Origin: Achromobacter spanius
Lineage (GTDB): Bacteria; Pseudomonadota; Gammaproteobacteria; Burkholderiales; Burkholderiaceae_B
DNA length: 64,000 bases
Assembly: GCF_002812705.1 (NCBI RefSeq)
Contig: NZ_CP025030.1
Location: forward strand, 5,890,001 to 5,954,000
Reading direction: 5' to 3'
The notes under the pieces are model-generated. The model made no database searches, was not told where the DNA came from, and worked only from the letters and a program-made list of their open reading frames with translations. Made by a program: the position numbers and the translations under genes. Positions 1 through 64,000 of the stretch are shown here, one piece after another. Positions within the stretch are counted from its first letter, which is position 1. Each line of letters starts with the position of its first letter.

Positions 1-1416
1 CCGACCAAACGCGCGAAGCCGCGCGCCCAGAACGAACCGCGCAAGCTGTTCGTGCTGGACACCAACGTGCTGCTGCACGACCCCAGCTCGCTGTTCCGCT
101 TTGAAGAGCACGACATCTTCCTGCCGATGATGACGCTGGAAGAGCTGGACCACCAAAAGAAAGGCATGTCTGAAGTGGCGCGCAATGCGCGTCAGGTCAG
201 CCGCTCGCTGGACGCGCTGGTGCAAGACGCCACGCAACTGGACGAAGGGCTGGAACTGGCCAAGCTGGGCAACAAGGACGCCACGGGCCGCCTGATGTTC
301 CAGACGACCGCCATCCACAGCACGCTGCCGTCCGACTTGCCCATGGGCAAGGCCGACAACCAGATCCTGGGCGTCGTCCGCGCCCTGCAGGAAAAATACC
401 CGCAGCGCGAAGTGGTGCTGGTGTCCAAGGACATCAACATGCGCCTGAAGGCGCGTGCGCTGGGCATGGCCGCGGAAGACTACTTCAACGATCACGTCCT
501 GGAAGACTCTGACCTGATGTATTCGGGCGTGATGCAGTTGCCCGAAGACTTCTGGAACAAGCACGGCAAGGACGTGGAGTCGTGGCAGCAAGGCGGCACC
601 ACCTTCTACCGCATCCACGGCCCGCTGTGCTCGCAGTTCGTCGTCAACCAGTTCGTTTACTTCGAAGGCCAGATGCCGCTCTACGCGCAGGTGCGCGAAG
701 TCAGCGGCAAGATGGCGGTGCTGGCCACCCTGCGCGACTACACCCATGGCAAGAACAACGTCTGGGGCATCACGGCGCGCAACCGCGAGCAGAACTTCGC
801 CATGAACCTGCTGATGAACCCGGAGTGCGACTTCGTGTCGCTGCTGGGCCAGGCGGGCACGGGCAAGACGCTGTTGGCGCTGGCGGCCGGCATTACGCAG
901 GTACTGGAAACCAAGCGCTACACCGAGATCATCATGACGCGCGTCACGGTGCCTGTCGGCGAAGACATCGGTTTCCTGCCCGGCACGGAAGAAGAAAAGA
1001 TGTTGCCTTGGATGGGCGCGTTGGAAGACAACCTGGATGTGCTCAATATGGGCGAAGGCGAAGGCAACGGGGACTGGGGGCGCGCCGCTACCATGGACCT
1101 GATCCGTTCGCGCATCAAGGTCAAGTCGCTGAACTTCATGCGCGGCCGCACGTTCCTGAACAAGTACCTGATCATCGACGAAGCGCAGAACCTGACGCCC
1201 AAGCAGATGAAGACGCTGGTGACCCGCGCGGGCCCCGGCACCAAGGTGATCTGCCTGGGCAACGTTGCCCAGATCGATACGCCGTATCTGACCGAAGGCA
1301 GCTCGGGCCTGACGTTCGTCGTCGACCGCTTCAAGGGCTGGCCGCATTCCGGCCACGTCACCTTGCAGCGCGGCGAACGTTCGCGCCTGGCCGACTACGC
1401 GGGGGATGTGCTGTAA
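1..1416 (+). CDS. PhoH-family ATPase with N-terminal PIN domain (5' end outside window)
   Basis: The frame is already open at base 1, so the true start lies upstream of the window. The first visible part is a PIN-type nuclease domain (LDTNVLLHDP, with acidic residues further on). The C-terminal half is a PhoH P-loop ATPase with Walker A GQAGTGKT and Walker B IIDEAQN. PIN-PhoH proteins of this kind are cytoplasmic and are linked to RNA handling by family knowledge; the substrate cannot be told here. A strong terminator follows the stop codon, so this is the end of a transcription unit. Confidence 0.93.
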   Translation, partial: PTKRAKPRAQNEPRKLFVLDTNVLLHDPSSLFRFEEHDIFLPMMTLEELDHQKKGMSEVARNARQVSRSLDALVQDATQLDEGLELAKLGNKDATGRLMFQTTAIHSTLPSDLPMGKADNQILGVVRALQEKYPQREVVLVSKDINMRLKARALGMAAEDYFNDHVLEDSDLMYSGVMQLPEDFWNKHGKDVESWQQGGTTFYRIHGPLCSQFVVNQFVYFEGQMPLYAQVREVSGKMAVLATLRDYTHGKNNVWGITARNREQNFAMNLLMNPECDFVSLLGQAGTGKTLLALAAGITQVLETKRYTEIIMTRVTVPVGEDIGFLPGTEEEKMLPWMGALEDNLDVLNMGEGEGNGDWGRAATMDLIRSRIKVKSLNFMRGRTFLNKYLIIDEAQNLTPKQMKTLVTRAGPGTKVICLGNVAQIDTPYLTEGSSGLTFVVDRFKGWPHSGHVTLQRGERSRLADYAGDVL

Positions 1417-1441
1417 GGCACTGTTCTCCTTCGCATAAAAA

Positions 1442-1476
1442 AAGCCCCTTGAAAGCGATTTCAAGGGGCTTTTTCT
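1442..1476 (+). terminator. Rho-independent terminator of the PhoH-family gene
   Basis: A perfect 13-bp stem (1442-1454 with 1459-1471) around a GCGA tetraloop runs into a T-tract, starting 26 bases after the stop codon. It is nearly symmetric, with an A-tract on the other side, so it could also stop minus-strand transcripts from the entericidin-like gene. Confidence 0.92.
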
Positions 1477-1501
1477 TGCCTGGACACCCAGGCCGACGTG
1501 C

Positions 1502-1633
1502 TTACTTGTCGGCCGCGTTGGTGATGGCATTGCCGGCCCTGGACATATCGCGGCCCATGCCCGCCACGGTATTGCAACCGGCGAGCACGAATCCGAATAC
1601 GACAAAGGCGGTCAGCACGATCTTGCCGCGCAT
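1502..1633 (-). CDS. Entericidin-like microlipoprotein (43 aa)
   Basis: A 43-residue protein: a basic N-terminus, a hydrophobic stretch, the lipobox LAGC at about residues 17-20 and a short tail beginning CNTVAGMGRDM. The CNTVxGxGxD tail after the lipid-anchored cysteine is the hallmark of the EcnA/EcnB (entericidin) family, small envelope lipoproteins induced in stress or stationary phase. The minus-strand sequence ahead of the ATG contains AGGAGT as a ribosome-binding site. A second family member lies at 36153-36281. No partner antidote gene is adjacent. Confidence 0.85.
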   Translation of the reverse strand: MRGKIVLTAFVVFGFVLAGCNTVAGMGRDMSRAGNAITNAADK

Positions 1634-1672
1634 GCTGTCAACTCCTGAACAAAAATTATCGAAGCAAAGGCG

Positions 1673-2368
1673 TCAGACGATCTGCACGCGCAGTTCGCCC
1701 AGCCCTTCCACGCCACCCGTGATCACGTCGCCTTGCACCACGGCGCCCACGCCTTCGGGCGTGCCGGTGAAGATGATGTCGCCCGGTTGCAGTTCAAACA
1801 GGCCCGACAGGTAGGAAATGCTCTCCGGAATATTCCACAACATCTGCGAGATGTCGCTAGCCTGCTTGCGCTGGCCGTTCACGTCCAGCCAGATCGCGCC
1901 CTTGTCCAGCGTGCCCACGACGCTGCGCGGGTGGATCGGGCCGATCGGGGCGGACTCATCGAAGGCCTTGCCGATTTCCCAGGGGCGGCCCTGCTTTTTC
2001 ATTTCGCCTTGCAGGTCGCGGCGGGTCATGTCCAGGCCCAGCGCGTAGCCCCACACGCAATCGTTGGCTTGGTCGACCGGAATGTCGCGGCCGCCCTTGC
2101 CCAGCACCACGACCAGTTCCATTTCGTAGTGCAGGTTCGAGGTCTTGGGCGGGTAGGTCATCTTGCCCGTCTCGCCGTCGGCCACCGAACGCACGGCGTC
2201 GGCGGGCTTGCAGAAGAAGAACGGGTCTTCACGGCCGGTGAAACCCATTTCCTTGGCGTGTTCGGCGTAGTTGCGGCCCACGCAGTAGACGCGGCGCACC
2301 GGGAACAGCGCGGCGCTGCCGGCAACGGGGACCGCCACGGGCGGTTGGGGAGGTAATACGTAGTCCAT
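1673..2368 (-). CDS. Fumarylacetoacetate hydrolase (FAH) family protein, fumarylpyruvate hydrolase-like
   Basis: A 231-aa cytoplasmic hydrolase of the FAH fold. The family core is visible: [13 protein letters not shown] near residue 30, the acidic metal-binding motif [17 protein letters not shown], the [10 protein letters not shown] segment and the C-terminal FTGTPEGVG loop. Members cleave C-C bonds in oxo-acids with Mg2+ or Mn2+. The overall pattern resembles fumarylpyruvate hydrolases of gentisate pathways and also diketo-deoxy-sugar acid hydrolases; no gentisate dioxygenase is present nearby, so the substrate is open. It is separated from the upstream Dabb gene by 151 bases that hold a hairpin. 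Confidence 0.85.
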
Positions 2369-2418
2369 GAGCGATCAACCTATGACAAGTACGTGACTGT
2401 AAACCGGCCAATATCTTA

Positions 2419-2435
2419 CCCCCGGCGACCGGGGG
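2419..2435. other. GC-rich hairpin between the FAH and Dabb genes
   Basis: A perfect 7-bp inverted repeat, CCCCCGG and CCGGGGG, around CGA. There is no convincing U-tract on the minus strand just after it, so it could be a weak terminator for the Dabb transcript or part of the FAH gene leader. Nothing else recognisable was seen in this gap. Confidence 0.4.
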
Positions 2436-2519
2436 CATTCTCAGCCGGGGGCCGCCCGGCAATAAAAATCATCCGCGAGTTTATCCCGTTCCGGGCGGCC
2501 CGGCGCGCCCGCGTTACGT

Positions 2520-2822
2520 TCAGGAAAACGTAGGGATTTCGCCGTCGAAAACCACCAGGCGCTCGATGAAATCGGCCATATAGCCTTTCATTTCCTGATG
2601 CGCGGGCGACACCTGGTAGCGGTCATGCGCCCCGCTGTCCGCGAAAGCCGCCACCACGGCGTGCGTCAGGCCATCGGCGCGGCTGGCCTGGTTAGGCCGG
2701 AACGCATAGCCGGATACCCCCTCGCATTCGGCCAGGATCCGCTCGCAATAGCCTTGGACGCGGGCATGAAAATCGCCGTTGGCGGCGGGCGACAGTTGCA
2801 ACATCACCACATGCAGAAACAT
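2520..2822 (-). CDS. Dabb-family (stress-responsive A/B barrel) protein
   Basis: A 100-aa protein with the pattern of the dimeric alpha/beta-barrel (Dabb/EthD-like) fold: a starting MFLHVVMLQL strand and a central histidine in GLTHAVVAAF. Members of this fold act as small cyclases, monooxygenases or stress proteins; the reaction here is unknown. Its ATG overlaps the TGA of the permease gene by one base (TGATG), so it is probably translated by coupling and belongs to the Liv transporter operon. Confidence 0.8.
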   Translation of the reverse strand: MFLHVVMLQLSPAANGDFHARVQGYCERILAECEGVSGYAFRPNQASRADGLTHAVVAAFADSGAHDRYQVSPAHQEMKGYMADFIERLVVFDGEIPTFS

Positions 2823-4699
2823 CAGGACTCCTTTTTAGCGCCCGTCGCGGCCAACCAGGCGCGCGACACCAAGCCCATGATGCCGTCTCGAAACAGCAGC
2901 ACGCATAGAACAAAGATTGCCCCCTGCACGATCAGCACCCACGAACCCAGCGGCGCCAGATAGTTCTGCAGGGACACAAACGTGAGCGCACCGACCAGCG
3001 GGCCGAACACCGTACCGATGCCGCCCAGAAGCGCCATCAGCACCACCTCGCCATTGGCGTGCCAGTGCACGTCCGTCAGCGACGCCACGCCGAACACCAG
3101 CACTTTCAGCCCGCCCGCCAAGCCCGCCACCGAGGCCGACAGCGTGAACGCCAGCAACTTGTAGCGCGACGTGGAATATCCCAATGAGCGCGCCCGCTGC
3201 TCGTTGTCGCGCACCGACCGGATCACTTCACCGAACGGGGAGTTCAGCACGCGCAGCACGAAGGCATAGCCCAGGGCAAATACGGCCAGCGTGAAGTAGT
3301 ACATCGGCATCACGTTTTGCAGATCGAAAATGCCGAACAGCTTGCCGCGCGGCACGCTTTGCAAGCCGTCTTCACCACCCGTGAAGCCCGCTTGCACCGC
3401 AATGAAGTAGACCAGTTGCGACAACGCCAGGGTGATCATCGCGAAGTAGATGCCCTGGCGACGGATGGCGATGGCGCCGAACACCAGCCCCAGCAGCCCG
3501 CCCGTCACCACGCCCGCCAAGAGCCCGAGTTCCGGCGTGGCGCCCAGCAACTTCATCACGATGCCGGTTGCATACGCGGCCGCGCCAAAGAATGCCGCAT
3601 GGCCGAACGACAGCAGGCCCACATAGCCCACCAGCAGATTGAATGCCGCGGCGAACAGCGCGAAGCACAACACCTTCATCAGGAACGTGGGGTAGACGAA
3701 CCAGGGCGCGGCCAACGCCACCACGGCCAGCACCGCCATCGCCACGCGCATCGCGCGCCGGCTCAGTTGCACGGGTTGGCGCGTGGCTTCGGCCGCCAGC
3801 ACGTTTTGCACCTGCAAGGGCTTGCCGAACAGCCCGGCCGGCTTGCACAGCAGCATCAGCACCATGATGATGAAGATCGCCAGGTTGGCGGCCTCGGGGT
3901 AGAACACCTTGGTCAGGCCTTCGATGATGCCCAGCCCGAAGCCGCTGACGATGGCGCCCATGATGGACCCCATGCCGCCAATCACCACCACCGCGAACAC
4001 CACCACGACCAGGTTCGACCCCATCATCGGGCTCACCTGGTATATGGGCGCCGCGATCACGCCCGCTACCGAGGCCAGCGCCACGCCCAGCGCGTAGGTC
4101 AGCGTGATCAGCAAGGGCACGTTGATGCCGAACGAACGCACGATGGTGGGGTTCTCGGTCGCGGCGCGCAGCATGGCGCCCACGCGCGTTTTCTCGATCA
4201 GCACCCATACCGCCAGGCAAAGCACCAACGACACCACCACCGCCCAGCCGCGATACCACGGCAGGAACATGAAGCCCAGGTTCACGCCCCCCGTCAACGC
4301 CTTGGGGATGGTGTAGGGCAAGCCCGACACGCCATAGGCCTGGCGCAGTCCCCCTTCAATCAGCAGGGCAATGCCAAAGGTCAGCAGCAGCCCATACAAG
4401 TGGTCCATGCGATAGGTGCGGGAAATCAGCAAGCGTTCGACCACGACGGCGAACACCGCCATGATCAGCGGCACCAGCACCAGGGCGGCCCAGTAGTTCA
4501 CGCCCAGGTAATTCAACAGCATCCAAGCCAGGAACGCGCCGGCCGTGTACTGCGCGCCATGGGCGAAGTTGATGATGTTCAACAGGCCGAAAATCACCGC
4601 CAGCCCAATCGAGAGCAAGGCGTAGAAAGAACCGTTGATCAGGCCAAGCAGAAGCTGGCCGAACAGCGCCGAGGACGGCACACCGAAAATTTCGAACAC
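2822..4699 (-). CDS. Fused LivH-LivM-type ABC transporter permease
   Basis: One 625-aa reading frame holds both inner-membrane permeases of a branched-chain amino acid-type (HAAT) ABC importer. Residues 1 to about 300 are LivH-like (GLINGSFYALLSIGLAVIFG, NIINFAHG) and about 320 to 625 are LivM-like (FNLLVGYVGLLSFGHAAFFG). These are normally two genes. The start is taken as GTG at 4699, with AGGAG just upstream and 13 bases after the LivF-like gene; a longer frame exists but runs into that gene. The two halves carry their own sets of membrane segments. The imported compound is unknown. Confidence 0.92.
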   Translation of the reverse strand: MFEIFGVPSSALFGQLLLGLINGSFYALLSIGLAVIFGLLNIINFAHGAQYTAGAFLAWMLLNYLGVNYWAALVLVPLIMAVFAVVVERLLISRTYRMDHLYGLLLTFGIALLIEGGLRQAYGVSGLPYTIPKALTGGVNLGFMFLPWYRGWAVVVSLVLCLAVWVLIEKTRVGAMLRAATENPTIVRSFGINVPLLITLTYALGVALASVAGVIAAPIYQVSPMMGSNLVVVVFAVVVIGGMGSIMGAIVSGFGLGIIEGLTKVFYPEAANLAIFIIMVLMLLCKPAGLFGKPLQVQNVLAAEATRQPVQLSRRAMRVAMAVLAVVALAAPWFVYPTFLMKVLCFALFAAAFNLLVGYVGLLSFGHAAFFGAAAYATGIVMKLLGATPELGLLAGVVTGGLLGLVFGAIAIRRQGIYFAMITLALSQLVYFIAVQAGFTGGEDGLQSVPRGKLFGIFDLQNVMPMYYFTLAVFALGYAFVLRVLNSPFGEVIRSVRDNEQRARSLGYSTSRYKLLAFTLSASVAGLAGGLKVLVFGVASLTDVHWHANGEVVLMALLGGIGTVFGPLVGALTFVSLQNYLAPLGSWVLIVQGAIFVLCVLLFRDGIMGLVSRAWLAATGAKKES

Positions 4700-4712
4700 A
4701 GGGATTCTCCTT

Positions 4713-5405
<693 letters not shown>

Positions 5406-5406
5406 G

Positions 5407-6177
5407 TCAGTGCGCCTCCTCGTCCGAACCCATGTACGCCGTGATGACGCGCTCGTCGCGCGACACCGCCGCGTAGTCGCCCTGCGCCAGCACGGCGCCG
5501 CGCGCCAGCACGGTGATGGTGTCGGACAGGTCCGCCACCACGGACAGGTTGTGCTCGACCATCAGGATGCTGCGATTGGCAGACACGCGCCGGATCAGCG
5601 CCGTGATGCGAAGCACGTCTTCCTGGCCCAGGCCGGCCATGGGTTCGTCCAGCAGCATGATCTCGGGCTCCAGCGCCAGCGTCATCGCGATCTCAAGCGC
5701 GCGCTTGCGGCCGTAGGGCAAGAGCGCCGCCGTCGCGTCCGCCAGGTTGGCCAGGCCGACTGCGTCCAGCAGTTCCATCGCGCGTTCGTTCAGATGGTCC
5801 ACGCTGCGCCGGCTGCGCCAGAAGCGCATGCCGTCGCCATGCTGGCGCATCAGCGCCACGCGCATGTTCTGCAGCACCGTCAGGCCCAGGAACACCGCCG
5901 AAATCTGGAATGACCGCACGATGCCCAGGCGCGCGATCTGCTCCGGCGCCAGCGCCGTGATGTCGCGGCCACGGTAGTGAATGACGCCTTCATCGGGCGT
6001 CAGGAACTTGGTCAGGAGATTGAAGCAGGTGGTCTTGCCGGCGCCGTTGGGGCCGATCAGGGCGTGGACGGAGCCTTCGTGCAGGGCAAGGGTCACGCCG
6101 TCGACGGCATTGAAGCCGCCAAAGCGCTTGACCAGCCCCTGGGCGGACAGAACCGCTTGGGTGCTTGGGGTCGTCAT
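5407..6177 (-). CDS. LivG-like ABC transporter ATPase
   Basis: A 256-aa ATPase: Walker A GPNGAGKTT, the LivG-typical variant signature LLPYGRKRALEIAM in place of LSGG, and Walker B IMLLDEPMAGL. The start is the ATG at 6177 (MTTPSTQAV), 10 bases after the SDR gene ends; the longer upstream frame is only the SDR gene read in another frame. With the LivF-like protein it drives the fused permease. The operon order on this strand is SDR, livG-like, livF-like, livHM-like, Dabb. Confidence 0.93.
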   Translation of the reverse strand: MTTPSTQAVLSAQGLVKRFGGFNAVDGVTLALHEGSVHALIGPNGAGKTTCFNLLTKFLTPDEGVIHYRGRDITALAPEQIARLGIVRSFQISAVFLGLTVLQNMRVALMRQHGDGMRFWRSRRSVDHLNERAMELLDAVGLANLADATAALLPYGRKRALEIAMTLALEPEIMLLDEPMAGLGQEDVLRITALIRRVSANRSILMVEHNLSVVADLSDTITVLARGAVLAQGDYAAVSRDERVITAYMGSDEEAH

Positions 6178-6187
6178 GATGGGCCTC

Positions 6188-6967
6188 TTACATGCGGGCC
6201 AACAGGCCGCCATCGATCGCCAGGACATGCCCGTTGACGAACGAAGCGGCCTTCGAGGCCAGATACACCACGGCGGGCGCGACATCTTCCGGCGTCGCCC
6301 AACGGCCCACCGGCACCGAGGCCGACAGGAACGATTGAAACTGCGGATTGTCTTGCAGGCCCTGTGTGAAGTCGGTGCGCACGAAACCCGGCGCCAGCGC
6401 ATTGCACGTTACGCCGCTGGCGCCATATTCCACGGCCAATGCGCGCGTGAAAGCGGCGATGGCGCCCTTGGCGGTGGCGTAGGCCGCAATGTTGGGCATG
6501 GTGGCCTGCCCCGCCACGGAAGACATCAGCACGATACGGCCGAAACCGCGCTTGCCCATGCCCGGCAGCACGGCGCGCGCACAATGAAAGGCGCCGTTCA
6601 CGTGCACGTTCTGCAAGGCCTGCCATTCGGCGGGCGTCATCTCGACCACGGGTTTGCGATTTTGATTGCCGGCGTTGCTGACCAACACATCAATGGCCAG
6701 GCCGGCGTTTTCCAACCGCGCCACCGCATCGGCCACCGCCCCGGCGTCCGCCACGTCGAAGGGCGCGCCATGGGCATCGATACCCAGCGCCACCAGCTTC
6801 GCGACGGCGGCATCGCACGCGGCTTGCGACAGGTCGTTGACCACCACCCGCGCGCCCGCCCGGCCCAGGGCTTCGGCAATGGCGTAGCCCAGCCCCCGGG
6901 CCGCGCCCGTCACCAGCGCGACGCGCCCCGCCAGACCGAACGTCTGGTCCAGATAGTCGTGTTTCAA
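6188..6967 (-). CDS. SDR-family oxidoreductase, gluconate 5-dehydrogenase-like
   Basis: A 259-aa short-chain dehydrogenase with the NAD(P)-binding motif TGAARGLGYAIA near the N-terminus, the NAG motif (VSNAGNQN) and the catalytic Tyr-x3-Lys in YATAKGAIAAF preceded by the catalytic serine in MSSVAG. It is the first gene of the leftward transporter operon, so it probably oxidises or reduces the compound taken up. SDRs are poorly predictive of substrate; the sequence resembles sugar-acid and 3-oxoacyl reductases. AGGAGA precedes the ATG. Confidence 0.88.
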   Translation of the reverse strand: MKHDYLDQTFGLAGRVALVTGAARGLGYAIAEALGRAGARVVVNDLSQAACDAAVAKLVALGIDAHGAPFDVADAGAVADAVARLENAGLAIDVLVSNAGNQNRKPVVEMTPAEWQALQNVHVNGAFHCARAVLPGMGKRGFGRIVLMSSVAGQATMPNIAAYATAKGAIAAFTRALAVEYGASGVTCNALAPGFVRTDFTQGLQDNPQFQSFLSASVPVGRWATPEDVAPAVVYLASKAASFVNGHVLAIDGGLLARM

Positions 6968-7045
6968 GCTTGTCTCCTTGTTTTATGCACCGAATCTCTA
7001 GGTCCGGCCTGTGTCGTTCCTTGCTTTCCGGCTGCAAAAACAAAG

Positions 7046-7116
7046 TTGACATCAATCTCAATATACGCGACTATTTTTAAACGCTCAATAACAAGATTTT
7101 TGCTTTATCTTCGATA
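7046..7116. promoter_or_regulatory. Divergent control region of the Liv/SDR cluster
   Basis: The 173-base gap between the leftward SDR gene and the rightward cupin gene must hold both promoters. It contains a consensus -35 TTGACA at 7046-7051 with a weak -10 at the right distance, and a short dyad TTATC-TTC-GATAA at 7104-7116 close to the cupin start. The IclR regulator at the end of the rightward operon is the obvious candidate to bind here. The assignments are tentative. Confidence 0.35.
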
Positions 7117-7140
7117 ACGAGTAATGGCTAGGAGACAATC

Positions 7141-7539
7141 ATGGCCCTCGAAACCCCCGGCTGCCCCGCCGCCAATGCGCTGCCGCCCCTGGCATCGCGC
7201 TTTCTGAAAGTGGCCGAGCTGCCCTGGAAGCCCACGCAGGTGGAAGGCATCGACATGAAGGTGCTGATGCAGGACAAGGAAAGCGGCCTGCTCACCGCCC
7301 TGTTCCGCTGGCAGCCCGGCACCGAACTGCCGCTGCATGAACACGTGGAAGTCGAACAAACCTATGTACTGGAAGGCTCCATCGTGGATGCCGAAGGCGA
7401 GGTCTGCGCGGGCGATTACGTCTGGCGTCCGCGCGGCAACCAGCACGTGGCCCGCGCGCCCAACGGCGCGCTGGTGCTCAGCTTTTTCCTCAAGCCCAAT
7501 CTGTTCATCGCCGCCTACGCCGGCCAGACGCTGGAATAG
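7141..7539 (+). CDS. Cupin-domain protein (ChrR-like fold)
   Basis: A 132-aa single cupin with metal-ligand residues in LPLHEHVEVEQTYVLEG (His-x-His and Glu) and a later His in NQHVARA. Cupins of this size act as small dioxygenases, isomerases or sensors; this one cannot be assigned. AGGAGACAATC precedes the ATG. It leads the rightward operon (cupin, binding protein, SDR, IclR), so it may act on the imported compound. Confidence 0.83.
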   Translation: MALETPGCPAANALPPLASRFLKVAELPWKPTQVEGIDMKVLMQDKESGLLTALFRWQPGTELPLHEHVEVEQTYVLEGSIVDAEGEVCAGDYVWRPRGNQHVARAPNGALVLSFFLKPNLFIAAYAGQTLE

Positions 7540-7638
7540 GCCGACCGGCCTTTCAACCCTGCAAGACCCCGCAATATCCCGCATGACCGCCCGGCACAGG
7601 GCGGCGCGCAAAAGAACTAGCCCCCAAGGAGACACCCC

Positions 7639-8850
7639 ATGAAGACCCGTTTCAAGAACAGCCTTGCCGCCTGCGTGTTGGGCGCCCTGTCCGTGCCCGC
7701 CATGGCGCAGGTATCGGACGATGTCGTGAAGATCGGCGTACTGGGCGACCAGTCCGGCATGATGGCGGACCTGTCCGGCAAGTTCGGCGTCGAGGCCGTG
7801 AAGATGGCGGTTGAGGATTTCGGTGGCAAGGTGCTGGGCAAGCCCATCGAAGTGATCTCGGCCGACCATCAGAACAAGGTGGACATCGGGGTGTCGATCG
7901 CTCGCCGCTGGTACGAGAACGACAAGGTGGACCTGATCCTGGATGTGCCCAACTCGGCCATCGCCCTGGCCGTGCAGGACCTGACGCGCCAGATGAAGCG
8001 CGTAGTGATCTTCACCAGCGCCGGCTCGGCCGACTTGACCGGCAAGGCGTGTTCGCCCAACGGCATGCACTGGACCTACGACACCTATGCCTACGCCACC
8101 GGCGTGGCCAATGGCGTGATCGAAGACGGCGGCAAGAGCTGGTTCTTCATCACGTCCGACTACGCCTTCGGCCATTCGCTGGAACGCGACGCCATGGCCG
8201 TGGTGAAGGCCAAGGGCGGGCAAGTGGTGGGCAGCGTGCGACATCCCATCGCCAGTTCGGACTTCTCGTCGTTCCTGTTGCAGGCGCAGGCATCGAAAGC
8301 ACAGGTCATCGGCCTGGCCAACGGCAGCGGCGACACCATCAACAGCATCAAGCAGGCGTTCGAATTCGGCATCATGGGCAGCAAGCAACGCGTGGCGGCG
8401 CTCTTCATGAGCATCGTCGACGTGCGCAGCGTGGGGCTGGAATATGCGCAGGGCCTGAACCTGGTGGAGCCCTTCTACTGGGACCAGGACGACAAGGCTC
8501 GCCAGTGGTCCGAACGCTACTTCAAGCGCACGGGCCGCATGCCGTCGATGGTTCAGGCCAGCAACTACAGCGCCACGATGCACTACCTGAACGCCATCAA
8601 GGCCGCGGGCTCGGATGCATCAGAACCCGTGCTGAAGAAGATGCACGACACGCCCATCAATGACTTCATGACCGAGAATGGCCGTATCCGCGAAGACGGG
8701 CGCATCATGCGCGACCTGTACCTGTTCCAGGTCAAGAAGCCGTCGGAGTCCAAGCGTGAGTGGGACTACTACAAGCTGGTGCGCAAGATTCCGGCCGAAC
8801 AGGCGTTCCGCCCGCTCAAGGACGGCGGCTGCTCGCTGGTGAAGTCGTGA
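7639..8850 (+). CDS. Periplasmic Liv-type (type 1) solute-binding protein
   Basis: A 403-aa ABC substrate-binding protein with a Sec signal peptide ending at AMAQ (about residue 23), then VVKIGVLGDQSGMMADLSG, the usual start of a LivK-like periplasmic fold. It is the partner of the Liv-type permease and ATPases transcribed in the other direction. Proteins of this subgroup (URGD/amide or aromatic-acid type) bind more than amino acids, so the ligand is open. Its stop overlaps the next start (TGATG). Confidence 0.9.
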   Translation: MKTRFKNSLAACVLGALSVPAMAQVSDDVVKIGVLGDQSGMMADLSGKFGVEAVKMAVEDFGGKVLGKPIEVISADHQNKVDIGVSIARRWYENDKVDLILDVPNSAIALAVQDLTRQMKRVVIFTSAGSADLTGKACSPNGMHWTYDTYAYATGVANGVIEDGGKSWFFITSDYAFGHSLERDAMAVVKAKGGQVVGSVRHPIASSDFSSFLLQAQASKAQVIGLANGSGDTINSIKQAFEFGIMGSKQRVAALFMSIVDVRSVGLEYAQGLNLVEPFYWDQDDKARQWSERYFKRTGRMPSMVQASNYSATMHYLNAIKAAGSDASEPVLKKMHDTPINDFMTENGRIREDGRIMRDLYLFQVKKPSESKREWDYYKLVRKIPAEQAFRPLKDGGCSLVKS

Positions 8851-9611
8851 TGGACGGCGCGCTGTCGCTCTTGGCCGGCAAGCGCGCCGTCGTCACGGGG
8901 GGCGCCAACCCCCGTGGCATCGGCGCGGCGGTCGTCGACCTGTTTCTTGCGCAAGGCGCCACCGTCGCGGTGCTGGACTATGCCTACCCCGAAGGCGGCG
9001 CCAGCGCGCTGAGCGATCGCCGCGTCAATCTGCACTGCGATGTCTCGCGCGGCGTCTCGTGCGAGGCCGCGATGGAACTGGCCAACGCGGCCCTGGGCGG
9101 CATCGACGTGCTGGTCAACAACGCCGGCATCGTCGCCGCCACGCGCATCTGGGATTTGCCCGAAGACGAATTTCGCCGCATGGTCGACGTCAACCTGACC
9201 GGCACCTACAACGTCACACACGCCGCCCTGCCCGCGTTGCTGGAAAGCACGCGGCAACCGGCCATCGTCAACCTGGGATCCACCGCCGCGCTGCGCGGCG
9301 GCGGGCTGCTGGGCGGATCACACTACGCGGCGTCCAAGGGCGGCGTCATCAGTTTCACCAAGGCGTTGGCGCGCGAACTGGGCCCGCGCGGCGTGCGCGC
9401 CAACTGCGTGGCGCCGGGCATTATTGAAACCGACATGACGCTGGGAAAATTCGGCGAAAATTGGGAACAAGAACTCAAACAGGGCATTCCGCTGCAACGC
9501 TTCGGCTCACCCGCCGAAGTGGCCCAAGCCATACTCTTCCTGGCCTCGGACTTGTCCTCGTATTCAACCGGCATCGTGGTCGACGTCAACGGCGGCTTCC
9601 ACATTCACTAG
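8850..9611 (+). CDS. SDR-family oxidoreductase (second of the cluster)
   Basis: A 253-aa short-chain dehydrogenase: TGGANPRGIG cofactor motif, VLVNNAGIVAA, serine in NLGSTAAL and the catalytic YAASKGG. The ATG overlaps the TGA of the binding-protein gene by one base, which fixes the start and implies translational coupling. Together with the divergently transcribed SDR it suggests two redox steps on a hydroxylated substrate. The family motif for the C-terminal ending is VVDVNGG. Confidence 0.88.
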   Translation: MDGALSLLAGKRAVVTGGANPRGIGAAVVDLFLAQGATVAVLDYAYPEGGASALSDRRVNLHCDVSRGVSCEAAMELANAALGGIDVLVNNAGIVAATRIWDLPEDEFRRMVDVNLTGTYNVTHAALPALLESTRQPAIVNLGSTAALRGGGLLGGSHYAASKGGVISFTKALARELGPRGVRANCVAPGIIETDMTLGKFGENWEQELKQGIPLQRFGSPAEVAQAILFLASDLSSYSTGIVVDVNGGFHIH

Positions 9612-9626
9612 GCACGTCCCGAAGCA

Positions 9627-10463
9627 ATGAGCACTCCCGATCGCATGCTGTCCATCCTCGACCTTTTTCGCGACGACACCACCGCCGCGTTTCAGGAGGA
9701 CGTCATGGCGCATCTGGATTGCTCGCGCGCCACGGCGTATCGGTACTTGAAGTCATTGACCGAAAGCGGGCTGCTGGCGCCCACGGCCGGCGGCGCCTAT
9801 GTGCTGGGTTCGCGCATCATCGAACTGGACCGCCATCTGCGCCAGCACGATCCCTTGATGCGCGCCGCGCGCGACGTCATGCGCGCCACGGGCGACGAAC
9901 TGCACGCCAACCTGATGCTGTGCAGCTATTACGGCGACAAGGTCATGTGCGTGGACCGCTACTGGACCGACAACTCCATTGAATCCAGCTACGCGCGCGG
10001 CCGGCCCTTCCCCATGTTCCGGGGCGCCACGGCCAAGCCCATCCTGGCGAACCTGCCGCCCTACCAGTTGCGCAACCTGATGCTGTGGCACGCGGCCGAA
10101 ATCCGCGAGGCCGGCCTGGGTGAAGACTGGGACGAATTCCGCGCCAACCTGAAGCGGCTGCGCACGGCGGGCGTGTGCGTGTCGCACGGCGAGGTCGACC
10201 GCGGCCTGATGGGGATCGGCGCGGCTATTTTCAGCCCCGAGCAAAAAGTGGTGGGCAGCCTGGTGTTCATCGCCGCCCAGGCGCATACATCACCGCAGCG
10301 CCTGGAGGTATTGCAGGCGCGCATCCAGGTGGCGGCGGCCGAGGTGTCGCAGAACCTGCAAGCCCCACAAAGCAACGGCGCGGCGGCGATCGGCATCATG
10401 CCGTCGCGGCCGCGCCGCATCAGGGTCCCGGCCGGTGCATCACCGGCGCGGACCAAAGCCTGA
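9627..10463 (+). CDS. IclR-family transcriptional regulator of the Liv/SDR cluster
   Basis: A 278-aa regulator: an N-terminal winged helix-turn-helix (ILDLFRDDTTAAFQEDVMAH, then CSRATAYRYLKSL as recognition helix) and an IclR effector domain (about residues 80-245). The C-terminal 30 residues are proline- and arginine-rich and outside the usual fold. It starts 15 bases after the SDR gene and so is co-transcribed with the genes it probably controls. Its stop abuts the ppa stop on the other strand without any spacer. Confidence 0.88.
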   Translation: MSTPDRMLSILDLFRDDTTAAFQEDVMAHLDCSRATAYRYLKSLTESGLLAPTAGGAYVLGSRIIELDRHLRQHDPLMRAARDVMRATGDELHANLMLCSYYGDKVMCVDRYWTDNSIESSYARGRPFPMFRGATAKPILANLPPYQLRNLMLWHAAEIREAGLGEDWDEFRANLKRLRTAGVCVSHGEVDRGLMGIGAAIFSPEQKVVGSLVFIAAQAHTSPQRLEVLQARIQVAAAEVSQNLQAPQSNGAAAIGIMPSRPRRIRVPAGASPARTKA

Positions 10464-10994
10464 TCAGGCCTTGTTGTAGCGTTCGACGCTGTTCACGATT
10501 TCTTCGTGAGCGGCGTCCACGCCCTTCCAACCCTTGACCTTGACCCACTTGCCCTTTTCGAGATCTTTGTAGTGCTCGAAAAAGTGCTGGATGCGAGCGA
10601 CGTCTTCGGTCGGCAGGTCTTCGTACGACTTGATGTTGCGATACGGGGGATACAGCTTTTCGATCGGCACGGCCAGCAGCTTGGCGTCGCCGCCCGACTC
10701 ATCGTCCATTTCCAGCACGCCGATGGCGCGGCAGCGCACGACGGCGCCGATCTGGATGGGGAACGGGGTCAGGACCAGCACGTCGGCGGGGTCGCCGTCT
10801 TCCGACAGGGTTTGCGGGATGTAGCCGTAGTTGCACGGGTAGTGCATGGCGGTCAGCATGAAGCGGTCAACGAAAATCGCGCCCGTGTCCTTGTCGACCT
10901 CGTACTTCACCGGGTCGGCGTTCATGGGGATTTCGATGATGACGTTGAAGTCTTCCGGCAGCTTCTTGCCAGGGGAGACGCGATCAAGACTCAT
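10464..10994 (-). CDS. ppa: Inorganic pyrophosphatase (family I)
   Basis: A 176-aa cytoplasmic enzyme hydrolysing pyrophosphate to two phosphates, the usual length for the bacterial hexameric type. The signature DGDPADVLV (D-x-D-P-x-D, metal ligands) and the substrate-binding stretch KYEVDKDTG are present. It follows hemY by 32 bases on the same strand and converges directly with the IclR gene, with no terminator in between. Confidence 0.97.
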
Positions 10995-11026
10995 GATTCA
11001 ACCTTGTTGTTTGTCTGAAGAAATGT

Positions 11027-12658
11027 TCAAAGCGAGCCGTCGTCCTTGAACGGCGGCTTGGTCGCCGGCACCGGTGCCGATGCCGGGGCCGATGCCGGGG
11101 CGGACGTGGGCTTCGGGCTGGCGGCGGGCGCTGGCGTATACGTGGGCACGGGGTCATCGAAAGCCGCCGCCGGAATCGGGGCGCTGTCGAAGTACTCGTC
11201 GATGTCGGACGTGCCGCCGGCCAGCGGCGCGTCTTCGGGCGCCAGCGCGCGATCGCGCTGATCGCGGCTGACGCGGGCATCCGGGTCCAGCACGTAGTCA
11301 GAGGCCGAGGCCGCCACCGCGGGCGGCAGCGGCGGATAGTCGCCGGAGATGTCCGCATCGCCGTCCGTGTCAGACATGCCCACCGCATAGCCGCCTTCGG
11401 CGTCCAGGTGATAGGGGTCGGAACCGGTATCCGCGGCGGGCAAGGCGGCATCTGCCGCCAACACCGGCAGCGCCATGCTGGCGGCGGTTGCCAGGCGCCA
11501 GTGGCGCATGGCGTCCGCGGGCCGGTCCAGGCGATCGTAGAGGCTGCCCAACAAGGCATGCGTCTGCGCGTCGCTGCGCCGGCTCAGGCTGCGCAAGAGA
11601 TAGCGCTCGGCTTGGCCCCACAATTGGCCGTTCAGGCACAGCATGCCCAGCGCGGTGAGCAGGTCCGGGTCGGTCGGACGCTGCTGCAACCAGGTCTCGG
11701 CCTTGGCAAGACGGCGCGACACCTGGTCGGATTCGCAGCGCGCGTAAGCCGCCACCAAGGTCGGGTTGAACTTGACGGCAATGGCGGCTTCCAGCACGCG
11801 CGCCGCTTCGTTGGCTTCGCCGGCGGCATCAAAGGCGGCGGCGCCAGACAAGGCGATGTCGGGCAGCAGGCGTTCTTCGGCTTTCAGGTCTTTCCAGATG
11901 GCGCGCCAGCCGTCGCCATGGGCCGCCGCGCGCAAGCGCGCCGCGCCGGAAGCGTCGATCAGGGCGTCGGCTTCAGAGCGAGCCAGCGCGTTGCGGCGCA
12001 CCAGGCCGCGAGCCAGGGTAAAGACCTGATCGTGGTGATGCAGCGCGGTGTGTGCGCGCAGCAGCAGGCGCATCGTGTGCAGGTGGCGAGCGCCGCCATC
12101 AGCCAAGGGCGCAAGCACTGCCAGCGCGCGTTCGGGGCGGCCTTGGTCCAGCAGCATATCGGCCGATACCGTTGCCGTGGCTTCAACCATGCCCGGATCC
12201 GTACCGGCCTGCTCTTGCGCGGTGGCCAACAGACGGTCGCGACGATCGAACTCGCCCAAGCCGTGCGCGGCGCGAGCCGCGGACAAGGCCGCCAGCACGC
12301 GGCGCGTCTGCACCTTGGTCTGGTCGAGCAGCTTGGTCAGGTCTTTTTCGGCGACGCCGTAGCGGCCTTCAAGCAGGCCGATCCAGCCACGTTCCAGCAA
12401 TTCATGGTCGCGCGCCTGCGCACGCTTGCCGCGCCACACGCGGACGCGGTCCGGAATGGCAAGCAGCCAGGCCAACAGGCGCAGCCCCACATAAAGCACG
12501 ATGAAGGTCGCCACAACCAGCAGCACCGCCAGCGTGAGCGACATGTTGATGCGCCACGGCCAGACCAGCAACAGCACGTTGCCGGAATGCGAGCGCAGCA
12601 CCACCGCCAGGGCGACGGCGATGACGGCGAGCAGCAGTGTCCAGAACCAGGTACGCAT
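11027..12658 (-). CDS. hemY: HemY-like membrane protein of the haem operon
   Basis: A 543-aa inner-membrane protein of the proteobacterial HemY family (unrelated to the HemY oxidase of Bacillus). Two N-terminal membrane segments (about residues 5-25 and 40-62) are followed by TPR-like helical repeats. It sits in hemC-hemD-hemX-hemY order, which supports a role near tetrapyrrole synthesis, although its exact job is unknown. The last 45 residues are an alanine/proline/serine low-complexity tail (SAPASAPASAPVPATKP) absent from shorter family members. Confidence 0.93.
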   Translation of the reverse strand: MRTWFWTLLLAVIAVALAVVLRSHSGNVLLLVWPWRINMSLTLAVLLVVATFIVLYVGLRLLAWLLAIPDRVRVWRGKRAQARDHELLERGWIGLLEGRYGVAEKDLTKLLDQTKVQTRRVLAALSAARAAHGLGEFDRRDRLLATAQEQAGTDPGMVEATATVSADMLLDQGRPERALAVLAPLADGGARHLHTMRLLLRAHTALHHHDQVFTLARGLVRRNALARSEADALIDASGAARLRAAAHGDGWRAIWKDLKAEERLLPDIALSGAAAFDAAGEANEAARVLEAAIAVKFNPTLVAAYARCESDQVSRRLAKAETWLQQRPTDPDLLTALGMLCLNGQLWGQAERYLLRSLSRRSDAQTHALLGSLYDRLDRPADAMRHWRLATAASMALPVLAADAALPAADTGSDPYHLDAEGGYAVGMSDTDGDADISGDYPPLPPAVAASASDYVLDPDARVSRDQRDRALAPEDAPLAGGTSDIDEYFDSAPIPAAAFDDPVPTYTPAPAASPKPTSAPASAPASAPVPATKPPFKDDGSL

Positions 12659-12663
12659 AAGGC

Positions 12664-13857
12664 TCAGTCCTGCTCGCTAGTCTTGAAACCCGCGGCGCGC
12701 AAGGCGGCCACGGCGTTCAAGCTGTCAGCCACTTCGGGCATGCGCACGGCGATGTCGGTCTGCGCCAACTCGCGTGCCAGCGTCTGCGCGGCGACGGTGT
12801 CGGGGGAGCGGCCGTCGAAGTACTTGGACAAGGTCACGCCCACGTTGTCGAGCTCGCTTTTCCAGACGGCGGGTTGACGCATCAGCATGGCCAACTGGAC
12901 GGTCAACAGGCGCTGGCGCAGCGTGCCGCGCACCTGGTCGGCCTGTTCTGGCGACAGCAGCAGCGCGGCGGGTTCGTCAACGCGCTGGATGGTGATCAAG
13001 CCGCCCAGTTCCTGGGCCAGGGCCGACCCGGCACGGCCGGGCCACGAGACAACTTCCGCGCGCCAACGTTGCCACCAGGGCGCGTCGGCGGGCAGGCCGG
13101 CTTGCGGATCAATGGCAGGCGCCGGGGCAACAGCCGGCCGGGTTTCGCCAGCGGCGGCCACGCCCGGGGCCACGGAATCGGGCACCAGCAACGGCGCCTT
13201 GCTCACCAGCGCCACCAGGCGCTCGATGCGCGCGGATTGGGCGGGAATGTCCACGGTGGACACCGCGCGCAGGCGATCCAGATCGCCGTTGATGGCTTGC
13301 TGCAAGCTGGAGAAACGCGGGCGGTCGGCGCGCGCCAAGCGCGATTGCGCCGTTTCCAGCGCAACGATGGCGTTGGAGACGTTGCCGGCCAGGCGCAATT
13401 GCTGGTTGGCAATGGTCAGAAGGCGCTCAACGTCGTTGGCCAGCAGTTCATCGCTGGCGCTGTCATTGAAGTTCTGCCACGCCAGTTGCAGCGCGTTGTA
13501 TTGGCTTTGCGTTTCGCGAACGGTGTCTTCAAGCTCGCCCACGCGGCCGGCTTGCGCCTGGGCCAAGGCCAGCGCTTCGCGCGTGTCCTTGCGTGCCTGC
13601 GCCACGTCGGCGGTCAGGGTGTCGATACGGGAAGCCACCTCGCGTCCGGCGGACACAAACTGGGTGCGTTGCTTCCACAGCGCATAACCCAGGCCGACGG
13701 CCAGCAGGATGACGATTATCAGGGCGGTGACCAAGGGGCCATTGCCGCGCTTGGCCGGACGGGCCTTGACGGGATCGGCCGGGGCCGATGCGGGCGCGCT
13801 TGCGCCCGGGGCGGCCGTGTGAACGACCGGATCGGTAGCGGGAGTCTTGTCTGTCAT
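12664..13857 (-). CDS. hemX: HemX-like membrane protein of the haem operon
   Basis: A 397-aa protein with an alanine/proline-rich cytosolic head, one membrane segment (LVTALIIVILLAVGLGYALW, about residues 45-65), a predicted coiled coil and a periplasmic HemX domain. HemX proteins are often annotated as uroporphyrinogen methyltransferases but lack that catalytic domain; none is visible here. The start is placed at MTDKTP; an in-frame ATG at 13908 would overlap hemD. It ends five bases before hemY begins. Confidence 0.93.
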   Translation of the reverse strand: MTDKTPATDPVVHTAAPGASAPASAPADPVKARPAKRGNGPLVTALIIVILLAVGLGYALWKQRTQFVSAGREVASRIDTLTADVAQARKDTREALALAQAQAGRVGELEDTVRETQSQYNALQLAWQNFNDSASDELLANDVERLLTIANQQLRLAGNVSNAIVALETAQSRLARADRPRFSSLQQAINGDLDRLRAVSTVDIPAQSARIERLVALVSKAPLLVPDSVAPGVAAAGETRPAVAPAPAIDPQAGLPADAPWWQRWRAEVVSWPGRAGSALAQELGGLITIQRVDEPAALLLSPEQADQVRGTLRQRLLTVQLAMLMRQPAVWKSELDNVGVTLSKYFDGRSPDTVAAQTLARELAQTDIAVRMPEVADSLNAVAALRAAGFKTSEQD

Positions 13858-13894
13858 GACGCGATTGTATTCGGTGTCAGTCCGATGCAACGAA

Positions 13895-14695
13895 TCAAGC
13901 AGCAACAAAAGCCTGGAATATCGACTCGTCGTTGGGCAAGCAGATTTTTACCATTGCCGACGCGTCGGCGCCATGACAGGCCGGTAAGACGCGCCGCGCG
14001 AGCGACGGGTGCGTCAGCACAAAACGGCATTGCTGCCACCATGGCCCCAGGCCCGCCGCGTCCAGATTCGCGCGTATGGCATCCGCGCCCTCGCCGCTGG
14101 TGATGAGCCAGGTGGCGAAAACGCCCGCGTCCGCCCAGCGCCGCAACGCCGCCAGCGCCTCGGCATCCCAGACAGCCGGACGCCTGAGATAGGCCGCATG
14201 GCGCGTAACGGCGGCACCGTGGGCCTCAAGCTTGTCGCCCAACCAGTCACGGCCCTGCGTGCCGCGCACCAGCAGCACGCGGGACGGCAAGCTGGGCAGG
14301 CTGCAAAGTACTTCCCACAAGGCTTCGGAATCGTGGCTGGGAGCGTCGTCGCCAGGATGCAAGACTGTTGTATTCGCGCAAAAGGCGGCCGATTCGCGCA
14401 GCGCTTGCGCGCTGGCGGGGCCGACCGTGGCGGCTATCACTTCAGCGGGCCAGGCGCCTTCGCCGTGCACCGCCGAGAGTTGCCGCAGGTATTGCTTGGC
14501 CGCGTTGCCACTGACGAAAACGACCATGTCGAAGTCCGCCGGACGCGGCAACTGCGCGGCGGGCACGTCGAACGCATGAATTTCCAGCGCGGGAAGCACA
14601 CAGGCGTGCCAGCCGGCGTCGATCAGACGGCCGGCCAGCGCCTCGTTGCGGCCCTCGGGCCGCGTCAGGACGGCGACTCGGGCGGGGCTGGACAT
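13895..14695 (-). CDS. hemD: Uroporphyrinogen-III synthase
   Basis: A 266-aa cytoplasmic enzyme that cyclises hydroxymethylbilane with inversion of ring D. HemD is poorly conserved; the call rests on the start VAVLTRPEGRN, the typical length, the LITSGEGADAI segment, and the position directly after hemC. Its ATG overlaps the hemC stop by one base (TGATG), so hemC and hemD are translationally coupled. Confidence 0.95.
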   Translation of the reverse strand: MSSPARVAVLTRPEGRNEALAGRLIDAGWHACVLPALEIHAFDVPAAQLPRPADFDMVVFVSGNAAKQYLRQLSAVHGEGAWPAEVIAATVGPASAQALRESAAFCANTTVLHPGDDAPSHDSEALWEVLCSLPSLPSRVLLVRGTQGRDWLGDKLEAHGAAVTRHAAYLRRPAVWDAEALAALRRWADAGVFATWLITSGEGADAIRANLDAAGLGPWWQQCRFVLTHPSLARRVLPACHGADASAMVKICLPNDESIFQAFVAA

Positions 14696-15642
14696 CAGTC
14701 CGGCCGAGGATCGGCTTGCAGCAGTTCCTGGAGGATGGCGGCGGCGCCGGCATCCAGCAGCTCTTGTGCAGCGGCTTCGCCCAGAGTTTCAGCATCGGCC
14801 ACGGGGCCGCTGCGGGCCGTGCGCACCATGCGCTCGCCATCCGGCGAAGCCACCAGCGCGCGTAGCGACAGCGTATCGCCCGAGATCTGGGCGAATGCCG
14901 CCAATGGCACCTGACAGGAACCACCCAGCTTGCGCGACACCGCCCGTTCGGCCAGCACGCACGACGTGGTGGGCGCGCTGATCAGCGGCGCCAGCCATGC
15001 ACGCATGTCGTCGCGGTCGTTGCGGATTTCGATGCCGAGTGCGCCCTGCCCCGCGGCCGGCAGGCTATCGGCCGGGTCCAGCAGGCTGCGGATGCGTTCG
15101 GCCAGGCCCAGGCGTTCGAGGCCGGCCGCGGCAAGCACAATGGCGTCGTATTCGCCTTTATCCAGCTTGCCCAGGCGGGTGTCCAGATTGCCGCGCAGCG
15201 GCTTGACCACCAGTTCCGGAAAGCGCGCGCGTATCTGCGATTCGCGGCGCAGGCTGGACGTACCCACGACCGCGCCCGCCGGCAGATCTGCCAGGTTGGC
15301 ATAGCGATTGGATACGAAGGCATCGCGCGGGTCCGCGCGATCAAGAATGGCGCACAGCTCGAACGGAGCTTGCAGATCCACCGGCACGTCCTTCAAGGAG
15401 TGCACGGCCAGATCAGCGCGTCCGTCGAGCAACGCGTTTTCAAGTTCCTTGACGAACAAACCTTTGCCACCGACCTTGGACAAGGTTCGGTCCAGGATCT
15501 GATCGCCTCGGGTCGTCAGGGTAAGAAGCTCAACCGCGCACGCTGGGTACAGCGTGCGCAGCCGGTCGCGCACATGCTCAGCTTGCCAAAGGGCAAGCCG
15601 GCTGGCGCGGGTCGCAATGACCAGGCGTTGCGGAAGAGACAC
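14695..15642 (-). CDS. hemC: Porphobilinogen deaminase (hydroxymethylbilane synthase)
   Basis: A 315-aa cytoplasmic enzyme that joins four porphobilinogen units. Typical features are the N-terminal [16 protein letters not shown], the substrate-binding lysine/arginine stretches ([18 protein letters not shown]) and the cysteine in [10 protein letters not shown] that carries the dipyrromethane cofactor. The start is a GTG 10 bases after the pilin-like microprotein. It leads the hemCDXY-ppa run. Confidence 0.96.
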
Positions 15643-15651
15643 GAGCGGTCA

Positions 15652-15774
15652 TCAAACGAAATTGGAGACGATGACCGTCGCGACTATCCCGAGGATGGCC
15701 AGCACGAAAAGGCCCTGAAGGAGGCTCAGGCCCGATTCGGATTGCTGGGGATCGACGGATCTACGCAGACTCAT
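15652..15774 (-). CDS. 40-residue membrane microprotein with pilin-like N-terminus
   Basis: A 40-aa protein. Its only segment is hydrophobic (GLFVLAILGIVATVIV) and is preceded by ESGLSLLQ. The arrangement glycine, then a short polar stretch, then a LAILGI-type helix strongly recalls the start of type IV pilins and pseudopilins, but the glutamate at +5 is replaced by glutamine and there is no C-terminal domain. AAGGA lies seven bases before the ATG. The start overlaps the end of the upstream terC-like gene by 14 bases and the stop is 10 bases before hemC. Function unknown. Confidence 0.65.
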   Translation of the reverse strand: MSLRRSVDPQQSESGLSLLQGLFVLAILGIVATVIVSNFV

Positions 15775-16480
15775 GTGCTGATTCCTTGGAAGCGGTTTTG
15801 CGGCTTGCAAGCCACCGTCCAAGGACAACAACGAGCAAGGCGCCGATAATTTCTGCAGCGATTTTAACCGTAGTCGGCTGAACACCGAATTGACGTTCGA
15901 CAACCACATCGGTAATCAGCATGCCACCCGCGATCCAGCCCAGCAGAGCCGCGCCAAAGGTAACCACCAGCGGATACTTGTCGATCAGCTTCAGGACCAG
16001 GGTGCTGCCCCAGATGATGATCGGCACACTGACGATCAGGCCGAAGGCAACCAGGCCGATCTGATGGTCGGCGTGGGCGTTCTGGGCCGCGCCGGCAATG
16101 GCGATCACGTTGTCCAGGCTCATCACGAAGTCAGCGATGATGATGGTCTTGATGGCGGCGGCGATGGACGTTCCGCCCTTCACGTTGCCATGCGCATCGT
16201 CTTCGGGGACCAGGAGCTTGACGCCGATCCAGACCAGCAACAAACCGCCAACGACCTTCAGGAACGGAATCGACAGAAGCGTCAACGCAAAAGCGATCAG
16301 CACGACACGCAGGATGATGGCGCCCGCGGTGCCCCAAAGAATGCCCTGCATGCGCTGCTTGGGCGCCAAATTGCGGCACGCCAACGCGATCACGACCGCG
16401 TTATCGCCGCCGAGCAGGATGTCGATGAGAATGATCTGGAATACCGCTGCCCAACTCAGCGTCTGGAAAAACTCAAGCAC
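15761..16480 (-). CDS. TerC-family integral membrane protein (copy 1)
   Basis: A 239-aa protein with seven or so membrane segments. TerC hallmarks are GGDNAVVIAL near the N-terminus and MSLDNVIAIAG in the middle, acidic residues thought to bind metal ions. TerC/Alx proteins export manganese in several bacteria (family knowledge). The start is taken as GTG at 16480 (VLEFFQTLSW), since upstream in-frame residues come from the GC-rich spacer. It is the downstream one of two adjacent paralogues on the same strand. Confidence 0.9.
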   Translation of the reverse strand: MLEFFQTLSWAAVFQIILIDILLGGDNAVVIALACRNLAPKQRMQGILWGTAGAIILRVVLIAFALTLLSIPFLKVVGGLLLVWIGVKLLVPEDDAHGNVKGGTSIAAAIKTIIIADFVMSLDNVIAIAGAAQNAHADHQIGLVAFGLIVSVPIIIWGSTLVLKLIDKYPLVVTFGAALLGWIAGGMLITDVVVERQFGVQPTTVKIAAEIIGALLVVVLGRWLASRKTASKESAHESA

Positions 16481-16506
16481 TATAGAACCCCCGAAGGCAT
16501 TTATGA

Positions 16507-16532
16507 AAAGAAAGGCCGGTCCCGAGCCGGCC
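16507..16532 (-). terminator. Terminator between the two terC-like genes
   Basis: On the minus strand, GGCCGG and CCGGCC form a stem around a 7-base loop, followed by TTTCTTTT. It lies after copy 2 and just before copy 1, so copy 1 may have its own promoter or depend on read-through. The T-tract is interrupted, so it may be partial. Confidence 0.55.
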
Positions 16533-16537
16533 ATCCC

Positions 16538-16559
16538 GCCGCGCCGCGCGCGGCGCGGC
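16538..16559. repeat. Perfect 22-bp all-G/C palindrome
   Basis: The 11-base arm GCCGCGCCGCG is followed directly by its exact reverse complement, with no A or T. It lies 39 bases after the stop of terC copy 2 and six bases from the neighbouring terminator stem. It could extend termination or be a protein-binding or cruciform site. Confidence 0.7.
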
Positions 16560-16597
16560 AGGATCATTCAAAACAACTGATTATTGTAATTCAGCTT

Positions 16598-17296
16598 TCA
16601 TTCAGCTTTCTGGCGCATCAGTAAAACTTTACCAATTGCCAGCACCAGCACCGCGCCCAGCGCGCCCGTCATCAGCGCAAAGCTGTGATGGGTGATGCCC
16701 AAGGCCGCGTCAATACGCGCCACCGGTTCCTGCAAGGCGGGATCGCCGACCAGCAATTCACCAGCAATAAAGCCCAACAGTGCCGCACCCACCCAGACGA
16801 TGACCGGGAAGCGCTCGATCACTTTCAACAGCAAGGTGCTGCCGAAGATAACCAGCGGGATGCTGATGGCCAAGCCCAGCACCAGCAAGGTCGTATCGCC
16901 CATTGCCGCGGCGGCAACCGCCACCACGTTGTCCAGGCTCATGACCAAATCGGCAATCATGATAGTGCGAATTGCGGTCAGAAGATTACCTTGCGTCTTG
17001 CCCGCGCCGTCCTCTTCGCCTTCCGGCAACAGCAGCGTCACGCCGATGTAGACCAGTAACAGCGCGCCGATCAGCTTCAGGTACGGCAACAGCAGCAACT
17101 TGGCCGCCACCAGGGTCAGCACGATACGCATGATGATCGCGGCGGCCGAGCCTATCGTGATCGCTTTCTTTTGTTGTGCCGGAGGCAGCGAGCGCGCCGC
17201 CAGCGCAATGACCACGGCGTTGTCGCCCGACAGCAAAATATTGACCCAAATGATCTGGAGCAGCGCTATCCAGAATGCCGCTGAACTGAGTTCCAT
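16598..17296 (-). CDS. TerC-family integral membrane protein (copy 2)
   Basis: A 232-aa TerC/YjbE-type protein: SGDNAVVIALAARSLP near residue 25 and MSLDNVVAVAAAA in the middle, with several membrane helices. Clearly paralogous to the next gene. AGAGAGG precedes the ATG, and this ribosome-binding site is next to a hairpin that could hide it (see the leader at 17297-17431). TerC proteins of this type are commonly under manganese or pH-responsive RNA control, but the standard yybP-ykoY sequence was not seen. Confidence 0.9.
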   Translation of the reverse strand: MELSSAAFWIALLQIIWVNILLSGDNAVVIALAARSLPPAQQKKAITIGSAAAIIMRIVLTLVAAKLLLLPYLKLIGALLLVYIGVTLLLPEGEEDGAGKTQGNLLTAIRTIMIADLVMSLDNVVAVAAAAMGDTTLLVLGLAISIPLVIFGSTLLLKVIERFPVIVWVGAALLGFIAGELLVGDPALQEPVARIDAALGITHHSFALMTGALGAVLVLAIGKVLLMRQKAE

Positions 17297-17300
17297 GCCT

Positions 17301-17431
17301 CTCTTTCCTAGGTGTTGATCCCCCTAGGACGAACCAAATTAATGGATGAACAAAACAAGAGCCGTACTGGCCGTCTTCGTGCGAGCGCGACGGCATTCTT
17401 GCTGGGTACGAGCGAAATTTCTTTCATTATA
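17301..17431 (-). promoter_or_regulatory. Promoter and structured leader of terC copy 2
   Basis: A consensus -10 TATAAT lies on the minus strand at 17431-17426; a matching -35 is weak. The resulting leader of about 120 bases holds a GCCGTC/GACGGC stem (17370-17394) followed by a T-rich run, and, next to the start codon, TCCTAGG and CCTAGGA (17306-17329) forming a 7-bp stem whose 3' arm overlaps the AGGA of the ribosome-binding site. CCTAGG occurs a third time at 17486-17491. This looks like a cis-regulatory leader of unknown class. Confidence 0.45.
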
Positions 17432-17536
17432 GTTTCGTTCAGCTTGCCGAATGGTTGCACGGCCACGTTTTGGACGCGGGATTACCCTAGGAAAACACGG
17501 AAAATTTCGCCCTCACCCGAACGGCGGACGAACGAA

Positions 17537-17562
17537 AAAAAGCCCGCCGAAGCGGGCTTTTT
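17537..17562 (-). terminator. Rho-independent terminator of sucD
   Basis: An 11-bp stem (AAAAAGCCCGC with GCGGGCTTTTT) around CGAA, 18 bases after the sucD stop, with a T-tract on the minus strand. A-rich on the other side, so it may work both ways. Confidence 0.92.
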
Positions 17563-17580
17563 GAACGCAATGCTGAAAAC

Positions 17581-18462
17581 TTACAGCACCGACTTGAGCA
17601 GCTTGCCCATTTCGGAGGGGTTGCGCGTGGTGCGGATGCCGCAAGCTTCCATCACTTCCAGCTTGGCGTCGGCCGTGTCGGCGCCACCGGAGATCAGGGC
17701 GCCAGCGTGGCCCATGCGCTTTCCAGGAGGTGCGGTGACACCAGCGATGAAGCCGACGACCGGCTTCTTCATGTTGTCCTTCGCCCATTCCGCAGCGTTG
17801 ACTTCGTCCGGACCGCCGATTTCGCCGATCATGATGACGGCGTCGGTGTCGGGATCGTCATTGAACATCTTCAGGACGTCGACGTGCTTCAGACCGTTGA
17901 TGGGGTCGCCACCGATACCGACGGCGCTGGATTGACCCAGGCCCAGTTCGGTGACTTGCGCCACGGCTTCGTACGTCAGGGTGCCCGAACGGCTGACGAT
18001 GCCGATACGACCCTTGCGGTGGATGTGACCGGGCATGATGCCGATCTTGATTTCGTCCGGCGTGATCAGGCCGGGGCAGTTCGGGCCCAGCAGCAGCGTC
18101 TTGCTGCCCTTGGCCTTCATGCGGTTCTTGACTTCCAGCATGTCGCGGACCGGGATGCCTTCGGTGATGCAGATCACCAGATCCAGTTCGGCTTCGACAG
18201 CTTCCCAGATGGCGGCGGCAGCGCCGGCGGGCGGCACGTAGATGACGGACACGGTTGCGCCGGTGTCAGCCTTGGCTTCCTTCACCGAAGCGAAGATCGG
18301 CACGCCTTCAAAGTCTTCACCCGCTTTCTTGGGGTTCACGCCGGCCACGAAGGCGGCTTTGCCATTGGCATACTCACGGCACATACGGGTGTGGAACTGG
18401 CCCGTCTTGCCCGTGATGCCCTGGGTGATGACTTTGGTGTCCTTGTTAATCAGAATCGACAT
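17581..18462 (-). CDS. sucD: Succinyl-CoA synthetase alpha subunit
   Basis: A 293-aa cytoplasmic TCA-cycle subunit that carries the phosphohistidine. Visible are the CoA-binding start MSILINKDTKVITQGITGKT, the GPNCPGLI loop and the active-site histidine in GKRMGHAGALI. It pairs with the SucC beta subunit to make ATP or GTP from succinyl-CoA. The start is the ATG at 18462; the gap to sucC is 103 bases, much longer than usual for this pair, and contains a 34-bp imperfect palindrome. Confidence 0.97.
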   Translation of the reverse strand: MSILINKDTKVITQGITGKTGQFHTRMCREYANGKAAFVAGVNPKKAGEDFEGVPIFASVKEAKADTGATVSVIYVPPAGAAAAIWEAVEAELDLVICITEGIPVRDMLEVKNRMKAKGSKTLLLGPNCPGLITPDEIKIGIMPGHIHRKGRIGIVSRSGTLTYEAVAQVTELGLGQSSAVGIGGDPINGLKHVDVLKMFNDDPDTDAVIMIGEIGGPDEVNAAEWAKDNMKKPVVGFIAGVTAPPGKRMGHAGALISGGADTADAKLEVMEACGIRTTRNPSEMGKLLKSVL

Positions 18463-18506
18463 TTGTGAATCCTTGGCAATTTCTTTTACCGCCGGGCCGT
18501 CCCAAG

Positions 18507-18540
18507 GTGGCAAGCTCCCCCATGGGGGGCAGCTAGCCAC
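18507..18540. repeat. Imperfect palindrome in the sucC-sucD spacer
   Basis: Nested inverted arms: GTGGC with GCCAC on the outside, GCT with AGC inside and a perfect CCCCCATGGGGG core (18517-18528). It has the look of a REP-like dispersed element or mRNA hairpin inserted between two genes that are normally almost contiguous. No second copy was seen in this window. Confidence 0.5.
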
Positions 18541-18565
18541 GAAGGGGCGCGGCGAGGGGGCATAT

Positions 18566-19726
<1,161 letters not shown>

Positions 19727-19736
19727 GTGTTACCTG

Positions 19737-20339
19737 TCAGGACGTATGAGAAAGAGAAGGTGAATCGGAGGACGAATCGGCCGATGCCTCAGCGCTACCC
19801 CCGGTGTACCACTTGGGATAGTGCTCAGCCACCACCGGGCCGCCAGTGCTGAGCGCATGACAGCCATCCAATTGGAATGGACGCCGGTTCGGGTTGGGTT
19901 CCTGCCGCCGGCGGTTGGCCATGGTCTGGACCGCCGCGGTGGGAAGCACCTGCGACAGCTCGGTCATGTGCGTACAGCCCTCTACATGCCCGAACCGCTC
20001 CTTGACCTGGCGGCGGAATCCCTTGAGCAGATTCATGCCGATCAAATCAGTGTAAGCGGCCTCGATGGCCATGCAATGACCGCCATAAGGGGCCGCATCA
20101 TAGACAGCCTGCGCGTCCAAAATCGAGTATTCCTCGTCGATGGTGATGCGCAAATGCATATGGTGGATGGGCTGCCCGGCCTTGAACATCTTGCCGTCGC
20201 TCTTGGGGAAATCGTACGCCTTGACGTCGATCAGCTCGGCTTCCAGGTCCCAATTACCGTCTTCGCGCGCATACGACTGCACACGTATGGAACGCGTGTG
20301 CAGCGGTTGGCGAGGGTAATCCGGCGGTGGCAAGGGCAT
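19737..20339 (-). CDS. DUF2889 family protein
   Basis: A 200-aa protein matching DUF2889: the charged N-terminus (HTRSIRVQSYAREDGNWDLE), LIDVKAYDF, HHMHLRITID and CTHMTELSQVL. No signal peptide or membrane segment; the family has no known biochemical role. The C-terminal 15 residues are serine/aspartate-rich. It lies immediately upstream of sucC on the same strand and may lead the sucCD transcript. Confidence 0.8.
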   Translation of the reverse strand: MPLPPPDYPRQPLHTRSIRVQSYAREDGNWDLEAELIDVKAYDFPKSDGKMFKAGQPIHHMHLRITIDEEYSILDAQAVYDAAPYGGHCMAIEAAYTDLIGMNLLKGFRRQVKERFGHVEGCTHMTELSQVLPTAAVQTMANRRRQEPNPNRRPFQLDGCHALSTGGPVVAEHYPKWYTGGSAEASADSSSDSPSLSHTS

Positions 20340-20492
20340 TCTGGGGGCCTGCGGGGCGAAGATGGCCTGCGCATGGTGCGCGGCAACAAAACCTTGAAAG
20401 TATAGCGCAGGCGGCCCCGGATCAAGCGGCCGGTTTGCTGCGCGGGCTTGTGTCCGTCGCCGTTTTTTCCCGCACCGCCCCCTGCAGAGCGC

Positions 20493-20536
20493 AAAAAAAC
20501 CCCATGGGCGGCGCGGGTTGGCGCCCCCATGGGGTT
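20493..20536 (-). terminator. Rho-independent terminator of metE
   Basis: An 11-bp outer stem (AACCCCATGGG with CCCATGGGGTT) plus an inner GGCGC/GCGCC pairing, followed on the minus strand by seven T residues. It begins about 34 bases after the metE stop. Confidence 0.9.
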
Positions 20537-20569
20537 CGGTTCACGCAGGCGGATCGGGGCGTGCCGGCG

Positions 20570-22867
20570 TCAGGCCGACTGGCGCAGCGCGCGGGCGGCT
20601 TGCACCATGCCGATCAGCGCGGCTTCCGTTTCGGGCCACGCGCGGGTCTTCAGGCCGCAGTCCGGGTTCACCCACAGGCGTTCCTTGGGCAAGCGGGCCG
20701 CCGCCTTTTCCATCAGGCCGACCATCCAGTCCACTTCCGGCACGTTCGGCGAGTGGATGTCATACACGCCCGGGCCGATGTCATTGGGATAGTCGAAATC
20801 TTCAAACGCCTTCAGCAGTTCCATGTTGGAGCGCGACGTTTCGATGGTGATCACGTCCGCGTCCATGGCCGCGATGGATTCGATGATGTCGTTGAACTCC
20901 GAATAGCACATGTGCGTATGGATCTGCGTCTCGTCGCGCACGCCGGCCGTCGACAGGCGGAAGCAATCCACGGCCCAGTCCAGGTAGGCCTTCCAATCGG
21001 CGCGGCGCAGCGGCAGGCCTTCGCGGATGGCCGGCTCGTCGATCTGGATGACGCTGATGCCGGCCGCTTCCAGGTCCACGACTTCGTCGCGCAGGGCCAG
21101 CGCCAGTTGGCGGCACGTCTGCTCGCGCGGCTGATCGTCACGCACGAACGACCATTGCAGGATGGTGACCGGACCGGTCAACATGCCCTTGACCGGTTTT
21201 TCGGTCAGCGACTGCGCGTACGACGACCAGCCCACCGTCATCGGCGCGGGACGGGCCACGTCGCCGAAAATGATCGGCGGCTTGACGCAGCGCGAGCCAT
21301 AGCTCTGCACCCAGCCGTTCTTGGTGAAGGCAAAGCCGGCCAGTAGTTCGCCGAAGTACTCGACCATGTCGTTGCGTTCGGGTTCACCATGCACCAGCAC
21401 ATCCAGGCCGACCTTTTCCTGGAAGCGGATGACTTCCTCGATTTCCTTGCGGATGGCCGTTTCGTAGCCGGAATCCGTCAACGCGCCCGCCTTCCAATCA
21501 CGGCGCAGCGCGCGGATTTCAGCGGTTTGCGGGAAGGAACCGATCGTGGTCGTCGGATAGGCGGGCAAGCCCAACTCTTCTTGCTGGCGGGCGATGCGGC
21601 CGGCGAACGGCGTACGGTCGCGCGACACGGCGGCGGCGCCGGCCATCCGTTGGCCCACGGCCGGGTTGTGAATGCGGGACGACGAGCGGCGGGCAGCCAG
21701 CGCGGCGCGCTGCTTGACCAGGCCGTCCTGCACGGCCGCATCCGTTGCGTTGTCCAGGACGCGGCCCAGCAGGCTCAGTTCTTGCAGCTTTTGCGCGGCG
21801 AACGACAGCCAGCGCTTGAGCTCGGCGTCCAGTTCCGTCTCATTGGACAGGTCCACCGGCACGTGCAACAGCGAGCACGACGGCGCGAGCCACAGGCGGT
21901 CGCCCAATTGCTGCTTGACCGGCACCAGGGCGGCGATGGCCGCGTCCAGATCGGTGCGCCAGATATTGCGCCCGTTTATGACACCCGCGGATAGCACCTG
22001 GTCGGCACGCAGGCCGGCTACGACGTCCGCCAGTTGTTCCGGCGCGCGCACCAGATCCACATGCAGGCCGGCCACGGGCAGGGCCTGCACGGTAGCCAGG
22101 TTGTCTTTCAGGCCGTCGAAGTAGGTGGCGACCAGCAGCTTGACCGGGCTTGCGGCCAGGGTGTCGTACACCTGCTTGAACGCATCGCGCCACGCTTGCG
22201 GCAGGTCCAGCACCAGGATGGGTTCATCGATCTGCACCCATTGCACGCCTTGCTTGGCAAAGCGGGCCAGCACTTCCCGGTACACCGGCAGCAACCCGGC
22301 CAGCAGTTGCAGCTTGCCTTTGTCAGCCGCGCCACCCGCAAAGGCGTCGCCCTTGCCTTGATACAGCCAGGTCAGCGGACCCGGGATCACCGGCTTCACG
22401 GCGTGGCCCAGCGCTTGCGCTTCCTGGATCTGCTGGAACAGGGACTCGCGGGCAATACGGAAGGTCTGGCCAGGCACCAGCTCCGGCACGATGTAGTGGT
22501 AGTTGGTATCGAACCACTTGGTCATTTCGCAAGCGGCGGCGGGCTTGCCCGACGGCGCGCGGCCACGGCCCATGCGGAACAGCGTGTCCAACGTCACCGG
22601 CTCGTTGTCCTTCTGGCCAAAGCGCGCGGGCACGGCGCCCAGCAACGTGGTCCATTCCAGGATCTGGTCATACCAGGCAAAGTCGCCCACCGGCACGAAC
22701 TCCAGGCCGGCCGCTGCTTGCAGCTTCCAGTGCTTGGCGCGCAGCTCGCGGCCCGTCTCTTCCAGCGCTTCGGCAGTTTGCTTACCCGCCCAATAGGCCT
22801 CGACAGCGCGCTTGAGTTCGCGTTGGGCGCCAATACGGGGGAACCCCAAATTATGAATCGTAGTCAT
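20570..22867 (-). CDS. metE: Cobalamin-independent methionine synthase
   Basis: A 765-aa cytoplasmic enzyme that transfers the methyl of 5-methyl-tetrahydropteroyltri-glutamate to homocysteine. The N-terminus ([19 protein letters not shown]) and the C-terminal zinc-site residues ([10 protein letters not shown], and the cysteine in [10 protein letters not shown]) are intact. The ATG at 22867 is the family start; an upstream in-frame extension lies within the control region. It is divergent from metR, the normal arrangement for MetR control. No cobalamin riboswitch is recognisable in the leader. Confidence 0.97.
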
Positions 22868-22887
22868 GACAACACCGCCGTTAGACA

Positions 22888-22973
22888 AAGTTTGTTCAAG
22901 TGGCAGCCATTGTGCAGGCAAACTTACATGAATCAAAATCAATGTCTACATCCATAAGATGAGTAAACCTCAT
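22888..22973. promoter_or_regulatory. metE-metR control region with a MetR-like dyad
   Basis: Within the 135-base divergent gap, ATGAG-TAAAC-CTCAT (22959-22973) is a perfect dyad matching the MetR pattern TGAA-N5-TTCA at all but the innermost positions. A second near match, TGAA-TCAAA-ATCA, lies at 22929-22941. AAGTTTG (22888-22894) and CAAACTT (22919-22925) form another inverted pair next to the metE start that could fold in its leader. Confidence 0.55.
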
Positions 22974-23002
22974 ACAATTCGCACTCATCTCTTTCATGCC
23001 AG

Positions 23003-23929
23003 ATGCCCATGCTAGAAATCCGCCACCTTGAAACGCTGTCCGCCATCCGTGACGGCGGCAGCCTGCAGGAAGCCGCCGAGCGGCTGCACCTGACCCAGTC
23101 CGCCTTGTCGCATCAGTTGCGCGACCTGGAAACCCGGCTGGGCACGCCCCTCTTGAACCGCCGCACCCGCCCCGCCCGGCTGACGACCGCGGGCTTGCGC
23201 GTGCTGGCGCTGGCTGACGAGGTATTGCCCCGCATCCGCGCCACGGAACGCGATCTGCAACGGCTGGCGGCCGGCCGCACGGGCCGGCTGCATCTGGCTA
23301 TCGACTGCCATTCCTGCTTTCAGTGGCTGATGCCGGCGCTGGATGCCTTCCGGGTGCAGTGGCCCGATGTTGCGCTGGACCTATCTGCGGCGTTCTCGTT
23401 CGCGCCCCTTCCCGCCCTGGTTCGTGGCGACCTGGATCTGGTCATCACGTCGGACCCGCAGCCCTTGGATTCGGTGCAGTATCTGCCGCTGTTCAAGTAC
23501 GAACTGGTGCTGGCCGTGTCGGAATCGAATCCCTTGGCCGCCAACAAATTCATCATGCCCGAACAGTTGGCGGATCAGACGCTCATCACCTACCCGGTGG
23601 ACAAGCAGCGGCTTGACGTGTTCACTGCCTTTCTGGACCCGGCCGACGTTGAGCCGGCGGCGGTCCGCAAGGCCGAGCTGACGCCGATCATTGCGCAACT
23701 GGTGGCCAGCAATCGGGGCGTGGCGGCACTGCCGAATTGGGCGCTGACCGAATACATGAATCAGGGATGGTTGCGGCTGTGCCGACTGGGGCCGCAGGGC
23801 GTCTGGCGCACGCTGTACGCCACGGTGCGTAGCGAAGACACGGATGCCTCGTACATTGATGAATTCCTGACCATCACGCGCGACGTCTGCTTCAAGACGC
23901 TGTCGGGTATCAAGTCGGCCAAGGCGTAA
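23003..23929 (+). CDS. metR: LysR-family regulator MetR
   Basis: A 308-aa LysR-type activator: N-terminal HTH (ETLSAIRDGGSLQEAAERLH, LTQSALSHQLRDLE) and a C-terminal ligand domain (about residues 90-300). MetR proteins bind homocysteine and activate metE. The divergent position beside metE and the dyad in between support the call over a generic LysR. Either of two close ATGs at 23003 or 23009 could be the start. Confidence 0.93.
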   Translation: MPMLEIRHLETLSAIRDGGSLQEAAERLHLTQSALSHQLRDLETRLGTPLLNRRTRPARLTTAGLRVLALADEVLPRIRATERDLQRLAAGRTGRLHLAIDCHSCFQWLMPALDAFRVQWPDVALDLSAAFSFAPLPALVRGDLDLVITSDPQPLDSVQYLPLFKYELVLAVSESNPLAANKFIMPEQLADQTLITYPVDKQRLDVFTAFLDPADVEPAAVRKAELTPIIAQLVASNRGVAALPNWALTEYMNQGWLRLCRLGPQGVWRTLYATVRSEDTDASYIDEFLTITRDVCFKTLSGIKSAKA

Positions 23930-23950
23930 AAAAAAACCGCCTGCGCGGGC

Positions 23951-24014
23951 GGCTGTAGGGATTAGCGGCTGCGGGATCAGCAACTGCTGGGGGTTAGCGG
24001 CTGTAGGAATCAGC
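23951..24014 (+). repeat. Four degenerate ~16-bp tandem repeats between metR and recX
   Basis: Units of the form GGCTGTAGGGATTAGC at 23951-23966, 23967-23981, 23982-23998 and 23999-24014, with small length and base changes. They fill the gap between the convergent metR and recX genes. No gene and no clear terminator with a T-tract was seen there. Confidence 0.65.
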
Positions 24015-24063
24015 CGTTGGGGAAAATCGGCAGTTGTGCGGAATTGGCATGGAGCGAATCCGA

Positions 24064-24828
24064 TCAGTCGTCCTCGCCTTCACCCAGAATTCGCCGGATC
24101 ACATCGTGCGCAAATCCCCGGCTGGCCAAAAAGCGCGCCTGCTTGGCATAGGCGGCGCGGTCTTCCGGCTTGGCGTCGAAGCGCTTTTTCCAGACTTCCA
24201 GCGCGCGGTCGTATTCGGTTGCGCGCAGTTGCTCTCGAAGTTCAGCCACCTGCGTATCGTCCACGCCATGCTGGCGCAATTCCTGCACGATGCGCGCCGC
24301 GCCCTGGCGCGATGCGCGGCGATGCACCAGGCTTTGCGCAAACCGTTCGGTAGACAGCCAACCCTCTTTTTCCAGCGCATCCAGCACGCTTTCAATTTCA
24401 TCGGCGTCTTCGGCGTAGGCGGCTAATTTGCGCGCCAATTCCTCGCGCGCGTGCTCGCGCCGTGACAGGTAGCCGACCGCCCGCATTTTCAGCGACGGCC
24501 CTTTCCGGGCTGGCTTGCCGTTGTCAGGGGCGGCGGCTTCGTCTTCAGCAGTGGAACTGTGGCCAGCGGCACGATCAGCGGCACGACCAGAGACACGATC
24601 AGAGGCTCGCCCAGATGCCGCGCCGATACGCGATCCGCCGCGCGCATTGCCCCGCTGTTCGGAACTGCGCTGCCAGGTGTCTGGCTCGACAGCGGGCGCC
24701 GCCGCATCCCGTTCGCGGCGCGCGTCTGAACTGCGCCGCAAACCTTCCGGCTTGGCGACGGTTTCAAATTCGTCATCCAACTTGGCGCGAAGACGGTCGG
24801 CTGACGCGGGGGTCGGTTTCCAGCTCAT
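24064..24828 (-). CDS. recX: RecX regulatory protein with long low-complexity N-terminus
   Basis: A 254-aa protein. The C-terminal 150 residues are the RecX helical-repeat domain (RAVGYLSRREHAREELARKL, GWLSTERFAQSLVHRRASRQG, FLASRGFAHDVIRRIL), which modulates RecA filaments. The first 100 residues are charged and disordered, including an Arg-Ala-Ser-Asp type repeat coded by four 12-bp DNA repeats. The start at 24828 has AGGAAG upstream. It lies downstream of recA on the same strand, the classic order. Confidence 0.92.
   Translation of the reverse strand: MSWKPTPASADRLRAKLDDEFETVAKPEGLRRSSDARRERDAAAPAVEPDTWQRSSEQRGNARGGSRIGAASGRASDRVSGRAADRAAGHSSTAEDEAAAPDNGKPARKGPSLKMRAVGYLSRREHAREELARKLAAYAEDADEIESVLDALEKEGWLSTERFAQSLVHRRASRQGAARIVQELRQHGVDDTQVAELREQLRATEYDRALEVWKKRFDAKPEDRAAYAKQARFLASRGFAHDVIRRILGEGEDD
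24564..24611 (-). repeat. Four 12-bp tandem repeats inside recX
   Basis: Units 24564-24575, 24576-24587, 24588-24599 and 24600-24611, consensus CAGCGGCACGAT on the plus strand. Each adds four residues (RASD, RVSG, RAAD, RAAG) to the disordered N-terminal part of RecX, so copy number can change without frameshift. Confidence 0.8.
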
Positions 24829-24848
24829 GCGCTTCCTGCTATGCAAAA

Positions 24849-24874
24849 CGGCAGGCCCGTCATGGCGCCTGCCG
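24849..24874 (-). other. Hairpin in the recA-recX gap
   Basis: CGGCAGG and CCTGCCG form a 7-bp stem with a 12-base loop about 20 bases before the recX start. The recA-recX gap of 179 bases also contains smaller inverted repeats. It may partly terminate recA transcripts so that less recX is made, as in other bacteria, but no T-tract follows. Confidence 0.35.
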
Positions 24875-25007
24875 CGTGTGGTCGGGTTTGCTGTCCAAGG
24901 GTAGCTACCCAACAGCTAGGTACTCGGCACAAAACTGCCAAAGCTGCCAGTGCAACCTGGCTGGCAACCCGTGGGTTCAAACCCCGCGGCTCAAACCCGT
25001 GGATGGC

Positions 25008-26069
25008 TTACTCGGCGGTGTCTTCCACCGTGGGCACGAACTCGGCGGCGCGGCTGACGATGCCCTGGTTCTCGCGAACGCGGTTTTCGATTTCGATGGC
25101 CATGTCGCGGTGTTCTTTCAGGTATTCGCGGACGTTGTCCTTGCCCTGGCCGATACGGTTGCCGTTGTAGCTGTACCACGCGCCGGACTTGTCGACTACG
25201 CCGGCGGCCACGCCCAAATCAATGATTTCGCCTTCGCGCGAAATGCCGGCGCCATACATGATGTCGAATTCGGCTTGCTTGAACGGCGGCGCCACCTTGT
25301 TCTTCACGACCTTGACGCGGGTTTCGTTGCCGACGACCTCGTCACCCTTCTTGATGGAGCCGATACGGCGGATGTCCAGACGCACCGAGGCGTAGAACTT
25401 CAGCGCGTTGCCGCCGGTGGTGGTTTCGGGGTTGCCGAACATGACGCCGATCTTCATGCGGATCTGGTTGATGAAGATGACCATGCAGTTGGTGCGCTTG
25501 ATCGTGGCGGTCAGCTTGCGCAGCGCCTGACTCATCAGGCGGGCTTGCAGGCCCGGCAGGGAGTCGCCCATTTCGCCTTCGATTTCAGCCTTGGGCACCA
25601 GCGCCGCCACCGAGTCGATGACGATCAGATCAACCGAGCCCGAGCGCACCAGCGCGTCGGTGATTTCCAGCGCCTGTTCGCCCGTGTCCGGCTGCGAGAT
25701 CAGCAGGTCGGTGAGGTTCACGCCCAGCTTGTTGGCGTATTGCACGTCAAGCGCGTGTTCGGCGTCGACGAAGGCGCAGGTGCCGCCGATTTTCTGCATT
25801 TCGGCGATGACTTGCAGCGTCAGCGTCGTTTTACCGGACGATTCCGGGCCGTAGATTTCAACCACGCGGCCGCGCGGCAGGCCGCCGACACCCAGCGCGA
25901 TGTCCAGACCCAGCGAGCCCGTGGAAACCACCTGAATATCGTGCGAGACCTCGTTATCGCCGTAGCGCATGATCGAGCCCTTGCCGAACTGCTTTTCGAT
26001 CTGGGAAAGCGCAGCGGCAAGCGCCTTGGCCTTTTCCGAAGCGGCGGCCTTGGTGGTTTTGTCGTCCAT
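25008..26069 (-). CDS. recA: Recombinase RecA
   Basis: A 353-aa ATPase for homologous recombination and SOS induction. Walker [11 protein letters not shown], the [20 protein letters not shown] loop (L2) and the [14 protein letters not shown] segment are all standard. The ATG at 26069 ([10 protein letters not shown]) has AGGACT upstream; a longer frame exists but enters the promoter. Upstream lie a LexA-type box and a good promoter; downstream is recX. Confidence 0.98.
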
Positions 26070-26155
26070 GTAGAGTCCTGTCTGTAACGTATCTGGTGGT
26101 TGCGGCGTCAAGAGCCTGAAACTTGAACCGCAGCGTGCTGTTTCGAATCAGGTTC

Positions 26156-26192
26156 AGATTATTGCATCGGATTGTACTGTACAAAAAACCAG
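26156..26192 (-). promoter_or_regulatory. recA promoter with SOS (LexA) box
   Basis: CTGT-ACAAAAAA-CCAG at 26177-26192 matches the LexA consensus CTGT-N8-ACAG with one mismatch. On the minus strand a -35 TTGTAC (26184-26179) overlaps it, and a -10 TAATCT (26161-26156) lies 17 bases on, about 90 bases before the recA ATG. Position and overlap fit SOS repression. Confidence 0.75.
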
Positions 26193-26299
26193 TGTGCCAG
26201 AGTTTTCACGTATTCCCTGAGTGGGCAAGTCCCGCCCCGTATGACAGAATCGAAGCCGACCCTGGCGTTGCCCCCCGTTGCATCTTGCAGCGTTCTCTT

Positions 26300-26347
26300 T
26301 TGCCGCTTCCCTTGCCGCTTCCCTTGCCGCTTCCCTTGCCGCTTCCC
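26300..26347 (+). repeat. Four perfect 12-bp tandem repeats before a response-regulator gene
   Basis: Four exact head-to-tail copies of TTGCCGCTTCCC, ending 11 bases before the ATG of the response regulator. The tract takes the place where a ribosome-binding site would be expected; none is visible. Copy-number change would alter the distance between promoter and start codon. Confidence 0.93.
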
Positions 26348-26358
26348 TTTGCAGCCCC

Positions 26359-27048
26359 ATGCGTATCCTGATCGCCGAAGACGACAGCATTCTGGCCGAC
26401 GGCCTATCCCGGTCACTGCGCCACAACGGCTACGCGGTTGACGCGGTGCGCGACGGGCTTGCCGCCGATTCGGCGCTGGCGGCCCAGGCGTTCGACCTGC
26501 TTATCCTTGACCTGGGCCTGCCGCAGTTGGCCGGGCTGGAAGTATTGCGCCGCCTTCGGGCCCGCAACTCCGCCCTGCCCGTCCTGATCCTCACGGCCGC
26601 CGACAGCATCGAGCAGCGCGTGAAAGGCCTGGACCTGGGCGCGGACGACTACATGGCCAAGCCCTTTGCCCTGTCCGAACTCGAGGCGCGCGTGCGCGCC
26701 CTGACCCGGCGCGGCGCGGGCGGCGGCGCCACGATGCTCAAGCATGGCCGGCTACTGTTCGACCAGACCGGCCGCGTGGCCATCGTCGACGACCAGACGC
26801 TGGACCTGTCCGCGCGCGAAGTCAGCCTGCTGGAAATTCTGCTGACGCGCAGCGGCCGCATGGTCAGCAAGACGCAGTTGGTGGACCACCTGTGCGAATG
26901 GGGCGAGGAAGTCAGCACCAACGCGATCGAAGTCTACGTGCACCGCCTGCGCAAGAAGCTCGAACCCAGCGGCGTGAAGATCGTGACGGTGCGCGGCCTG
27001 GGCTACTGTCTGGAGCGGGACCAGGGTGCCGCGTACCTCGCCAGTTGA
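26359..27048 (+). CDS. OmpR-family response regulator, TctD-like
   Basis: A 229-aa regulator: receiver domain with the acidic pocket (AEDDS), the phospho-acceptor Asp51 in ILDLGLPQ and the lysine in DDYMAKPF, then an OmpR-type winged helix ([35 protein letters not shown]). The start is the ATG at 26359; a TTG at 26278 would add a tail coded by the tandem repeats and is less likely. The kinase gene overlaps its end by 23 bases. Confidence 0.92.
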
Positions 27049-28576
27049 TGCCCGGCCAGAGCCACTGAATCAGGAAGCGCTGGATATCATGCAAGCCGGG
27101 TCCAAGGGCCCAAGCTTCGCGCCGCCCCAGCGTTCCCTGCTGGGTGAAATCCTGGACTGGATGCTGGCACCGCTCTTCCTGCTGTGGCCGATGAGCGTCG
27201 CCATCACTTATGTGGTTGCCCAGAACATTGCCAACGTGCCGTATGACCGCGCGTTGGCCAACAATCTGCATGTCTTGACCCGGCAAGTCCACGTGCAGGA
27301 CGGCCGCGCGGTGCTGAAGATGACGGATGCCGCGCGTGACGTGTTGCGCGCCGACGAGACCGACAGCGTGTTCTGGCTGGCGCTGGGCAGCCGCGGCGAA
27401 TACCTGGGTGGCGATCGCGCCCTGCCGCTGCCGGCCACCGTGGGCCAGCCACGCCCGGGCGAAGTCCAGTACGAAGACGACACCTTGCGCGGTTTCGGCG
27501 TCCGCCTGGCTTACACCTGGGTGGACCTGAACCTGCCCAACACCCAGCCTGCGCTGCTGATCGTGGCCGAGACCGTGGAAAAGCGCACGCAGTTGGCCAA
27601 CGACATCATCAAGGGCGTGATCATTCCGCAGTTCGTGGTGCTGCCGATCGCGGTGCTGCTGGTGTGGTTCGGGCTGTCGCGCGGGGTGGCGCCGCTGAAC
27701 GCGCTGCAGCAACGGCTGCGCGCGCGCCGGCCCGACGACCTGTCGCCCATTGATGAACGGGCGGCGCCGTCCGAAATCGCGCCGTTGGTGGCCGCCATGA
27801 ATGACCTGCTGGACCGGCTGTCGGCCAACGTCCAGGCCCAGCGCCGTTTCGTGGCGGACGCCGCGCACCAGTTGAAGACGCCGCTTGCCGGCTTGCGCAC
27901 GCAGGCCGAGCTGGCCTTGCGCGACGCCAGCCCCGAAGAAATGCAGTCCAGCCTGCGGCAGTTGGTGACGGGTTCCGAACGCGCCACCCGGCTGGTCAAT
28001 CAGTTGCTGCTCCTGGCCCGCGCGGAAAATCCCAGCGCCATCGGGCTGACGCTCACGGACCTCAACGCCATCGCCTATGAACAGGCCATGCATTGGGTGC
28101 CGCAGGCGCTGTCGCTCAGTACCGACCTGGGTTTCGAGGGCGCGGATGATCCCGTCAACATCAACGGCAACCCCTTGCTGCTTGCCGAGCTGCTGAACAA
28201 CCTGGTGGACAACGCGCTGCGCTACACGCCGCGTGGCGGCCATATCACCGTGCGCGTGCTGCGCCGTGGCGACCAGGCGCTGCTGGAAGTGGAAGACTCG
28301 GGCCCGGGCATTCCGCCAGACGAGCGCGAACGGGTGTTCGACCGCTTCTACCGCGTGCTGGGCACGGCGTCGGACGGCAGCGGGCTGGGGCTGGCGATCG
28401 TGCGAGAGATTGCGCAAAAGCACAGCGCCAGCGTGCTGATCAACGATCACCCCAACCCGCACTCGGACCTGCCGGGCACGCGCATCAGCGTGGTGTTCCC
28501 GCTGCATACCGACGCGCCGGATTCGCACGAAAGCCAAGTCCGCCACCCCCTGCGCGCCGATAGGGACTATCCCTAG
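27026..28576 (+). CDS. Sensor histidine kinase, TctE-like
   Basis: A membrane-bound kinase of up to 516 aa: first membrane segment about residues 45-70, a periplasmic sensor part, second segment about 195-215, HAMP, the H-box [17 protein letters not shown]-box [11 protein letters not shown], and G boxes [10 protein letters not shown] and GSGLGLAIV. The GTG at 27026 overlaps the regulator gene; an ATG at 27089 (MQAGSKG) is an alternative start. TctE-type kinases usually sense organic acids, which fits the symporter gene that follows. Confidence 0.92.
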
Positions 28577-28742
28577 CTGCGCGCGCAGACGTTACCAACG
28601 GTTTCAATTTTAAGATTCAAGTAAGGGTTACGTCAGAACCTCGTCAGGGTTGCGCCTCAATGTTGCGTAAGGCTCGGTGTCGGTGCGTCGGCAAAGAGCT
28701 AAGCACGGCGGAAAACCGCCGGCCATAAAACGAGGAGACATC

Positions 28743-30419
28743 ATGAGCACAACAACCATGGCAGGCCGCGGCCCTTCCGCGGAACGGCGCCCGATGACCA
28801 AGGAAGAACGCCGAGTCATCTTCGCGTCATCCTTGGGCACCGTTTTCGAGTGGTACGACTTCTACCTATACGGCTCGCTTGCAGCCATTATCGCGTTGCA
28901 CTTTTTCTCGGGCGTGAACCCCACCGCGGGCTTCATCTTCGCCTTGCTGGCATTCGCCGCCGGTTTTGCCGTGCGCCCCTTTGGCGCGCTGGTGTTCGGC
29001 CGGCTGGGCGACCTGGTAGGACGTAAGTACACCTTCCTGGTCACGATCGTGATCATGGGCTTGTCCACCTTCCTCGTGGGCGTGCTGCCCAGCTACTCCA
29101 GCATCGGTCTGGCCGCTCCGGCCATCCTGATCGTGCTGCGCCTGCTGCAAGGCCTGGCGCTGGGTGGCGAATACGGTGGCGCGGCAACCTACGTTGCCGA
29201 ACACGCGCCGCACGGCCGCCGCGGCTTCTACACGTCGTGGATTCAGACGACCGCTACGCTGGGCCTGTTCCTGTCGCTGCTGGTCATCCTGGGCATCCGC
29301 ACGGTCATGGGCGAAGACGACTTCAAAGCCTGGGGCTGGCGCATTCCGTTCCTGATCTCGGTCGTGCTGCTGGGCATCTCGGTGTGGATCCGTCTGCAAC
29401 TGAACGAATCGCCGACCTTCAAGCGCATGAAGGAAGAAGGCAAGGGTTCGAAGGCGCCGATCGCTGAATCGTTCGGCCAATGGAAGAACCTGAAGGTCGT
29501 GATCCTGGCGCTGCTGGGCCTGACCGCCGGCCAGGCCGTCGTGTGGTACACGGGCCAGTTCTACGCCCTGTTCTTCCTGACGCAAACGCTGAAGGTCGAC
29601 GCCAACACCGCCAACATCATGATCGCCATCGCGCTCTTGATCGGCACACCCTTCTTCGTGGTCTTCGGCGCACTGTCCGACAAGATCGGCCGCAAGCCCA
29701 TCATCATGGCGGGCTGCCTGATCGCCGCTGCAACGTACTTCCCGATCTTCCAAGGCATCACGCACTTCGCCAACCCGGCGCTGGAAAAGGCCCAGGCCAC
29801 GGCGCCCGTGACCGTGATTGCCGATCCCGGCACGTGCTCGTTCCAGTTCAACCCGGTGGGTACCTCGGCATTCACCAGCTCTTGCGACGTCGTGAAGTCC
29901 TTCATGGCCCGCAACTCGGTGAACTACAAGAACGAAGCCGCGCCCGCTGGTTCGGTGGCCAAGGTCAAGATCGGCAACGACGAGTTCCAATCGTTCGACG
30001 GCAAGGGCATGGCTCCCGCGGACTTCAAGGCCCGCGCCGCTGAACTGGACAAGGCGCTGACCACGGCGATCCGCGGCCACGGCTATCCGGCCAAGGCGGA
30101 CCCGGCGCAAACCAACTACGTCATGGTGGTGGTGCTGCTGGCGATCCTGGTGCTGTACGTGACCATGGTCTACGGCCCGATCGCGGCCATGCTGGTTGAG
30201 ATGTTCCCGACCCGCATCCGCTACACCTCGATGAGCTTGCCGTACCACATCGGCAACGGCTGGTTCGGCGGCTTCCTGCCTCCGGTCGCCTTCGCGGTGG
30301 TGGCCGCCACGGGCAACATCTACGACGGCCTGTGGTATCCGATCATCATTGCAGTCATGACCCTGGTCATTGGCACGCTGTTCGTGCGCGAATCCAAGGA
30401 CAACGACATCAACGCATAA
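28743..30419 (+). CDS. MFS metabolite:H+ symporter (MHS family) with a large extra loop
   Basis: A 558-aa inner-membrane carrier. Family marks are GTVFEWYDFYLYGSLA at the first helix and GRLGDLVGRKYTF in the loop between helices 2 and 3. The usual length is about 430-450; the excess is a soluble insert of about 110 residues (from ALEKAQATAPVTV to DPAQTNYVM) between helices in the C-terminal half. AGGAGACATC precedes the ATG. It lies 166 bases after a TctE-like kinase, so it may be the transporter that system controls. The substrate, probably an organic acid or osmolyte, is not clear. Confidence 0.88.
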   Translation: MSTTTMAGRGPSAERRPMTKEERRVIFASSLGTVFEWYDFYLYGSLAAIIALHFFSGVNPTAGFIFALLAFAAGFAVRPFGALVFGRLGDLVGRKYTFLVTIVIMGLSTFLVGVLPSYSSIGLAAPAILIVLRLLQGLALGGEYGGAATYVAEHAPHGRRGFYTSWIQTTATLGLFLSLLVILGIRTVMGEDDFKAWGWRIPFLISVVLLGISVWIRLQLNESPTFKRMKEEGKGSKAPIAESFGQWKNLKVVILALLGLTAGQAVVWYTGQFYALFFLTQTLKVDANTANIMIAIALLIGTPFFVVFGALSDKIGRKPIIMAGCLIAAATYFPIFQGITHFANPALEKAQATAPVTVIADPGTCSFQFNPVGTSAFTSSCDVVKSFMARNSVNYKNEAAPAGSVAKVKIGNDEFQSFDGKGMAPADFKARAAELDKALTTAIRGHGYPAKADPAQTNYVMVVVLLAILVLYVTMVYGPIAAMLVEMFPTRIRYTSMSLPYHIGNGWFGGFLPPVAFAVVAATGNIYDGLWYPIIIAVMTLVIGTLFVRESKDNDINA

Positions 30420-30465
30420 ACGACCATCCCCCGCCGGGCGGGACTGCTGCGCCTGCCCGGCCTTG

Positions 30466-30491
30466 AAAGCTCCTTATGGAGCTTTTTTTTT
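30466..30491 (+). terminator. Rho-independent terminator of the MHS symporter gene
   Basis: AAAGCTCC and GGAGCTTT form a stem around TTAT, followed by nine T residues, 46 bases after the stop codon. Confidence 0.95.
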
Positions 30492-30635
30492 GCCCTGAGG
30501 CAGTGCGCGCTGCCGCTTTCAGGACGATGTCAGACCCTCGCGCTTAGACTGGCGCTTCAGATTACGGCCTTGCGCCAGATCGGCTGACGATTGATCCCCC
30601 TGTCAGACGATTGCAGGGCTAGTGTTCTGACACCG

Positions 30636-30722
30636 ATACCGCGTTCCCCGCGAGCCTTTTATGACGCGGTATTGTGTGCTCCCGTACCGGCCCGGCCTTT
30701 ATTGAGCCGGGCCGCTTTTTTT
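30636..30722 (+). ncRNA. Candidate small RNA with two hairpins and its own terminator
   Basis: The 314 bases between the symporter and DUF3185 genes contain no reading frame of note. After the symporter terminator there is a second, separate plus-strand structure: a perfect 9-bp stem (ATACCGCGT 30636-30644 with ACGCGGTAT 30664-30672, 19-base loop holding TCCCC), a linker, then a 9-bp G/C stem (30688-30696 with 30706-30714) followed by seven T residues. A free-standing terminator with no gene before it suggests a short transcript. Upstream are a direct repeat GACGATTG (30586, 30606) and a TGTCAGA/TCTGACA dyad (30601-30632); no firm promoter was found. Confidence 0.45.
30688..30722 (+). terminator. 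Orphan Rho-independent terminator
   Basis: CGGCCCGGC and GCCGGGCCG around a 9-base loop, then C and seven T residues on the plus strand. It points away from the symporter gene, which already has a terminator 200 bases earlier, and there is no T-tract on the minus strand for the DUF3185 gene. Confidence 0.85.
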
Positions 30723-30733
30723 GTGCGCCTGGC

Positions 30734-30943
30734 TTAGCGGCGCATGCCCACGCCGATGATCAGCACGCCGGCCACAATCGCGGCAATGCCGGCCCACATC
30801 GGGATCGGCACCGACTTCTCGGTTTCGGCCGTGGCCTTGACCGAACCGATCTGCAAAACGGTCTCTTCGGACTTGTAGTTGAAGCCCTTGTAGGCCAACG
30901 CTGCAATGCCCAGGACGATCAGGATCGCGCCAATGATTTTCAT
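30734..30943 (-). CDS. DUF3185-family small membrane protein
   Basis: A 69-aa protein with two hydrophobic segments (MKIIGAILIVLGIAALAY at the start, GIAAIVAGVLIIGVGM at the end) separated by a short polar loop, matching DUF3185. GGAGAGG lies before the ATG at 30943. Function unknown; probably inner membrane. Confidence 0.8.
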   Translation of the reverse strand: MKIIGAILIVLGIAALAYKGFNYKSEETVLQIGSVKATAETEKSVPIPMWAGIAAIVAGVLIIGVGMRR

Positions 30944-31094
30944 GTTTTTCCTCTCCGGTTCCATGTCGGTGCGCGGAAGTTAACGCATCGACCGCCCCCT
31001 GTCAGTGACAGAACGTGTCGCCTGTCGCAAGCGTATTGCGCCACTTCGGCAAACCGTCCGCGTCGTATAGAATCAACCCTTTTGGCCGACGCTC

Positions 31095-31994
31095 ATGTGG
31101 TTCAAAAACCTCAAGATTTACCGCCTTTCCTCGCCGTGGACTCTCGTTGGCGATCAGCTTGAAGAAACGCTTGCGCGCCACGCCTACCAAGCGGGTAACA
31201 ACCTTGAAATGCAAAGCCTGGGCTGGGTGCCGCCGCGCGAAAACGGTGGGCTTGCCCACGTCGTGAACGGCCAGATCCTGCTTAGCCTGCGCGCTGAAAA
31301 GAAGCTGCTGCCGGGCACCGTCGTGAACCAGGTCGCCAAGGCGCGCGCCCAGGAAATCGAAGAGCAGCAAGGCTACAAGCCGGGCCGCAAGCAGATGAAG
31401 GAAATCAAGGAACGCGTCACCGACGAACTGCTGCCGCGCGCCTTCAGCGTCTACCGCGACACGCGCGTCTGGATCGACCCGCAAAACCACTGGCTGGTCA
31501 TCGACGCCGCCGCGTCGGCGAAAGCGGACGAAGTCATCGGTTTGCTGGCCAAGTGCGTGGATCCGTTCCCGCTTGAAAACCTGTACGTGGCGCAGTCGCC
31601 CGCCTCCGCCATGACGGGCTGGCTGGCCGAAGACGAAGCGCCGTCGAACTTCAGCATTGATCAAGACACCGAGCTGCGTTCGTCGGGCGAAAGCGGCGCG
31701 GCCATCCGCTACGTCAAGCATTCCATCGACGCCGACGACGTGCGCCGCCACATCCAGTCGGGCAAGCAGTGCACCCGCCTGGCCATGACGTGGGCCGACC
31801 GCATCTCGTTTGTCCTTACCGAAGGCCTGGACGTCAAGCGCGTGTCGCCGCTGGACGTGCTGAAAGAAGGCAACGAAGGCGTGGCCGCCAACGACGATGA
31901 AAAGTTCGATTCCGACATGATGCTGATGACGGGTGAACTGGCCAAGATGATGGCTGAGTTGGTGGATGCGCTGGGGGGCGAGAAGAAGATTTGA
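31095..31994 (+). CDS. rdgC: Recombination-associated protein RdgC
   Basis: A 299-aa DNA-binding ring protein that restrains RecA activity in other bacteria. Family features: [11 protein letters not shown] start, [19 protein letters not shown] and [17 protein letters not shown]. No membrane or signal sequence. It is a single-gene unit followed by an 11-bp tandem repeat tract. Confidence 0.96.
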
Positions 31995-32081
31995 TGGGAG
32001 CGGTTGATTGATGGGTTGCGCGCGTTGAGGCGCTGGCGTTCTTGCATCAGGCTTCTCGCGCTTCACCCATCCTACGTTCGC

Positions 32082-32191
32082 CATCGTTTCCGCATCGGTG
32101 CCGCATCGGTGCCGCGTCGGTGCCGCGTCGGTGCTGCATTGTTGCCGCATTTTTTCCGATCGGTGCCGCATCGTTTTCCGCGTCGGTGCCG
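32082..32191. repeat. About ten degenerate 11-bp tandem repeats after rdgC
   Basis: Units of CATCGGTGCCG and close variants run from 32082 to 32191, mostly 11 bases with one 10 and one 12. They fill the gap between the convergent rdgC and diguanylate cyclase genes. The 11-base period is near one helical turn. Since 11 is not a multiple of three, the tract is not a decayed in-frame protein repeat. Confidence 0.85.
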
Positions 32192-32222
32192 CGTCGTCGC
32201 GGCACCGTGCAGTACCGCTCGG

Positions 32223-33644
32223 TCAGGCGGCCACGCTGCGGTCGCGGCCGGCCAGTTTGGCTTGGTATAGGGCCTTGTCGGCGCGGTCGATCAGGTAGGC
32301 GTAGTCGGGATGGCCGTCGAAGGTGGCCACGCCAATGCTGGCCGTGATGCGCAGGGCGCCAACCTCCGGAATCGTGAAATCGTGGCGGCGGATCTCGGCG
32401 CCCAACTTCTGGGCGGCAGCCAGCGCGGCCTCTTGGCCCGTATCCACCAACACCACCAGAAACTCTTCGCCGCCATAGCGGAACACGAAGTCGCTGGACC
32501 GGCACGATTGGTGCACCACCTCGGCAAACTGGCGCAACACGTGGTCGCCACCGGAATGCCCATGCGCGTCGTTGATGGCCTTGAAATGGTCGATATCCAG
32601 CAACAGCACCGAAAAGCGGCTGCCCTGCCGACTGGAGATGGAAATCTCGCGCCCGATCACCGACGGTAGAAAGCGCCGGTTCAGCACATTGGTCAGCGGG
32701 TCGCTGCCGCTTTCAATCTCGGCCACCATGTCGAACAAGCCGTTGAGCAGATGTTTGATGCGCGCCACCAGTTCCTGCAGTTCGCGCACCTGGTCGGGCA
32801 AGGAAAGCTGCCGCTCGCGGTCGTCCAGCATCAGGCTCGGCAGCACCACGTCGTCCAGCCGCATGACGGCCTCGGTAATCTGGCCCAGCGCGGGCGCGCT
32901 CTCGAACAACACGCCGCCCTTGTGCTGCAGCCACAAGCCGAACTCCGATGCCGCCAGCCTGGGCAAGGCCTGCTCGGGTGCGCGGTAATGCAGCCCGATC
33001 AACACCGCCTGGCTCCATTCCAGCAGCGCCGCGCGTTGGCGTTCACGCTCGGTGGAAATGTTCTGCCCCAGCGCGAACAGGCGGTAAGCCTCATCGTTGC
33101 GCGCGCCGCGATTGATGTCGCGCATGAAGGCGCGGCTCATCTGCTCGATGGCCAGGTCAAAGAGATTACAGACGTACTGCGTGGCGATGGACGCGGCCGT
33201 GCCGTCCAGATCGCTTGCGCGCAGGCGCTCGGCGATTTCATTCTTCAGTACGCGCGCGCCCGCCATCACCAGATGAATCGGGATATGGACGCGGGCGTGC
33301 ACCTCGCCCACCTTTTTCTGCGTGGCCATCAAGGCCACGATGTCGCCCTGGTCGCGCACGCAAAGCAAACCAAGAAGCCAGTGCTTCATGCCCTTGTGCA
33401 GCCGCGTCGAAACGATGTCATGCGACAGGCGCGGCCCGGCTTCAACATCCGCCAGCAAGGTGGAATAAAAGGCATCCACCAATTCCTTGGCGCTGTCGCC
33501 CACCACGGCGGCCACTTGGCCGCGCGTATAAGCGTCCACCGATTGATAGACCGCTTCCCAGGCCTGCGCGTTCGACGCGCTCAGGTAGCACGCCTGATCG
33601 GCGCTGCTTGCCCACGCTGGCAATGCGCTCTTGCTTGAAGACAT
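32223..33644 (-). CDS. Globin-coupled diguanylate cyclase (BpeGReg type)
   Basis: A 473-aa oxygen sensor. The N-terminal 160 residues are a sensor globin with the probable haem-ligating His88 in MKHWLLGL; a middle helical domain follows; the C-terminal 170 residues are a GGDEF domain with GGEEF active site and a product-inhibition RxxD (RSSD) five residues before it. It should make cyclic di-GMP in response to oxygen and so control biofilm formation. Length and architecture match the Bordetella protein BpeGReg. The ATG at 33644 is chosen over an upstream frame. Confidence 0.93.
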   Translation of the reverse strand: MSSSKSALPAWASSADQACYLSASNAQAWEAVYQSVDAYTRGQVAAVVGDSAKELVDAFYSTLLADVEAGPRLSHDIVSTRLHKGMKHWLLGLLCVRDQGDIVALMATQKKVGEVHARVHIPIHLVMAGARVLKNEIAERLRASDLDGTAASIATQYVCNLFDLAIEQMSRAFMRDINRGARNDEAYRLFALGQNISTERERQRAALLEWSQAVLIGLHYRAPEQALPRLAASEFGLWLQHKGGVLFESAPALGQITEAVMRLDDVVLPSLMLDDRERQLSLPDQVRELQELVARIKHLLNGLFDMVAEIESGSDPLTNVLNRRFLPSVIGREISISSRQGSRFSVLLLDIDHFKAINDAHGHSGGDHVLRQFAEVVHQSCRSSDFVFRYGGEEFLVVLVDTGQEAALAAAQKLGAEIRRHDFTIPEVGALRITASIGVATFDGHPDYAYLIDRADKALYQAKLAGRDRSVAA

Positions 33645-33720
33645 AAGATCATCCGCCCCAAAAACGCCGCGCGTGTCTCGGAACGACACGCGACGGAAAA
33701 ACCAGCGCGGATTATGCGCC

Positions 33721-33750
33721 AAAAGAAAGTGGGCCCCTGCCGGGGCCCAC
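33721..33750 (-). terminator. Rho-independent terminator of pyrB
   Basis: GTGGGCCCC and GGGGCCCAC pair around TGCC; on the minus strand TTTCTTTT follows. It lies 21 bases past the pyrB stop. Confidence 0.88.
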
Positions 33751-33770
33751 GCGCATGGAGCAAGTGCCGC

Positions 33771-35063
33771 TTATTCCAGGCCGTGGAAGACGGAATCGTC
33801 CGGGCCGACGTGCGACGGATGCTGCCAGGTCACATCACGCAGCGAATGCTGCACCAGGCCTTCAACACCCAGCAGCACCGCGAAGATCGCCATGCGAATG
33901 GGGATGCCGTTGTCGGTCTGGCGGAAGATGGCCAGGCGCGGATCGTGGTTCAGGTCCACGCTCAGGTCGTTGGCGCCCGGGCGGCTATCGCGCGGCAGCG
34001 GGTGCATCACGATGGTTTCGGGGCTGCAATACGCATCGATGATGGCGCGGTTGATCTGGAAGTCGGGCGTGTAGCCTTCGTTCTCTTCGTTGGCGAAGCG
34101 CTCTTTCTGCACGCGCGTCGCATAGATCACGTCCGCGCCCGCCAGGCCTTCCGCCAGCGAAGTCTTCTGTTCGATGATGTTGCCGTTGCGGCTTGCCTGC
34201 TCAATGATGTAGCTGGGCATCTCCAGCCCCTTGGGCGACACGAGCGAGAACTTCACGTTCTTGTACAGCGCCATCAGCTTGATCAGCGAGTGCACGGTAC
34301 GGCCGTATTTCAGGTCGCCGACCATGGCGATATGCGCGCCGTCCAGCAACTTGCCCAGGCGCGAGAACTCGGTCAGGATTGTGTACAGGTCCAGCAGTGC
34401 CTGGCTGGGGTGTTCACCCGGGCCGTCGCCGCCGTTGACCACCGGAATATTGGTGGCGCGCGCGAATTCCGCAACCGAACCCTGCTCGGGATGGCGGATC
34501 ACCATGGCATCCACATAGCCGCTCATGACGCGGCTGGTGTCATAGATGGATTCGCCCTTGGCCATGGAAGAAAACGTGAAGCCCGTCGTGTCGCACACCG
34601 AGCCGCCCAGGCGGCAGAACGCCGACCCGAAGCTGACTCGCGTACGAGTGCTGGCTTCGAAGAACAGGTTGCCCAGCACGGCGCCTTCCAGCACCCGCGA
34701 GACCTTCTGGCGGCGCGCAATGGGTTGCATCATGTCGGCAACGCGGAACAGGTCTTCGACCGATTCGCGGGTGAACTGATCCACCGACAACAGTTGATTC
34801 TTGCCTTCCACCGCGATGCGCTCACGCAGCGGGCCGTCTTGTACGCTTTGCGTATATTTTTCCAGCAGCACCCCGTTTTGCACGATTTCGCTGACGAAAC
34901 GCTGCACCACTTCCGGCATGGCGCGGAATTCCTGCGAGCCTTCAGGCAACAACCAGGTGTCCAACGCCCTACGTTTAACACCGATCCGCGTGGCGAACAC
35001 ATCGCGCGTCAGGTTCAGGCGGCGCATGGCGTCGCGCAGGAAAGCTTGCTGGGAAATGGTCAT
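33771..35063 (-). CDS. pyrB: Aspartate carbamoyltransferase with N-terminal HTH-like extension
   Basis: A 430-aa enzyme for the first committed pyrimidine step. The catalytic part has the carbamoyl-phosphate motif STRTRVSFGSAF, the RHPEQGS loop and HPLPRDSRPG. It is about 120 residues longer than typical 310-aa catalytic chains: the first 75 residues look like a helix-turn-helix (FLRDAMRRLNLTRDVFATRI, then GVKRRALDTWLLP), an arrangement found in some betaproteobacteria. No pyrI-like regulatory subunit gene is adjacent. Confidence 0.94.
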   Translation of the reverse strand: MTISQQAFLRDAMRRLNLTRDVFATRIGVKRRALDTWLLPEGSQEFRAMPEVVQRFVSEIVQNGVLLEKYTQSVQDGPLRERIAVEGKNQLLSVDQFTRESVEDLFRVADMMQPIARRQKVSRVLEGAVLGNLFFEASTRTRVSFGSAFCRLGGSVCDTTGFTFSSMAKGESIYDTSRVMSGYVDAMVIRHPEQGSVAEFARATNIPVVNGGDGPGEHPSQALLDLYTILTEFSRLGKLLDGAHIAMVGDLKYGRTVHSLIKLMALYKNVKFSLVSPKGLEMPSYIIEQASRNGNIIEQKTSLAEGLAGADVIYATRVQKERFANEENEGYTPDFQINRAIIDAYCSPETIVMHPLPRDSRPGANDLSVDLNHDPRLAIFRQTDNGIPIRMAIFAVLLGVEGLVQHSLRDVTWQHPSHVGPDDSVFHGLE

Positions 35064-35179
35064 GACGGAGCCTCAAGGCAAGAGGATTGATATACGCACC
35101 GCGCATATTATTCCCAGCGCAAGTGCAAGTCCAACACTTTTGCGCACAAGGGTTTACCCTTGAACTCTACTGCTAACCG

Positions 35180-35590
35180 TTAGCGGCTGGCGTAAGACGT
35201 GGTCTGCTGCGCTTCGGGTGCCACCTGCCCCAGCGCGAACCAGCACGCGGCACTGAACGCCAAGGCACTGAACAGAAAGCAGACCATGGCTAGCAACTGC
35301 GTGGGCCAATGGCCGCGCGTCAGATGGCCCGTGTAGCCTTGCCGCAACAAACTGACCTGCGCCAGATAGCCAAACAGCAAGCCCAGGCACGACGACAATA
35401 ATCCAGCCAGGAAAAGTGCCAGCGGCAATTGCAGGTCGGGCGCGGCGATGTCACCGCCCACGATGCCCAGCGAGAAGGCCACCAAGGCCAAGGCGGCGCC
35501 GCCGTTCAGCCAGGCCAGAAACCGGAACCCGCCCGCCAGCAACGAAAAAGACATCCCCGATGAACGGATCTGCTGAGCGCGCGGGTCCAT
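35180..35590 (-). CDS. Small membrane protein of unknown function
   Basis: A 136-aa protein with three hydrophobic segments (about residues 22-45, 52-77 and 95-121) and short polar ends. I do not recognise the family. It starts three bases after the lipoprotein gene ends on the same strand, so the two are likely co-transcribed. pyrB lies downstream on the same strand after 116 bases. Confidence 0.75.
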   Translation of the reverse strand: MDPRAQQIRSSGMSFSLLAGGFRFLAWLNGGAALALVAFSLGIVGGDIAAPDLQLPLALFLAGLLSSCLGLLFGYLAQVSLLRQGYTGHLTRGHWPTQLLAMVCFLFSALAFSAACWFALGQVAPEAQQTTSYASR

Positions 35591-35593
35591 ATA

Positions 35594-36025
35594 TCAGTTG
35601 CCGTCGGCGGCGCGGCAGGCCGGCGTCGCGGTCTGGATCGAGGTACGCACGGCGGCAATCTCGGCCTTGTCCCAGCGCCCCTCGCCCAGCACCGTCACGG
35701 TGACCTTGGACTTGGCCGGGCCATCGGCCTCGGCGGAAATCAATTCAAGCACCGTGGCGGGCTCGCCCACCTTGTAAACCTGGATTTCGTCTGGCGCGCC
35801 CTTCTCGCCCAAGACGTGACGCCATTCGTAGGCGACACCATAGGGATGCTTCACGTTCATGTGGCAGGTGCGCACATATTCACCACCACGGCGAAAGGCG
35901 GCTTGATAGTTGGTGTCTACGCTGAAGGTCTCTTTCTGCACGGTGTCGGCTTCGTAAACCCCCTTGCTCGCGCAGCCGGCCAACAACACCGCCAGCGTTA
36001 CACCCACCCATACTGACTTGCGCAT
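35594..36025 (-). CDS. Putative lipoprotein, unknown family
   Basis: A 143-aa secreted protein with a lipoprotein signal peptide: MRKSVWVGVTLAVLLAGC, so the mature form begins at Cys18. The mature part is soluble, with three further cysteines-or-aromatic rich patches (RTCHMNVKHPYG, TPACRAADGN) that could form one disulfide. Family not recognised. GGGAAG lies before the ATG. It is probably co-expressed with the membrane protein that follows. Confidence 0.8.
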   Translation of the reverse strand: MRKSVWVGVTLAVLLAGCASKGVYEADTVQKETFSVDTNYQAAFRRGGEYVRTCHMNVKHPYGVAYEWRHVLGEKGAPDEIQVYKVGEPATVLELISAEADGPAKSKVTVTVLGEGRWDKAEIAAVRTSIQTATPACRAADGN

Positions 36026-36075
36026 GATTCTTCCCGCATTGAAATTCGGACTTCTGCGATTATGCCAGCGGCAGC

Positions 36076-36118
36076 AAAAAGGCCACGCGGGAAATGCCAG
36101 GGCATTTCCCGCGTGGCC
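36076..36118 (-). terminator. Rho-independent terminator of the second entericidin-like gene
   Basis: A perfect 18-bp inverted repeat (36081-36098 with 36101-36118), one of the longest stems in the window, followed on the minus strand by TTTTT. It begins 35 bases after the stop. Confidence 0.9.
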
Positions 36119-36152
36119 TCAAGCGGCCTGATCCACGTCAGGGCGCGCCGCC

Positions 36153-36281
36153 TTACTTCGCAGCGCCTTCGATCTTCTCACCGCCTCGCTGGATATCCTT
36201 GCCGGCGCCCGCAACAGTATTGCAGCCCGCCGAAAGTGCGGCGATCGAAAGCAGCATGACGAAAACAACCTTGTGTTTCAT
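36153..36281 (-). CDS. Entericidin-like microlipoprotein (42 aa)
   Basis: A 42-residue lipoprotein: MKHKVVFVMLLSIAALSAGC with Cys20 as the acylated residue, then NTVAGAGKDIQRGGEKIEGA. The CNTVAGxGxD signature marks it as an EcnA/EcnB-family member and a paralogue of 1502-1633. CAGGAG lies before the ATG at 36281. It is a single-gene unit with an exceptionally strong terminator, fitting an abundant short mRNA. Confidence 0.88.
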   Translation of the reverse strand: MKHKVVFVMLLSIAALSAGCNTVAGAGKDIQRGGEKIEGAAK

Positions 36282-36446
36282 AACCATCTCCTGTCTGGGC
36301 GTGAAAACCGAAGCCAGCATACCGCAAAGAATCCCGATTGCGCACCACCCGGAAACACAAACCCCGTAACCGCCCTTACGTGGCCGTGACATCCCCAGCC
36401 CGCCTGGGTTGTCGCGCATTTGCCGCCAATGGATTAGGATTCGCAA

Positions 36447-36806
36447 ATGAACCGAAAACCCGTATCACAGAACGCTGGCGCCGCCGTTGAAGGCTGGGGC
36501 TGGGAACAGCCGCGGTGCCGCGGCCAAGCGGCATTGGCGCTGTTTATCGATGATTTGCACCGAATCCTGCAAGCCCATGCCGCCGGCAGGCTTGCAGACA
36601 GCAGCACCCTGGTTGACGCCCAAGAACAGGTGGACGAGTTGCTTGCCCGCTATAACGAGATCAACGCCGCCCCCGAGATTTTCCTGGGCCAGACGGTTGA
36701 ACTGAAAGAAGGCGTAGACCGCAATGGCGTGTCCCACACGGTGCCCATCTTTTCCGCCCGCCTCAAGCAATCGCTTGTGTCGATGCTGGGCCAAAGCCCC
36801 AGCTAA
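36447..36806 (+). CDS. Hypothetical protein (119 aa)
   Basis: A soluble 119-residue protein, mostly helical by composition (ALFIDDLHRILQAHAAGRL, AQEQVDELLARYNEIN), with no signal peptide and no motif I recognise. AGGAT lies before the ATG. It precedes the Nif11-like gene by 62 bases on the same strand, so they may be functionally linked. Confidence 0.65.
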   Translation: MNRKPVSQNAGAAVEGWGWEQPRCRGQAALALFIDDLHRILQAHAAGRLADSSTLVDAQEQVDELLARYNEINAAPEIFLGQTVELKEGVDRNGVSHTVPIFSARLKQSLVSMLGQSPS

Positions 36807-36868
36807 CCCGATCCTGCAGCGTGGCTGAAGGCCGATCGAGAACCAGACCAGCTCCTAGGAGACCCACA

Positions 36869-37276
36869 ATGAATTCAGACAACGTCGTAGAGTTTCTCCG
36901 CCTGCTGTCCCTGGACGTATCGCTGGGCGCGGCCGCCCAGCATGCCGCGGGCCAGGCGGATGCACCTCTGGCCCTGGCTCGCTTGGCCACGGCACACGGC
37001 TTGCCTTGCAGCGCCTCGGAGTGGTCTTTCTTTGCCCGCAGTTGCGTGGATTCTTCCTCCGCCACCCTGACGGACGCCGGCCCGGCCGACGCCATCGTTT
37101 GGCAACTGGTGCAAGATCCCGCGCACGGCACCGGCATTCCCGCCAGCGCCATCACGCGCGTGATCGGCATCATCACCCAGCCAGAAGATGGCGCCACCCC
37201 CGTGGTGGGCCATGTGGTAGGCGACCTTGCGCCGCGCGCGCCGCTGGGCATGGCGCCCTACCCGTCCGGGTCCTGA
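36869..37276 (+). CDS. Small protein with Nif11-like N-terminal domain
   Basis: A 135-aa protein. Its first 50 residues (NVVEFLRLLSLDVSLGAA, then LARLATAHGLPCSASEW) fit the helical Nif11 pattern: an N-terminal amphipathic helix, a second helix and an A-x-x-x-G-hydrophobic-S-x-E-like ending. The rest is valine/proline-rich and unlike any family I know. AGGAG precedes the ATG at 36869. Nif11-like domains occur in nitrogen-fixation proteins and as leader peptides of modified peptides, but no maturation enzyme is encoded nearby. Confidence 0.55.
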   Translation: MNSDNVVEFLRLLSLDVSLGAAAQHAAGQADAPLALARLATAHGLPCSASEWSFFARSCVDSSSATLTDAGPADAIVWQLVQDPAHGTGIPASAITRVIGIITQPEDGATPVVGHVVGDLAPRAPLGMAPYPSGS

Positions 37277-37291
37277 GCGTTACTGCCTAGG

Positions 37292-38608
37292 TCAGCCTTG
37301 GCGCTGGCCATCCAAGTAATCCAGCACGCCTTTCGCAACCACCGCACCGCTGGCCATGCAGGCCGTCAACAGATAGCCGCCCGTAGGCGCCTCCCAATCC
37401 AGCATCTCGCCAGCGCAGAATACGCCGGGGGCCGATTGCAACATCAGCCCATCCGTTACCGCGTTGAATGACACGCCACCCGCCGTGCTGATGGCTTCGT
37501 CCATCGGACGCGCACGCAGCAGCGTCACGGGCAAAGCCTTGATTCGCAGGGCCAATCGCGCCGGATCCTTGAAATCTTCGGCCGCTGCGCATTCGCGCAG
37601 CAGCCCCGCCTTGACCCCCGTCAGCCCCATACGGCTTTGCAAATGGCTGGACATGGAGCGCGCGCCACGGGGATGCGTGACGGCCGCCATGACCTTGTCC
37701 TGCGTCCAGTCCGGCGCCAGGTCCAGCATCGCAACTGCCCGACCTTCCGCGTCAATCCGGTCGCGCAACGCCGCCGACAAGGCATACACCAGACTGCCCT
37801 CGATGCCCGTTTCCGACACCACGAATTCGCCTTGGCGAGGCCGGGTGGAGCTGGGCCGCGCGCCGCTGAGCCGCGCGCCGCTGGGCCGCGCGCCGCTGGT
37901 TTCGCCGGCGCAGGCCATGGCAACCGACTTCACCGGCTGCCCAGCGTAACGCTCGGAAAAATGCGGCGACCACGCGACGTCGAATCCGCAATTGGCGGGC
38001 CGTAGCGGCGCGACTTCGATACCGTGCGCCTGCAGCCCGGCCACCCATGCGCCATCCGACCCCAACTTGGCCCAGCTTCCTCCGCCCAAGGCCAGCACCA
38101 CGGCATCCGCCGTCAGCGTGAGCACGCCTTCCGGCGTCTCGAAGCGCAGCGCCGCCGCGTCAACTGCGTCCCCTTGCGGCCAGCCCAGCCAACGGTGCCG
38201 CATGTGAAACCGGACACCACTGGAGCGCAATCTTGCCAGCCAGGCACGCAACAAGGGAGCAGCCTTCATTTCCTGGGGAAAAACGCGCCCGGAAGACCCC
38301 ACGAATGTGTCGATGCCCAACTGGTGTGCCCAGTCGCGCAGCGCCGTCGCGTCCATCGCTTGCAGCCAGGGGGCAAGCTGCGCGGCCCGCTCGCCATAGC
38401 GCGCCAGGAACGGCGCCGCGGCTTCGCTATGTGTCAGGTTCAGCCCGCCCCGACCCGCCATCAGGAATTTGCGTCCAACCGAGGGCATGGCGTCGAACAC
38501 GTCGACCTGCAAGCCTTCAGCGGCCAATCGTTCCGCCGCCATCAGGCCGGCCGGGCCGCCGCCGATTACGGCAACGCGCGGAGGGTCGCGCCGCGTCGGG
38601 GCGGTCAT
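37292..38608 (-). CDS. NAD(P)/FAD-dependent oxidoreductase, HI0933/TIGR03862 type
   Basis: A 438-aa flavoprotein with the N-terminal dinucleotide-binding motif VIGGGPAGLMAAERLA and the HI0933-family stretch KFLMAGRGGLNLTHSE. The second FAD motif lies near the end (GVFCAGEMLDWEAPTGGY). Family members are soluble; their reaction is unknown. Residues around 225-245 carry an extra Ser-Gly-Ala-Arg repeat coded by three 15-bp DNA repeats. The ATG at 38608 is used; the upstream frame enters a non-coding gap. Confidence 0.9.
   Translation of the reverse strand: MTAPTRRDPPRVAVIGGGPAGLMAAERLAAEGLQVDVFDAMPSVGRKFLMAGRGGLNLTHSEAAAPFLARYGERAAQLAPWLQAMDATALRDWAHQLGIDTFVGSSGRVFPQEMKAAPLLRAWLARLRSSGVRFHMRHRWLGWPQGDAVDAAALRFETPEGVLTLTADAVVLALGGGSWAKLGSDGAWVAGLQAHGIEVAPLRPANCGFDVAWSPHFSERYAGQPVKSVAMACAGETSGARPSGARLSGARPSSTRPRQGEFVVSETGIEGSLVYALSAALRDRIDAEGRAVAMLDLAPDWTQDKVMAAVTHPRGARSMSSHLQSRMGLTGVKAGLLRECAAAEDFKDPARLALRIKALPVTLLRARPMDEAISTAGGVSFNAVTDGLMLQSAPGVFCAGEMLDWEAPTGGYLLTACMASGAVVAKGVLDYLDGQRQG
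37851..37895 (-). repeat. Three 15-bp tandem repeats inside the flavoprotein gene
   Basis: CTGGGCCGCGCGCCG at 37851-37865, one base different at 37866-37880, and exact again at 37881-37895. On the coding strand each adds Ser-Gly-Ala-Arg-Pro or -Leu, an insertion in a surface loop that leaves the reading frame intact. Confidence 0.9.
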
Positions 38609-38797
38609 GGCAGCAAGCCTGTCAGGATGGGAAGAGATTTGGGCAGGGGGCAAGGCATGAGGGCACACGGATTGATCAGGGGTACGAGCAGCGGGGAAAA
38701 CGACAAAAAAACGTGCCGCGCGCAGCGGGGAAGAATTGTCGCACGGGCCCTGCGAACAGGGCGCTCAACGCCCCCACCAGACCTACCCATCGATAAG

Positions 38798-38844
38798 AAA
38801 AAGGCCTGGCGCCGGCCAATGATTGACCGCAGGCGCCAAGCCTT
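38798..38844 (-). terminator. Rho-independent terminator of the 114-aa hypothetical gene
   Basis: AAGGCCTGGCGCC (38801-38813) pairs with GGCGCCAAGCCTT with one mismatch, and the minus strand continues TTTTTCTT. It lies about 105 bases past the stop of the gene at 38951, beyond the 40-bp repeat. The 342-base gap 38609-38950 contains only this terminator and that repeat. Confidence 0.8.
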
Positions 38845-38878
38845 TGTTATGCAAGGATAATTCCGACATGCGCAGAGC

Positions 38879-38918
38879 CTATCCCAAGGCTTGTCCACAG
38901 TCGCTGTGGGTAACTTCC
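38879..38918 (-). repeat. 40-bp repeat element, copy 1
   Basis: CTATCCCAAGGCTTGTCCACAG, three variable bases, then CTGTGGGTAACTTCCG. An almost identical sequence is at 42567-42607. The core is a dyad (TCCACAG-N3-CTGTGGG) with a DnaA-box-like TTGTCCACA on one side and TGTGGGTAA on the other. It lies 33 bases downstream of a minus-strand stop codon. Confidence 0.85.
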
Positions 38919-38950
38919 GGCCCTAATTCCCGATCAGCTGACTTCCGATC

Positions 38951-39295
38951 TCAGGCGTTGCCGGCCGCCTGCATGGGTCCCGACCAGGGTTCTGCGTCCA
39001 TTTCGAAACGCAGCTCCTGGTACTCGCCATCCACGCCAACGGAACGCAGCAAGCCCGCGCCCATGGCTTGGCCCAGCGCGCGGCGGCACAGGGTTTCGGG
39101 ATCGTCGGGCAGGGATTGAAAGACGCCGTCAGGAATGCGCAAGCGCAGCAGTGCCTGGGGATCACCGCGTTCCGCGGGCCGGCCGATATGGATGTGGGCG
39201 GGGTAACCGTGCGGGCACCAGATGCCTACGTGGTACTTGCCTTCAGCGCCGGTGTCGGCGACAAAGCCGGGATGATCGTATTTTGCTGTACCCAT
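38951..39295 (-). CDS. Hypothetical protein (114 aa)
   Basis: A soluble 114-residue protein, MGTAKYDHPGFVADTG at the start, with a histidine-rich centre (YHVGIWCPHGYPAHIHIG) that could bind a metal. Family not recognised. The start at 39295 is supported by GGAGGAGGG upstream. It sits downstream of the initiator tRNA gene on the same strand, separated by the tRNA terminator. After its stop come the 40-bp repeat and a terminator. Confidence 0.7.
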   Translation of the reverse strand: MGTAKYDHPGFVADTGAEGKYHVGIWCPHGYPAHIHIGRPAERGDPQALLRLRIPDGVFQSLPDDPETLCRRALGQAMGAGLLRSVGVDGEYQELRFEMDAEPWSGPMQAAGNA

Positions 39296-39461
39296 GGACC
39301 CTCCTCCTGTGCGGCAAACTAGCGCGCGTGGCCCATGGTAGCTCAGGGTTGCGGCGCTGTGCAGGCAGGAACATCCGGGAAACTCCGGACTGGAAGATTG
39401 GGGTGACCCAGGGCAAGTGCGGACGAAAAAAAGCCCGGACGAAAAAAGAAAACCCAGACGC

Positions 39462-39492
39462 AAAAAAGCCGCGATAAGCATCGCGGCTTTTT
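39462..39492 (-). terminator. Rho-independent terminator of the initiator tRNA gene
   Basis: GCCGCGAT and ATCGCGGC pair around AAGC, followed on the minus strand by TTTTTT. It starts 9 bases after the tRNA 3' end. Confidence 0.93.
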
Positions 39493-39500
39493 CTTGAAAC

Positions 39501-39577
<77 letters not shown>

Positions 39578-39583
39578 TCTGAT

Positions 39584-39619
39584 GTGATGAATCATACACC
39601 ATTATGAAATCTTGTGCAG
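39584..39619 (-). promoter_or_regulatory. Probable promoter of the initiator tRNA gene
   Basis: A -10 TATGAT on the minus strand (39596-39591) lies 13 bases before the first base of the tRNA. The -35 at the right distance (CTGCAC) is weak. Confidence 0.45.
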
Positions 39620-39979
39620 CGCACCCAGCCCTTTATTCGAAGATTTAGGCACTTTCAGGCGAAGTATTTTCGTAGCCGCCCTCAAAATGCGGCTAATTGG
39701 GTCCGGAACATCCAGGCAAATGACGTCGGCGGCGTCGATGGCCGTGATGCGTACCACGCCTCCATCGATAACCGCGTGCGCCTCACCGGCGTTCATTCGC
39801 ACCGCGACCGGCAAAGGCAGGCGGCCCGTGGCTTCCGCGCCCGCCGCGGGTTCTTCCAGGCACACGCTGCCGGCCACGCAGATGATGGTTGCACCGGCGT
39901 GCAGGACAAAGGCGCGGGAGGCGCCGGGCGCGATCTCCAGGCGGCGGGACGGACCTTCGGGGTAAGTATCGGCTTGCAT
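39602..39979 (-). CDS. DUF2917-type protein
   Basis: A 125-aa soluble protein of cupin-like beta content (SRAFVLHAGATIICVAGSVC, then a second ITAIDAADVICLDVP). It fits the DUF2917 pattern of a small hydrophobic jelly-roll fragment; function unknown. The ATG at 39979 has TTGGAG upstream; a TTG 12 bases earlier is less likely. It is divergent from a MocR-type regulator, which may control it. Confidence 0.65.
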   Translation of the reverse strand: MQADTYPEGPSRRLEIAPGASRAFVLHAGATIICVAGSVCLEEPAAGAEATGRLPLPVAVRMNAGEAHAVIDGGVVRITAIDAADVICLDVPDPISRILRAATKILRLKVPKSSNKGLGALHKIS

Positions 39980-40148
39980 GATGATCTCCAATCGGACATT
40001 GACAGGCTACGCGGACGCTGCTTTGCGCAACAGCCACAATCCCACCCTTTCTGTACCGATGCAGATGCTCGATTTTGTGGCTGTTATGGTGTACTTTTCG
40101 TCAATCTGTGCCTTCCTTCATTCCAAGCCTGGGGAGCATGATCGGCGC

Positions 40149-41588
40149 ATGGACCCACAACCGCTGTACCTCCGCCTGGCAAACCACTATCGGCGCGCCA
40201 TCCAGACGGGCGTTCTGGCGCCCGCCCAGCGCATGCCCTCCGTGCGTACACTGGTGCGCACGCACCACGTCAGCCTGTCCACGGCGCTACAAGCCTGCCG
40301 CCAATTGGAAGACGACGGCTTGATCGAAGCCCGGCCACGGTCGGGCTATTTCGTCTTGCAGGCCCGACGAAACAGCATTCCCCCGGTCAACGAGCCCGAC
40401 ATCCGCCAAACGCTGGGCGCGGCGCAATACGTCGGCATTCATGACCGCGTTTCCGACTTCATCGCCAAGTGCGAAGCGCACCCCGTCAGCGCCAACTTCG
40501 CGCTGGCGGCCGCGGTGCCCGAGGCTTATCCAATGGACGCGCTGAAGCAGGCAATGACGCGCGCCCTGCGCTCGTCGCCCCACGTGCTGGTCAGCCCGGT
40601 TCCGCCGCAGGGGCATCCCGAATTGCGGTCGGTGCTGGCGCGGCGCGCGCTGACCAATGGCATCAACACCACGCCGGATGACGTCATCGTCACGCACGGC
40701 TGCATCGAAGCCCTGAACCTGGCCCTGCGCGCGGTGGCCCGGCCGGGAGACACCATCGCCGTTGAGTCGCCCACGTACTTCGGGCTGCTGCAAATTCTGG
40801 AAAGCCTGGGCATGCGCGCGCTGGAAATTCCGACTAGCCCACAACATGGCTTGTCGATCGAAGCGCTGGACCTGGCCTTCCAAACGCATGGCAATATTCG
40901 CGCCGTGGTTGTCGTGCCCAACTTCCAGAATCCGCTGGGTTGCGTCATGCCGGACGCCGAGAAGGCCCGGCTTGTGGCGCTGTGCGAGCGTCAGCAGGTG
41001 CCGCTGATCGAAGACGACACCTACGGCGCGCTGACCGATGACGACACGCCGCTGGTCGCGGCCAAGTCCTGGGATGCAACCGGCAACGTGATCTATTGCT
41101 CGTCCATGCACAAGACGCTGGCCCCGGGCATGCGCTTGGGCTGGCTGTTGGGCGGGCGCTGGAAAGCGCGCATCGCCATGCTGAAATTTGCACAAAGCCG
41201 GCCCAATGAACCCCTGGCGCAGATCGCCGTGGCCGAGTACATGGGGTCACGCGCCTACGACCGCCACCTGACGCGCTTGCGCAGGCACTTGAAGCTACAG
41301 CGCGACCAGACGGCGGAAGCCATCGCCGCGCACTTTCCGCAGGGTACGCGCTTGAGCGTGCCGCAAGGCGGCATGCTGCTTTGGGTGGAAATGCCCGGCG
41401 GCCGTTCGGGCATGGATGTGTTTGAAGCGGCCTTGCGGCAAGGCATACGCGTTGCCCCCGGCGCCATGTTCTCGAACGGCACGCGCTACAACCATTTCCT
41501 GCGCATCAGTTGCGGCCAGCGCACCACGCCAGACATCTCGCGAGCCTTGTTGACCCTGGCGCGTATCGTGGGCGACCGCGCGCAATGA
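40149..41588 (+). CDS. MocR-type regulator (GntR HTH + aminotransferase domain)
   Basis: A 479-aa protein: an N-terminal GntR winged HTH (YRRAIQTGVLAPAQRMPSVR, VSLSTALQACRQLEDDGLIE) joined to a fold-type I aminotransferase domain with the PLP lysine in SSMHKTLAPGMRLGW. Such MocR proteins use PLP as a sensor and often act on vitamin B6, GABA or taurine genes. The ATG at 40149 has GGGGAG 13 bases upstream. The next gene starts within its stop codon (ATGA). Confidence 0.92.
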   Translation: MDPQPLYLRLANHYRRAIQTGVLAPAQRMPSVRTLVRTHHVSLSTALQACRQLEDDGLIEARPRSGYFVLQARRNSIPPVNEPDIRQTLGAAQYVGIHDRVSDFIAKCEAHPVSANFALAAAVPEAYPMDALKQAMTRALRSSPHVLVSPVPPQGHPELRSVLARRALTNGINTTPDDVIVTHGCIEALNLALRAVARPGDTIAVESPTYFGLLQILESLGMRALEIPTSPQHGLSIEALDLAFQTHGNIRAVVVVPNFQNPLGCVMPDAEKARLVALCERQQVPLIEDDTYGALTDDDTPLVAAKSWDATGNVIYCSSMHKTLAPGMRLGWLLGGRWKARIAMLKFAQSRPNEPLAQIAVAEYMGSRAYDRHLTRLRRHLKLQRDQTAEAIAAHFPQGTRLSVPQGGMLLWVEMPGGRSGMDVFEAALRQGIRVAPGAMFSNGTRYNHFLRISCGQRTTPDISRALLTLARIVGDRAQ

Positions 41589-42151
41589 GCACGTCCCTGC
41601 ATCAATTCATCGTTGATTACGGCCTGTGGGCGGTGCTGGCCGGCACCTTTCTGGAAGGCGAAAGCGTGGTGGTCTTCGCGGGCTTTCTGGCGCACCAGCA
41701 TCTTCTGCACTTGCCGTATGTGATGCTGTGCGCCTTCGCCGGTTCATTCATGGCCGACCAACTGCTGTTCTTTCTGGGCCGGCGCTATCGCGACCACCGC
41801 TTCGTGCGGCGCATCCGCGAAAAACCGGCATTTGAAAAGGCGCTGGCCGCCATTGACCGCTATCCGCATGGCTTCATCCTCAGCCTGCGATTCCTCTACG
41901 GCCTGCGCACCGTGGGACCCGTGGCGCTAGGAATGTCGCGCGTGCCACCGTTGCGCTTTCTAGTGCTAAACGCCATCGCCGCCGTCATTTGGGCGGTGTG
42001 CTTCAGCGTGGTGGGCTATGCGTTTGGCCAAACCATCGAGAGCTTGCTTGGCCGCCTGCACGGCGTGGAAACCAAGCTGGCCGTCGCCGCGGCGATCGGG
42101 CTGGTGATCGGGCTGGCCTATCACCTTGTTGCCCGACGACGGCAACGCTAA
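41585..42151 (+). CDS. DedA-family membrane protein
   Basis: A 188-aa inner-membrane protein of the DedA/VTT family: GTFLEGESVVVFAGFLA near residue 20, the FLGRRYRDHRF stretch and the conserved RFLYGLRTVGPVALGMS with its key arginine and glycine-proline. DedA proteins help lipid carrier recycling and membrane homeostasis. The ATG overlaps the MocR stop (ATGA), so the two are coupled. Confidence 0.92.
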   Translation: MSTSLHQFIVDYGLWAVLAGTFLEGESVVVFAGFLAHQHLLHLPYVMLCAFAGSFMADQLLFFLGRRYRDHRFVRRIREKPAFEKALAAIDRYPHGFILSLRFLYGLRTVGPVALGMSRVPPLRFLVLNAIAAVIWAVCFSVVGYAFGQTIESLLGRLHGVETKLAVAAAIGLVIGLAYHLVARRRQR

Positions 42152-42158
42152 GCCGCCA

Positions 42159-42431
42159 TCAACAGACGATTCGGCCGCTGGCGCGCAGCACATGGCGCCG
42201 CCGTGCCTTGCGGTACCAGCCGCCCACAAGAGGCAGCAGCGCCAGGCGGCGCAGGACGGGGTGGCGCTGGTCGAAGTCGTGCCACGCCTTGAAGCCATGC
42301 CCCATGCGCTCCCAGCTCTCACGCGCTTGGGGCGAGAGTTTGCCGGGGTCGAACGCCGCCAGCTTTGCCGCTTCCGAAACACGCGCCAACATGGCGCTGC
42401 CCGGGTGTTCCAATCGATACTGATTCCGCAT
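42159..42431 (-). CDS. Hypothetical protein (90 aa)
   Basis: A 90-residue basic protein (MRNQYRLEHPGSAMLARV; C-terminal WYRKARRRHVLRASGR). No signal peptide, membrane helix or family recognised. No clear ribosome-binding site was seen before the ATG at 42431, so the call is tentative. It converges with the DedA gene, leaving seven bases between the stops. Confidence 0.5.
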   Translation of the reverse strand: MRNQYRLEHPGSAMLARVSEAAKLAAFDPGKLSPQARESWERMGHGFKAWHDFDQRHPVLRRLALLPLVGGWYRKARRRHVLRASGRIVC

Positions 42432-42566
42432 GGGGCCGCATATTACCCGGCTTGGCGCGCTTGTGGAGATTACACAATTGCGTGTCTGAAACGCGCAAAA
42501 GGAGCCACCTTTGACCGCCACCCCCAAGCCCTTGTAATTAAAGGAAAATGCGGATCTATGCCCGCA

Positions 42567-42607
42567 CTATCCCAAGGCTTGTCCACAGAAGCTGTGGGTA
42601 ACTTTCC
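42567..42607 (-). repeat. 40-bp repeat element, copy 2
   Basis: Same element as 38879-38918, same orientation: CTATCCCAAGGCTTGTCCACAG, three variable bases, CTGTGGGTAACTTTCCG, with one extra T. It lies 25 bases downstream of the stop of the 81-aa gene at 42632, mirroring the place of copy 1. Confidence 0.85.
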
Positions 42608-42631
42608 GATGTGCGGCGCCCGCGCAACGCT

Positions 42632-42877
42632 CTATTTCAGAGCGGCAATGATCATGTCACGCACGCTTTCGAAGCCCGCCACGTACTGCGGGTTTTCCGA
42701 ACGCGCCAACAGGCTGGAATAGTTCTGTTCCAACTGCGCCTCGATCGCTTCACGCAGGCCCGGCGACGCCTTGACCAGATGCAGCATCGACAACAGCGTC
42801 GAATTCAGCGCATCGATGCGGCCGCCCTGATGCGAAATGGTGTGGACGATAACGGCAATTTGTTCTTGGATATCCAT
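42632..42877 (-). CDS. Hypothetical protein (81 aa)
   Basis: An 81-residue helical, acidic protein (MDIQEQIAVIVHTISHQGGR; C-terminus YVAGFESVRDMIIAALK). Family not recognised. AGAGG lies before the ATG at 42877. Single-gene unit; the 40-bp repeat follows its stop. Confidence 0.65.
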   Translation of the reverse strand: MDIQEQIAVIVHTISHQGGRIDALNSTLLSMLHLVKASPGLREAIEAQLEQNYSSLLARSENPQYVAGFESVRDMIIAALK

Positions 42878-43069
42878 GGCGAAAGCCTCTTGGCAGTGAA
42901 TGATCGGCGCAAATCCTAGCATGGCGCCCACACACCTCCCGCCGCCCGCCCTGCCCGCGCGGGTGCTAGGCAAGCGCCAGGCGCCGCGCTAGCATGAAGC
43001 GTAGCCGCTGGGGCACCGCGGCGCACGCCACCGGCGCCATCCGCGGCATCCGGGGACACCGGAGCGCTT

Positions 43070-43675
43070 ATGAAGACGATCCAGAACTATGCACCCCCAG
43101 ACGCCCAATCCCTGCAGCGTCTGCAGGACAAACTGGGTTTCAGCGATGCGCGCATGGCCGAGCTGGCCGGATTGGATGCCGCAACGCCCTGGCCAAGTTA
43201 TGTCGGCGGCCCCGAGCCGCGCACACTGGGCCGGCAACGCCTGTTCTACATGATGGCCCGCCTGACGCTGGACGAACGCCAATGGCAAGCGGTGCTGGAT
43301 GCCATGCATGACGCCGGCGCCCGCTTCGACTACGAAGACGCCTTGTCGGTCAGCGCACCCGCCGCGCCGGAACTGGTGGCCGACGAAGAACGCAAATTCG
43401 GCATGCTGCTGGTCAGCCGCAACGGCGCCTTCCACGAGATGGAGCAATTGCGGGAATTTGCGCACTTCGCGCATGAGGCCGACGTCAGCCGCTTTGTGAA
43501 TTCGGTGTTCTACGACAGCGACATCGACCTATGCCGCTTTCGCTTCGCCGACCACGACGGGCTGGACGGCGCCAGCCGCGACCGCATTTTCGATGCCGCG
43601 CACAAAACCATCACGCGCTTCGAGTTCGACGGGCGTATCTATCACGGCGGCATTCCGCCCGAATCAGACGGTTAG
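43070..43675 (+). CDS. Hypothetical protein with XRE-like N-terminus
   Basis: A 201-aa soluble protein. The first 65 residues resemble a Cro/XRE helix-turn-helix (LQRLQDKLGFSDARMAELAG, followed by TLGRQRLFYMMARLTLDERQ), but the fit is loose. The C-terminal 90 residues are of mixed fold with many aromatic and acidic residues (FVNSVFYDSDIDLCRFRFAD). Not a family I recognise. GGAGCG precedes the ATG. It lies just before an Lrp-type regulator gene. Confidence 0.65.
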   Translation: MKTIQNYAPPDAQSLQRLQDKLGFSDARMAELAGLDAATPWPSYVGGPEPRTLGRQRLFYMMARLTLDERQWQAVLDAMHDAGARFDYEDALSVSAPAAPELVADEERKFGMLLVSRNGAFHEMEQLREFAHFAHEADVSRFVNSVFYDSDIDLCRFRFADHDGLDGASRDRIFDAAHKTITRFEFDGRIYHGGIPPESDG

Positions 43676-43752
43676 CCCGCCCGCATTGCATTGACGCGGG
43701 CGGGTTCACGCCTGTACCGTCGGCACTCCGCTACTCGCCGCACGCCCTTTGC

Positions 43753-44211
43753 ATGAACGAACGACTCGACGACATCGACCGGCAATTGCTGAGCCTGCTT
43801 TCGGCCAACGCGCGCGAGCCCGCGGCCATCCTGGCGCGCAAACTGGGCCTGGCGCGCACGACCGTGGTCGCGCGCATCGCGCGGCTGGAGCGCGAACACA
43901 TCGTGTCGGGCTATGGCGTGCGCCTGGGGCGCCGCCTGGAAGAGGCCGCGGTGCGGGCGTATTGCTTCATCAGCGTGCTGCCCAAGACGCCGGCCGCCGT
44001 CATCCGCGAACTGGAACGCATGCCGGAAGTGGAAGAGGTTTCATCGGTCAGCGGGCCGTATGACTACCTGATCTTCCTGCGCTGCGAAACCCACGAACAA
44101 CTGGACGACCTGCTGGACCGCATCGGCCTGATCGACGGGGTCAAGCAGACGCAGACCTCGATCGTGTTGAGCCGCAAGGTGGACCGGCGCAGCGCCGTCG
44201 CCGCCCCCTGA
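43753..44211 (+). CDS. Lrp/AsnC-family regulator
   Basis: A 152-aa regulator: N-terminal HTH (LDDIDRQLLSLLSANAREPA, LARTTVVARIARLEREH) and a C-terminal ligand/oligomer RAM domain (VEEVSSVSGPYDYLIFLRC). The ATG at 43753 gives the standard family start. It precedes a lipoprotein gene and pdxA but is separated by 94 bases. The controlled genes are not clear. Confidence 0.9.
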   Translation: MNERLDDIDRQLLSLLSANAREPAAILARKLGLARTTVVARIARLEREHIVSGYGVRLGRRLEEAAVRAYCFISVLPKTPAAVIRELERMPEVEEVSSVSGPYDYLIFLRCETHEQLDDLLDRIGLIDGVKQTQTSIVLSRKVDRRSAVAAP

Positions 44212-44305
44212 GGCCCACCCATGAGCGGCAGGTGCCATCCCGCCTTCTTTTCTGGTGGACCGACATGGTGTTGTAATGAGGGATATCGCGATTTCTGGAT
44301 AACCC

Positions 44306-44614
44306 ATGTTTGCACGCCTTGCCCCCGCCGCCGCCTTGCTGACCCTCTTAGCCGCCTGCTCCAGCATGAGCGAGGTGACCTCCGTCGGTAAAGATACCTA
44401 CAGCGTCACCTACAGTTCTGGCACGCAATTGCTGACGTGGGTTGAACTGAAGAATCAGACGCTGCAACGCGCCGACCAGTATTGCCAAGACATCGGCCGC
44501 AAGCTGCAAAAACCGGAAGTGACTTCCAACCACGCGACGGGGCTGGGTTCCAAGCGCGCCACGGTCACGTTCGAATGCGGCGTCATCCAACCGCCCAAGG
44601 ACAAGGCATCGTGA
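44306..44614 (+). CDS. Small lipoprotein
   Basis: A 102-aa protein with a lipoprotein signal peptide (LAPAAALLTLLAAC; Cys18 is the likely acylated residue) and a soluble domain with two cysteines (RADQYCQDIGRKL, TVTFECGV). It may form one disulfide. Family not recognised, although similar short lipoproteins are common in this group. The stop overlaps the pdxA start codon (GTGA). Confidence 0.8.
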   Translation: MFARLAPAAALLTLLAACSSMSEVTSVGKDTYSVTYSSGTQLLTWVELKNQTLQRADQYCQDIGRKLQKPEVTSNHATGLGSKRATVTFECGVIQPPKDKAS

Positions 44615-45591
44615 GCGCGTCATTGCCCGTGGGCATCACCATGGGCGATGCCGCCGGCATCGGCCCTGAAATCGTCGTCAAGGCGATTGCGCAAGGTCTG
44701 AACGCACCCTGCGTGGTGTACGGCGATACAGGCGCGCTGCGCCGCGCCGCTGCCCAACTGGGGGCTCGGCTGGACGTCGTGGAAATCCGCGACGTCACTC
44801 AGGCCAGCCCCGATGCGGGGCGCATCCATGTCATCGCCTGTAGCCCCGCCCTGCCCGACGAATTGCCGTTGGGGCAGATCAGCGCCGCCGCCGGACGCGC
44901 GGCCTATGACTATGTCTGCGCCGCCATCGACGACGCACAGGCCGGCCGTATCCGCGCCATCGTTACCGCGCCGCTGAACAAGAAGTCGATGCACGAGGCC
45001 GGCATCGACTATCCCGGCCACACCGAGATCCTGGCGGACCGCTCCGCCACGCAGGACTTCGCCATGATGCTGGCCAACGACGAATTGCGTGTGCTGCTGG
45101 TGACCATACACGTGGCCTTGGCGGACGTGATCGCGCGCATCACGCCTGAAGCCGAGCTGACCGCCATGCGGCTGGCCGACCGGGCCTGCCGCCAAATGGG
45201 CATCGCCGCCCCGCGCGTGGCCGTGGCGGGCCTGAACCCCCATGCCGGCGAAGGCGGCAAATTTGGCCGCGAAGACATCGACATCATCGAGCCGGCCATC
45301 GCCCGGGCACGTGCCGAAGGCATCGACGCCAGCGGCCCCTGGCCCGGCGACACCGTCTTCATGCGCGCCCGCCGTGGCGAATTCGACATCGTCGTGGCCC
45401 AGTACCACGACCAGGGCCTGATTCCCGTGAAGTACCTGGGGCTGGACCACGGCGTGAACGTCACGGTAGGCCTGCCTTTTGTGCGCACCAGCGTGGACCA
45501 CGGCACCGCCTTCGACATCGCCGGCCGGGGCGTGGCCGACCACGCGTCGCTGGTCGCCGCGTTCGACCTGGCGCTGGTGATGACGCCCTAG
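44611..45591 (+). CDS. pdxA: PdxA-family 4-phospho-hydroxy-threonine/threonate dehydrogenase
   Basis: A 326-aa NAD-dependent enzyme with the family start ITMGDAAGIGPEIVVK, the metal-binding GHTEILADRSAT and the QYHDQGLIPVKYLG loop. Canonical PdxA makes vitamin B6 precursors. The motif TAPLNKKSMHEAG and the short form are closer to PdxA2 paralogues that act on phospho-threonate or erythronate, so either role is possible; no DUF1537 kinase is next to it. The GTG start overlaps the lipoprotein stop. Confidence 0.88.
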   Translation: MSASLPVGITMGDAAGIGPEIVVKAIAQGLNAPCVVYGDTGALRRAAAQLGARLDVVEIRDVTQASPDAGRIHVIACSPALPDELPLGQISAAAGRAAYDYVCAAIDDAQAGRIRAIVTAPLNKKSMHEAGIDYPGHTEILADRSATQDFAMMLANDELRVLLVTIHVALADVIARITPEAELTAMRLADRACRQMGIAAPRVAVAGLNPHAGEGGKFGREDIDIIEPAIARARAEGIDASGPWPGDTVFMRARRGEFDIVVAQYHDQGLIPVKYLGLDHGVNVTVGLPFVRTSVDHGTAFDIAGRGVADHASLVAAFDLALVMTP

Positions 45592-45654
45592 CGCGCCAGG
45601 CGCCCCACGGGATTACAATATGCCCCGTTTTTGGCGTGACTGCCGCGCCGCTGC

Positions 45655-45718
45655 CTGTCATTCCCGCCTGTCATTCCCGCCTGTTGTTCCCGCTTGTTGT
45701 CCCGCTTATTGTTCCCGC
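45655..45718 (+). repeat. Five 12-13 bp tandem repeats before an SBF-like transporter gene
   Basis: CTGTCATTCCCGC at 45655-45667 and 45668-45680 (identical), then CTGTTGTTCCCGC, a 12-base variant and TTATTGTTCCCGC, ending at 45718. The tract is 25 bases before the ATG of the transporter and about 35 after a possible -10 (ATTACAAT near 45613). No ribosome-binding site is visible between the tract and the start. Confidence 0.88.
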
Positions 45719-45743
45719 TTTCAGCCCGCCCTTTGGTTCGTCC

Positions 45744-46721
45744 ATGTCACGCCTAGTCCGCCTTCTGCCCGACCGCTTCACCCTCTACCTGATCTGCACC
45801 GTCATCATCGCCAGCATCGTGCCCGCGCACGGGCAAGGCGTGGTGGTCTTCGGCTGGATCACCAACATTGCGGTGGGCCTGCTGTTCTTCCTGCACGGGG
45901 CGCGCCTGTCGCGCGAGGCCATCATCGCCGGCCTGACGCACTGGAAGCTGCACCTGACGATTTTCTCAGCCACGTTCCTGATGTTTCCCTTGCTGGGCCT
46001 GGCGCTCAAGCCAGTGCTGGAACCGCTGGTCACGCCCGAGCTGTACCTGGGCATCCTGTTCCTGTGCTGCCTGCCCGCCACGGTGCAGTCGGCCATTGCC
46101 TTCACCTCCATGGCGCGCGGCAACGTGCCGGCCGCGGTGTGCAGCGCGTCGGCCTCCAGCCTGCTGGGCATTTTTCTGACCCCGCTGTTGGTGGGCACGG
46201 TCGTGGCCAACGCCGGCAGCGCGCCGATTTCGTTCGATGCGGTCGGCAAGATCATGCTGCAACTGCTGCTGCCCTTCGTGCTGGGCCAGTTCGCCCGCCG
46301 CTGGATCGGCGCCTGGGTCCACAAGCACAAGGCCATGCTGAAGTTCGTCGACCAGGGTTCGATCCTGCTGGTTGTCTACACCGCCTTTTCCGAAGCCATC
46401 AACGAAGGCCTGTGGAGCACCACGCCCATCCCCGCCTTGGTCGGCCTGGTGGTGTGCTGCGCGGTCATCCTCGCGCTTGCGCTGGGCTTGTCCGCCTTGG
46501 CCGGCAAGGTCTTCGGCTTCAGCGTGGAAGACCGCATCACCCTGCTTTTCTGCGGTTCGAAGAAAAGCCTGGCCAGCGGTATTCCGATGGCGCAGGTGCT
46601 GTTCGCCGGCCACGCCGTGGGCGCCATCGTGCTGCCCTTGATGCTGTTCCACCAGATTCAGTTGATGGTCTGCGGCGTGCTGGCCGCGCGCTACGGCAAG
46701 CGTCCGGAAATCAAGGACTGA
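45744..46721 (+). CDS. Bile acid:sodium symporter-like transporter (SBF-like, YfeH type)
   Basis: A 325-aa inner-membrane protein with about ten helices. Family marks are HGARLSREAIIAGLTHW, the LCCLPATVQSAIAFTSMARGN motif and CGSKKSLASGIPMAQVLF. Substrate unknown; relatives transport organic anions with sodium or protons. The ATG at 45744 is the likely start; an in-frame ATG upstream would add a tail coded by the tandem repeats. It ends at a bidirectional terminator shared with dnaB. Confidence 0.88.
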   Translation: MSRLVRLLPDRFTLYLICTVIIASIVPAHGQGVVVFGWITNIAVGLLFFLHGARLSREAIIAGLTHWKLHLTIFSATFLMFPLLGLALKPVLEPLVTPELYLGILFLCCLPATVQSAIAFTSMARGNVPAAVCSASASSLLGIFLTPLLVGTVVANAGSAPISFDAVGKIMLQLLLPFVLGQFARRWIGAWVHKHKAMLKFVDQGSILLVVYTAFSEAINEGLWSTTPIPALVGLVVCCAVILALALGLSALAGKVFGFSVEDRITLLFCGSKKSLASGIPMAQVLFAGHAVGAIVLPLMLFHQIQLMVCGVLAARYGKRPEIKD

Positions 46722-46735
46722 CCCCTTCCGCACAG

Positions 46736-46772
46736 AAAAAAACCGCGCACATTCGATGTGACGCGGTTTTTT
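46736..46772. terminator. Bidirectional terminator between the SBF-like gene and dnaB
   Basis: CCGCG pairs with CGCGG and CACAT with ATGTG inside, flanked by A-tract and T-tract so that each convergent gene ends in a U-tail. It lies 15-18 bases from each stop codon. Confidence 0.93.
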
Positions 46773-46790
46773 TTTGATGCCAGCGGTGGG

Positions 46791-48173
46791 TCAGTACATG
46801 TCGCGCGGCTGCGCTCCGGAGAAGTTCAGGAAGCGCGTACTGGAACCCTGGAAGGTCAGGCGCACCGTACCGATGGGGCCGTTACGCTGCTTGCCGATGA
46901 TGATCTCGGCCGTGCCCTTGTCGGGCGAATCCGGGTTGTAGACTTCATCGCGGTAGATGAACAGGATCACGTCGGCGTCCTGTTCGATAGCGCCGGATTC
47001 GCGCAAATCGCTCATCACGGGGCGCTTGTTGGGGCGTTGTTCCAGGCTTCGGTTCAACTGCGACAGCGCGATCAGCGGGCAGTTCAGTTCCTTGGCCAGG
47101 CCTTTCAGCGAGCGGCTGATTTCCGACACTTCGGTAGCCCGGTTTTCGCCGGAACCATTGCCCGACATCAGTTGCAGGTAGTCGATGATGATCAGGCCAA
47201 GCTGACCGCACTGACGCGCCAGGCGACGCGTGCGCGCGCGCACTTCCATGGGGCTCAGGGCGGGGGTTTCGTCGATGTAGACCTGCGCGTCCTGCATCAA
47301 TTGCACGGCGTGCGTCACGCGCGGCCAGTCATCGGCGATGAGCTTGCCGGTACGCATGCGATGCTGGTCCAGCAAGCCGACCGAGCCCAACATACGCATC
47401 GCCAACTGCACCGCGCCCATTTCCATGGAGAACACCGCCACGGGCAGGCCCTGCTCAATCGCCACGTGTTCGCCGATGTTCATCGAGAACGAGGTCTTGC
47501 CCATGGACGGACGGCCGGCCACGATGATCAGGTCGCCGCCCTGCATGCCGGACGTCATCTTGTCCAGGTCGGTAAAGCCGGTGGGCACCCCGGTGACATC
47601 GGAACTACCTTCGCGGTGGTAGAGCTCGTCGATACGTTCAACCACCTGGGTCAACAGCGGTTGAATCTCTTGGAAACCGGCAGCGCCGCGCGAGCCTTCC
47701 TGGGCGATCTTGAAGACCTTGGATTCCGCTTCATCCAGCAGTTGGCGCGCTTCCTTGCCCTGCGGGTTCAGGGCTGCCGACGAGATCTCATCGGCAATCG
47801 ACACCAGCTTGCGCAGCATGGCGCGCTCGCGCACGATTTCCGCGTAGCGGCGAATGTTGGCGGCCGACGGGGTGTTGTGTGCCAGCGCGTTCAAATACGC
47901 CAGGCCGCCCGAGTCTTCGGCCTTGCCGGCGCTGATCAGCGATTCATTGACGGTGATGACGTCGGCGGGCCGCGCCAAGCCGATCAGGCGGGCGATGTGG
48001 TGCCAGATCAGCCGATGGTCGTGCCGGTAAAAGTCTTCTTCGACCAGAACGTCGGCAATACGGTCCCACGCGGTGTTGTCCAGCAACAGGCCGCCCAGCA
48101 CCGACTGCTCCGCCTCGATGGAATGGGGAGGAACGCGCAGGTATTCAAGCTGGGGATCGGCAGGTGTGTTCAT
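46791..48173 (-). CDS. dnaB: Replicative DNA helicase DnaB
   Basis: A 460-aa hexameric helicase of the replication fork. N-terminal primase-interaction domain (VPPHSIEAEQSVLGGLL), linker and RecA-like domain with Walker A AGRPSMGKTSFSMN, Walker B LIIIDYLQLM and the DnaB4 motif DLRESGAIEQDADVILFIYR. No intein is present. The ATG overlaps the TGA of the upstream kinase-like gene (ATGA). Confidence 0.98.
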   Translation of the reverse strand: MNTPADPQLEYLRVPPHSIEAEQSVLGGLLLDNTAWDRIADVLVEEDFYRHDHRLIWHHIARLIGLARPADVITVNESLISAGKAEDSGGLAYLNALAHNTPSAANIRRYAEIVRERAMLRKLVSIADEISSAALNPQGKEARQLLDEAESKVFKIAQEGSRGAAGFQEIQPLLTQVVERIDELYHREGSSDVTGVPTGFTDLDKMTSGMQGGDLIIVAGRPSMGKTSFSMNIGEHVAIEQGLPVAVFSMEMGAVQLAMRMLGSVGLLDQHRMRTGKLIADDWPRVTHAVQLMQDAQVYIDETPALSPMEVRARTRRLARQCGQLGLIIIDYLQLMSGNGSGENRATEVSEISRSLKGLAKELNCPLIALSQLNRSLEQRPNKRPVMSDLRESGAIEQDADVILFIYRDEVYNPDSPDKGTAEIIIGKQRNGPIGTVRLTFQGSSTRFLNFSGAQPRDMY

Positions 48174-49009
48174 GGCTTCAATAGTAACGGCTGCAAAATA
48201 TCGGCAACGCGGAAAAAACCCTGGATATCGCGCGAAGGAAGGCGCCGCAACAGGGGACGCAAAGGCGCTGCAACGCCACAAAGCACACGGGCCAGGCGCT
48301 TCATGCTCGCCCTGACCGCAGTGTCAGGGTTGTTTTCCAGGTAGACATCGAGCGCCAGTTTACCTAGCGTGACGGCCACATCGTCGGGCAATTTACGCAA
48401 AGACACCAGCGAGGACAACATCTGGAAAAGGTCGTAGGCCTGCGCCAGCGGCCGGGACAGGGTCGCACCGATGTTCTCTTCGAAATCGATGCGCCACAGC
48501 TCGCCATCACGCAAGGTGACATTGCGAATCTGTGCGCCGCCATGCCACATGCCGCGCGCGTGAAAGGCCGCCAGATCAGCGGCCGCCGCGCGCGTCAACC
48601 AAAGCTGCGAGGTGGAGTCTTCCTTGCGAATCAGGTCAGCCAGGTCGTCGCCCACGTATTCCAGCACCAGCAGGCCCTGCTCCTGCCACCACACCTCGGG
48701 TACGCGGCAGCCCGCTTCCAGCAACGTGGACAAGCGCTGGGCTTCGTGCGTCAGGCCATTGCGCAAGAGCACGCCGGGGCGCGGAAACTCGCCCAGGAAC
48801 ACCTTGCACCCCAAGCCCAGGAAAAGCGCGCGCATGTAGCGCAGCGCGTAGCTCACGCCACGGCCAAAGCCAGGACGCCGGCGCTTGACGATGCAGCGCA
48901 CGCCGTCGATCCTCACGTCGCGCACCGAAGGTTCACGCTGGGCGTCGACACTGTCGAGCCAGGCGCGCAGGCCGGGCGGCGCGTTGTGATGGACGGGCGG
49001 CTGAGTCAA
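48170..49009 (-). CDS. Protein kinase-like (RIO/BUD32-type fold) protein
   Basis: A 279-aa soluble protein with a small kinase fold: Lys in CIVKRRR (ATP binding), Glu in THEAQRLSTLL, HARGMWHGGAQIRNV (catalytic-loop-like His and Asn) and the metal-binding IDFEEN. It resembles the serine/threonine or lipid-linked sugar kinases found in betaproteobacteria; the target is unknown. The start is likely a TTG at 49009 with AGAGG upstream; a TTG at 49030 is possible. The stop overlaps the dnaB start, so it is coupled to dnaB. Confidence 0.78.
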   Translation of the reverse strand: MTQPPVHHNAPPGLRAWLDSVDAQREPSVRDVRIDGVRCIVKRRRPGFGRGVSYALRYMRALFLGLGCKVFLGEFPRPGVLLRNGLTHEAQRLSTLLEAGCRVPEVWWQEQGLLVLEYVGDDLADLIRKEDSTSQLWLTRAAAADLAAFHARGMWHGGAQIRNVTLRDGELWRIDFEENIGATLSRPLAQAYDLFQMLSSLVSLRKLPDDVAVTLGKLALDVYLENNPDTAVRASMKRLARVLCGVAAPLRPLLRRLPSRDIQGFFRVADILQPLLLKP

Positions 49010-49086
49010 GGGGTCCTCTGTGCGAAGCAAGGTGGCGTCTTGGGTGTGGCCGACAAGGCGGCAAGCATAAGACGACCAGACAACAA

Positions 49087-49120
49087 GAAAAAAAGCCGGC
49101 GCGCGGGCCGGCTTCTTTTT
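49087..49120 (-). terminator. Rho-independent terminator of the rplI operon
   Basis: AAGCCGGC and GCCGGCTT pair around a 6-base loop, with TTTTTTT on the minus strand after it and about 22 bases after the rplI stop. It separates the ribosomal operon from the kinase-dnaB unit. Confidence 0.9.
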
Positions 49121-49135
49121 ACCGCGGGTACCGGC

Positions 49136-49591
49136 TTAGGACAGTTCGCCTTCAACCAGGACCGTGACGTCAACAACAACGTCAGCATGCAGAGCGACCT
49201 GGATCGGGAACTCGCCAACCGACTTCAGTTGACCGTTGGGCAGGCGCACTTGGCCCTTTTCAACGCCTTCGAAACCAGCCTTCTTCAGCGCTTCAGCGAT
49301 GTCGGCATTGGTCACCGAGCCGAACAGACGACCGTCAACGCCGGCCTTCTGAGCGATCTTCAGTTGGAAGCCGGCGATGCGCTCACCCAGAGCCTGGGCG
49401 GCGGCCAGCTTTTCAGCCTGGGCCTTTTCCAGTTCGGCGCGACGCGCTTCGAATTCCTTCAGGGCGGCGTCGGTAGCACGACGGGCCTTGCGCTGGGGAA
49501 TCAGGAAGTTGCGGGCGTAACCGTCACGCACGCGGACGACTTCACCCAGGTTGCCCAGGTTGAGGACTTTTTCGAGCAGAATAACTTGCAT
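49136..49591 (-). CDS. rplI: 50S ribosomal protein L9
   Basis: A 151-aa ribosomal protein: [20 protein letters not shown] start, the [13 protein letters not shown] helix and the C-terminal domain reached through a long helix. Last gene of the rpsF-priB-rpsR-rplI operon. The spacing to rpsR is 14 bases. Confidence 0.98.
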
Positions 49592-49605
49592 TTCAGTGCC
49601 CCGGA

Positions 49606-49878
49606 TTAGTTGTGGTTGTCGGTGTAAGGCAACAGAGCCAGGAAGCGCGCGCGCTTGATGGCCGTGTCCAGCTGACGCTGGTAGATTGCCTTGGTGCCGG
49701 TCAAGCGAGCCGGGATGATCTTGCCGTTTTCTTGCACGAAGTCGCGCAGGGTGTCCAGATCCTTGTAGTCGATCTCTTCGACGCCGGCTGCGGTAAAGCG
49801 GCAGAACTTACGACGCTTGAAGAGCGGGTTCTGCTGCGTGAATTTGCGTTTTTCTTTGCGTTTTCCGAAGAAAGCCAT
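49606..49878 (-). CDS. rpsR: 30S ribosomal protein S18
   Basis: A 90-aa ribosomal protein with the standard core ([28 protein letters not shown]-like [14 protein letters not shown]). It starts at the ATG at 49878 in MAFFGKRK; an upstream extension is not used. It forms a dimer with S6, encoded in the same operon. Confidence 0.98.
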
Positions 49879-49997
49879 GATATGTGCCTCTATGTTTGAG
49901 GGGGCGGGTTTTACCCGGGGTTTTTTGAAAACCGGGCCCAGCACCCCATAACCTATCCGTATTCAGAAGGCGCTCTCGCACCTCTTGCTCAACCCTT

Positions 49998-50321
49998 TCA
50001 AGCCACCTGCGGATCGCGTCCTGCGCTGCCGCTGATCTTGCGTGCCTGCTGCAGATGCAGCTTGATCTTCACCGAGTCTTTGCGGACGGGAGCCAAAAAC
50101 CCCTGCACCAGCAATTCAGACCCTAACGCGGTGTTTTTCAACAGCAACGCCAGATCGCCCAATGCCACGGCCGTGATCGTCAATTCAACACGGCGCGGGT
50201 GGCCGGCTTCGATGACTTCAGACTCGTGTGCCAGCACCATTTCCAGTGCGGGCAAACCGGCGGGAGTGTGGCGCAAAGGCTCGCATTCAAGAACGCGGGC
50301 GCTGAGTTCCAGCTTATTCAT
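49998..50321 (-). CDS. priB: Primosomal replication protein N (PriB)
   Basis: A 107-aa single-stranded DNA-binding protein of the OB fold. It lies between rpsF and rpsR, its usual place, and starts [20 protein letters not shown] with the PriB-type end [12 protein letters not shown]. It helps restart stalled forks together with PriA and DnaT. The gap to rpsR is 119 bases. Confidence 0.94.
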
Positions 50322-50372
50322 CCTGCCAGGCACCGAGGGGACTTCATGAGTTGAGCTCTGCGTGAGCCCTGC

Positions 50373-50747
50373 TTACTCGGGCTGAACCGCGACAGCTTCA
50401 GCCGAAGCCTTACGGGCTTCTTCGCGCTCAACCGACTTCATCATGATCGAGGGCGTGGTCTGGGCCTTCTTGGTCTTGATGACCAGGTGGCGCAGAACGG
50501 CGTCGTTGTAGCGGAACGAGTGTTCCAGCTCATCCAGCGTGGCTTGGCCGCACTCGATGTTCAGGCAAACGTAGTGAGCCTTGACGAGCTTCTGGATCGG
50601 GTAGGCCAGTTGACGGCGACCCCAGTCTTCCAGGCGGTGAACCGAGCCGCCTTGGCCCGTGACCAGCGCTTGGTAACGCTCGACCATGGCGGGCACTTGC
50701 TCGCTTTGGTCGGGGTGAACAATAAACACTACTTCGTAGTGACGCAT
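50373..50747 (-). CDS. rpsF: 30S ribosomal protein S6
   Basis: A 124-aa protein with the S6 pattern [34 protein letters not shown] and [10 protein letters not shown], ending in an alanine/glutamate-rich tail. AAGGAG lies before the ATG at 50747. It is the first gene of the operon; its leader contains 12-bp tandem repeats (50828-50860). Confidence 0.98.
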
Positions 50748-50827
50748 GAGTAAAACTCCTTGAGGATGTCTTGCTGGCCAAGCGTCTTGCACCCGCGCTT
50801 TCCATCATGGGTGGTTGCGTATTTGGA

Positions 50828-50860
50828 TTTGCCACCGGGTTTGCCACCGGGTTTGCCACG
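50828..50860. repeat. 12-bp tandem repeats (2.75 copies) upstream of rpsF
   Basis: TTTGCCACCGGG at 50828-50839 and 50840-50851, then a partial third copy TTTGCCACG. They lie about 80 bases before the rpsF start in the 252-base gap (50748-50999) that should hold the rpsF promoter. S6 leaders in other bacteria carry an autoregulatory hairpin; I did not see a convincing copy. Confidence 0.8.
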
Positions 50861-50999
50861 GCAGCCACTGCTTTTATCCAAATCAGCAAAAGACAACTAG
50901 CCCGCAAGGGGCAGCCCGCTACCCAAAAACCATGGGCGGTCGAGCAAGAAAGCCCTCGATTATTACCGATTGAGCATCGCTTCGCAAGCGACTGGGGCG

Positions 51000-51923
51000 T
51001 CAGGAAATCAGGGACGGAGCTTTTCCGCCGCCCGTATCAACCGTTTGCGGCAGATCGGCAACATCGATTTCACGCGGCCGATTGACCACGCTGACCATCA
51101 CGTAGCTGATGATCATCAAGAGAAACCATGACCCGAGCTTGGCGATGGAGACCCATTGCCAGGCGTGCGACTGGTTGGGATAGCGCCAGGCGTTGGCGAA
51201 GGTGCCGATGTTTTCGGCGAACCAGATGAACAAGGCCACCAGCACGAAGCCCAGCAGCAAGGGCATGCGGCGGTAGACGCGCCATATGCGGAAATACACC
51301 CAGGTCCGCGCGAACAGCACGGCCGTCAGCGCGAACAGCACCCACCGGAAGTCCATGATGAAGTGGTGCGCGAAGAAGTTCACGTAGATCAGCACCGACA
51401 AGGCCACGGTGGCGACCATGGGAGGATGGGCGCGAAACCGGAAGTCGAACAGCCGCCACACCCGCGCCAGGTAGCTGCCCACCGCCGCATACATGAAGCC
51501 GGTAAACAGCGGCACCCCGCCGATGCGCAGTACGCTGGCCTCGGGGTAGATCCATGACCCCGCCGCTGTCTTGAAGATTTCCATGCCTGTGCCGACCACA
51601 TGGAACATCAGGATCACGCGGGCCTCGCTCCAGGTCTCCATGCGCAAGAGCAGCAACAGGGCCTGGATGCCCAGCGCAGCGAGCGTCAGGAAGTCGTAGC
51701 GCGCCAGCAGCGCGTCCTTGGGATACCACCAGTGCGTGCCCAGCAGCAGCGCGCACATCAGCCCGCCGAACAGGCAGGCCCAGGCCTGCTTGACGCCAAA
51801 GCGGAAGAACTCATAGAGCGCCACGCCCAAACGACCGCGGCCGGCCAAGTTATTGGCCAGCCGCGATTCCCAGGCTTGCAGCCCCGCGATAAGCGGCCAG
51901 TCGTTGGCCGCCGGATGGTGCAC
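51000..51923 (-). CDS. DUF817 integral membrane protein
   Basis: A 307-aa protein with eight or so hydrophobic helices. The DUF817 hallmark FHVVGTGMEIFKTAAGSWIY is present, as are PLFTGFMYAAVGSY and FFAHHFIMDFRW. Function unknown. The start is taken as GTG at 51923, seven bases past the folE2 stop with GGAAGG before it; an upstream TTG at 51977 would overlap folE2. It is the last gene of the xseB-ispA-dxs-folE2 run. Confidence 0.82.
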   Translation of the reverse strand: MHHPAANDWPLIAGLQAWESRLANNLAGRGRLGVALYEFFRFGVKQAWACLFGGLMCALLLGTHWWYPKDALLARYDFLTLAALGIQALLLLLRMETWSEARVILMFHVVGTGMEIFKTAAGSWIYPEASVLRIGGVPLFTGFMYAAVGSYLARVWRLFDFRFRAHPPMVATVALSVLIYVNFFAHHFIMDFRWVLFALTAVLFARTWVYFRIWRVYRRMPLLLGFVLVALFIWFAENIGTFANAWRYPNQSHAWQWVSIAKLGSWFLLMIISYVMVSVVNRPREIDVADLPQTVDTGGGKAPSLIS

Positions 51924-51930
51924 GGGAAGC

Positions 51931-52728
51931 TCAGCCTTCCACGACGGCGTACGCCGAGTGGTTGTGGATGGATTCAAAGTTCTCGGCTTCGACGCGGTAG
52001 CGGGCGATGCCGGGGTGCGCGGTCAGGCGCGCGGCCACGTCGCGCACCAGGTCTTCGACGAACTTGGGGTTGTCGTAGGCGCGTTCGGTCACGTACTTTT
52101 CGTCGGGGCGCTTGAGCAGGCCCCACAGTTCGCACGAACCTTCTTCTTCGATCAGGCGGATGACACCGTCCATGCTGATGTCGCCGTTCAGGATGGCCGA
52201 CACGGTCACGTGCGAACGCTGGTTGTGCGCGCCGTATTCCGAGATGGCCTTCGAACACGGGCACAGGCTGGTGACCGGCACCTGCACGACGAGCTCGAAT
52301 TCAACGCTGTCGCCCTGAGCGCGCGCGATCCACTGGACTTCGTAGTCCAGCAGGCTTTGCACGCCGGAAATGGGAGCCGACTTGTTGATGAAGTACGGGA
52401 ACGCCGCGGTGATGTCACCGCGTTCGGCGTGCAGCAAGGGCAGCATGTCGGCCGCCATGGCGCGGAACAAGGCCGGCGTCATGGGCGTGCTTCGATACTT
52501 TTCCAGCAGCGCCACGAAGCGGGACATATGCGTCCCCTTTTCTTCGGGCGGCAGCGCCACGGTCAGCGTCCAGTTGGCAACGGTGCCTTGGGGCGAACCG
52601 TCACCGCTTTCAATCAGCATGGGGTGGCGCACGCCACGAATGCCCACGCGCTGGATCGGGATGTGCCGGGTGTCCGCCGAACTTTGGACGTCGGGCATCA
52701 CGATGGCGGGGTCGATCGGAGAATTCAT
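51931..52728 (-). CDS. folE2: GTP cyclohydrolase FolE2 (type IB)
   Basis: A 265-aa enzyme that makes dihydroneopterin triphosphate for folate and queuosine synthesis. The key cysteine loop [19 protein letters not shown] is clear, along with RGVRHPM near the start. It lacks the zinc-dependent FolE1 signature. A strong terminator is missing before it, so it is probably co-transcribed with dxs, 186 bases upstream. Confidence 0.95.
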
Positions 52729-52914
52729 TTCAGCTTACCTGTCTAGGCAACCAGTCGCTCGCGCACGGCCTAGGAAACTTTAAGAGGGGGCCATTATCGC
52801 TCAAAGCCCCGTGACCGCCAGGGAAAACCCTTCTATCCGTAGGTCGGTTGGGGCGGAACAGTGTGTTGCAAATCCGGACGAGGGCGCCGCCCCCGACCGG
52901 ATGCCGCGCCAGCT

Positions 52915-54777
52915 TCAAGCCAGCAGATCGGCGTAACGATTGCGGATCGATTGCTCGATGCCGGCGGCATCCAGGCCAATGCCCGCCAACAAGGCCGACT
53001 GGTCGCCATGGTCGATAAAGACGTCCGGCAGGCCCAGTTGCAGCACCGGAATCTGCACGCCCGCGGCGCTCAGCGCTTCAAGCACCGCACTGCCGGCGCC
53101 GCCCATGATCGAGGCGTCTTCGATCGTGACCAGCGCGTCGTGACGCCGCGCCAGGTCCAGGATCAGGTCAAGGTCGATCGGCTTGACGAAGCGCATGTCG
53201 GCCACGGTGGCGTCCAGCTTGCCCGCCGCGGCAAGCGCCGCTTGCACCAGCGTGCCAAAACCCAGGATGGCGATCTTCTTGCCTTCGCGCCGCACCACGC
53301 CTCGGCCCAGTTCCACCGTGTCCAAGCTCGTGCCTTCCGGGGCGCCACAGCCTGCGCCGCGCGGATAGCGCACCGAGGCCGGGCCGGGATGCTGATAACA
53401 GGTCGACAGCAACAAGCGGGTTTCGCTTTCGTCGGAAGGTGTGGCCACCACCATGTTCGGCACGCAACGCAGAAAGGCGATGTCGTAATTGCCGGCGTGG
53501 GTGGCGCCGTCAGCGCCGACGATACCGGCGCGGTCCAGCGCGAACGTCACGTCCAGGTTTTGCAGCGCGACGTCGTGGATGAACTGGTCGTAGCCGCGCT
53601 GCATGAAGGTGGAGTAAATCGCCACGACGGGCTTTTGCCCTTCGCAGGCCACGCCGGCCGCGAACGTCACGGCGTGCTGCTCAGCGATGCCCACGTCGAA
53701 ATAACGGAGCGGAAAGCGCTTTTCAAATTCAACCAGGCCGCTGCCTTCGCGCATGGCCGGCGTGACGGCGACCAGATGCGGGTCTTGCTCGGCCATGTCG
53801 CACAGCCACTGGCCGAACACCTGCGTGAACGTGCGCTTGCCCGGCGCCTTGGATTGCTGGATACCGACCGCAGGATCGAACTTGCCCGGCCCGTGATACA
53901 GCACCGGATCGGCCTCGGCCAGCTTGTAGCCCTGCCCCTTCTTGGTGACCACATGCAGGAATTGCAGGCCTTGCAACGCCTTCAGGTTCTGCAGGGTGGG
54001 GACCAGCGCGTCCAGGTCGTGCCCATCGATGGGGCCGACGTAGTTGAAGCCGAACTCTTCGAACAGCGTGGCCGGCGTGACCATGCCCTTGGCATGTTCT
54101 TCAAACCGGCGCGCCAGTTCCAGCACCGGCGGCACGTGCTGCAAGACGGCCCGGCCCACGTTCTTGGCGGTGGCGTAGAAGCGGCCCGACATCAGGCGCG
54201 CCAGGTAGCGGTTCAGCGCCCCCACTGGCGGCGAGATCGACATGTCGTTGTCGTTCAGGATGACCAGCAGGTTGATGTTGGGCGTGACGCCCGCGTTGTT
54301 CATGGCCTCGAACGCCATGCCCGCGGACATGGCGCCGTCGCCGATGACGGCGATGTGCTGGCGTTGCACGCCCGCATTGCGCGAGGCCACCGCCATGCCC
54401 AGTGCCGCCGAGATCGACGTGGACGAATGCGCGGTGCCGAAGGCGTCGTACTCGGATTCGCTGCGCTTGGGAAAGCCCGAAATGCCACCCTGCTGCCGCA
54501 ACTGCGCCATGCCGGCGCGGCGGCCGGTCAGGATTTTGTGCGGATAGGACTGGTGGCCCACGTCCCAGACGATGCGGTCATGCGGTGTATCGAACACCTG
54601 ATGCAGGGCCAGCGTCAGCTCGACCGTGCCCAGGTTGGACGACAGGTGTCCGCCCGTTTTGGATACCGACTCCAGCACAAAGCCGCGCAGTTCGTCGGCA
54701 AGCTTTTTCAGCTCGCGACGATCCAGGCGCTTGAGGTCGGCCGGGGATTGAATGCGGTCCAATAAATCAGTCGTCAT
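52915..54777 (-). CDS. dxs: 1-deoxy-D-xylulose-5-phosphate synthase
   Basis: A 620-aa thiamine-diphosphate enzyme that starts the MEP isoprenoid pathway from pyruvate and glyceraldehyde-3-phosphate. Visible are [13 protein letters not shown], the ThDP motif [18 protein letters not shown], the catalytic-site histidine in [11 protein letters not shown] and the C-terminal [13 protein letters not shown]. It follows ispA by 53 bases, the normal order in proteobacteria. Confidence 0.97.
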
Positions 54778-54830
54778 GCTTTTATGGGGTTCGTTGCCCC
54801 GGCCTGAACCCAGGCCGGGCTTGTCACGGA

Positions 54831-55760
54831 TCAGCGGTCTCGAAGGACGATGAAATCAGCCAATTGCGCCAGACGCAAGCCCGCGTCGCCTAAGGGCTCC
54901 AGCGCCGCCCGCGCGGCCACGCGCAATTCCTCGGCAAACTCGCGCGCCTCGGACAGGCCCAGCAGCGATACGTAGGTAGGCTTGTTTTCCGCCGCGTCCT
55001 TGCCCGGCGTCTTGCCCAGGCTGGCCGTGTCGGCGGTGACGTCCAGAATATCGTCCACCACCTGGAACGCCAGGCCCATGGCTTGCGCGTAGGCGTCCAG
55101 CGCCTGGCGCGAGGCCGAACTGGCGCCCGCCACGATGCCGCCCAGGGCCACGCTGCACGCGAGCATGGCGCCCGTCTTCATGCTGTGCATGGTCTGGAGT
55201 TCGTCGCGCGACAGCGAATGGCCGACGCTGAGCAGGTCAATGGCCTGACCGCCCGCCATGCCCTGACTGCCGGCGGCGCGCGCCAGCGACTGGGTCGCCT
55301 GCACGATGAGCGCGGGCGCGATGGGCATCGAGGCCAGCAAGTCGAAGGCCAGCGGCTGCAAGGCGTCGCCCGCCAGCATGGCGGTGGCTTCGTCAAACTG
55401 CACATGGGTTGTAGGGCGGCCACGGCGCAGGGTGTCGTCGTCCATGCAAGGCAGGTCGTCATGCACCAGCGAATAAGCGTGGATCAATTCAACCGCAGCG
55501 GCGGCGCGGTCCAGCGAGGCCTCGATGGCCAGCACGCTGCCGCTGACCGGGCAGGCCTGCCCCGCGGCGTAGACCATGGCGGCGCGTACGCGCTTGCCAC
55601 CGCCCAGCACCGCATAGCGCATGGCTTCATGCAGGCGGACAGGCAGCACGTCCGCGGGGGGCATCAGGTCGTCCAGGACGTCTTCGACGTGCCGCACGCG
55701 ACCCTGCAACCACTCCGCAAAGGGGAGTTGAGTTTGCTTCATCGGATTCTTATTCGTCAT
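54831..55760 (-). CDS. ispA: Farnesyl diphosphate synthase
   Basis: A 309-aa polyprenyl synthase. The first aspartate-rich motif [19 protein letters not shown] and the second DDILD are present, as is [13 protein letters not shown]. It condenses isopentenyl and dimethylallyl diphosphate. The ATG at 55760 overlaps the end of xseB by 11 bases; an ATG at 55742 (MKQTQLPF) is an alternative start. Confidence 0.96.
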
Positions 55761-56073
55761 CCAGCGCCGCCGGGTCGAGCGGGCGCAACAGGTCGCCTTC
55801 CAGAACCTTGACCTGTTGTTCGGCCTGCGCCAAGCGTTCCTGGCAGACCCGCGTCAGCGCCACGCCGCGCCGGTAGGCGGTCAGTGATTGCTCAAGCGGC
55901 AACGAGCCGTCTTCCATGGCCGCCACTAAGGACTCCAACTCGGCCAGGGCCGTTTCGAAATCTTGAGGCAGGGGACGGTCGTCAATCTGCGGATCGGCTT
56001 GTGCGGGGTTGGCCAAACGGGTCTCCGAGGGCGCTAGGGGTGGATCAATTTGTGAATTGTACGAGATAGCCAA
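55750..56073 (-). CDS. xseB: Exodeoxyribonuclease VII small subunit
   Basis: A 107-aa protein with the XseB helical hairpin: LPQDFETALAELESLVAAME, then GSLPLEQSLTAYRRGVALTR. The first 35 residues are an extended, low-complexity head. It forms exonuclease VII with XseA (not in this window). It overlaps ispA at its 3' end, the standard xseB-ispA-dxs order. Confidence 0.95.
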   Translation of the reverse strand: MAISYNSQIDPPLAPSETRLANPAQADPQIDDRPLPQDFETALAELESLVAAMEDGSLPLEQSLTAYRRGVALTRVCQERLAQAEQQVKVLEGDLLRPLDPAALDDE

Positions 56074-56098
56074 ATCAGACCCGGATGCGCCGCAGGGA

Positions 56099-56953
56099 TC
56101 AGGCCGCGGCCCCCGCCAACCCCACGATCGCGGCGCGCAACGCCGGCCCGACGCGCGCGCGCAAGTCAGGCTCCGGCAGCAGGCTTGCCGGACCGCCGCA
56201 ACTCATGACGAAGACACCTTCGCCGGTAATCGAGGTGAACGGCACCGCCACGGCGTTGATGCCCGACTGCCATTCGCCCAGCGCGAAGCAGCAGCCCGAT
56301 TCCTGGAGCTCGGTGCGGGCGCGCAAGATCGCATCGGCGGGGGGCGCCGCCTGGCCCAGGCGCGCCATTTCCTCATCACAGGCGCTTTGCGGCAGGCTGG
56401 CCAGGTATGCGCGCCCCATGGCGCTGTCCAGGCTGGCGCGATAGCCCACGGGCAGGCGCAGATACAAGGCCGACGACCCGTGGATCGCCTCGACATACGT
56501 CATGGCATCGCCATCAAAGGCGCCCAAGGCGACCGCGCCCCCCGTGTCGCGGGCCAGGTCGGTCATCGACGCTTTGGCCAGTTCGCGCACTTCCAGCCCG
56601 GCCAACAGGCCAAAGCCCAGCGCCAACACGCCATAGCCCGGCGAGTACTTGCCGGTGTCGGGGTGATAGCGCAGGTAACCCAGCTCGGTCAGCGTGTACG
56701 TGATGCGGCTGATGGTGGGCTTGGGTAGCCCGGTCAAGCGGGCCAGGTCCAGGTTGCCCAGCGCCGCCACGCCATGGCGAAAGCAACGTAATACGTCCAA
56801 GCCGCGCGCCAGGGCAGTAATGAAGTCCGGCGAGCTGGCGCCCTCGCCCACGCCCGCCGCGCGCTTGCGGCGTGCCGGCTGGCTCAGTTCCAGCTTTTCG
56901 TCCGGCTTGGCGGCGGCGTGGATGACACGCTTGGAGTCAGAAAAAGATTGCAT
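56099..56953 (-). CDS. IclR-family transcriptional regulator
   Basis: A 284-aa regulator: a basic N-terminal tail, HTH about residues 48-105 (ALARGLDVLRCFRHGVAALG, LPKPTISRITYTLTELGYL) and the IclR effector domain (MTYVEAIHGSSALYLRLPVG). It is divergent from a Bug-type solute-binding protein gene and probably regulates it. A dyad in the gap is the likely operator. Confidence 0.9.
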   Translation of the reverse strand: MQSFSDSKRVIHAAAKPDEKLELSQPARRKRAAGVGEGASSPDFITALARGLDVLRCFRHGVAALGNLDLARLTGLPKPTISRITYTLTELGYLRYHPDTGKYSPGYGVLALGFGLLAGLEVRELAKASMTDLARDTGGAVALGAFDGDAMTYVEAIHGSSALYLRLPVGYRASLDSAMGRAYLASLPQSACDEEMARLGQAAPPADAILRARTELQESGCCFALGEWQSGINAVAVPFTSITGEGVFVMSCGGPASLLPEPDLRARVGPALRAAIVGLAGAAA

Positions 56954-56997
56954 TTCACTACGCTTCGTTTTTATAGTTTATTTCGAATGACAAAACT

Positions 56998-57018
56998 AAA
57001 TTCCATAAGGCGGAATTT
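56998..57018. promoter_or_regulatory. Probable IclR-family operator
   Basis: AAATTCC-N7-GGAATTT, a perfect 7-bp dyad in the 168-base divergent gap between the IclR gene and the binding-protein gene. Its arms resemble the GGAAAT/ATTTCC cores of IclR-family sites. The gap is otherwise A/T-rich. Confidence 0.5.
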
Positions 57019-57121
57019 AAAGCATCCAAGGAGACCTGGCAAGCACCGCAACGCGCTTCACCGCGCAGCCGCCAAGCCAGGCCCGGCGATCCACTCACGC
57101 ACGCGATTTCAAGGGGAAAAC

Positions 57122-58090
57122 ATGATTCGCACGAGCATCAAACTACTGGCTACCTTGGTTCTAGGCGCGGCCGCGCTGGGCGCGCAAGCCGAGACCTATC
57201 CGGCCCGGCCCATCAAGATCATCTCGCCCTTCCCGGCCGGCGGCGCCACCGATGTGCTGACCCGCATCCTGGCTGAACGCATGGCCAAGACCTTGGGCCA
57301 ATCCATGATCGTGGAAAACAAGGCCGGCGCGGGCACGTCCATCGGCGCGGCTTATGTGTCGCGCGAGCAACCGGACGGCTACACGATCCTGATGGCCACC
57401 AACTCCACGCTTGTCACGAACCGCTATCTGTACAAGGAACTGCCCTACGACCCGGACAGCTTCGCGCGTATCGGCATGGTCGGGGTCGGCCCCCTGGTGC
57501 TGCTGTCCAGCCCCAAGCAGCCCTTCAACAGCACGCAGGACGTGGTGGCCTATGCCAAGCAGAACCCGGGCAAGCTGACGTTTGCCACCTTCGGCCCCGG
57601 CACCTCGTCGCACCTGGCGGGTGAACTGTTCAAGTCGCGCGCCGGCATCGACATCCTGCACGTGCCATTCAAGGGCGCCACGCAAGCCCTGCCGGCCTTG
57701 ATCAGCGGCGATGTGGACCTGTTCTTTGACATGGTCGCCACCGGCATGCCGCAAGCAGACGCCGGCAAGGTCAAGGTGTTCGCCATTACCAGCCCGTCGC
57801 GCCTGGCCACGCAGCCCAATCTGAAGACCCTGTCCGAAGAGGGCTATCCCAACTTCGACATGACGGCGTGGTTCAGCTTTGTCGCGCCCAAGGGCACGCC
57901 GGCCCCGGTGCTGGAAAAGCTGCAAGCCGCGCTGACCGAAACGCTGAAGGACGAAGGCGTGAAGAAGCGCATGCTGGACATGGGCATCGACCCGCGTTCG
58001 GGTACGGCCGCCGAGCTCGACAAGCAGATCAAGACCGAACAGCCCATCGTGTCGCAACTGATCAAGCAAGCCAATATCGTTTTGCAGTAA
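57122..58090 (+). CDS. Bug-family (TctC-like) periplasmic solute-binding protein
   Basis: A 322-aa protein with a Sec signal peptide (LVLGAAALGAQAE, cleavage about residue 23) and the Bug/TctC start YPARPIKIISPFPAGGATDV. Bug proteins bind carboxylates and feed tripartite tricarboxylate transporters; the membrane subunits TctA/TctB are absent here, as is common for orphan Bugs in this group. The ATG at 57122 is preceded by AGGGGAAAAC. A terminator follows at 58226-58259. Confidence 0.92.
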   Translation: MIRTSIKLLATLVLGAAALGAQAETYPARPIKIISPFPAGGATDVLTRILAERMAKTLGQSMIVENKAGAGTSIGAAYVSREQPDGYTILMATNSTLVTNRYLYKELPYDPDSFARIGMVGVGPLVLLSSPKQPFNSTQDVVAYAKQNPGKLTFATFGPGTSSHLAGELFKSRAGIDILHVPFKGATQALPALISGDVDLFFDMVATGMPQADAGKVKVFAITSPSRLATQPNLKTLSEEGYPNFDMTAWFSFVAPKGTPAPVLEKLQAALTETLKDEGVKKRMLDMGIDPRSGTAAELDKQIKTEQPIVSQLIKQANIVLQ

Positions 58091-58225
58091 GTCGTCTGTA
58101 GGAAGCAGTGACCCGTCTGCCGTAAGCCGCCTGGCGGCTTATCGCAAACGGTTTCGTGACAAATCGTTCGCGGTCCCGCCGGCCCGCGAACAGGCGGCCA
58201 GCCACGCGCCCCGCCGACCTTTCCG

Positions 58226-58259
58226 CCGACAGCGCCCGTTTGGGCCCTGTCGGTTTTTT
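58226..58259 (+). terminator. Rho-independent terminator after the Bug gene
   Basis: CCGACAG and CTGTCGG pair with additional inner GCCC/GGGC pairs, then six T residues. It lies 136 bases past the stop; the gap between holds only short inverted repeats. Confidence 0.85.
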
Positions 58260-58342
58260 ATGCCTTGCCTAACCGCTGGATACAGAAGCCGGGGGCTGCG
58301 CACTGCTAAGGTGAAAAAGAGAAAACACCCAGCGGGAGCCCG

Positions 58343-59353
58343 ATGCCTTTGACCGAAGACCGTTATGCCCGCCTGGATGCCGCCCGCTGGCTGGCGGCCG
58401 TGGCCGTCGTCCTGCTGCACAGCGCGGCGCTGATCGTCAGTGACCCGGCGGCCTACGGCAAGGGCGCCTGGCTGGCCGCCAATCTCTACGACTCGGCGGC
58501 ACGCTGGTGCGTGCCCGTGTTCGTGATGGTCAGCGGCGCCCTGCTGCTGGACCCGAACAAGCCGCATGACGCCCGCAAGTTCTATAGCCGCCGCATGGCG
58601 CGTATTTGCGCGCCGCTCTTGTTCTGGACGTTGTTCTACCTGACCTGGCGCACGGGCCTGGACTGGTGGGACGATGGCCGTATCGATTTTTCGTTCTGGC
58701 CGCGCAAGGTGGCGCAAGGCGAACCGTATTACCACCTTTGGTACCTGTACATGATCGTGGGCCTGTACCTGTTCGCCCCGCTGGCCCGTCTTCTGTATGC
58801 GCGCAGCACGCCGCGCGGGCGCGCGCTGTGGGTGGTGGGCATTCTGGGCGTGGCGATTCTGGACGCGCTGTACCGGCGCGCGCTGGGCGCGCCGCATGGA
58901 TTCTTCCTGACCTGGTTTCTGCCGTATCTGGGTTACTTCGTGGCCGGCCGTTTGATTTTCGATGGCGACATGCGCATTCCCCGCCCAGGCCTGGTGCTGC
59001 TGGCCAGCGTGGCCGCCACCGCCCTGGGCGTGAACCTGATGTCCGACGGCCATAACCTGGACACGTACTTCTACGACTACTTCAGCCTGACTGTGCCTTT
59101 CATGTCGCTGGCCGCATTCCAGTGGATCGTGGACTCCCCCCGCCTGCCGCGCCTGGCCGCCCTGGCGCCCCTGACCTTCGGCATCTATCTGATCCACCCC
59201 GTATTCCTGGACGTGGCCCGCCGCGCCGGCGCCATTTCCGGCAGCCCACGCGACGCCTGGGCAGTCCCCTTGCTGACTCTTGCGGTCTTTGTCTTGTCGG
59301 CGGCCAGCAGCTGGTTGCTAAGACGCCATCCCGCCACGCGCAAGCTCGTCTGA
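58343..59353 (+). CDS. Membrane acyltransferase (acyltransferase 3 family)
   Basis: A 336-aa inner-membrane protein with about ten helices. The family His is in RLDAARWLAAVAVVLLHSAA and the later conserved arginine in KFYSRRMARI. These enzymes acetylate or succinylate surface glycans. No glycan gene cluster is nearby, so the target is unknown. AGCGGGAG lies before the ATG. Confidence 0.88.
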   Translation: MPLTEDRYARLDAARWLAAVAVVLLHSAALIVSDPAAYGKGAWLAANLYDSAARWCVPVFVMVSGALLLDPNKPHDARKFYSRRMARICAPLLFWTLFYLTWRTGLDWWDDGRIDFSFWPRKVAQGEPYYHLWYLYMIVGLYLFAPLARLLYARSTPRGRALWVVGILGVAILDALYRRALGAPHGFFLTWFLPYLGYFVAGRLIFDGDMRIPRPGLVLLASVAATALGVNLMSDGHNLDTYFYDYFSLTVPFMSLAAFQWIVDSPRLPRLAALAPLTFGIYLIHPVFLDVARRAGAISGSPRDAWAVPLLTLAVFVLSAASSWLLRRHPATRKLV

Positions 59354-59388
59354 AAGACCTACGCAGCGAAGGGTTAATCGAACGGCCG

Positions 59389-59410
59389 CACGGGGCCGGC
59401 AGGCCCCGTG
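59389..59410. other. Strong hairpin after the acyltransferase gene
   Basis: CACGGGGCC and GGCCCCGTG pair perfectly around GGCA, 36 bases after the stop. No T-tract follows, so it is an intrinsic terminator only if a U-tail is not needed. It precedes the promoter-like TACAAT at 59464-59469. Confidence 0.45.
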
Positions 59411-59537
59411 AACACTGGATGAAGCCTCGTCCATCTTCCCGGGCGTGAGGGAGACCCTTGGGGTACAATTCACGGCTTATTTGATCGGCCAGACACCGAT
59501 TTTTCTTCGCGCCAGCACGTATGTAGCCAAGCTCATC

Positions 59538-59629
59538 GTTGAGCTCCAAGCGGTTTTCAGGACGGTTTCCTGAAAACGCTGGGCTTGAACAAAAACGCTT
59601 GGCAGAGCTCAAACCGTCCTGGCTTTTTT
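59538..59629 (+). promoter_or_regulatory. Candidate attenuator/riboswitch leader of the Rieske oxygenase gene
   Basis: Three helices compete. P1 pairs 59539-59552 with 59596-59612 (14 bp with a 3-base bulge). P2 is a perfect 9-bp hairpin, 59553-59561 with 59569-59577, loop ACGGTTT. The alternative helix T pairs 59558-59568 with 59611-59621 (11 bp, perfect), followed by GC and six T residues, a terminator. The P2 loop is also complementary to 59611-59617, allowing a pseudoknot. The ribosome-binding site GGAGGG begins 10 bases after the T-tract. A likely -10 TACAAT lies at 59464-59469. I cannot match this to a known riboswitch class. Confidence 0.6.
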
Positions 59630-59647
59630 ATCCGAGCGGAGGGAATC

Positions 59648-60793
59648 ATGACCGACATCGGTCGGATGGCACATGTCGTGCCAGCTCGCACCCAGCTACC
59701 CGTCAGCGCTTACTTTGACGAAGCCCTCTTTGCCCGCGAGCAAGAACTCATTTTCAAGCAATCCTCGCAGTACGTCGGACACCAGAAAGTAGTGCCCGAG
59801 ATTGGGGATTGGCGGTCGTTGGTCCAGGAAAACGGGGGGCGCGTGCTGGTTCGTAACCAGCAAGGCGTTGAACTCATCTCAAATGTCTGCCGCCATCGTC
59901 AGGCATTGATGCTGGGCGGCGAAGCCGGCAATGTGGCCGGCAACTGCAATACGCAAGGCAATCTGAAGGCAACCGGCGGCAATATTGTCTGCCCGCTGCA
60001 CCGTTGGACGTACAACAACCAAGGCGAGTTGTTGGGCGCGCCTCAGTTCGAGACTACCCCCTGCATGAATCTGCAGAAGTTTCGCCTGCGCGATTGCCAC
60101 GGCTTGCTGTTTGAAGGCCCGCGCGACCCGGCGTCTGACATGGCCCCGTTGTTCTCGCGCCCCGAGTTCAACTTCGGCGACTACGTGCTCGATCACGTTG
60201 AAGTGCATCAGTGCAACTACAACTGGAAGACCTTCATCGAGGTCTACCTCGAGGACTACCACGTCGGGCCGTTCCACCCAGGCCTGGGCCGTTTCGTTAC
60301 CTGCGACGACCTGACCTGGGAATTCAACGACTGGTACAGCCTGCAAAAAGTGGGCGTGCACAATGCGTTGGCCCAACCGGGTTCAGACGTGTACAAGCAA
60401 TGGCACGACCGCCTGCTGTCGTTCCGCGAAGGCGATGCGCCCGACTTCGGCGCGGTCTGGGTCACGTACTTTCCGACCCACATGATCGAGCTTTACCCGC
60501 ACGTGCTGGTGCTGTCCACGCTGTACCCGAAGAGCCCGCAGGAAACGGTGAACGTTGTCGAGTTCTACTACCCCGAGGAAATCTCGGCGTTCGAACGCGA
60601 ATTCGTCGAAGCCCAGCGCGCCGCCTACATGGAAACGGCCATCGAAGACGATGAAATCGCCGAACGCATGGACGCCGGCCGCAGGGCACTGATGTTGCGC
60701 GGCGTGAATGAAGCCGGTCCTTACCAATCACCGATGGAAGACGGCATGCAGCACTTCCACGAATGGTATCGACGCATCATGCAAGACCTTTGA
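59648..60793 (+). CDS. Rieske-type aromatic ring-hydroxylating oxygenase, alpha subunit-like
   Basis: A 381-aa oxygenase with a Rieske [2Fe-2S] domain (Cys81-x-His83 and Cys115-x2-His118) and a mononuclear iron site (Asp203-Tyr-His205-x4-His210). The two Rieske half-motifs are 31 residues apart rather than the usual 15-17, owing to an insert rich in Gly, Asn and Ala. No reductase or ferredoxin gene is adjacent. The ATG at 59648 has GGAGGG upstream. Substrate unknown; it is under a possible RNA switch. Confidence 0.9.
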   Translation: MTDIGRMAHVVPARTQLPVSAYFDEALFAREQELIFKQSSQYVGHQKVVPEIGDWRSLVQENGGRVLVRNQQGVELISNVCRHRQALMLGGEAGNVAGNCNTQGNLKATGGNIVCPLHRWTYNNQGELLGAPQFETTPCMNLQKFRLRDCHGLLFEGPRDPASDMAPLFSRPEFNFGDYVLDHVEVHQCNYNWKTFIEVYLEDYHVGPFHPGLGRFVTCDDLTWEFNDWYSLQKVGVHNALAQPGSDVYKQWHDRLLSFREGDAPDFGAVWVTYFPTHMIELYPHVLVLSTLYPKSPQETVNVVEFYYPEEISAFEREFVEAQRAAYMETAIEDDEIAERMDAGRRALMLRGVNEAGPYQSPMEDGMQHFHEWYRRIMQDL

Positions 60794-60811
60794 ACCGGGT
60801 TTGCAGTCGAA

Positions 60812-60852
60812 AAAAAACAAAGGGCCTCGCGATGTTTCGCGAGGCCCTTTTC
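60812..60852. terminator. Bidirectional terminator after the Rieske oxygenase gene
   Basis: A perfect 14-bp stem (60819-60832 with 60837-60850) around TGTT with T-rich runs on both strands, between the convergent Rieske and flavoprotein genes. Confidence 0.93.
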
Positions 60853-60883
60853 ATTGCACGCGGCAAGTGCCTGCCCGTGCCCG

Positions 60884-62014
60884 TCAATGTCCGATCACAC
60901 CCGCCACCGTGCGTTCGCCGATCGCCAGCCCCACCGTCATGCCGACGCCGGAATGCATGACCGCCACCGTCGTGGCGGCGTCCACCGGCATGACCGAGAA
61001 CGGCGCCGGTCCGTGTGCGCCATACACGCCCTGCCAACGCTCCAGCACACGCAAGCGCGCGCCCAGGGCCTGCGACGCCAGGTCCAGCATGGCGTTGTCG
61101 ACCGCCTCGTCGTTGAACGGGAACGCATCCTGCCCATAGCGATGCGAGTCGCCGATGATCAGTTCCCCGTTCGGCGTGGGGCTGATCAGCAGATGGATGC
61201 CGTTTTCAACCAGCATCGGCGTGCGTTCCTGGATCACCTGGCGCAGCGCCTGCGCCGTGGGCAGGTCCGAGAACGCGCCGTAATGCACGCACGACAGGCC
61301 GGTCAGCACCGGGCGGTCCAAGGCGATGGCGTTGGTGTCGAACGCCGCGCGCAGCATCTGCAAGCGCGAGACTTCCAGGTTCAGCGGCGCGAAACGCTCG
61401 GGCAGCAGCGTCAGGTAGTCATGGCCGGGGCACACGAAAACATGCTTGCCCTGGAAGTCTCCGGCCGTGGTGCCGACCAGGCCGTTTTCCACTGCGCGCG
61501 CCAGCGTGCCGGTAATGAACGTCACGCCCAGCGACTCGGCCAGGTAGCGGGTCATGGCCGGCAAGGCCTCGCGCGAATAGATCTGCAGGTCGTCATGGCC
61601 ACGCAGCGCCAGGCAGTGGTGCGCAAGCTGGCCGCCATACAAGCCGGCCACCTCGCGCGCCGACAGCAGGTTGGCGCGATAGCCTTCCTGCGCCAGCCGC
61701 GTGTCCGCGAATTCCTGCAGCACGCGGGCCTCGTCCAGGTTGCGCGCCAGCACCAGCGCGCCGTTGGCCCGCACATGAAAGCCTGCCTTGGCGGCCAGGT
61801 CCAGCCACAGCTCGCGCGCCTGTTGGGCGTGCGACAGCATCATGCCGGGCGGCTGGCCCGTCACGATGACCTGGCCAAAGTTGCGGATGGTGGCGCCGTG
61901 CGCCTGGCGGCTGCGCTCGATGACCGCCACCGACAGGCCGCGCTTGGCAGCCGCCCAGGCGTGGGCGATGCCAAGCATGCCCGCGCCCACCACGATCACG
62001 TCGTAAGTTTTCAT
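60884..62014 (-). CDS. FAD-dependent oxidoreductase of the 2-aminoethylphosphonate cluster (TIGR03364 type)
   Basis: A 376-aa DAO-like flavoenzyme: N-terminal VIVVGAGMLGIAHAWAAAKR and a conserved ATIRNFGQVIVTGQ stretch. Members of this subgroup are found in phosphonate gene sets (proposed name HpnW) and probably oxidise aminophosphonates. It lies 13 bases after the aminoethylphosphonate-binding protein gene and downstream of phnX. The ATG at 62014 is used. Confidence 0.85.
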   Translation of the reverse strand: MKTYDVIVVGAGMLGIAHAWAAAKRGLSVAVIERSRQAHGATIRNFGQVIVTGQPPGMMLSHAQQARELWLDLAAKAGFHVRANGALVLARNLDEARVLQEFADTRLAQEGYRANLLSAREVAGLYGGQLAHHCLALRGHDDLQIYSREALPAMTRYLAESLGVTFITGTLARAVENGLVGTTAGDFQGKHVFVCPGHDYLTLLPERFAPLNLEVSRLQMLRAAFDTNAIALDRPVLTGLSCVHYGAFSDLPTAQALRQVIQERTPMLVENGIHLLISPTPNGELIIGDSHRYGQDAFPFNDEAVDNAMLDLASQALGARLRVLERWQGVYGAHGPAPFSVMPVDAATTVAVMHSGVGMTVGLAIGERTVAGVIGH

Positions 62015-62027
62015 CGCGGGCAACGCC

Positions 62028-63050
62028 TTACTTCTTCTTCGGCTCGGACTTGCCGTCGTAGCGGCGGGTCCACTCGGCGATGATGCGTTCACGGTTCGTG
62101 GCGGCCCACACGAAGTCGTTCTTGATCATGCGCTTGGTCAGGTCAGCCGGCAGGTTCGGGTTGGCCGTGGCGATGGACGGAATCGCCAGCACCGCGAAGT
62201 TGGCCTTGTACAGTTCGTTGGCTTCGCGGCTGGCCGAGAAGTCAGCCAGCTTGCGAGCGGCTTCCAGGTTCTTCGTGCCCTTCATGATGGCGGTGGCTTC
62301 CACTTCCCAGCCCAGGCCTTCCGACGGGAACACGGCTTCAACCGGCGCGCCATCGGCCTTCAGCTTGGCCGCGCGGTAGTCGAACGACACGCCAATCGGG
62401 AACTCACCCGCGGCGGCCATGTTGCACGGCTTGGAGCCCGAGTGCGTGTACGAACCAATGTTCTTGTGCAGGGCATCCATATAGGCCCAGCCCTTCTCTT
62501 CGCCAAAAATCTGCAACCAGGCGCTGACGTCCAAAAAGCCCGTGCCCGAAGACGCCGGGTTCGGCATGACGATCTTGCCGGCGTAGACGGGCTTGGTCAG
62601 GTCTTGCCACGAGGTCGGCTTGGGCAGCTTTTGCTTTTCGGCTTCGATGGTGTTGAAGCAGATGGCGGCGGCATAGCCGTCCATGCCGACCCACGACGGC
62701 TCAGCCTTGGCGTCGCGCATGTTCGCGGCGATCTGGTCCAGGCCCTTCGGGGCGTAGGGTTGCAGCATGCCTTCCTTGTCCATCAGGCCCAGCGCCGTGC
62801 CCGCCAAGCCCCAGATCACGTCCGCCTTGGGGTTGCTCTTTTCCGCCAGCAGCTTGGCGGCGATGATGCCCGTGGAATCGCGAACCCACTGGATCTTGAT
62901 GTCAGGGTTGGCTTTTTCAAACGCGGCTTGATAGACCTTGATCTGGTCGGCTTCGAGCGCGGTGTAGACCGTCAGCGTGGTCTCGGCGGAGGCGGCGCCC
63001 ATCATGCCCGTCAGGGCGGTGGCCAGGGCAAGCAGCTTGTAGCGATTCAT
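62028..63050 (-). CDS. 2-aminoethylphosphonate-type periplasmic binding protein
   Basis: A 340-aa protein with a Sec signal (LALATALTGMMGAASAE, cut after about residue 22) and an iron/phosphonate-type binding fold (TTLTVYTALEADQIKVYQAA, DSTGIIAAKLLAEK). Sequence and place beside phnX fit the PhnS-type 2-aminoethylphosphonate binder; iron-binding Fbp-like proteins are the alternative. The permease and ATPase genes are not in this window and may lie upstream. Confidence 0.82.
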   Translation of the reverse strand: MNRYKLLALATALTGMMGAASAETTLTVYTALEADQIKVYQAAFEKANPDIKIQWVRDSTGIIAAKLLAEKSNPKADVIWGLAGTALGLMDKEGMLQPYAPKGLDQIAANMRDAKAEPSWVGMDGYAAAICFNTIEAEKQKLPKPTSWQDLTKPVYAGKIVMPNPASSGTGFLDVSAWLQIFGEEKGWAYMDALHKNIGSYTHSGSKPCNMAAAGEFPIGVSFDYRAAKLKADGAPVEAVFPSEGLGWEVEATAIMKGTKNLEAARKLADFSASREANELYKANFAVLAIPSIATANPNLPADLTKRMIKNDFVWAATNRERIIAEWTRRYDGKSEPKKK

Positions 63051-63110
63051 GAGGAACTCCGTGAATGAGCGGAAAAAAGGGTGAAGGTCGCCGCCACGGT
63101 TGGACGATGC

Positions 63111-63159
63111 CGACCGCGGTCGCGATAAAAAAAAGCAGGGTTAAGTCCGGCTACGCCGG
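63111..63159 (-). other. Inverted repeats between phnX and the binding-protein gene
   Basis: The 139-base gap holds a 12-bp palindrome CGACCGCGGTCG (63111-63122) and a small CCGGC/GCCGG hairpin (63147-63159) with eight T residues on the minus strand about a dozen bases beyond it. It could partly end phnX transcripts. Weak evidence. Confidence 0.35.
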
Positions 63160-63189
63160 GCAGAAAGTAATCAGGCTGATGGCTTTAGT

Positions 63190-63996
63190 TCAGGGTCGTT
63201 GGCCTCGCGCCAGACGGGCTTCGATGTCGGTAATCACGGCGGGCAGGTCGGCCACCGTGTCGATCAGGTAATGCGGGTGGGCGGACGACAGCTCCGCGCG
63301 TGCCTCGACGCGCGCGCGCTCGCGGCCGTTCTCATCCAGGCTCAGATATTCGTCCAGCGTCAGGCCGGCGGCGTTGCCCGACAACAAGAGCCCCACCGTC
63401 CACATGCCGGCGCGCCGCCCTTCCTCGATACCGGGCGCGGTGTCGTCGACCTTGATGCAGCCGGCCACATCGGACAGCCCCAGTTCGACCACGTTTTTCA
63501 AGGCCATGGCAGGCGCCGGGCGCGCGCGCGGCACATCGTCGCTGGCCACGATGCAGTCCGGCTCCAAACCCTCGGACGCCGCGCGCTCGACCACCCGGCG
63601 CATGACGCTATCGGGGTAGCCCGAGCACGAGCCGATCTTCAAGCCGTGTTGGCGCAGTGCGCGCAGCAATTCGGCCGCGCCCGGAATAGCCGCTGAATAC
63701 TGCGCCACCTTCTCCAGTTGCATCGGCAGGAAGCGGTCGTAGATGGCGGTGACGTCGTCATCGGAAGGCAAGCGGCCGAACTGGGCCTGGTACTGGCTGG
63801 CGATGGCGGGCTGATCGCACAGGGCGCGGATGTGGTCCCACTTGCCCATGCCCATGGGGCCACGGGCTTCTTTCAGCGACACATCCATGCCGAACTGCGA
63901 GAAGGCGTCCACGAACACCTTGGTGGGCGCAAACGAACCGAAGTCCACCAGCGTGCCGGCCCAGTCAAAGATGACGGCTTCCAGTTGGACGGGCAA
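63190..63996 (-). CDS. phnX: Phosphonoacetaldehyde hydrolase (5' end may lie outside window)
   Basis: A HAD-superfamily hydrolase of about 268 aa that splits phosphonoacetaldehyde into acetaldehyde and phosphate. Seen are the nucleophile loop [43 protein letters not shown] and the Mg2+-binding [11 protein letters not shown]. The family lysine that forms the Schiff base is in the GKWDH stretch. The reading frame begins at TTG 63996 within four bases of the window edge; the true start may be further upstream. Confidence 0.94.
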
Positions 63997-64000
63997 GGTT

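Follow-up and report, generated by a model that had tools for sequence, protein, structure and literature searches.

The gene for a Rieske oxygenase in Achromobacter spanius is preceded by what we interpret as a new leader RNA that acts in cis and likely represses translation by masking the ribosome-binding site, a reading to which we assign a probability of about 0.6 on the basis of predicted folds and comparison of leaders. Near the likely 5' end, a U-rich strand would pair with the ribosome-binding site (helix H3) and keep translation low; H3 would be stacked on a second helix (H2) with a bulge between the two, preceded by a small hairpin (H1) and followed by two hairpins (H4 and H5) within the first 12 codons. 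We infer that repression is the default state and that some trans-acting factor or ligand would open the leader and release translation. Comparison between genomes demonstrates the conserved blocks, their occurrence at one place per genome where checked, and the absence of an Rfam match, and the covariation of H2 is clear; the burial of the ribosome-binding site, by contrast, is predicted from folding.

Leader RNAs that repress translation by sequestering the Shine-Dalgarno sequence are a known general kind. The leader described here shares with them an upstream anti-Shine-Dalgarno strand with predicted pairing to the ribosome-binding site, and differs in having no recognized aptamer or known ligand, in pairing that extends into codons 2 to 12, and in a hypervariable stem tip. 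We found no description of it in the accessible sections of the open-access literature surveyed, including PMC3110155, PMC4603805, and PMC2965389.

Parts of the leader

In the window, i.e., the whole stretch of 64,000 nucleotides that was analyzed, the conserved element extends from approximately position 59458 into codon 12 of the gene, as delimited by an alignment of leaders from the genus, in which two near-invariant blocks flank a middle of 30 to 213 nt (Table 1). Transcription would start near position 59475, judging from the TACAAT box; a promoter scan of the leader region returned no consensus promoter. H2 begins directly after the CTTCGC motif and closes directly before the U-rich bulge. 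The stem of H1 is kept in many genera and its loop differs among them, CCAG giving way to different bases in the majority of leaders from genus g32; in genus g43, the stem itself is rewritten as TGATC/GATCA. A perfect H1 stem of at least 5 bp is present in only 69 of 95 distinct leaders, in some of them in another register, and H1 is absent from some genera.

Table 1. Positions of the leader parts, of the helices described earlier, and of the downstream gene
Feature	Position	Strand	Sequence	Remark
-10-like box, likely promoter	59464-59469	+	TACAAT	same place in most aligned genus leaders and in many family leaders
H1, small hairpin	59483-59501	+	GATCGG-CCAGACA-CCGATT	double changes in 3 of 5 pairs; 92.1% of cells paired
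Anti-Shine-Dalgarno strand, 5' side of predicted helix H3	59500-59510	+	TTTTTCTTCGC	U-rich; CTTCGC motif
H2, 5' strand	59511-59519	+	GCCAG-C-ACG	covaries with 59615-59623
Hypervariable apical region of H2	59520-59614	+		30 to 213 nt within the genus; contains P1, P2, and the 5' strand of the alternative helix
P1	59539-59552 with 59596-59612	+	TTGAGCTCCAAGCG with CGCTTGG-CAG-AGCTCAA	5' strand is an extension of H2 in this lineage
P2, perfect 9-bp hairpin	59553-59577 (59553-59561 with 59569-59577; loop 59562-59568)	+	GTTTTCAGG with CCTGAAAAC; loop ACGGTTT	
Alternative helix	59558-59568 with 59611-59621	+	CAGGACGGTTT with AAACCGTCCTG	followed by GC and TTTTTT (59624-59629)
H2, 3' strand	59615-59623	+	CGTCCTGGC	covaries with 59511-59519
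U-rich bulge between H2 and H3	59624-59635	+	TTTTTTATCCGA	makes H2 terminator-like in this lineage
Ribosome-binding strand, 3' side of predicted helix H3	59636-59647	+	GCGGAGGGAATC	partner of 59501-59510
H4, hairpin in codons 2-6	59652-59665	+	CCGAC-ATCG-GTCGG	most pairs invariant; 23 of 69 rows lack the outermost one
H5, hairpin in codons 7-12	59668-59682	+	GGCAC-ATGTC-GTGCC	22 of 68 rows lack the outermost pair
Rieske oxygenase gene, 381 aa	59648-60793	+		PF00848 (2.9e-40), PF00355 (5.7e-9); clear ribosome-binding site

One genus lineage (L034, L036, L037, L039, and L042 to L044) carries a GC-rich insertion of approximately 90 nt between H2 and the ribosome-binding site. The insertion begins immediately downstream of H2, ends immediately upstream of the ribosome-binding site, has inverted-repeat-like ends, and may be a repeated element such as one named in the accessible part of PMC3110155.

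Distribution and specificity

The covariance model R1, built on A3, a MAFFT alignment of 25 close leaders, has a single significant match in the window's own genome, which is one contig of 6.4 Mb (E value of 1e-26; next, 0.9). It matches 159 of 250 family genomes, representing 30 of 43 genera, and none of the remaining 91. Among the 150 matches listed, out of approximately 165 in all, the gene place is known for 126, and all 126 lie on a Rieske start; 20 of the other 24 were fetched and likewise all lie on a Rieske start, giving 146 of 146 checked. Six family genomes have a second R1 match, which in G012 (L036) corresponds to the remaining half of that leader, cut in two by an insertion. Across 200 genomes of the order, strict filters left 3 matches, all within the window's family; together with the single significant match in the own genome, this led us to discard the idea of a widespread riboswitch. 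Applied to 42 loci from other families and to 4 paralogue loci, R1 gave a single match, at chance level and outside the leader (E value of 0.19), and the four paralogue starts themselves (L062, L101, L125, and L126) gave no match. A plasmid copy was also considered; the search returned no match.

A sequence-only reading of positions 59538 to 59629 had recognized no known riboswitch family, and the Rfam searches bear this out. Of 4,227 families run against the window, only a tRNA elsewhere in it reaches the gathering score; the leader region and nine family relatives stay under half of the gathering scores, and five loci of other families yield nothing at the gathering score. Membership of an Rfam family was rejected for all of these leaders.

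Covariation and conservation of the first codons

We collected 138 leaders. The motif T3+C[T/G]TCGC precedes the gene in 103 of them; the other 35 lack it and comprise 11 family orthologues, 4 paralogues, and 20 leaders from other families. In the MAFFT alignments A1 and A2, some rows have the 3' strand of H2 in the wrong place, for which reason the strands were anchored by script or by model. In 69 distinct leaders, the mean H2 helix has 5.46 pairs, compared to 4.20 when strands are swapped between leaders (maximum of 4.54 in 200 trials), a mean in which L034, L036, and L039 of the insertion lineage and a few others were left with the wrong 3' strand assigned by the script. L127, from the same genome as L040, and L128 were excluded from the swap, from the opening-energy set, and from the counts on 95 leaders. 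In the 64 of 69 leaders with at least 4 pairs, the first H2 pair is GC in 40, AT in 23, and GT in 1, and the fourth is AT in 54, GT in 6, and GC in 4.

The two alignments derived from R1, A4 (82 matches from 88 sources, a few weak matches included) and A5 (69 of 69 sources, with more genera), were both fitted to the structure, so that counts made on them lean towards it. In A4, 94.3% of cells pair and 21 pairs change on both sides, with slid versions of the structure reaching at most 45.5% paired; its 132 double-change cells compare to 23.2 in shuffles, and the 100 found in the 69 rows of A5 compare to 33.0, none of 500 shuffles being as high in either case. Double changes affect nine of the nine H2 pairs in A4 and six of the nine in A5. 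The unfitted alignment A3, with its 25 close leaders, gives a weak signal: two pairs have double changes (40 of 500 shuffles as high), and the covariation score is equaled in 6 of 500.

The covariation of H1 and H5 appears weaker than that of H2. The fourth pair of H5 is AU in 33, GC in 32, GU in 13, and another combination in 3 of 81 rows; the association of A24/U32 versus G24/C32 has a Fisher P value of 9e-6 with kinship ignored, and the swap crosses a Val-to-Ala change. Positions of H3 are mostly invariant or change on one side in A4 and A5; this helix hardly covaries, since its ribosome-binding side is constant in any case and the leaders were chosen by the CTTCGC motif.

The first codons are also conserved at the nucleotide level. 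Among 63 distinct gene starts, obtained from 109 that had been picked by a selection (ATGACCGA) fixing codon 2 and omitting some distant genera, 60 of the 61 glycines at codon 5 are encoded by GGT; one of the rows is the paralogue L062. Codons 2, 3, 5, and 6 are identical in 38 of 38 genus loci, codons 2 and 3 being fixed by the locating patterns themselves, which fitted 38 of 38 genus loci and 30 of 30, 20 of 30, and 8 of 30 loci in other sets. Synonymous fixation over codons 2 to 12 in the genus is 0.95, compared to 0.86 over the gene, and 7 of 260 equal windows are as high.

Predicted burial of the ribosome-binding site

The anti-Shine-Dalgarno strand is complementary to GCGGAGGGAA just upstream of the ATG, and a full six-of-six partner of CTTCGC lies 12 to 16 nt before the ATG in 93 of 95 distinct leaders, which were themselves chosen by that motif. 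A conserved strand able to pair with the ribosome-binding site, as expected of a Shine-Dalgarno-sequestering leader, is thus present in these leaders; 103 of the 138 leaders bear the motif, and 11 family orthologues lack it. Several of these 11 keep GCGG, so that GCGG alone is no proof of H3.

In predicted folds of 99 leaders (L127, L128, L089, and L094 excluded), the ribosome-binding site is paired with a mean probability of 0.94, and 7.9 H3 pairs are expected. When the upstream part was shuffled in 22 leaders, the G-rich ribosome-binding site was still paired at 0.80 on average, compared to 0.95 for the native sequences. Opening energies exceed the median of 26 naively called window starts in 66 of 101 leaders and the 90th percentile in none; the comparison starts come from a GC-rich window, some are likely spurious, and one is the Rieske gene itself, and no excess is seen against them. 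Four paralogue starts have opening energies of 6.9 to 10.6 kcal/mol, compared to a mean of 14.5 kcal/mol in the 101 leaders. Seven leaders have only modest folding z-scores, ranging from -0.26 to -3.54. The best fold of the window's own sequence lacks H3, and forcing it costs 3.9 kcal/mol, perhaps because the long H2 tip offers other partners in this sequence.

Helices within the stem tip

The sequence-only reading had described a two-state switch made of P1, P2, and an alternative helix, with a terminator next to the ribosome-binding site. All of these pairings are there when the sequence is read directly, as is the complementarity of the P2 loop to positions 59611 to 59617; the pairings are real and beyond chance within this single sequence, in which positions 59520 to 59650 fold more stably than their own shuffles (z-score of -2.98; 2 of 200 shuffles as good).

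Conservation was compared in 40 genus leaders, 41 having been collected and 1 lacking both H2 anchors. An alternative helix of at least 9 bp occurs in 1 of the 40, that of this species, the next best being 7 bp; the 3' strand used for this comparison is shifted by one base, so that this species scores 10 and not 11. The exact P2 is likewise confined to this species, with 8 bp in L004, and the 5' strand of P1 is kept over 13 to 14 nt in 4 of the leaders, this species included, and over 8 nt in 8 more. No mutually exclusive helices kept in relatives were found among these 40 leaders. The alternative helix and P2 are thus not kept in close relatives, an outcome that the sequence-only reading had itself named as speaking against it, and the switch was rejected as a conserved device. 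The reading was right that a structured cis-acting RNA, without an Rfam match, adjoins the ribosome-binding site ahead of the Rieske gene; its three helices are not supported as a conserved two-state switch. The 3' strand of its terminator (59615 to 59623) is conserved; the covarying partner is 59511 to 59519, outside the interval that it considered. We take the middle to be a stem tip that grows fast, in which P1, P2, and the alternative helix would be recent growth. A covarying stem with a tip that is free to change means that switch-like helices in one genome can be noise, a useful caution for the interpretation of single sequences.

Alternative explanations

The leader could act as a transcription attenuator, in which H2 or the alternative helix forms an intrinsic terminator with the U-tract and H1, P1, or P2 sets its frequency, and in this sequence a hairpin is indeed followed by six T (59624 to 59629). 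Of 95 distinct leaders, 58 by script and 62 by eye have at least 5 T within the 8 nt that follow H2, the motif-less family leaders L068, L070, L095, and L099 also have a hairpin with a U-run, and so, by eye, do several leaders of another family. A stem followed by a U-tract is, however, missing in the other 33 of the 95 (37 by script; 33 is the fairer figure, as the script took the wrong strand in L034, L036, L039, and L042, where the insertion places CCTGGCTTTTT further up). Termination is therefore not the shared function, given a U-tract that is absent in about a third of the leaders, and the terminator of the sequence-only reading does not hold up as a common device. Genus g43 is among those with fewer than 5 T yet keeps H1, H2, and the anti-Shine-Dalgarno strand, the rarity of the alternative helix in the window's genus tells against attenuation, and a terminator scan calls only H1 terminator-like here (one found, 0.4 expected). 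A more permissive search was positive in 95 of 103 motif leaders, 10 of 11 motif-less family leaders, and 25 of 30 and 9 of 30 leaders in two other families; it also hit 16 of 150 random pieces of the window and, being too loose, was not used as support. Compared to the intrinsic-terminator attenuators in the accessible part of a survey (PMC2965389), the leader is alike in having, in this genus, a stem and U-tract just upstream of the gene, and differs in that the U-tract is unconserved over the family and no conserved competing helix was found. We regard attenuation as unlikely to be the main function; in the window's genus and its near relatives, H2 and the U-tract together might additionally halt transcription, a further layer that is not universal. 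Four family leaders without the anti-Shine-Dalgarno strand (L095, L099, L100, and L122) have a common hairpin motif, CTYATGACCCTTGGTRAG, before the gene; three of them have a U-run after it.

A U-rich strand lying on the ribosome-binding site could also melt with heat, as in fourU RNA thermometers, and the U run is predicted to pair, through several G-U pairs, with GGGAA beside the Shine-Dalgarno site, a feature shared with the fourU elements in the accessible part of PMC10586365. The predicted unpaired share of the ribosome-binding site averages 0.03 at 20°C and still no more than 0.11 at 50°C over 22 leaders, a rise that is too small and, by prediction, not a melting in the physiological range; in contrast to the fourU elements, the structure is predicted to be mostly closed at 50°C and rests on the covarying H2. 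A thermometer was rejected on these grounds and seems very improbable. If there were no regulation at all, what is conserved would be a promoter, a ribosome-binding site, and start codons, and the stem would passively protect the messenger or set its timing. The unexceptional opening energies and folding z-scores fit this explanation, as does the fact that no trigger was found; on the other hand, H2 covaries over many genera while its tip ranges from 30 to 213 nt within one genus, and synonymous sites are more fixed at the gene start than elsewhere in the gene, which makes the passive explanation quite improbable. With the U-tract absent in about a third of the leaders and the predicted melting too small, repression of translation by sequestration of the ribosome-binding site is the most likely explanation.

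The Rieske oxygenase gene and its surroundings

The protein has no NCBIfam equivalog at the cutoff, and its nearest solved chains are remote (best E value of 5e-10). The gene is present in 43 of 43 genus genomes (partial in G032 and G034), in 185 of 250 family genomes (E values of up to 1e-150), and in 211 of 300 order genomes (E values of up to 1e-120), some of which have only 1.2 to 2 Mb. Second copies, 76 to 79% identical, occur in 15 of the 43 genus genomes, and one of 87% identity occurs in G120; the four that were examined (L062, L101, L125, and L126; 76 to 87% identical) are without the leader. One relative with 77% identity is named as an iron-sulfur protein of the alcaligin siderophore cluster.

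Beside the gene, positions 60884 to 63996 of the window hold a likely cluster for uptake and breakdown of 2-aminoethylphosphonate (TIGR03364, phnS2, and phosphonatase). Upstream, on the other strand, positions 51931 to 56073 include xseB, along with genes that we take to be folE2-like, dxs-like, and ispA-like. A possible divergent promoter, TTGTACGAGATG, is located close to the Rieske leader in other genera.

Leaders of the same gene in other families

In two further families, whose names (Burkholderia-like and Comamonas-like) are inferred, the same Rieske gene is preceded by other, family-specific leaders (30 loci each). In the majority of the loci, their sequence hardly varies as far as the gene start and on into the first codons; no R1 homology was found in these leaders. 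Consensus folds of 27 Burkholderia-like and 20 Comamonas-like leaders predict the ribosome-binding site and the start codon region to be in helices. Folding z-scores of single leaders from other families are lower in L153 (-2.28), L190 (-1.47), L148 (-1.35), and L115 (-1.08) and near zero in L160 (-0.01), L177 (-0.33), L182 (0.07), and L118 (0.55); as several single folds are no more stable than their shuffles, a lock in these families is a lead and not a result. Synonymous fixation at the gene start is clear in 20 of 30 Comamonas-like loci (0.93 versus 0.79; 6 of 197 windows as high), weak in the Burkholderia-like set (0.74 versus 0.69; 38 of 189 windows as high), and absent in 8 further Comamonas-like loci (0.82 versus 0.82; 102 of 197 windows as high). 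The first codons of L104 to L106, L177, and similar leaders of another family, ATGTCTGATTTAAGTCTTCAACTGCAGCAGGC, are nearly identical between genera, including a TTA codon.

It is conceivable, and we offer it tentatively, that one Rieske gene is locked by RNA throughout an order, each family having its own lock, so that the function persists and the RNA is replaced repeatedly: (i) in the window's family, an upstream strand would cover the ribosome-binding site; (ii) in the Burkholderia-like family, the leader would be complementary to the ribosome-binding site and codons 2 to 5; (iii) in the Comamonas-like family, the first codons would pair back onto the ribosome-binding site.

To conclude, if sequestration of the ribosome-binding site is the correct reading, a dedicated leader RNA exists in at least 30 genera of one family, on a gene retained even by several genomes of 1.2 to 2 Mb in the order, and identification of whatever opens the leader would point to the role of the Rieske enzyme.
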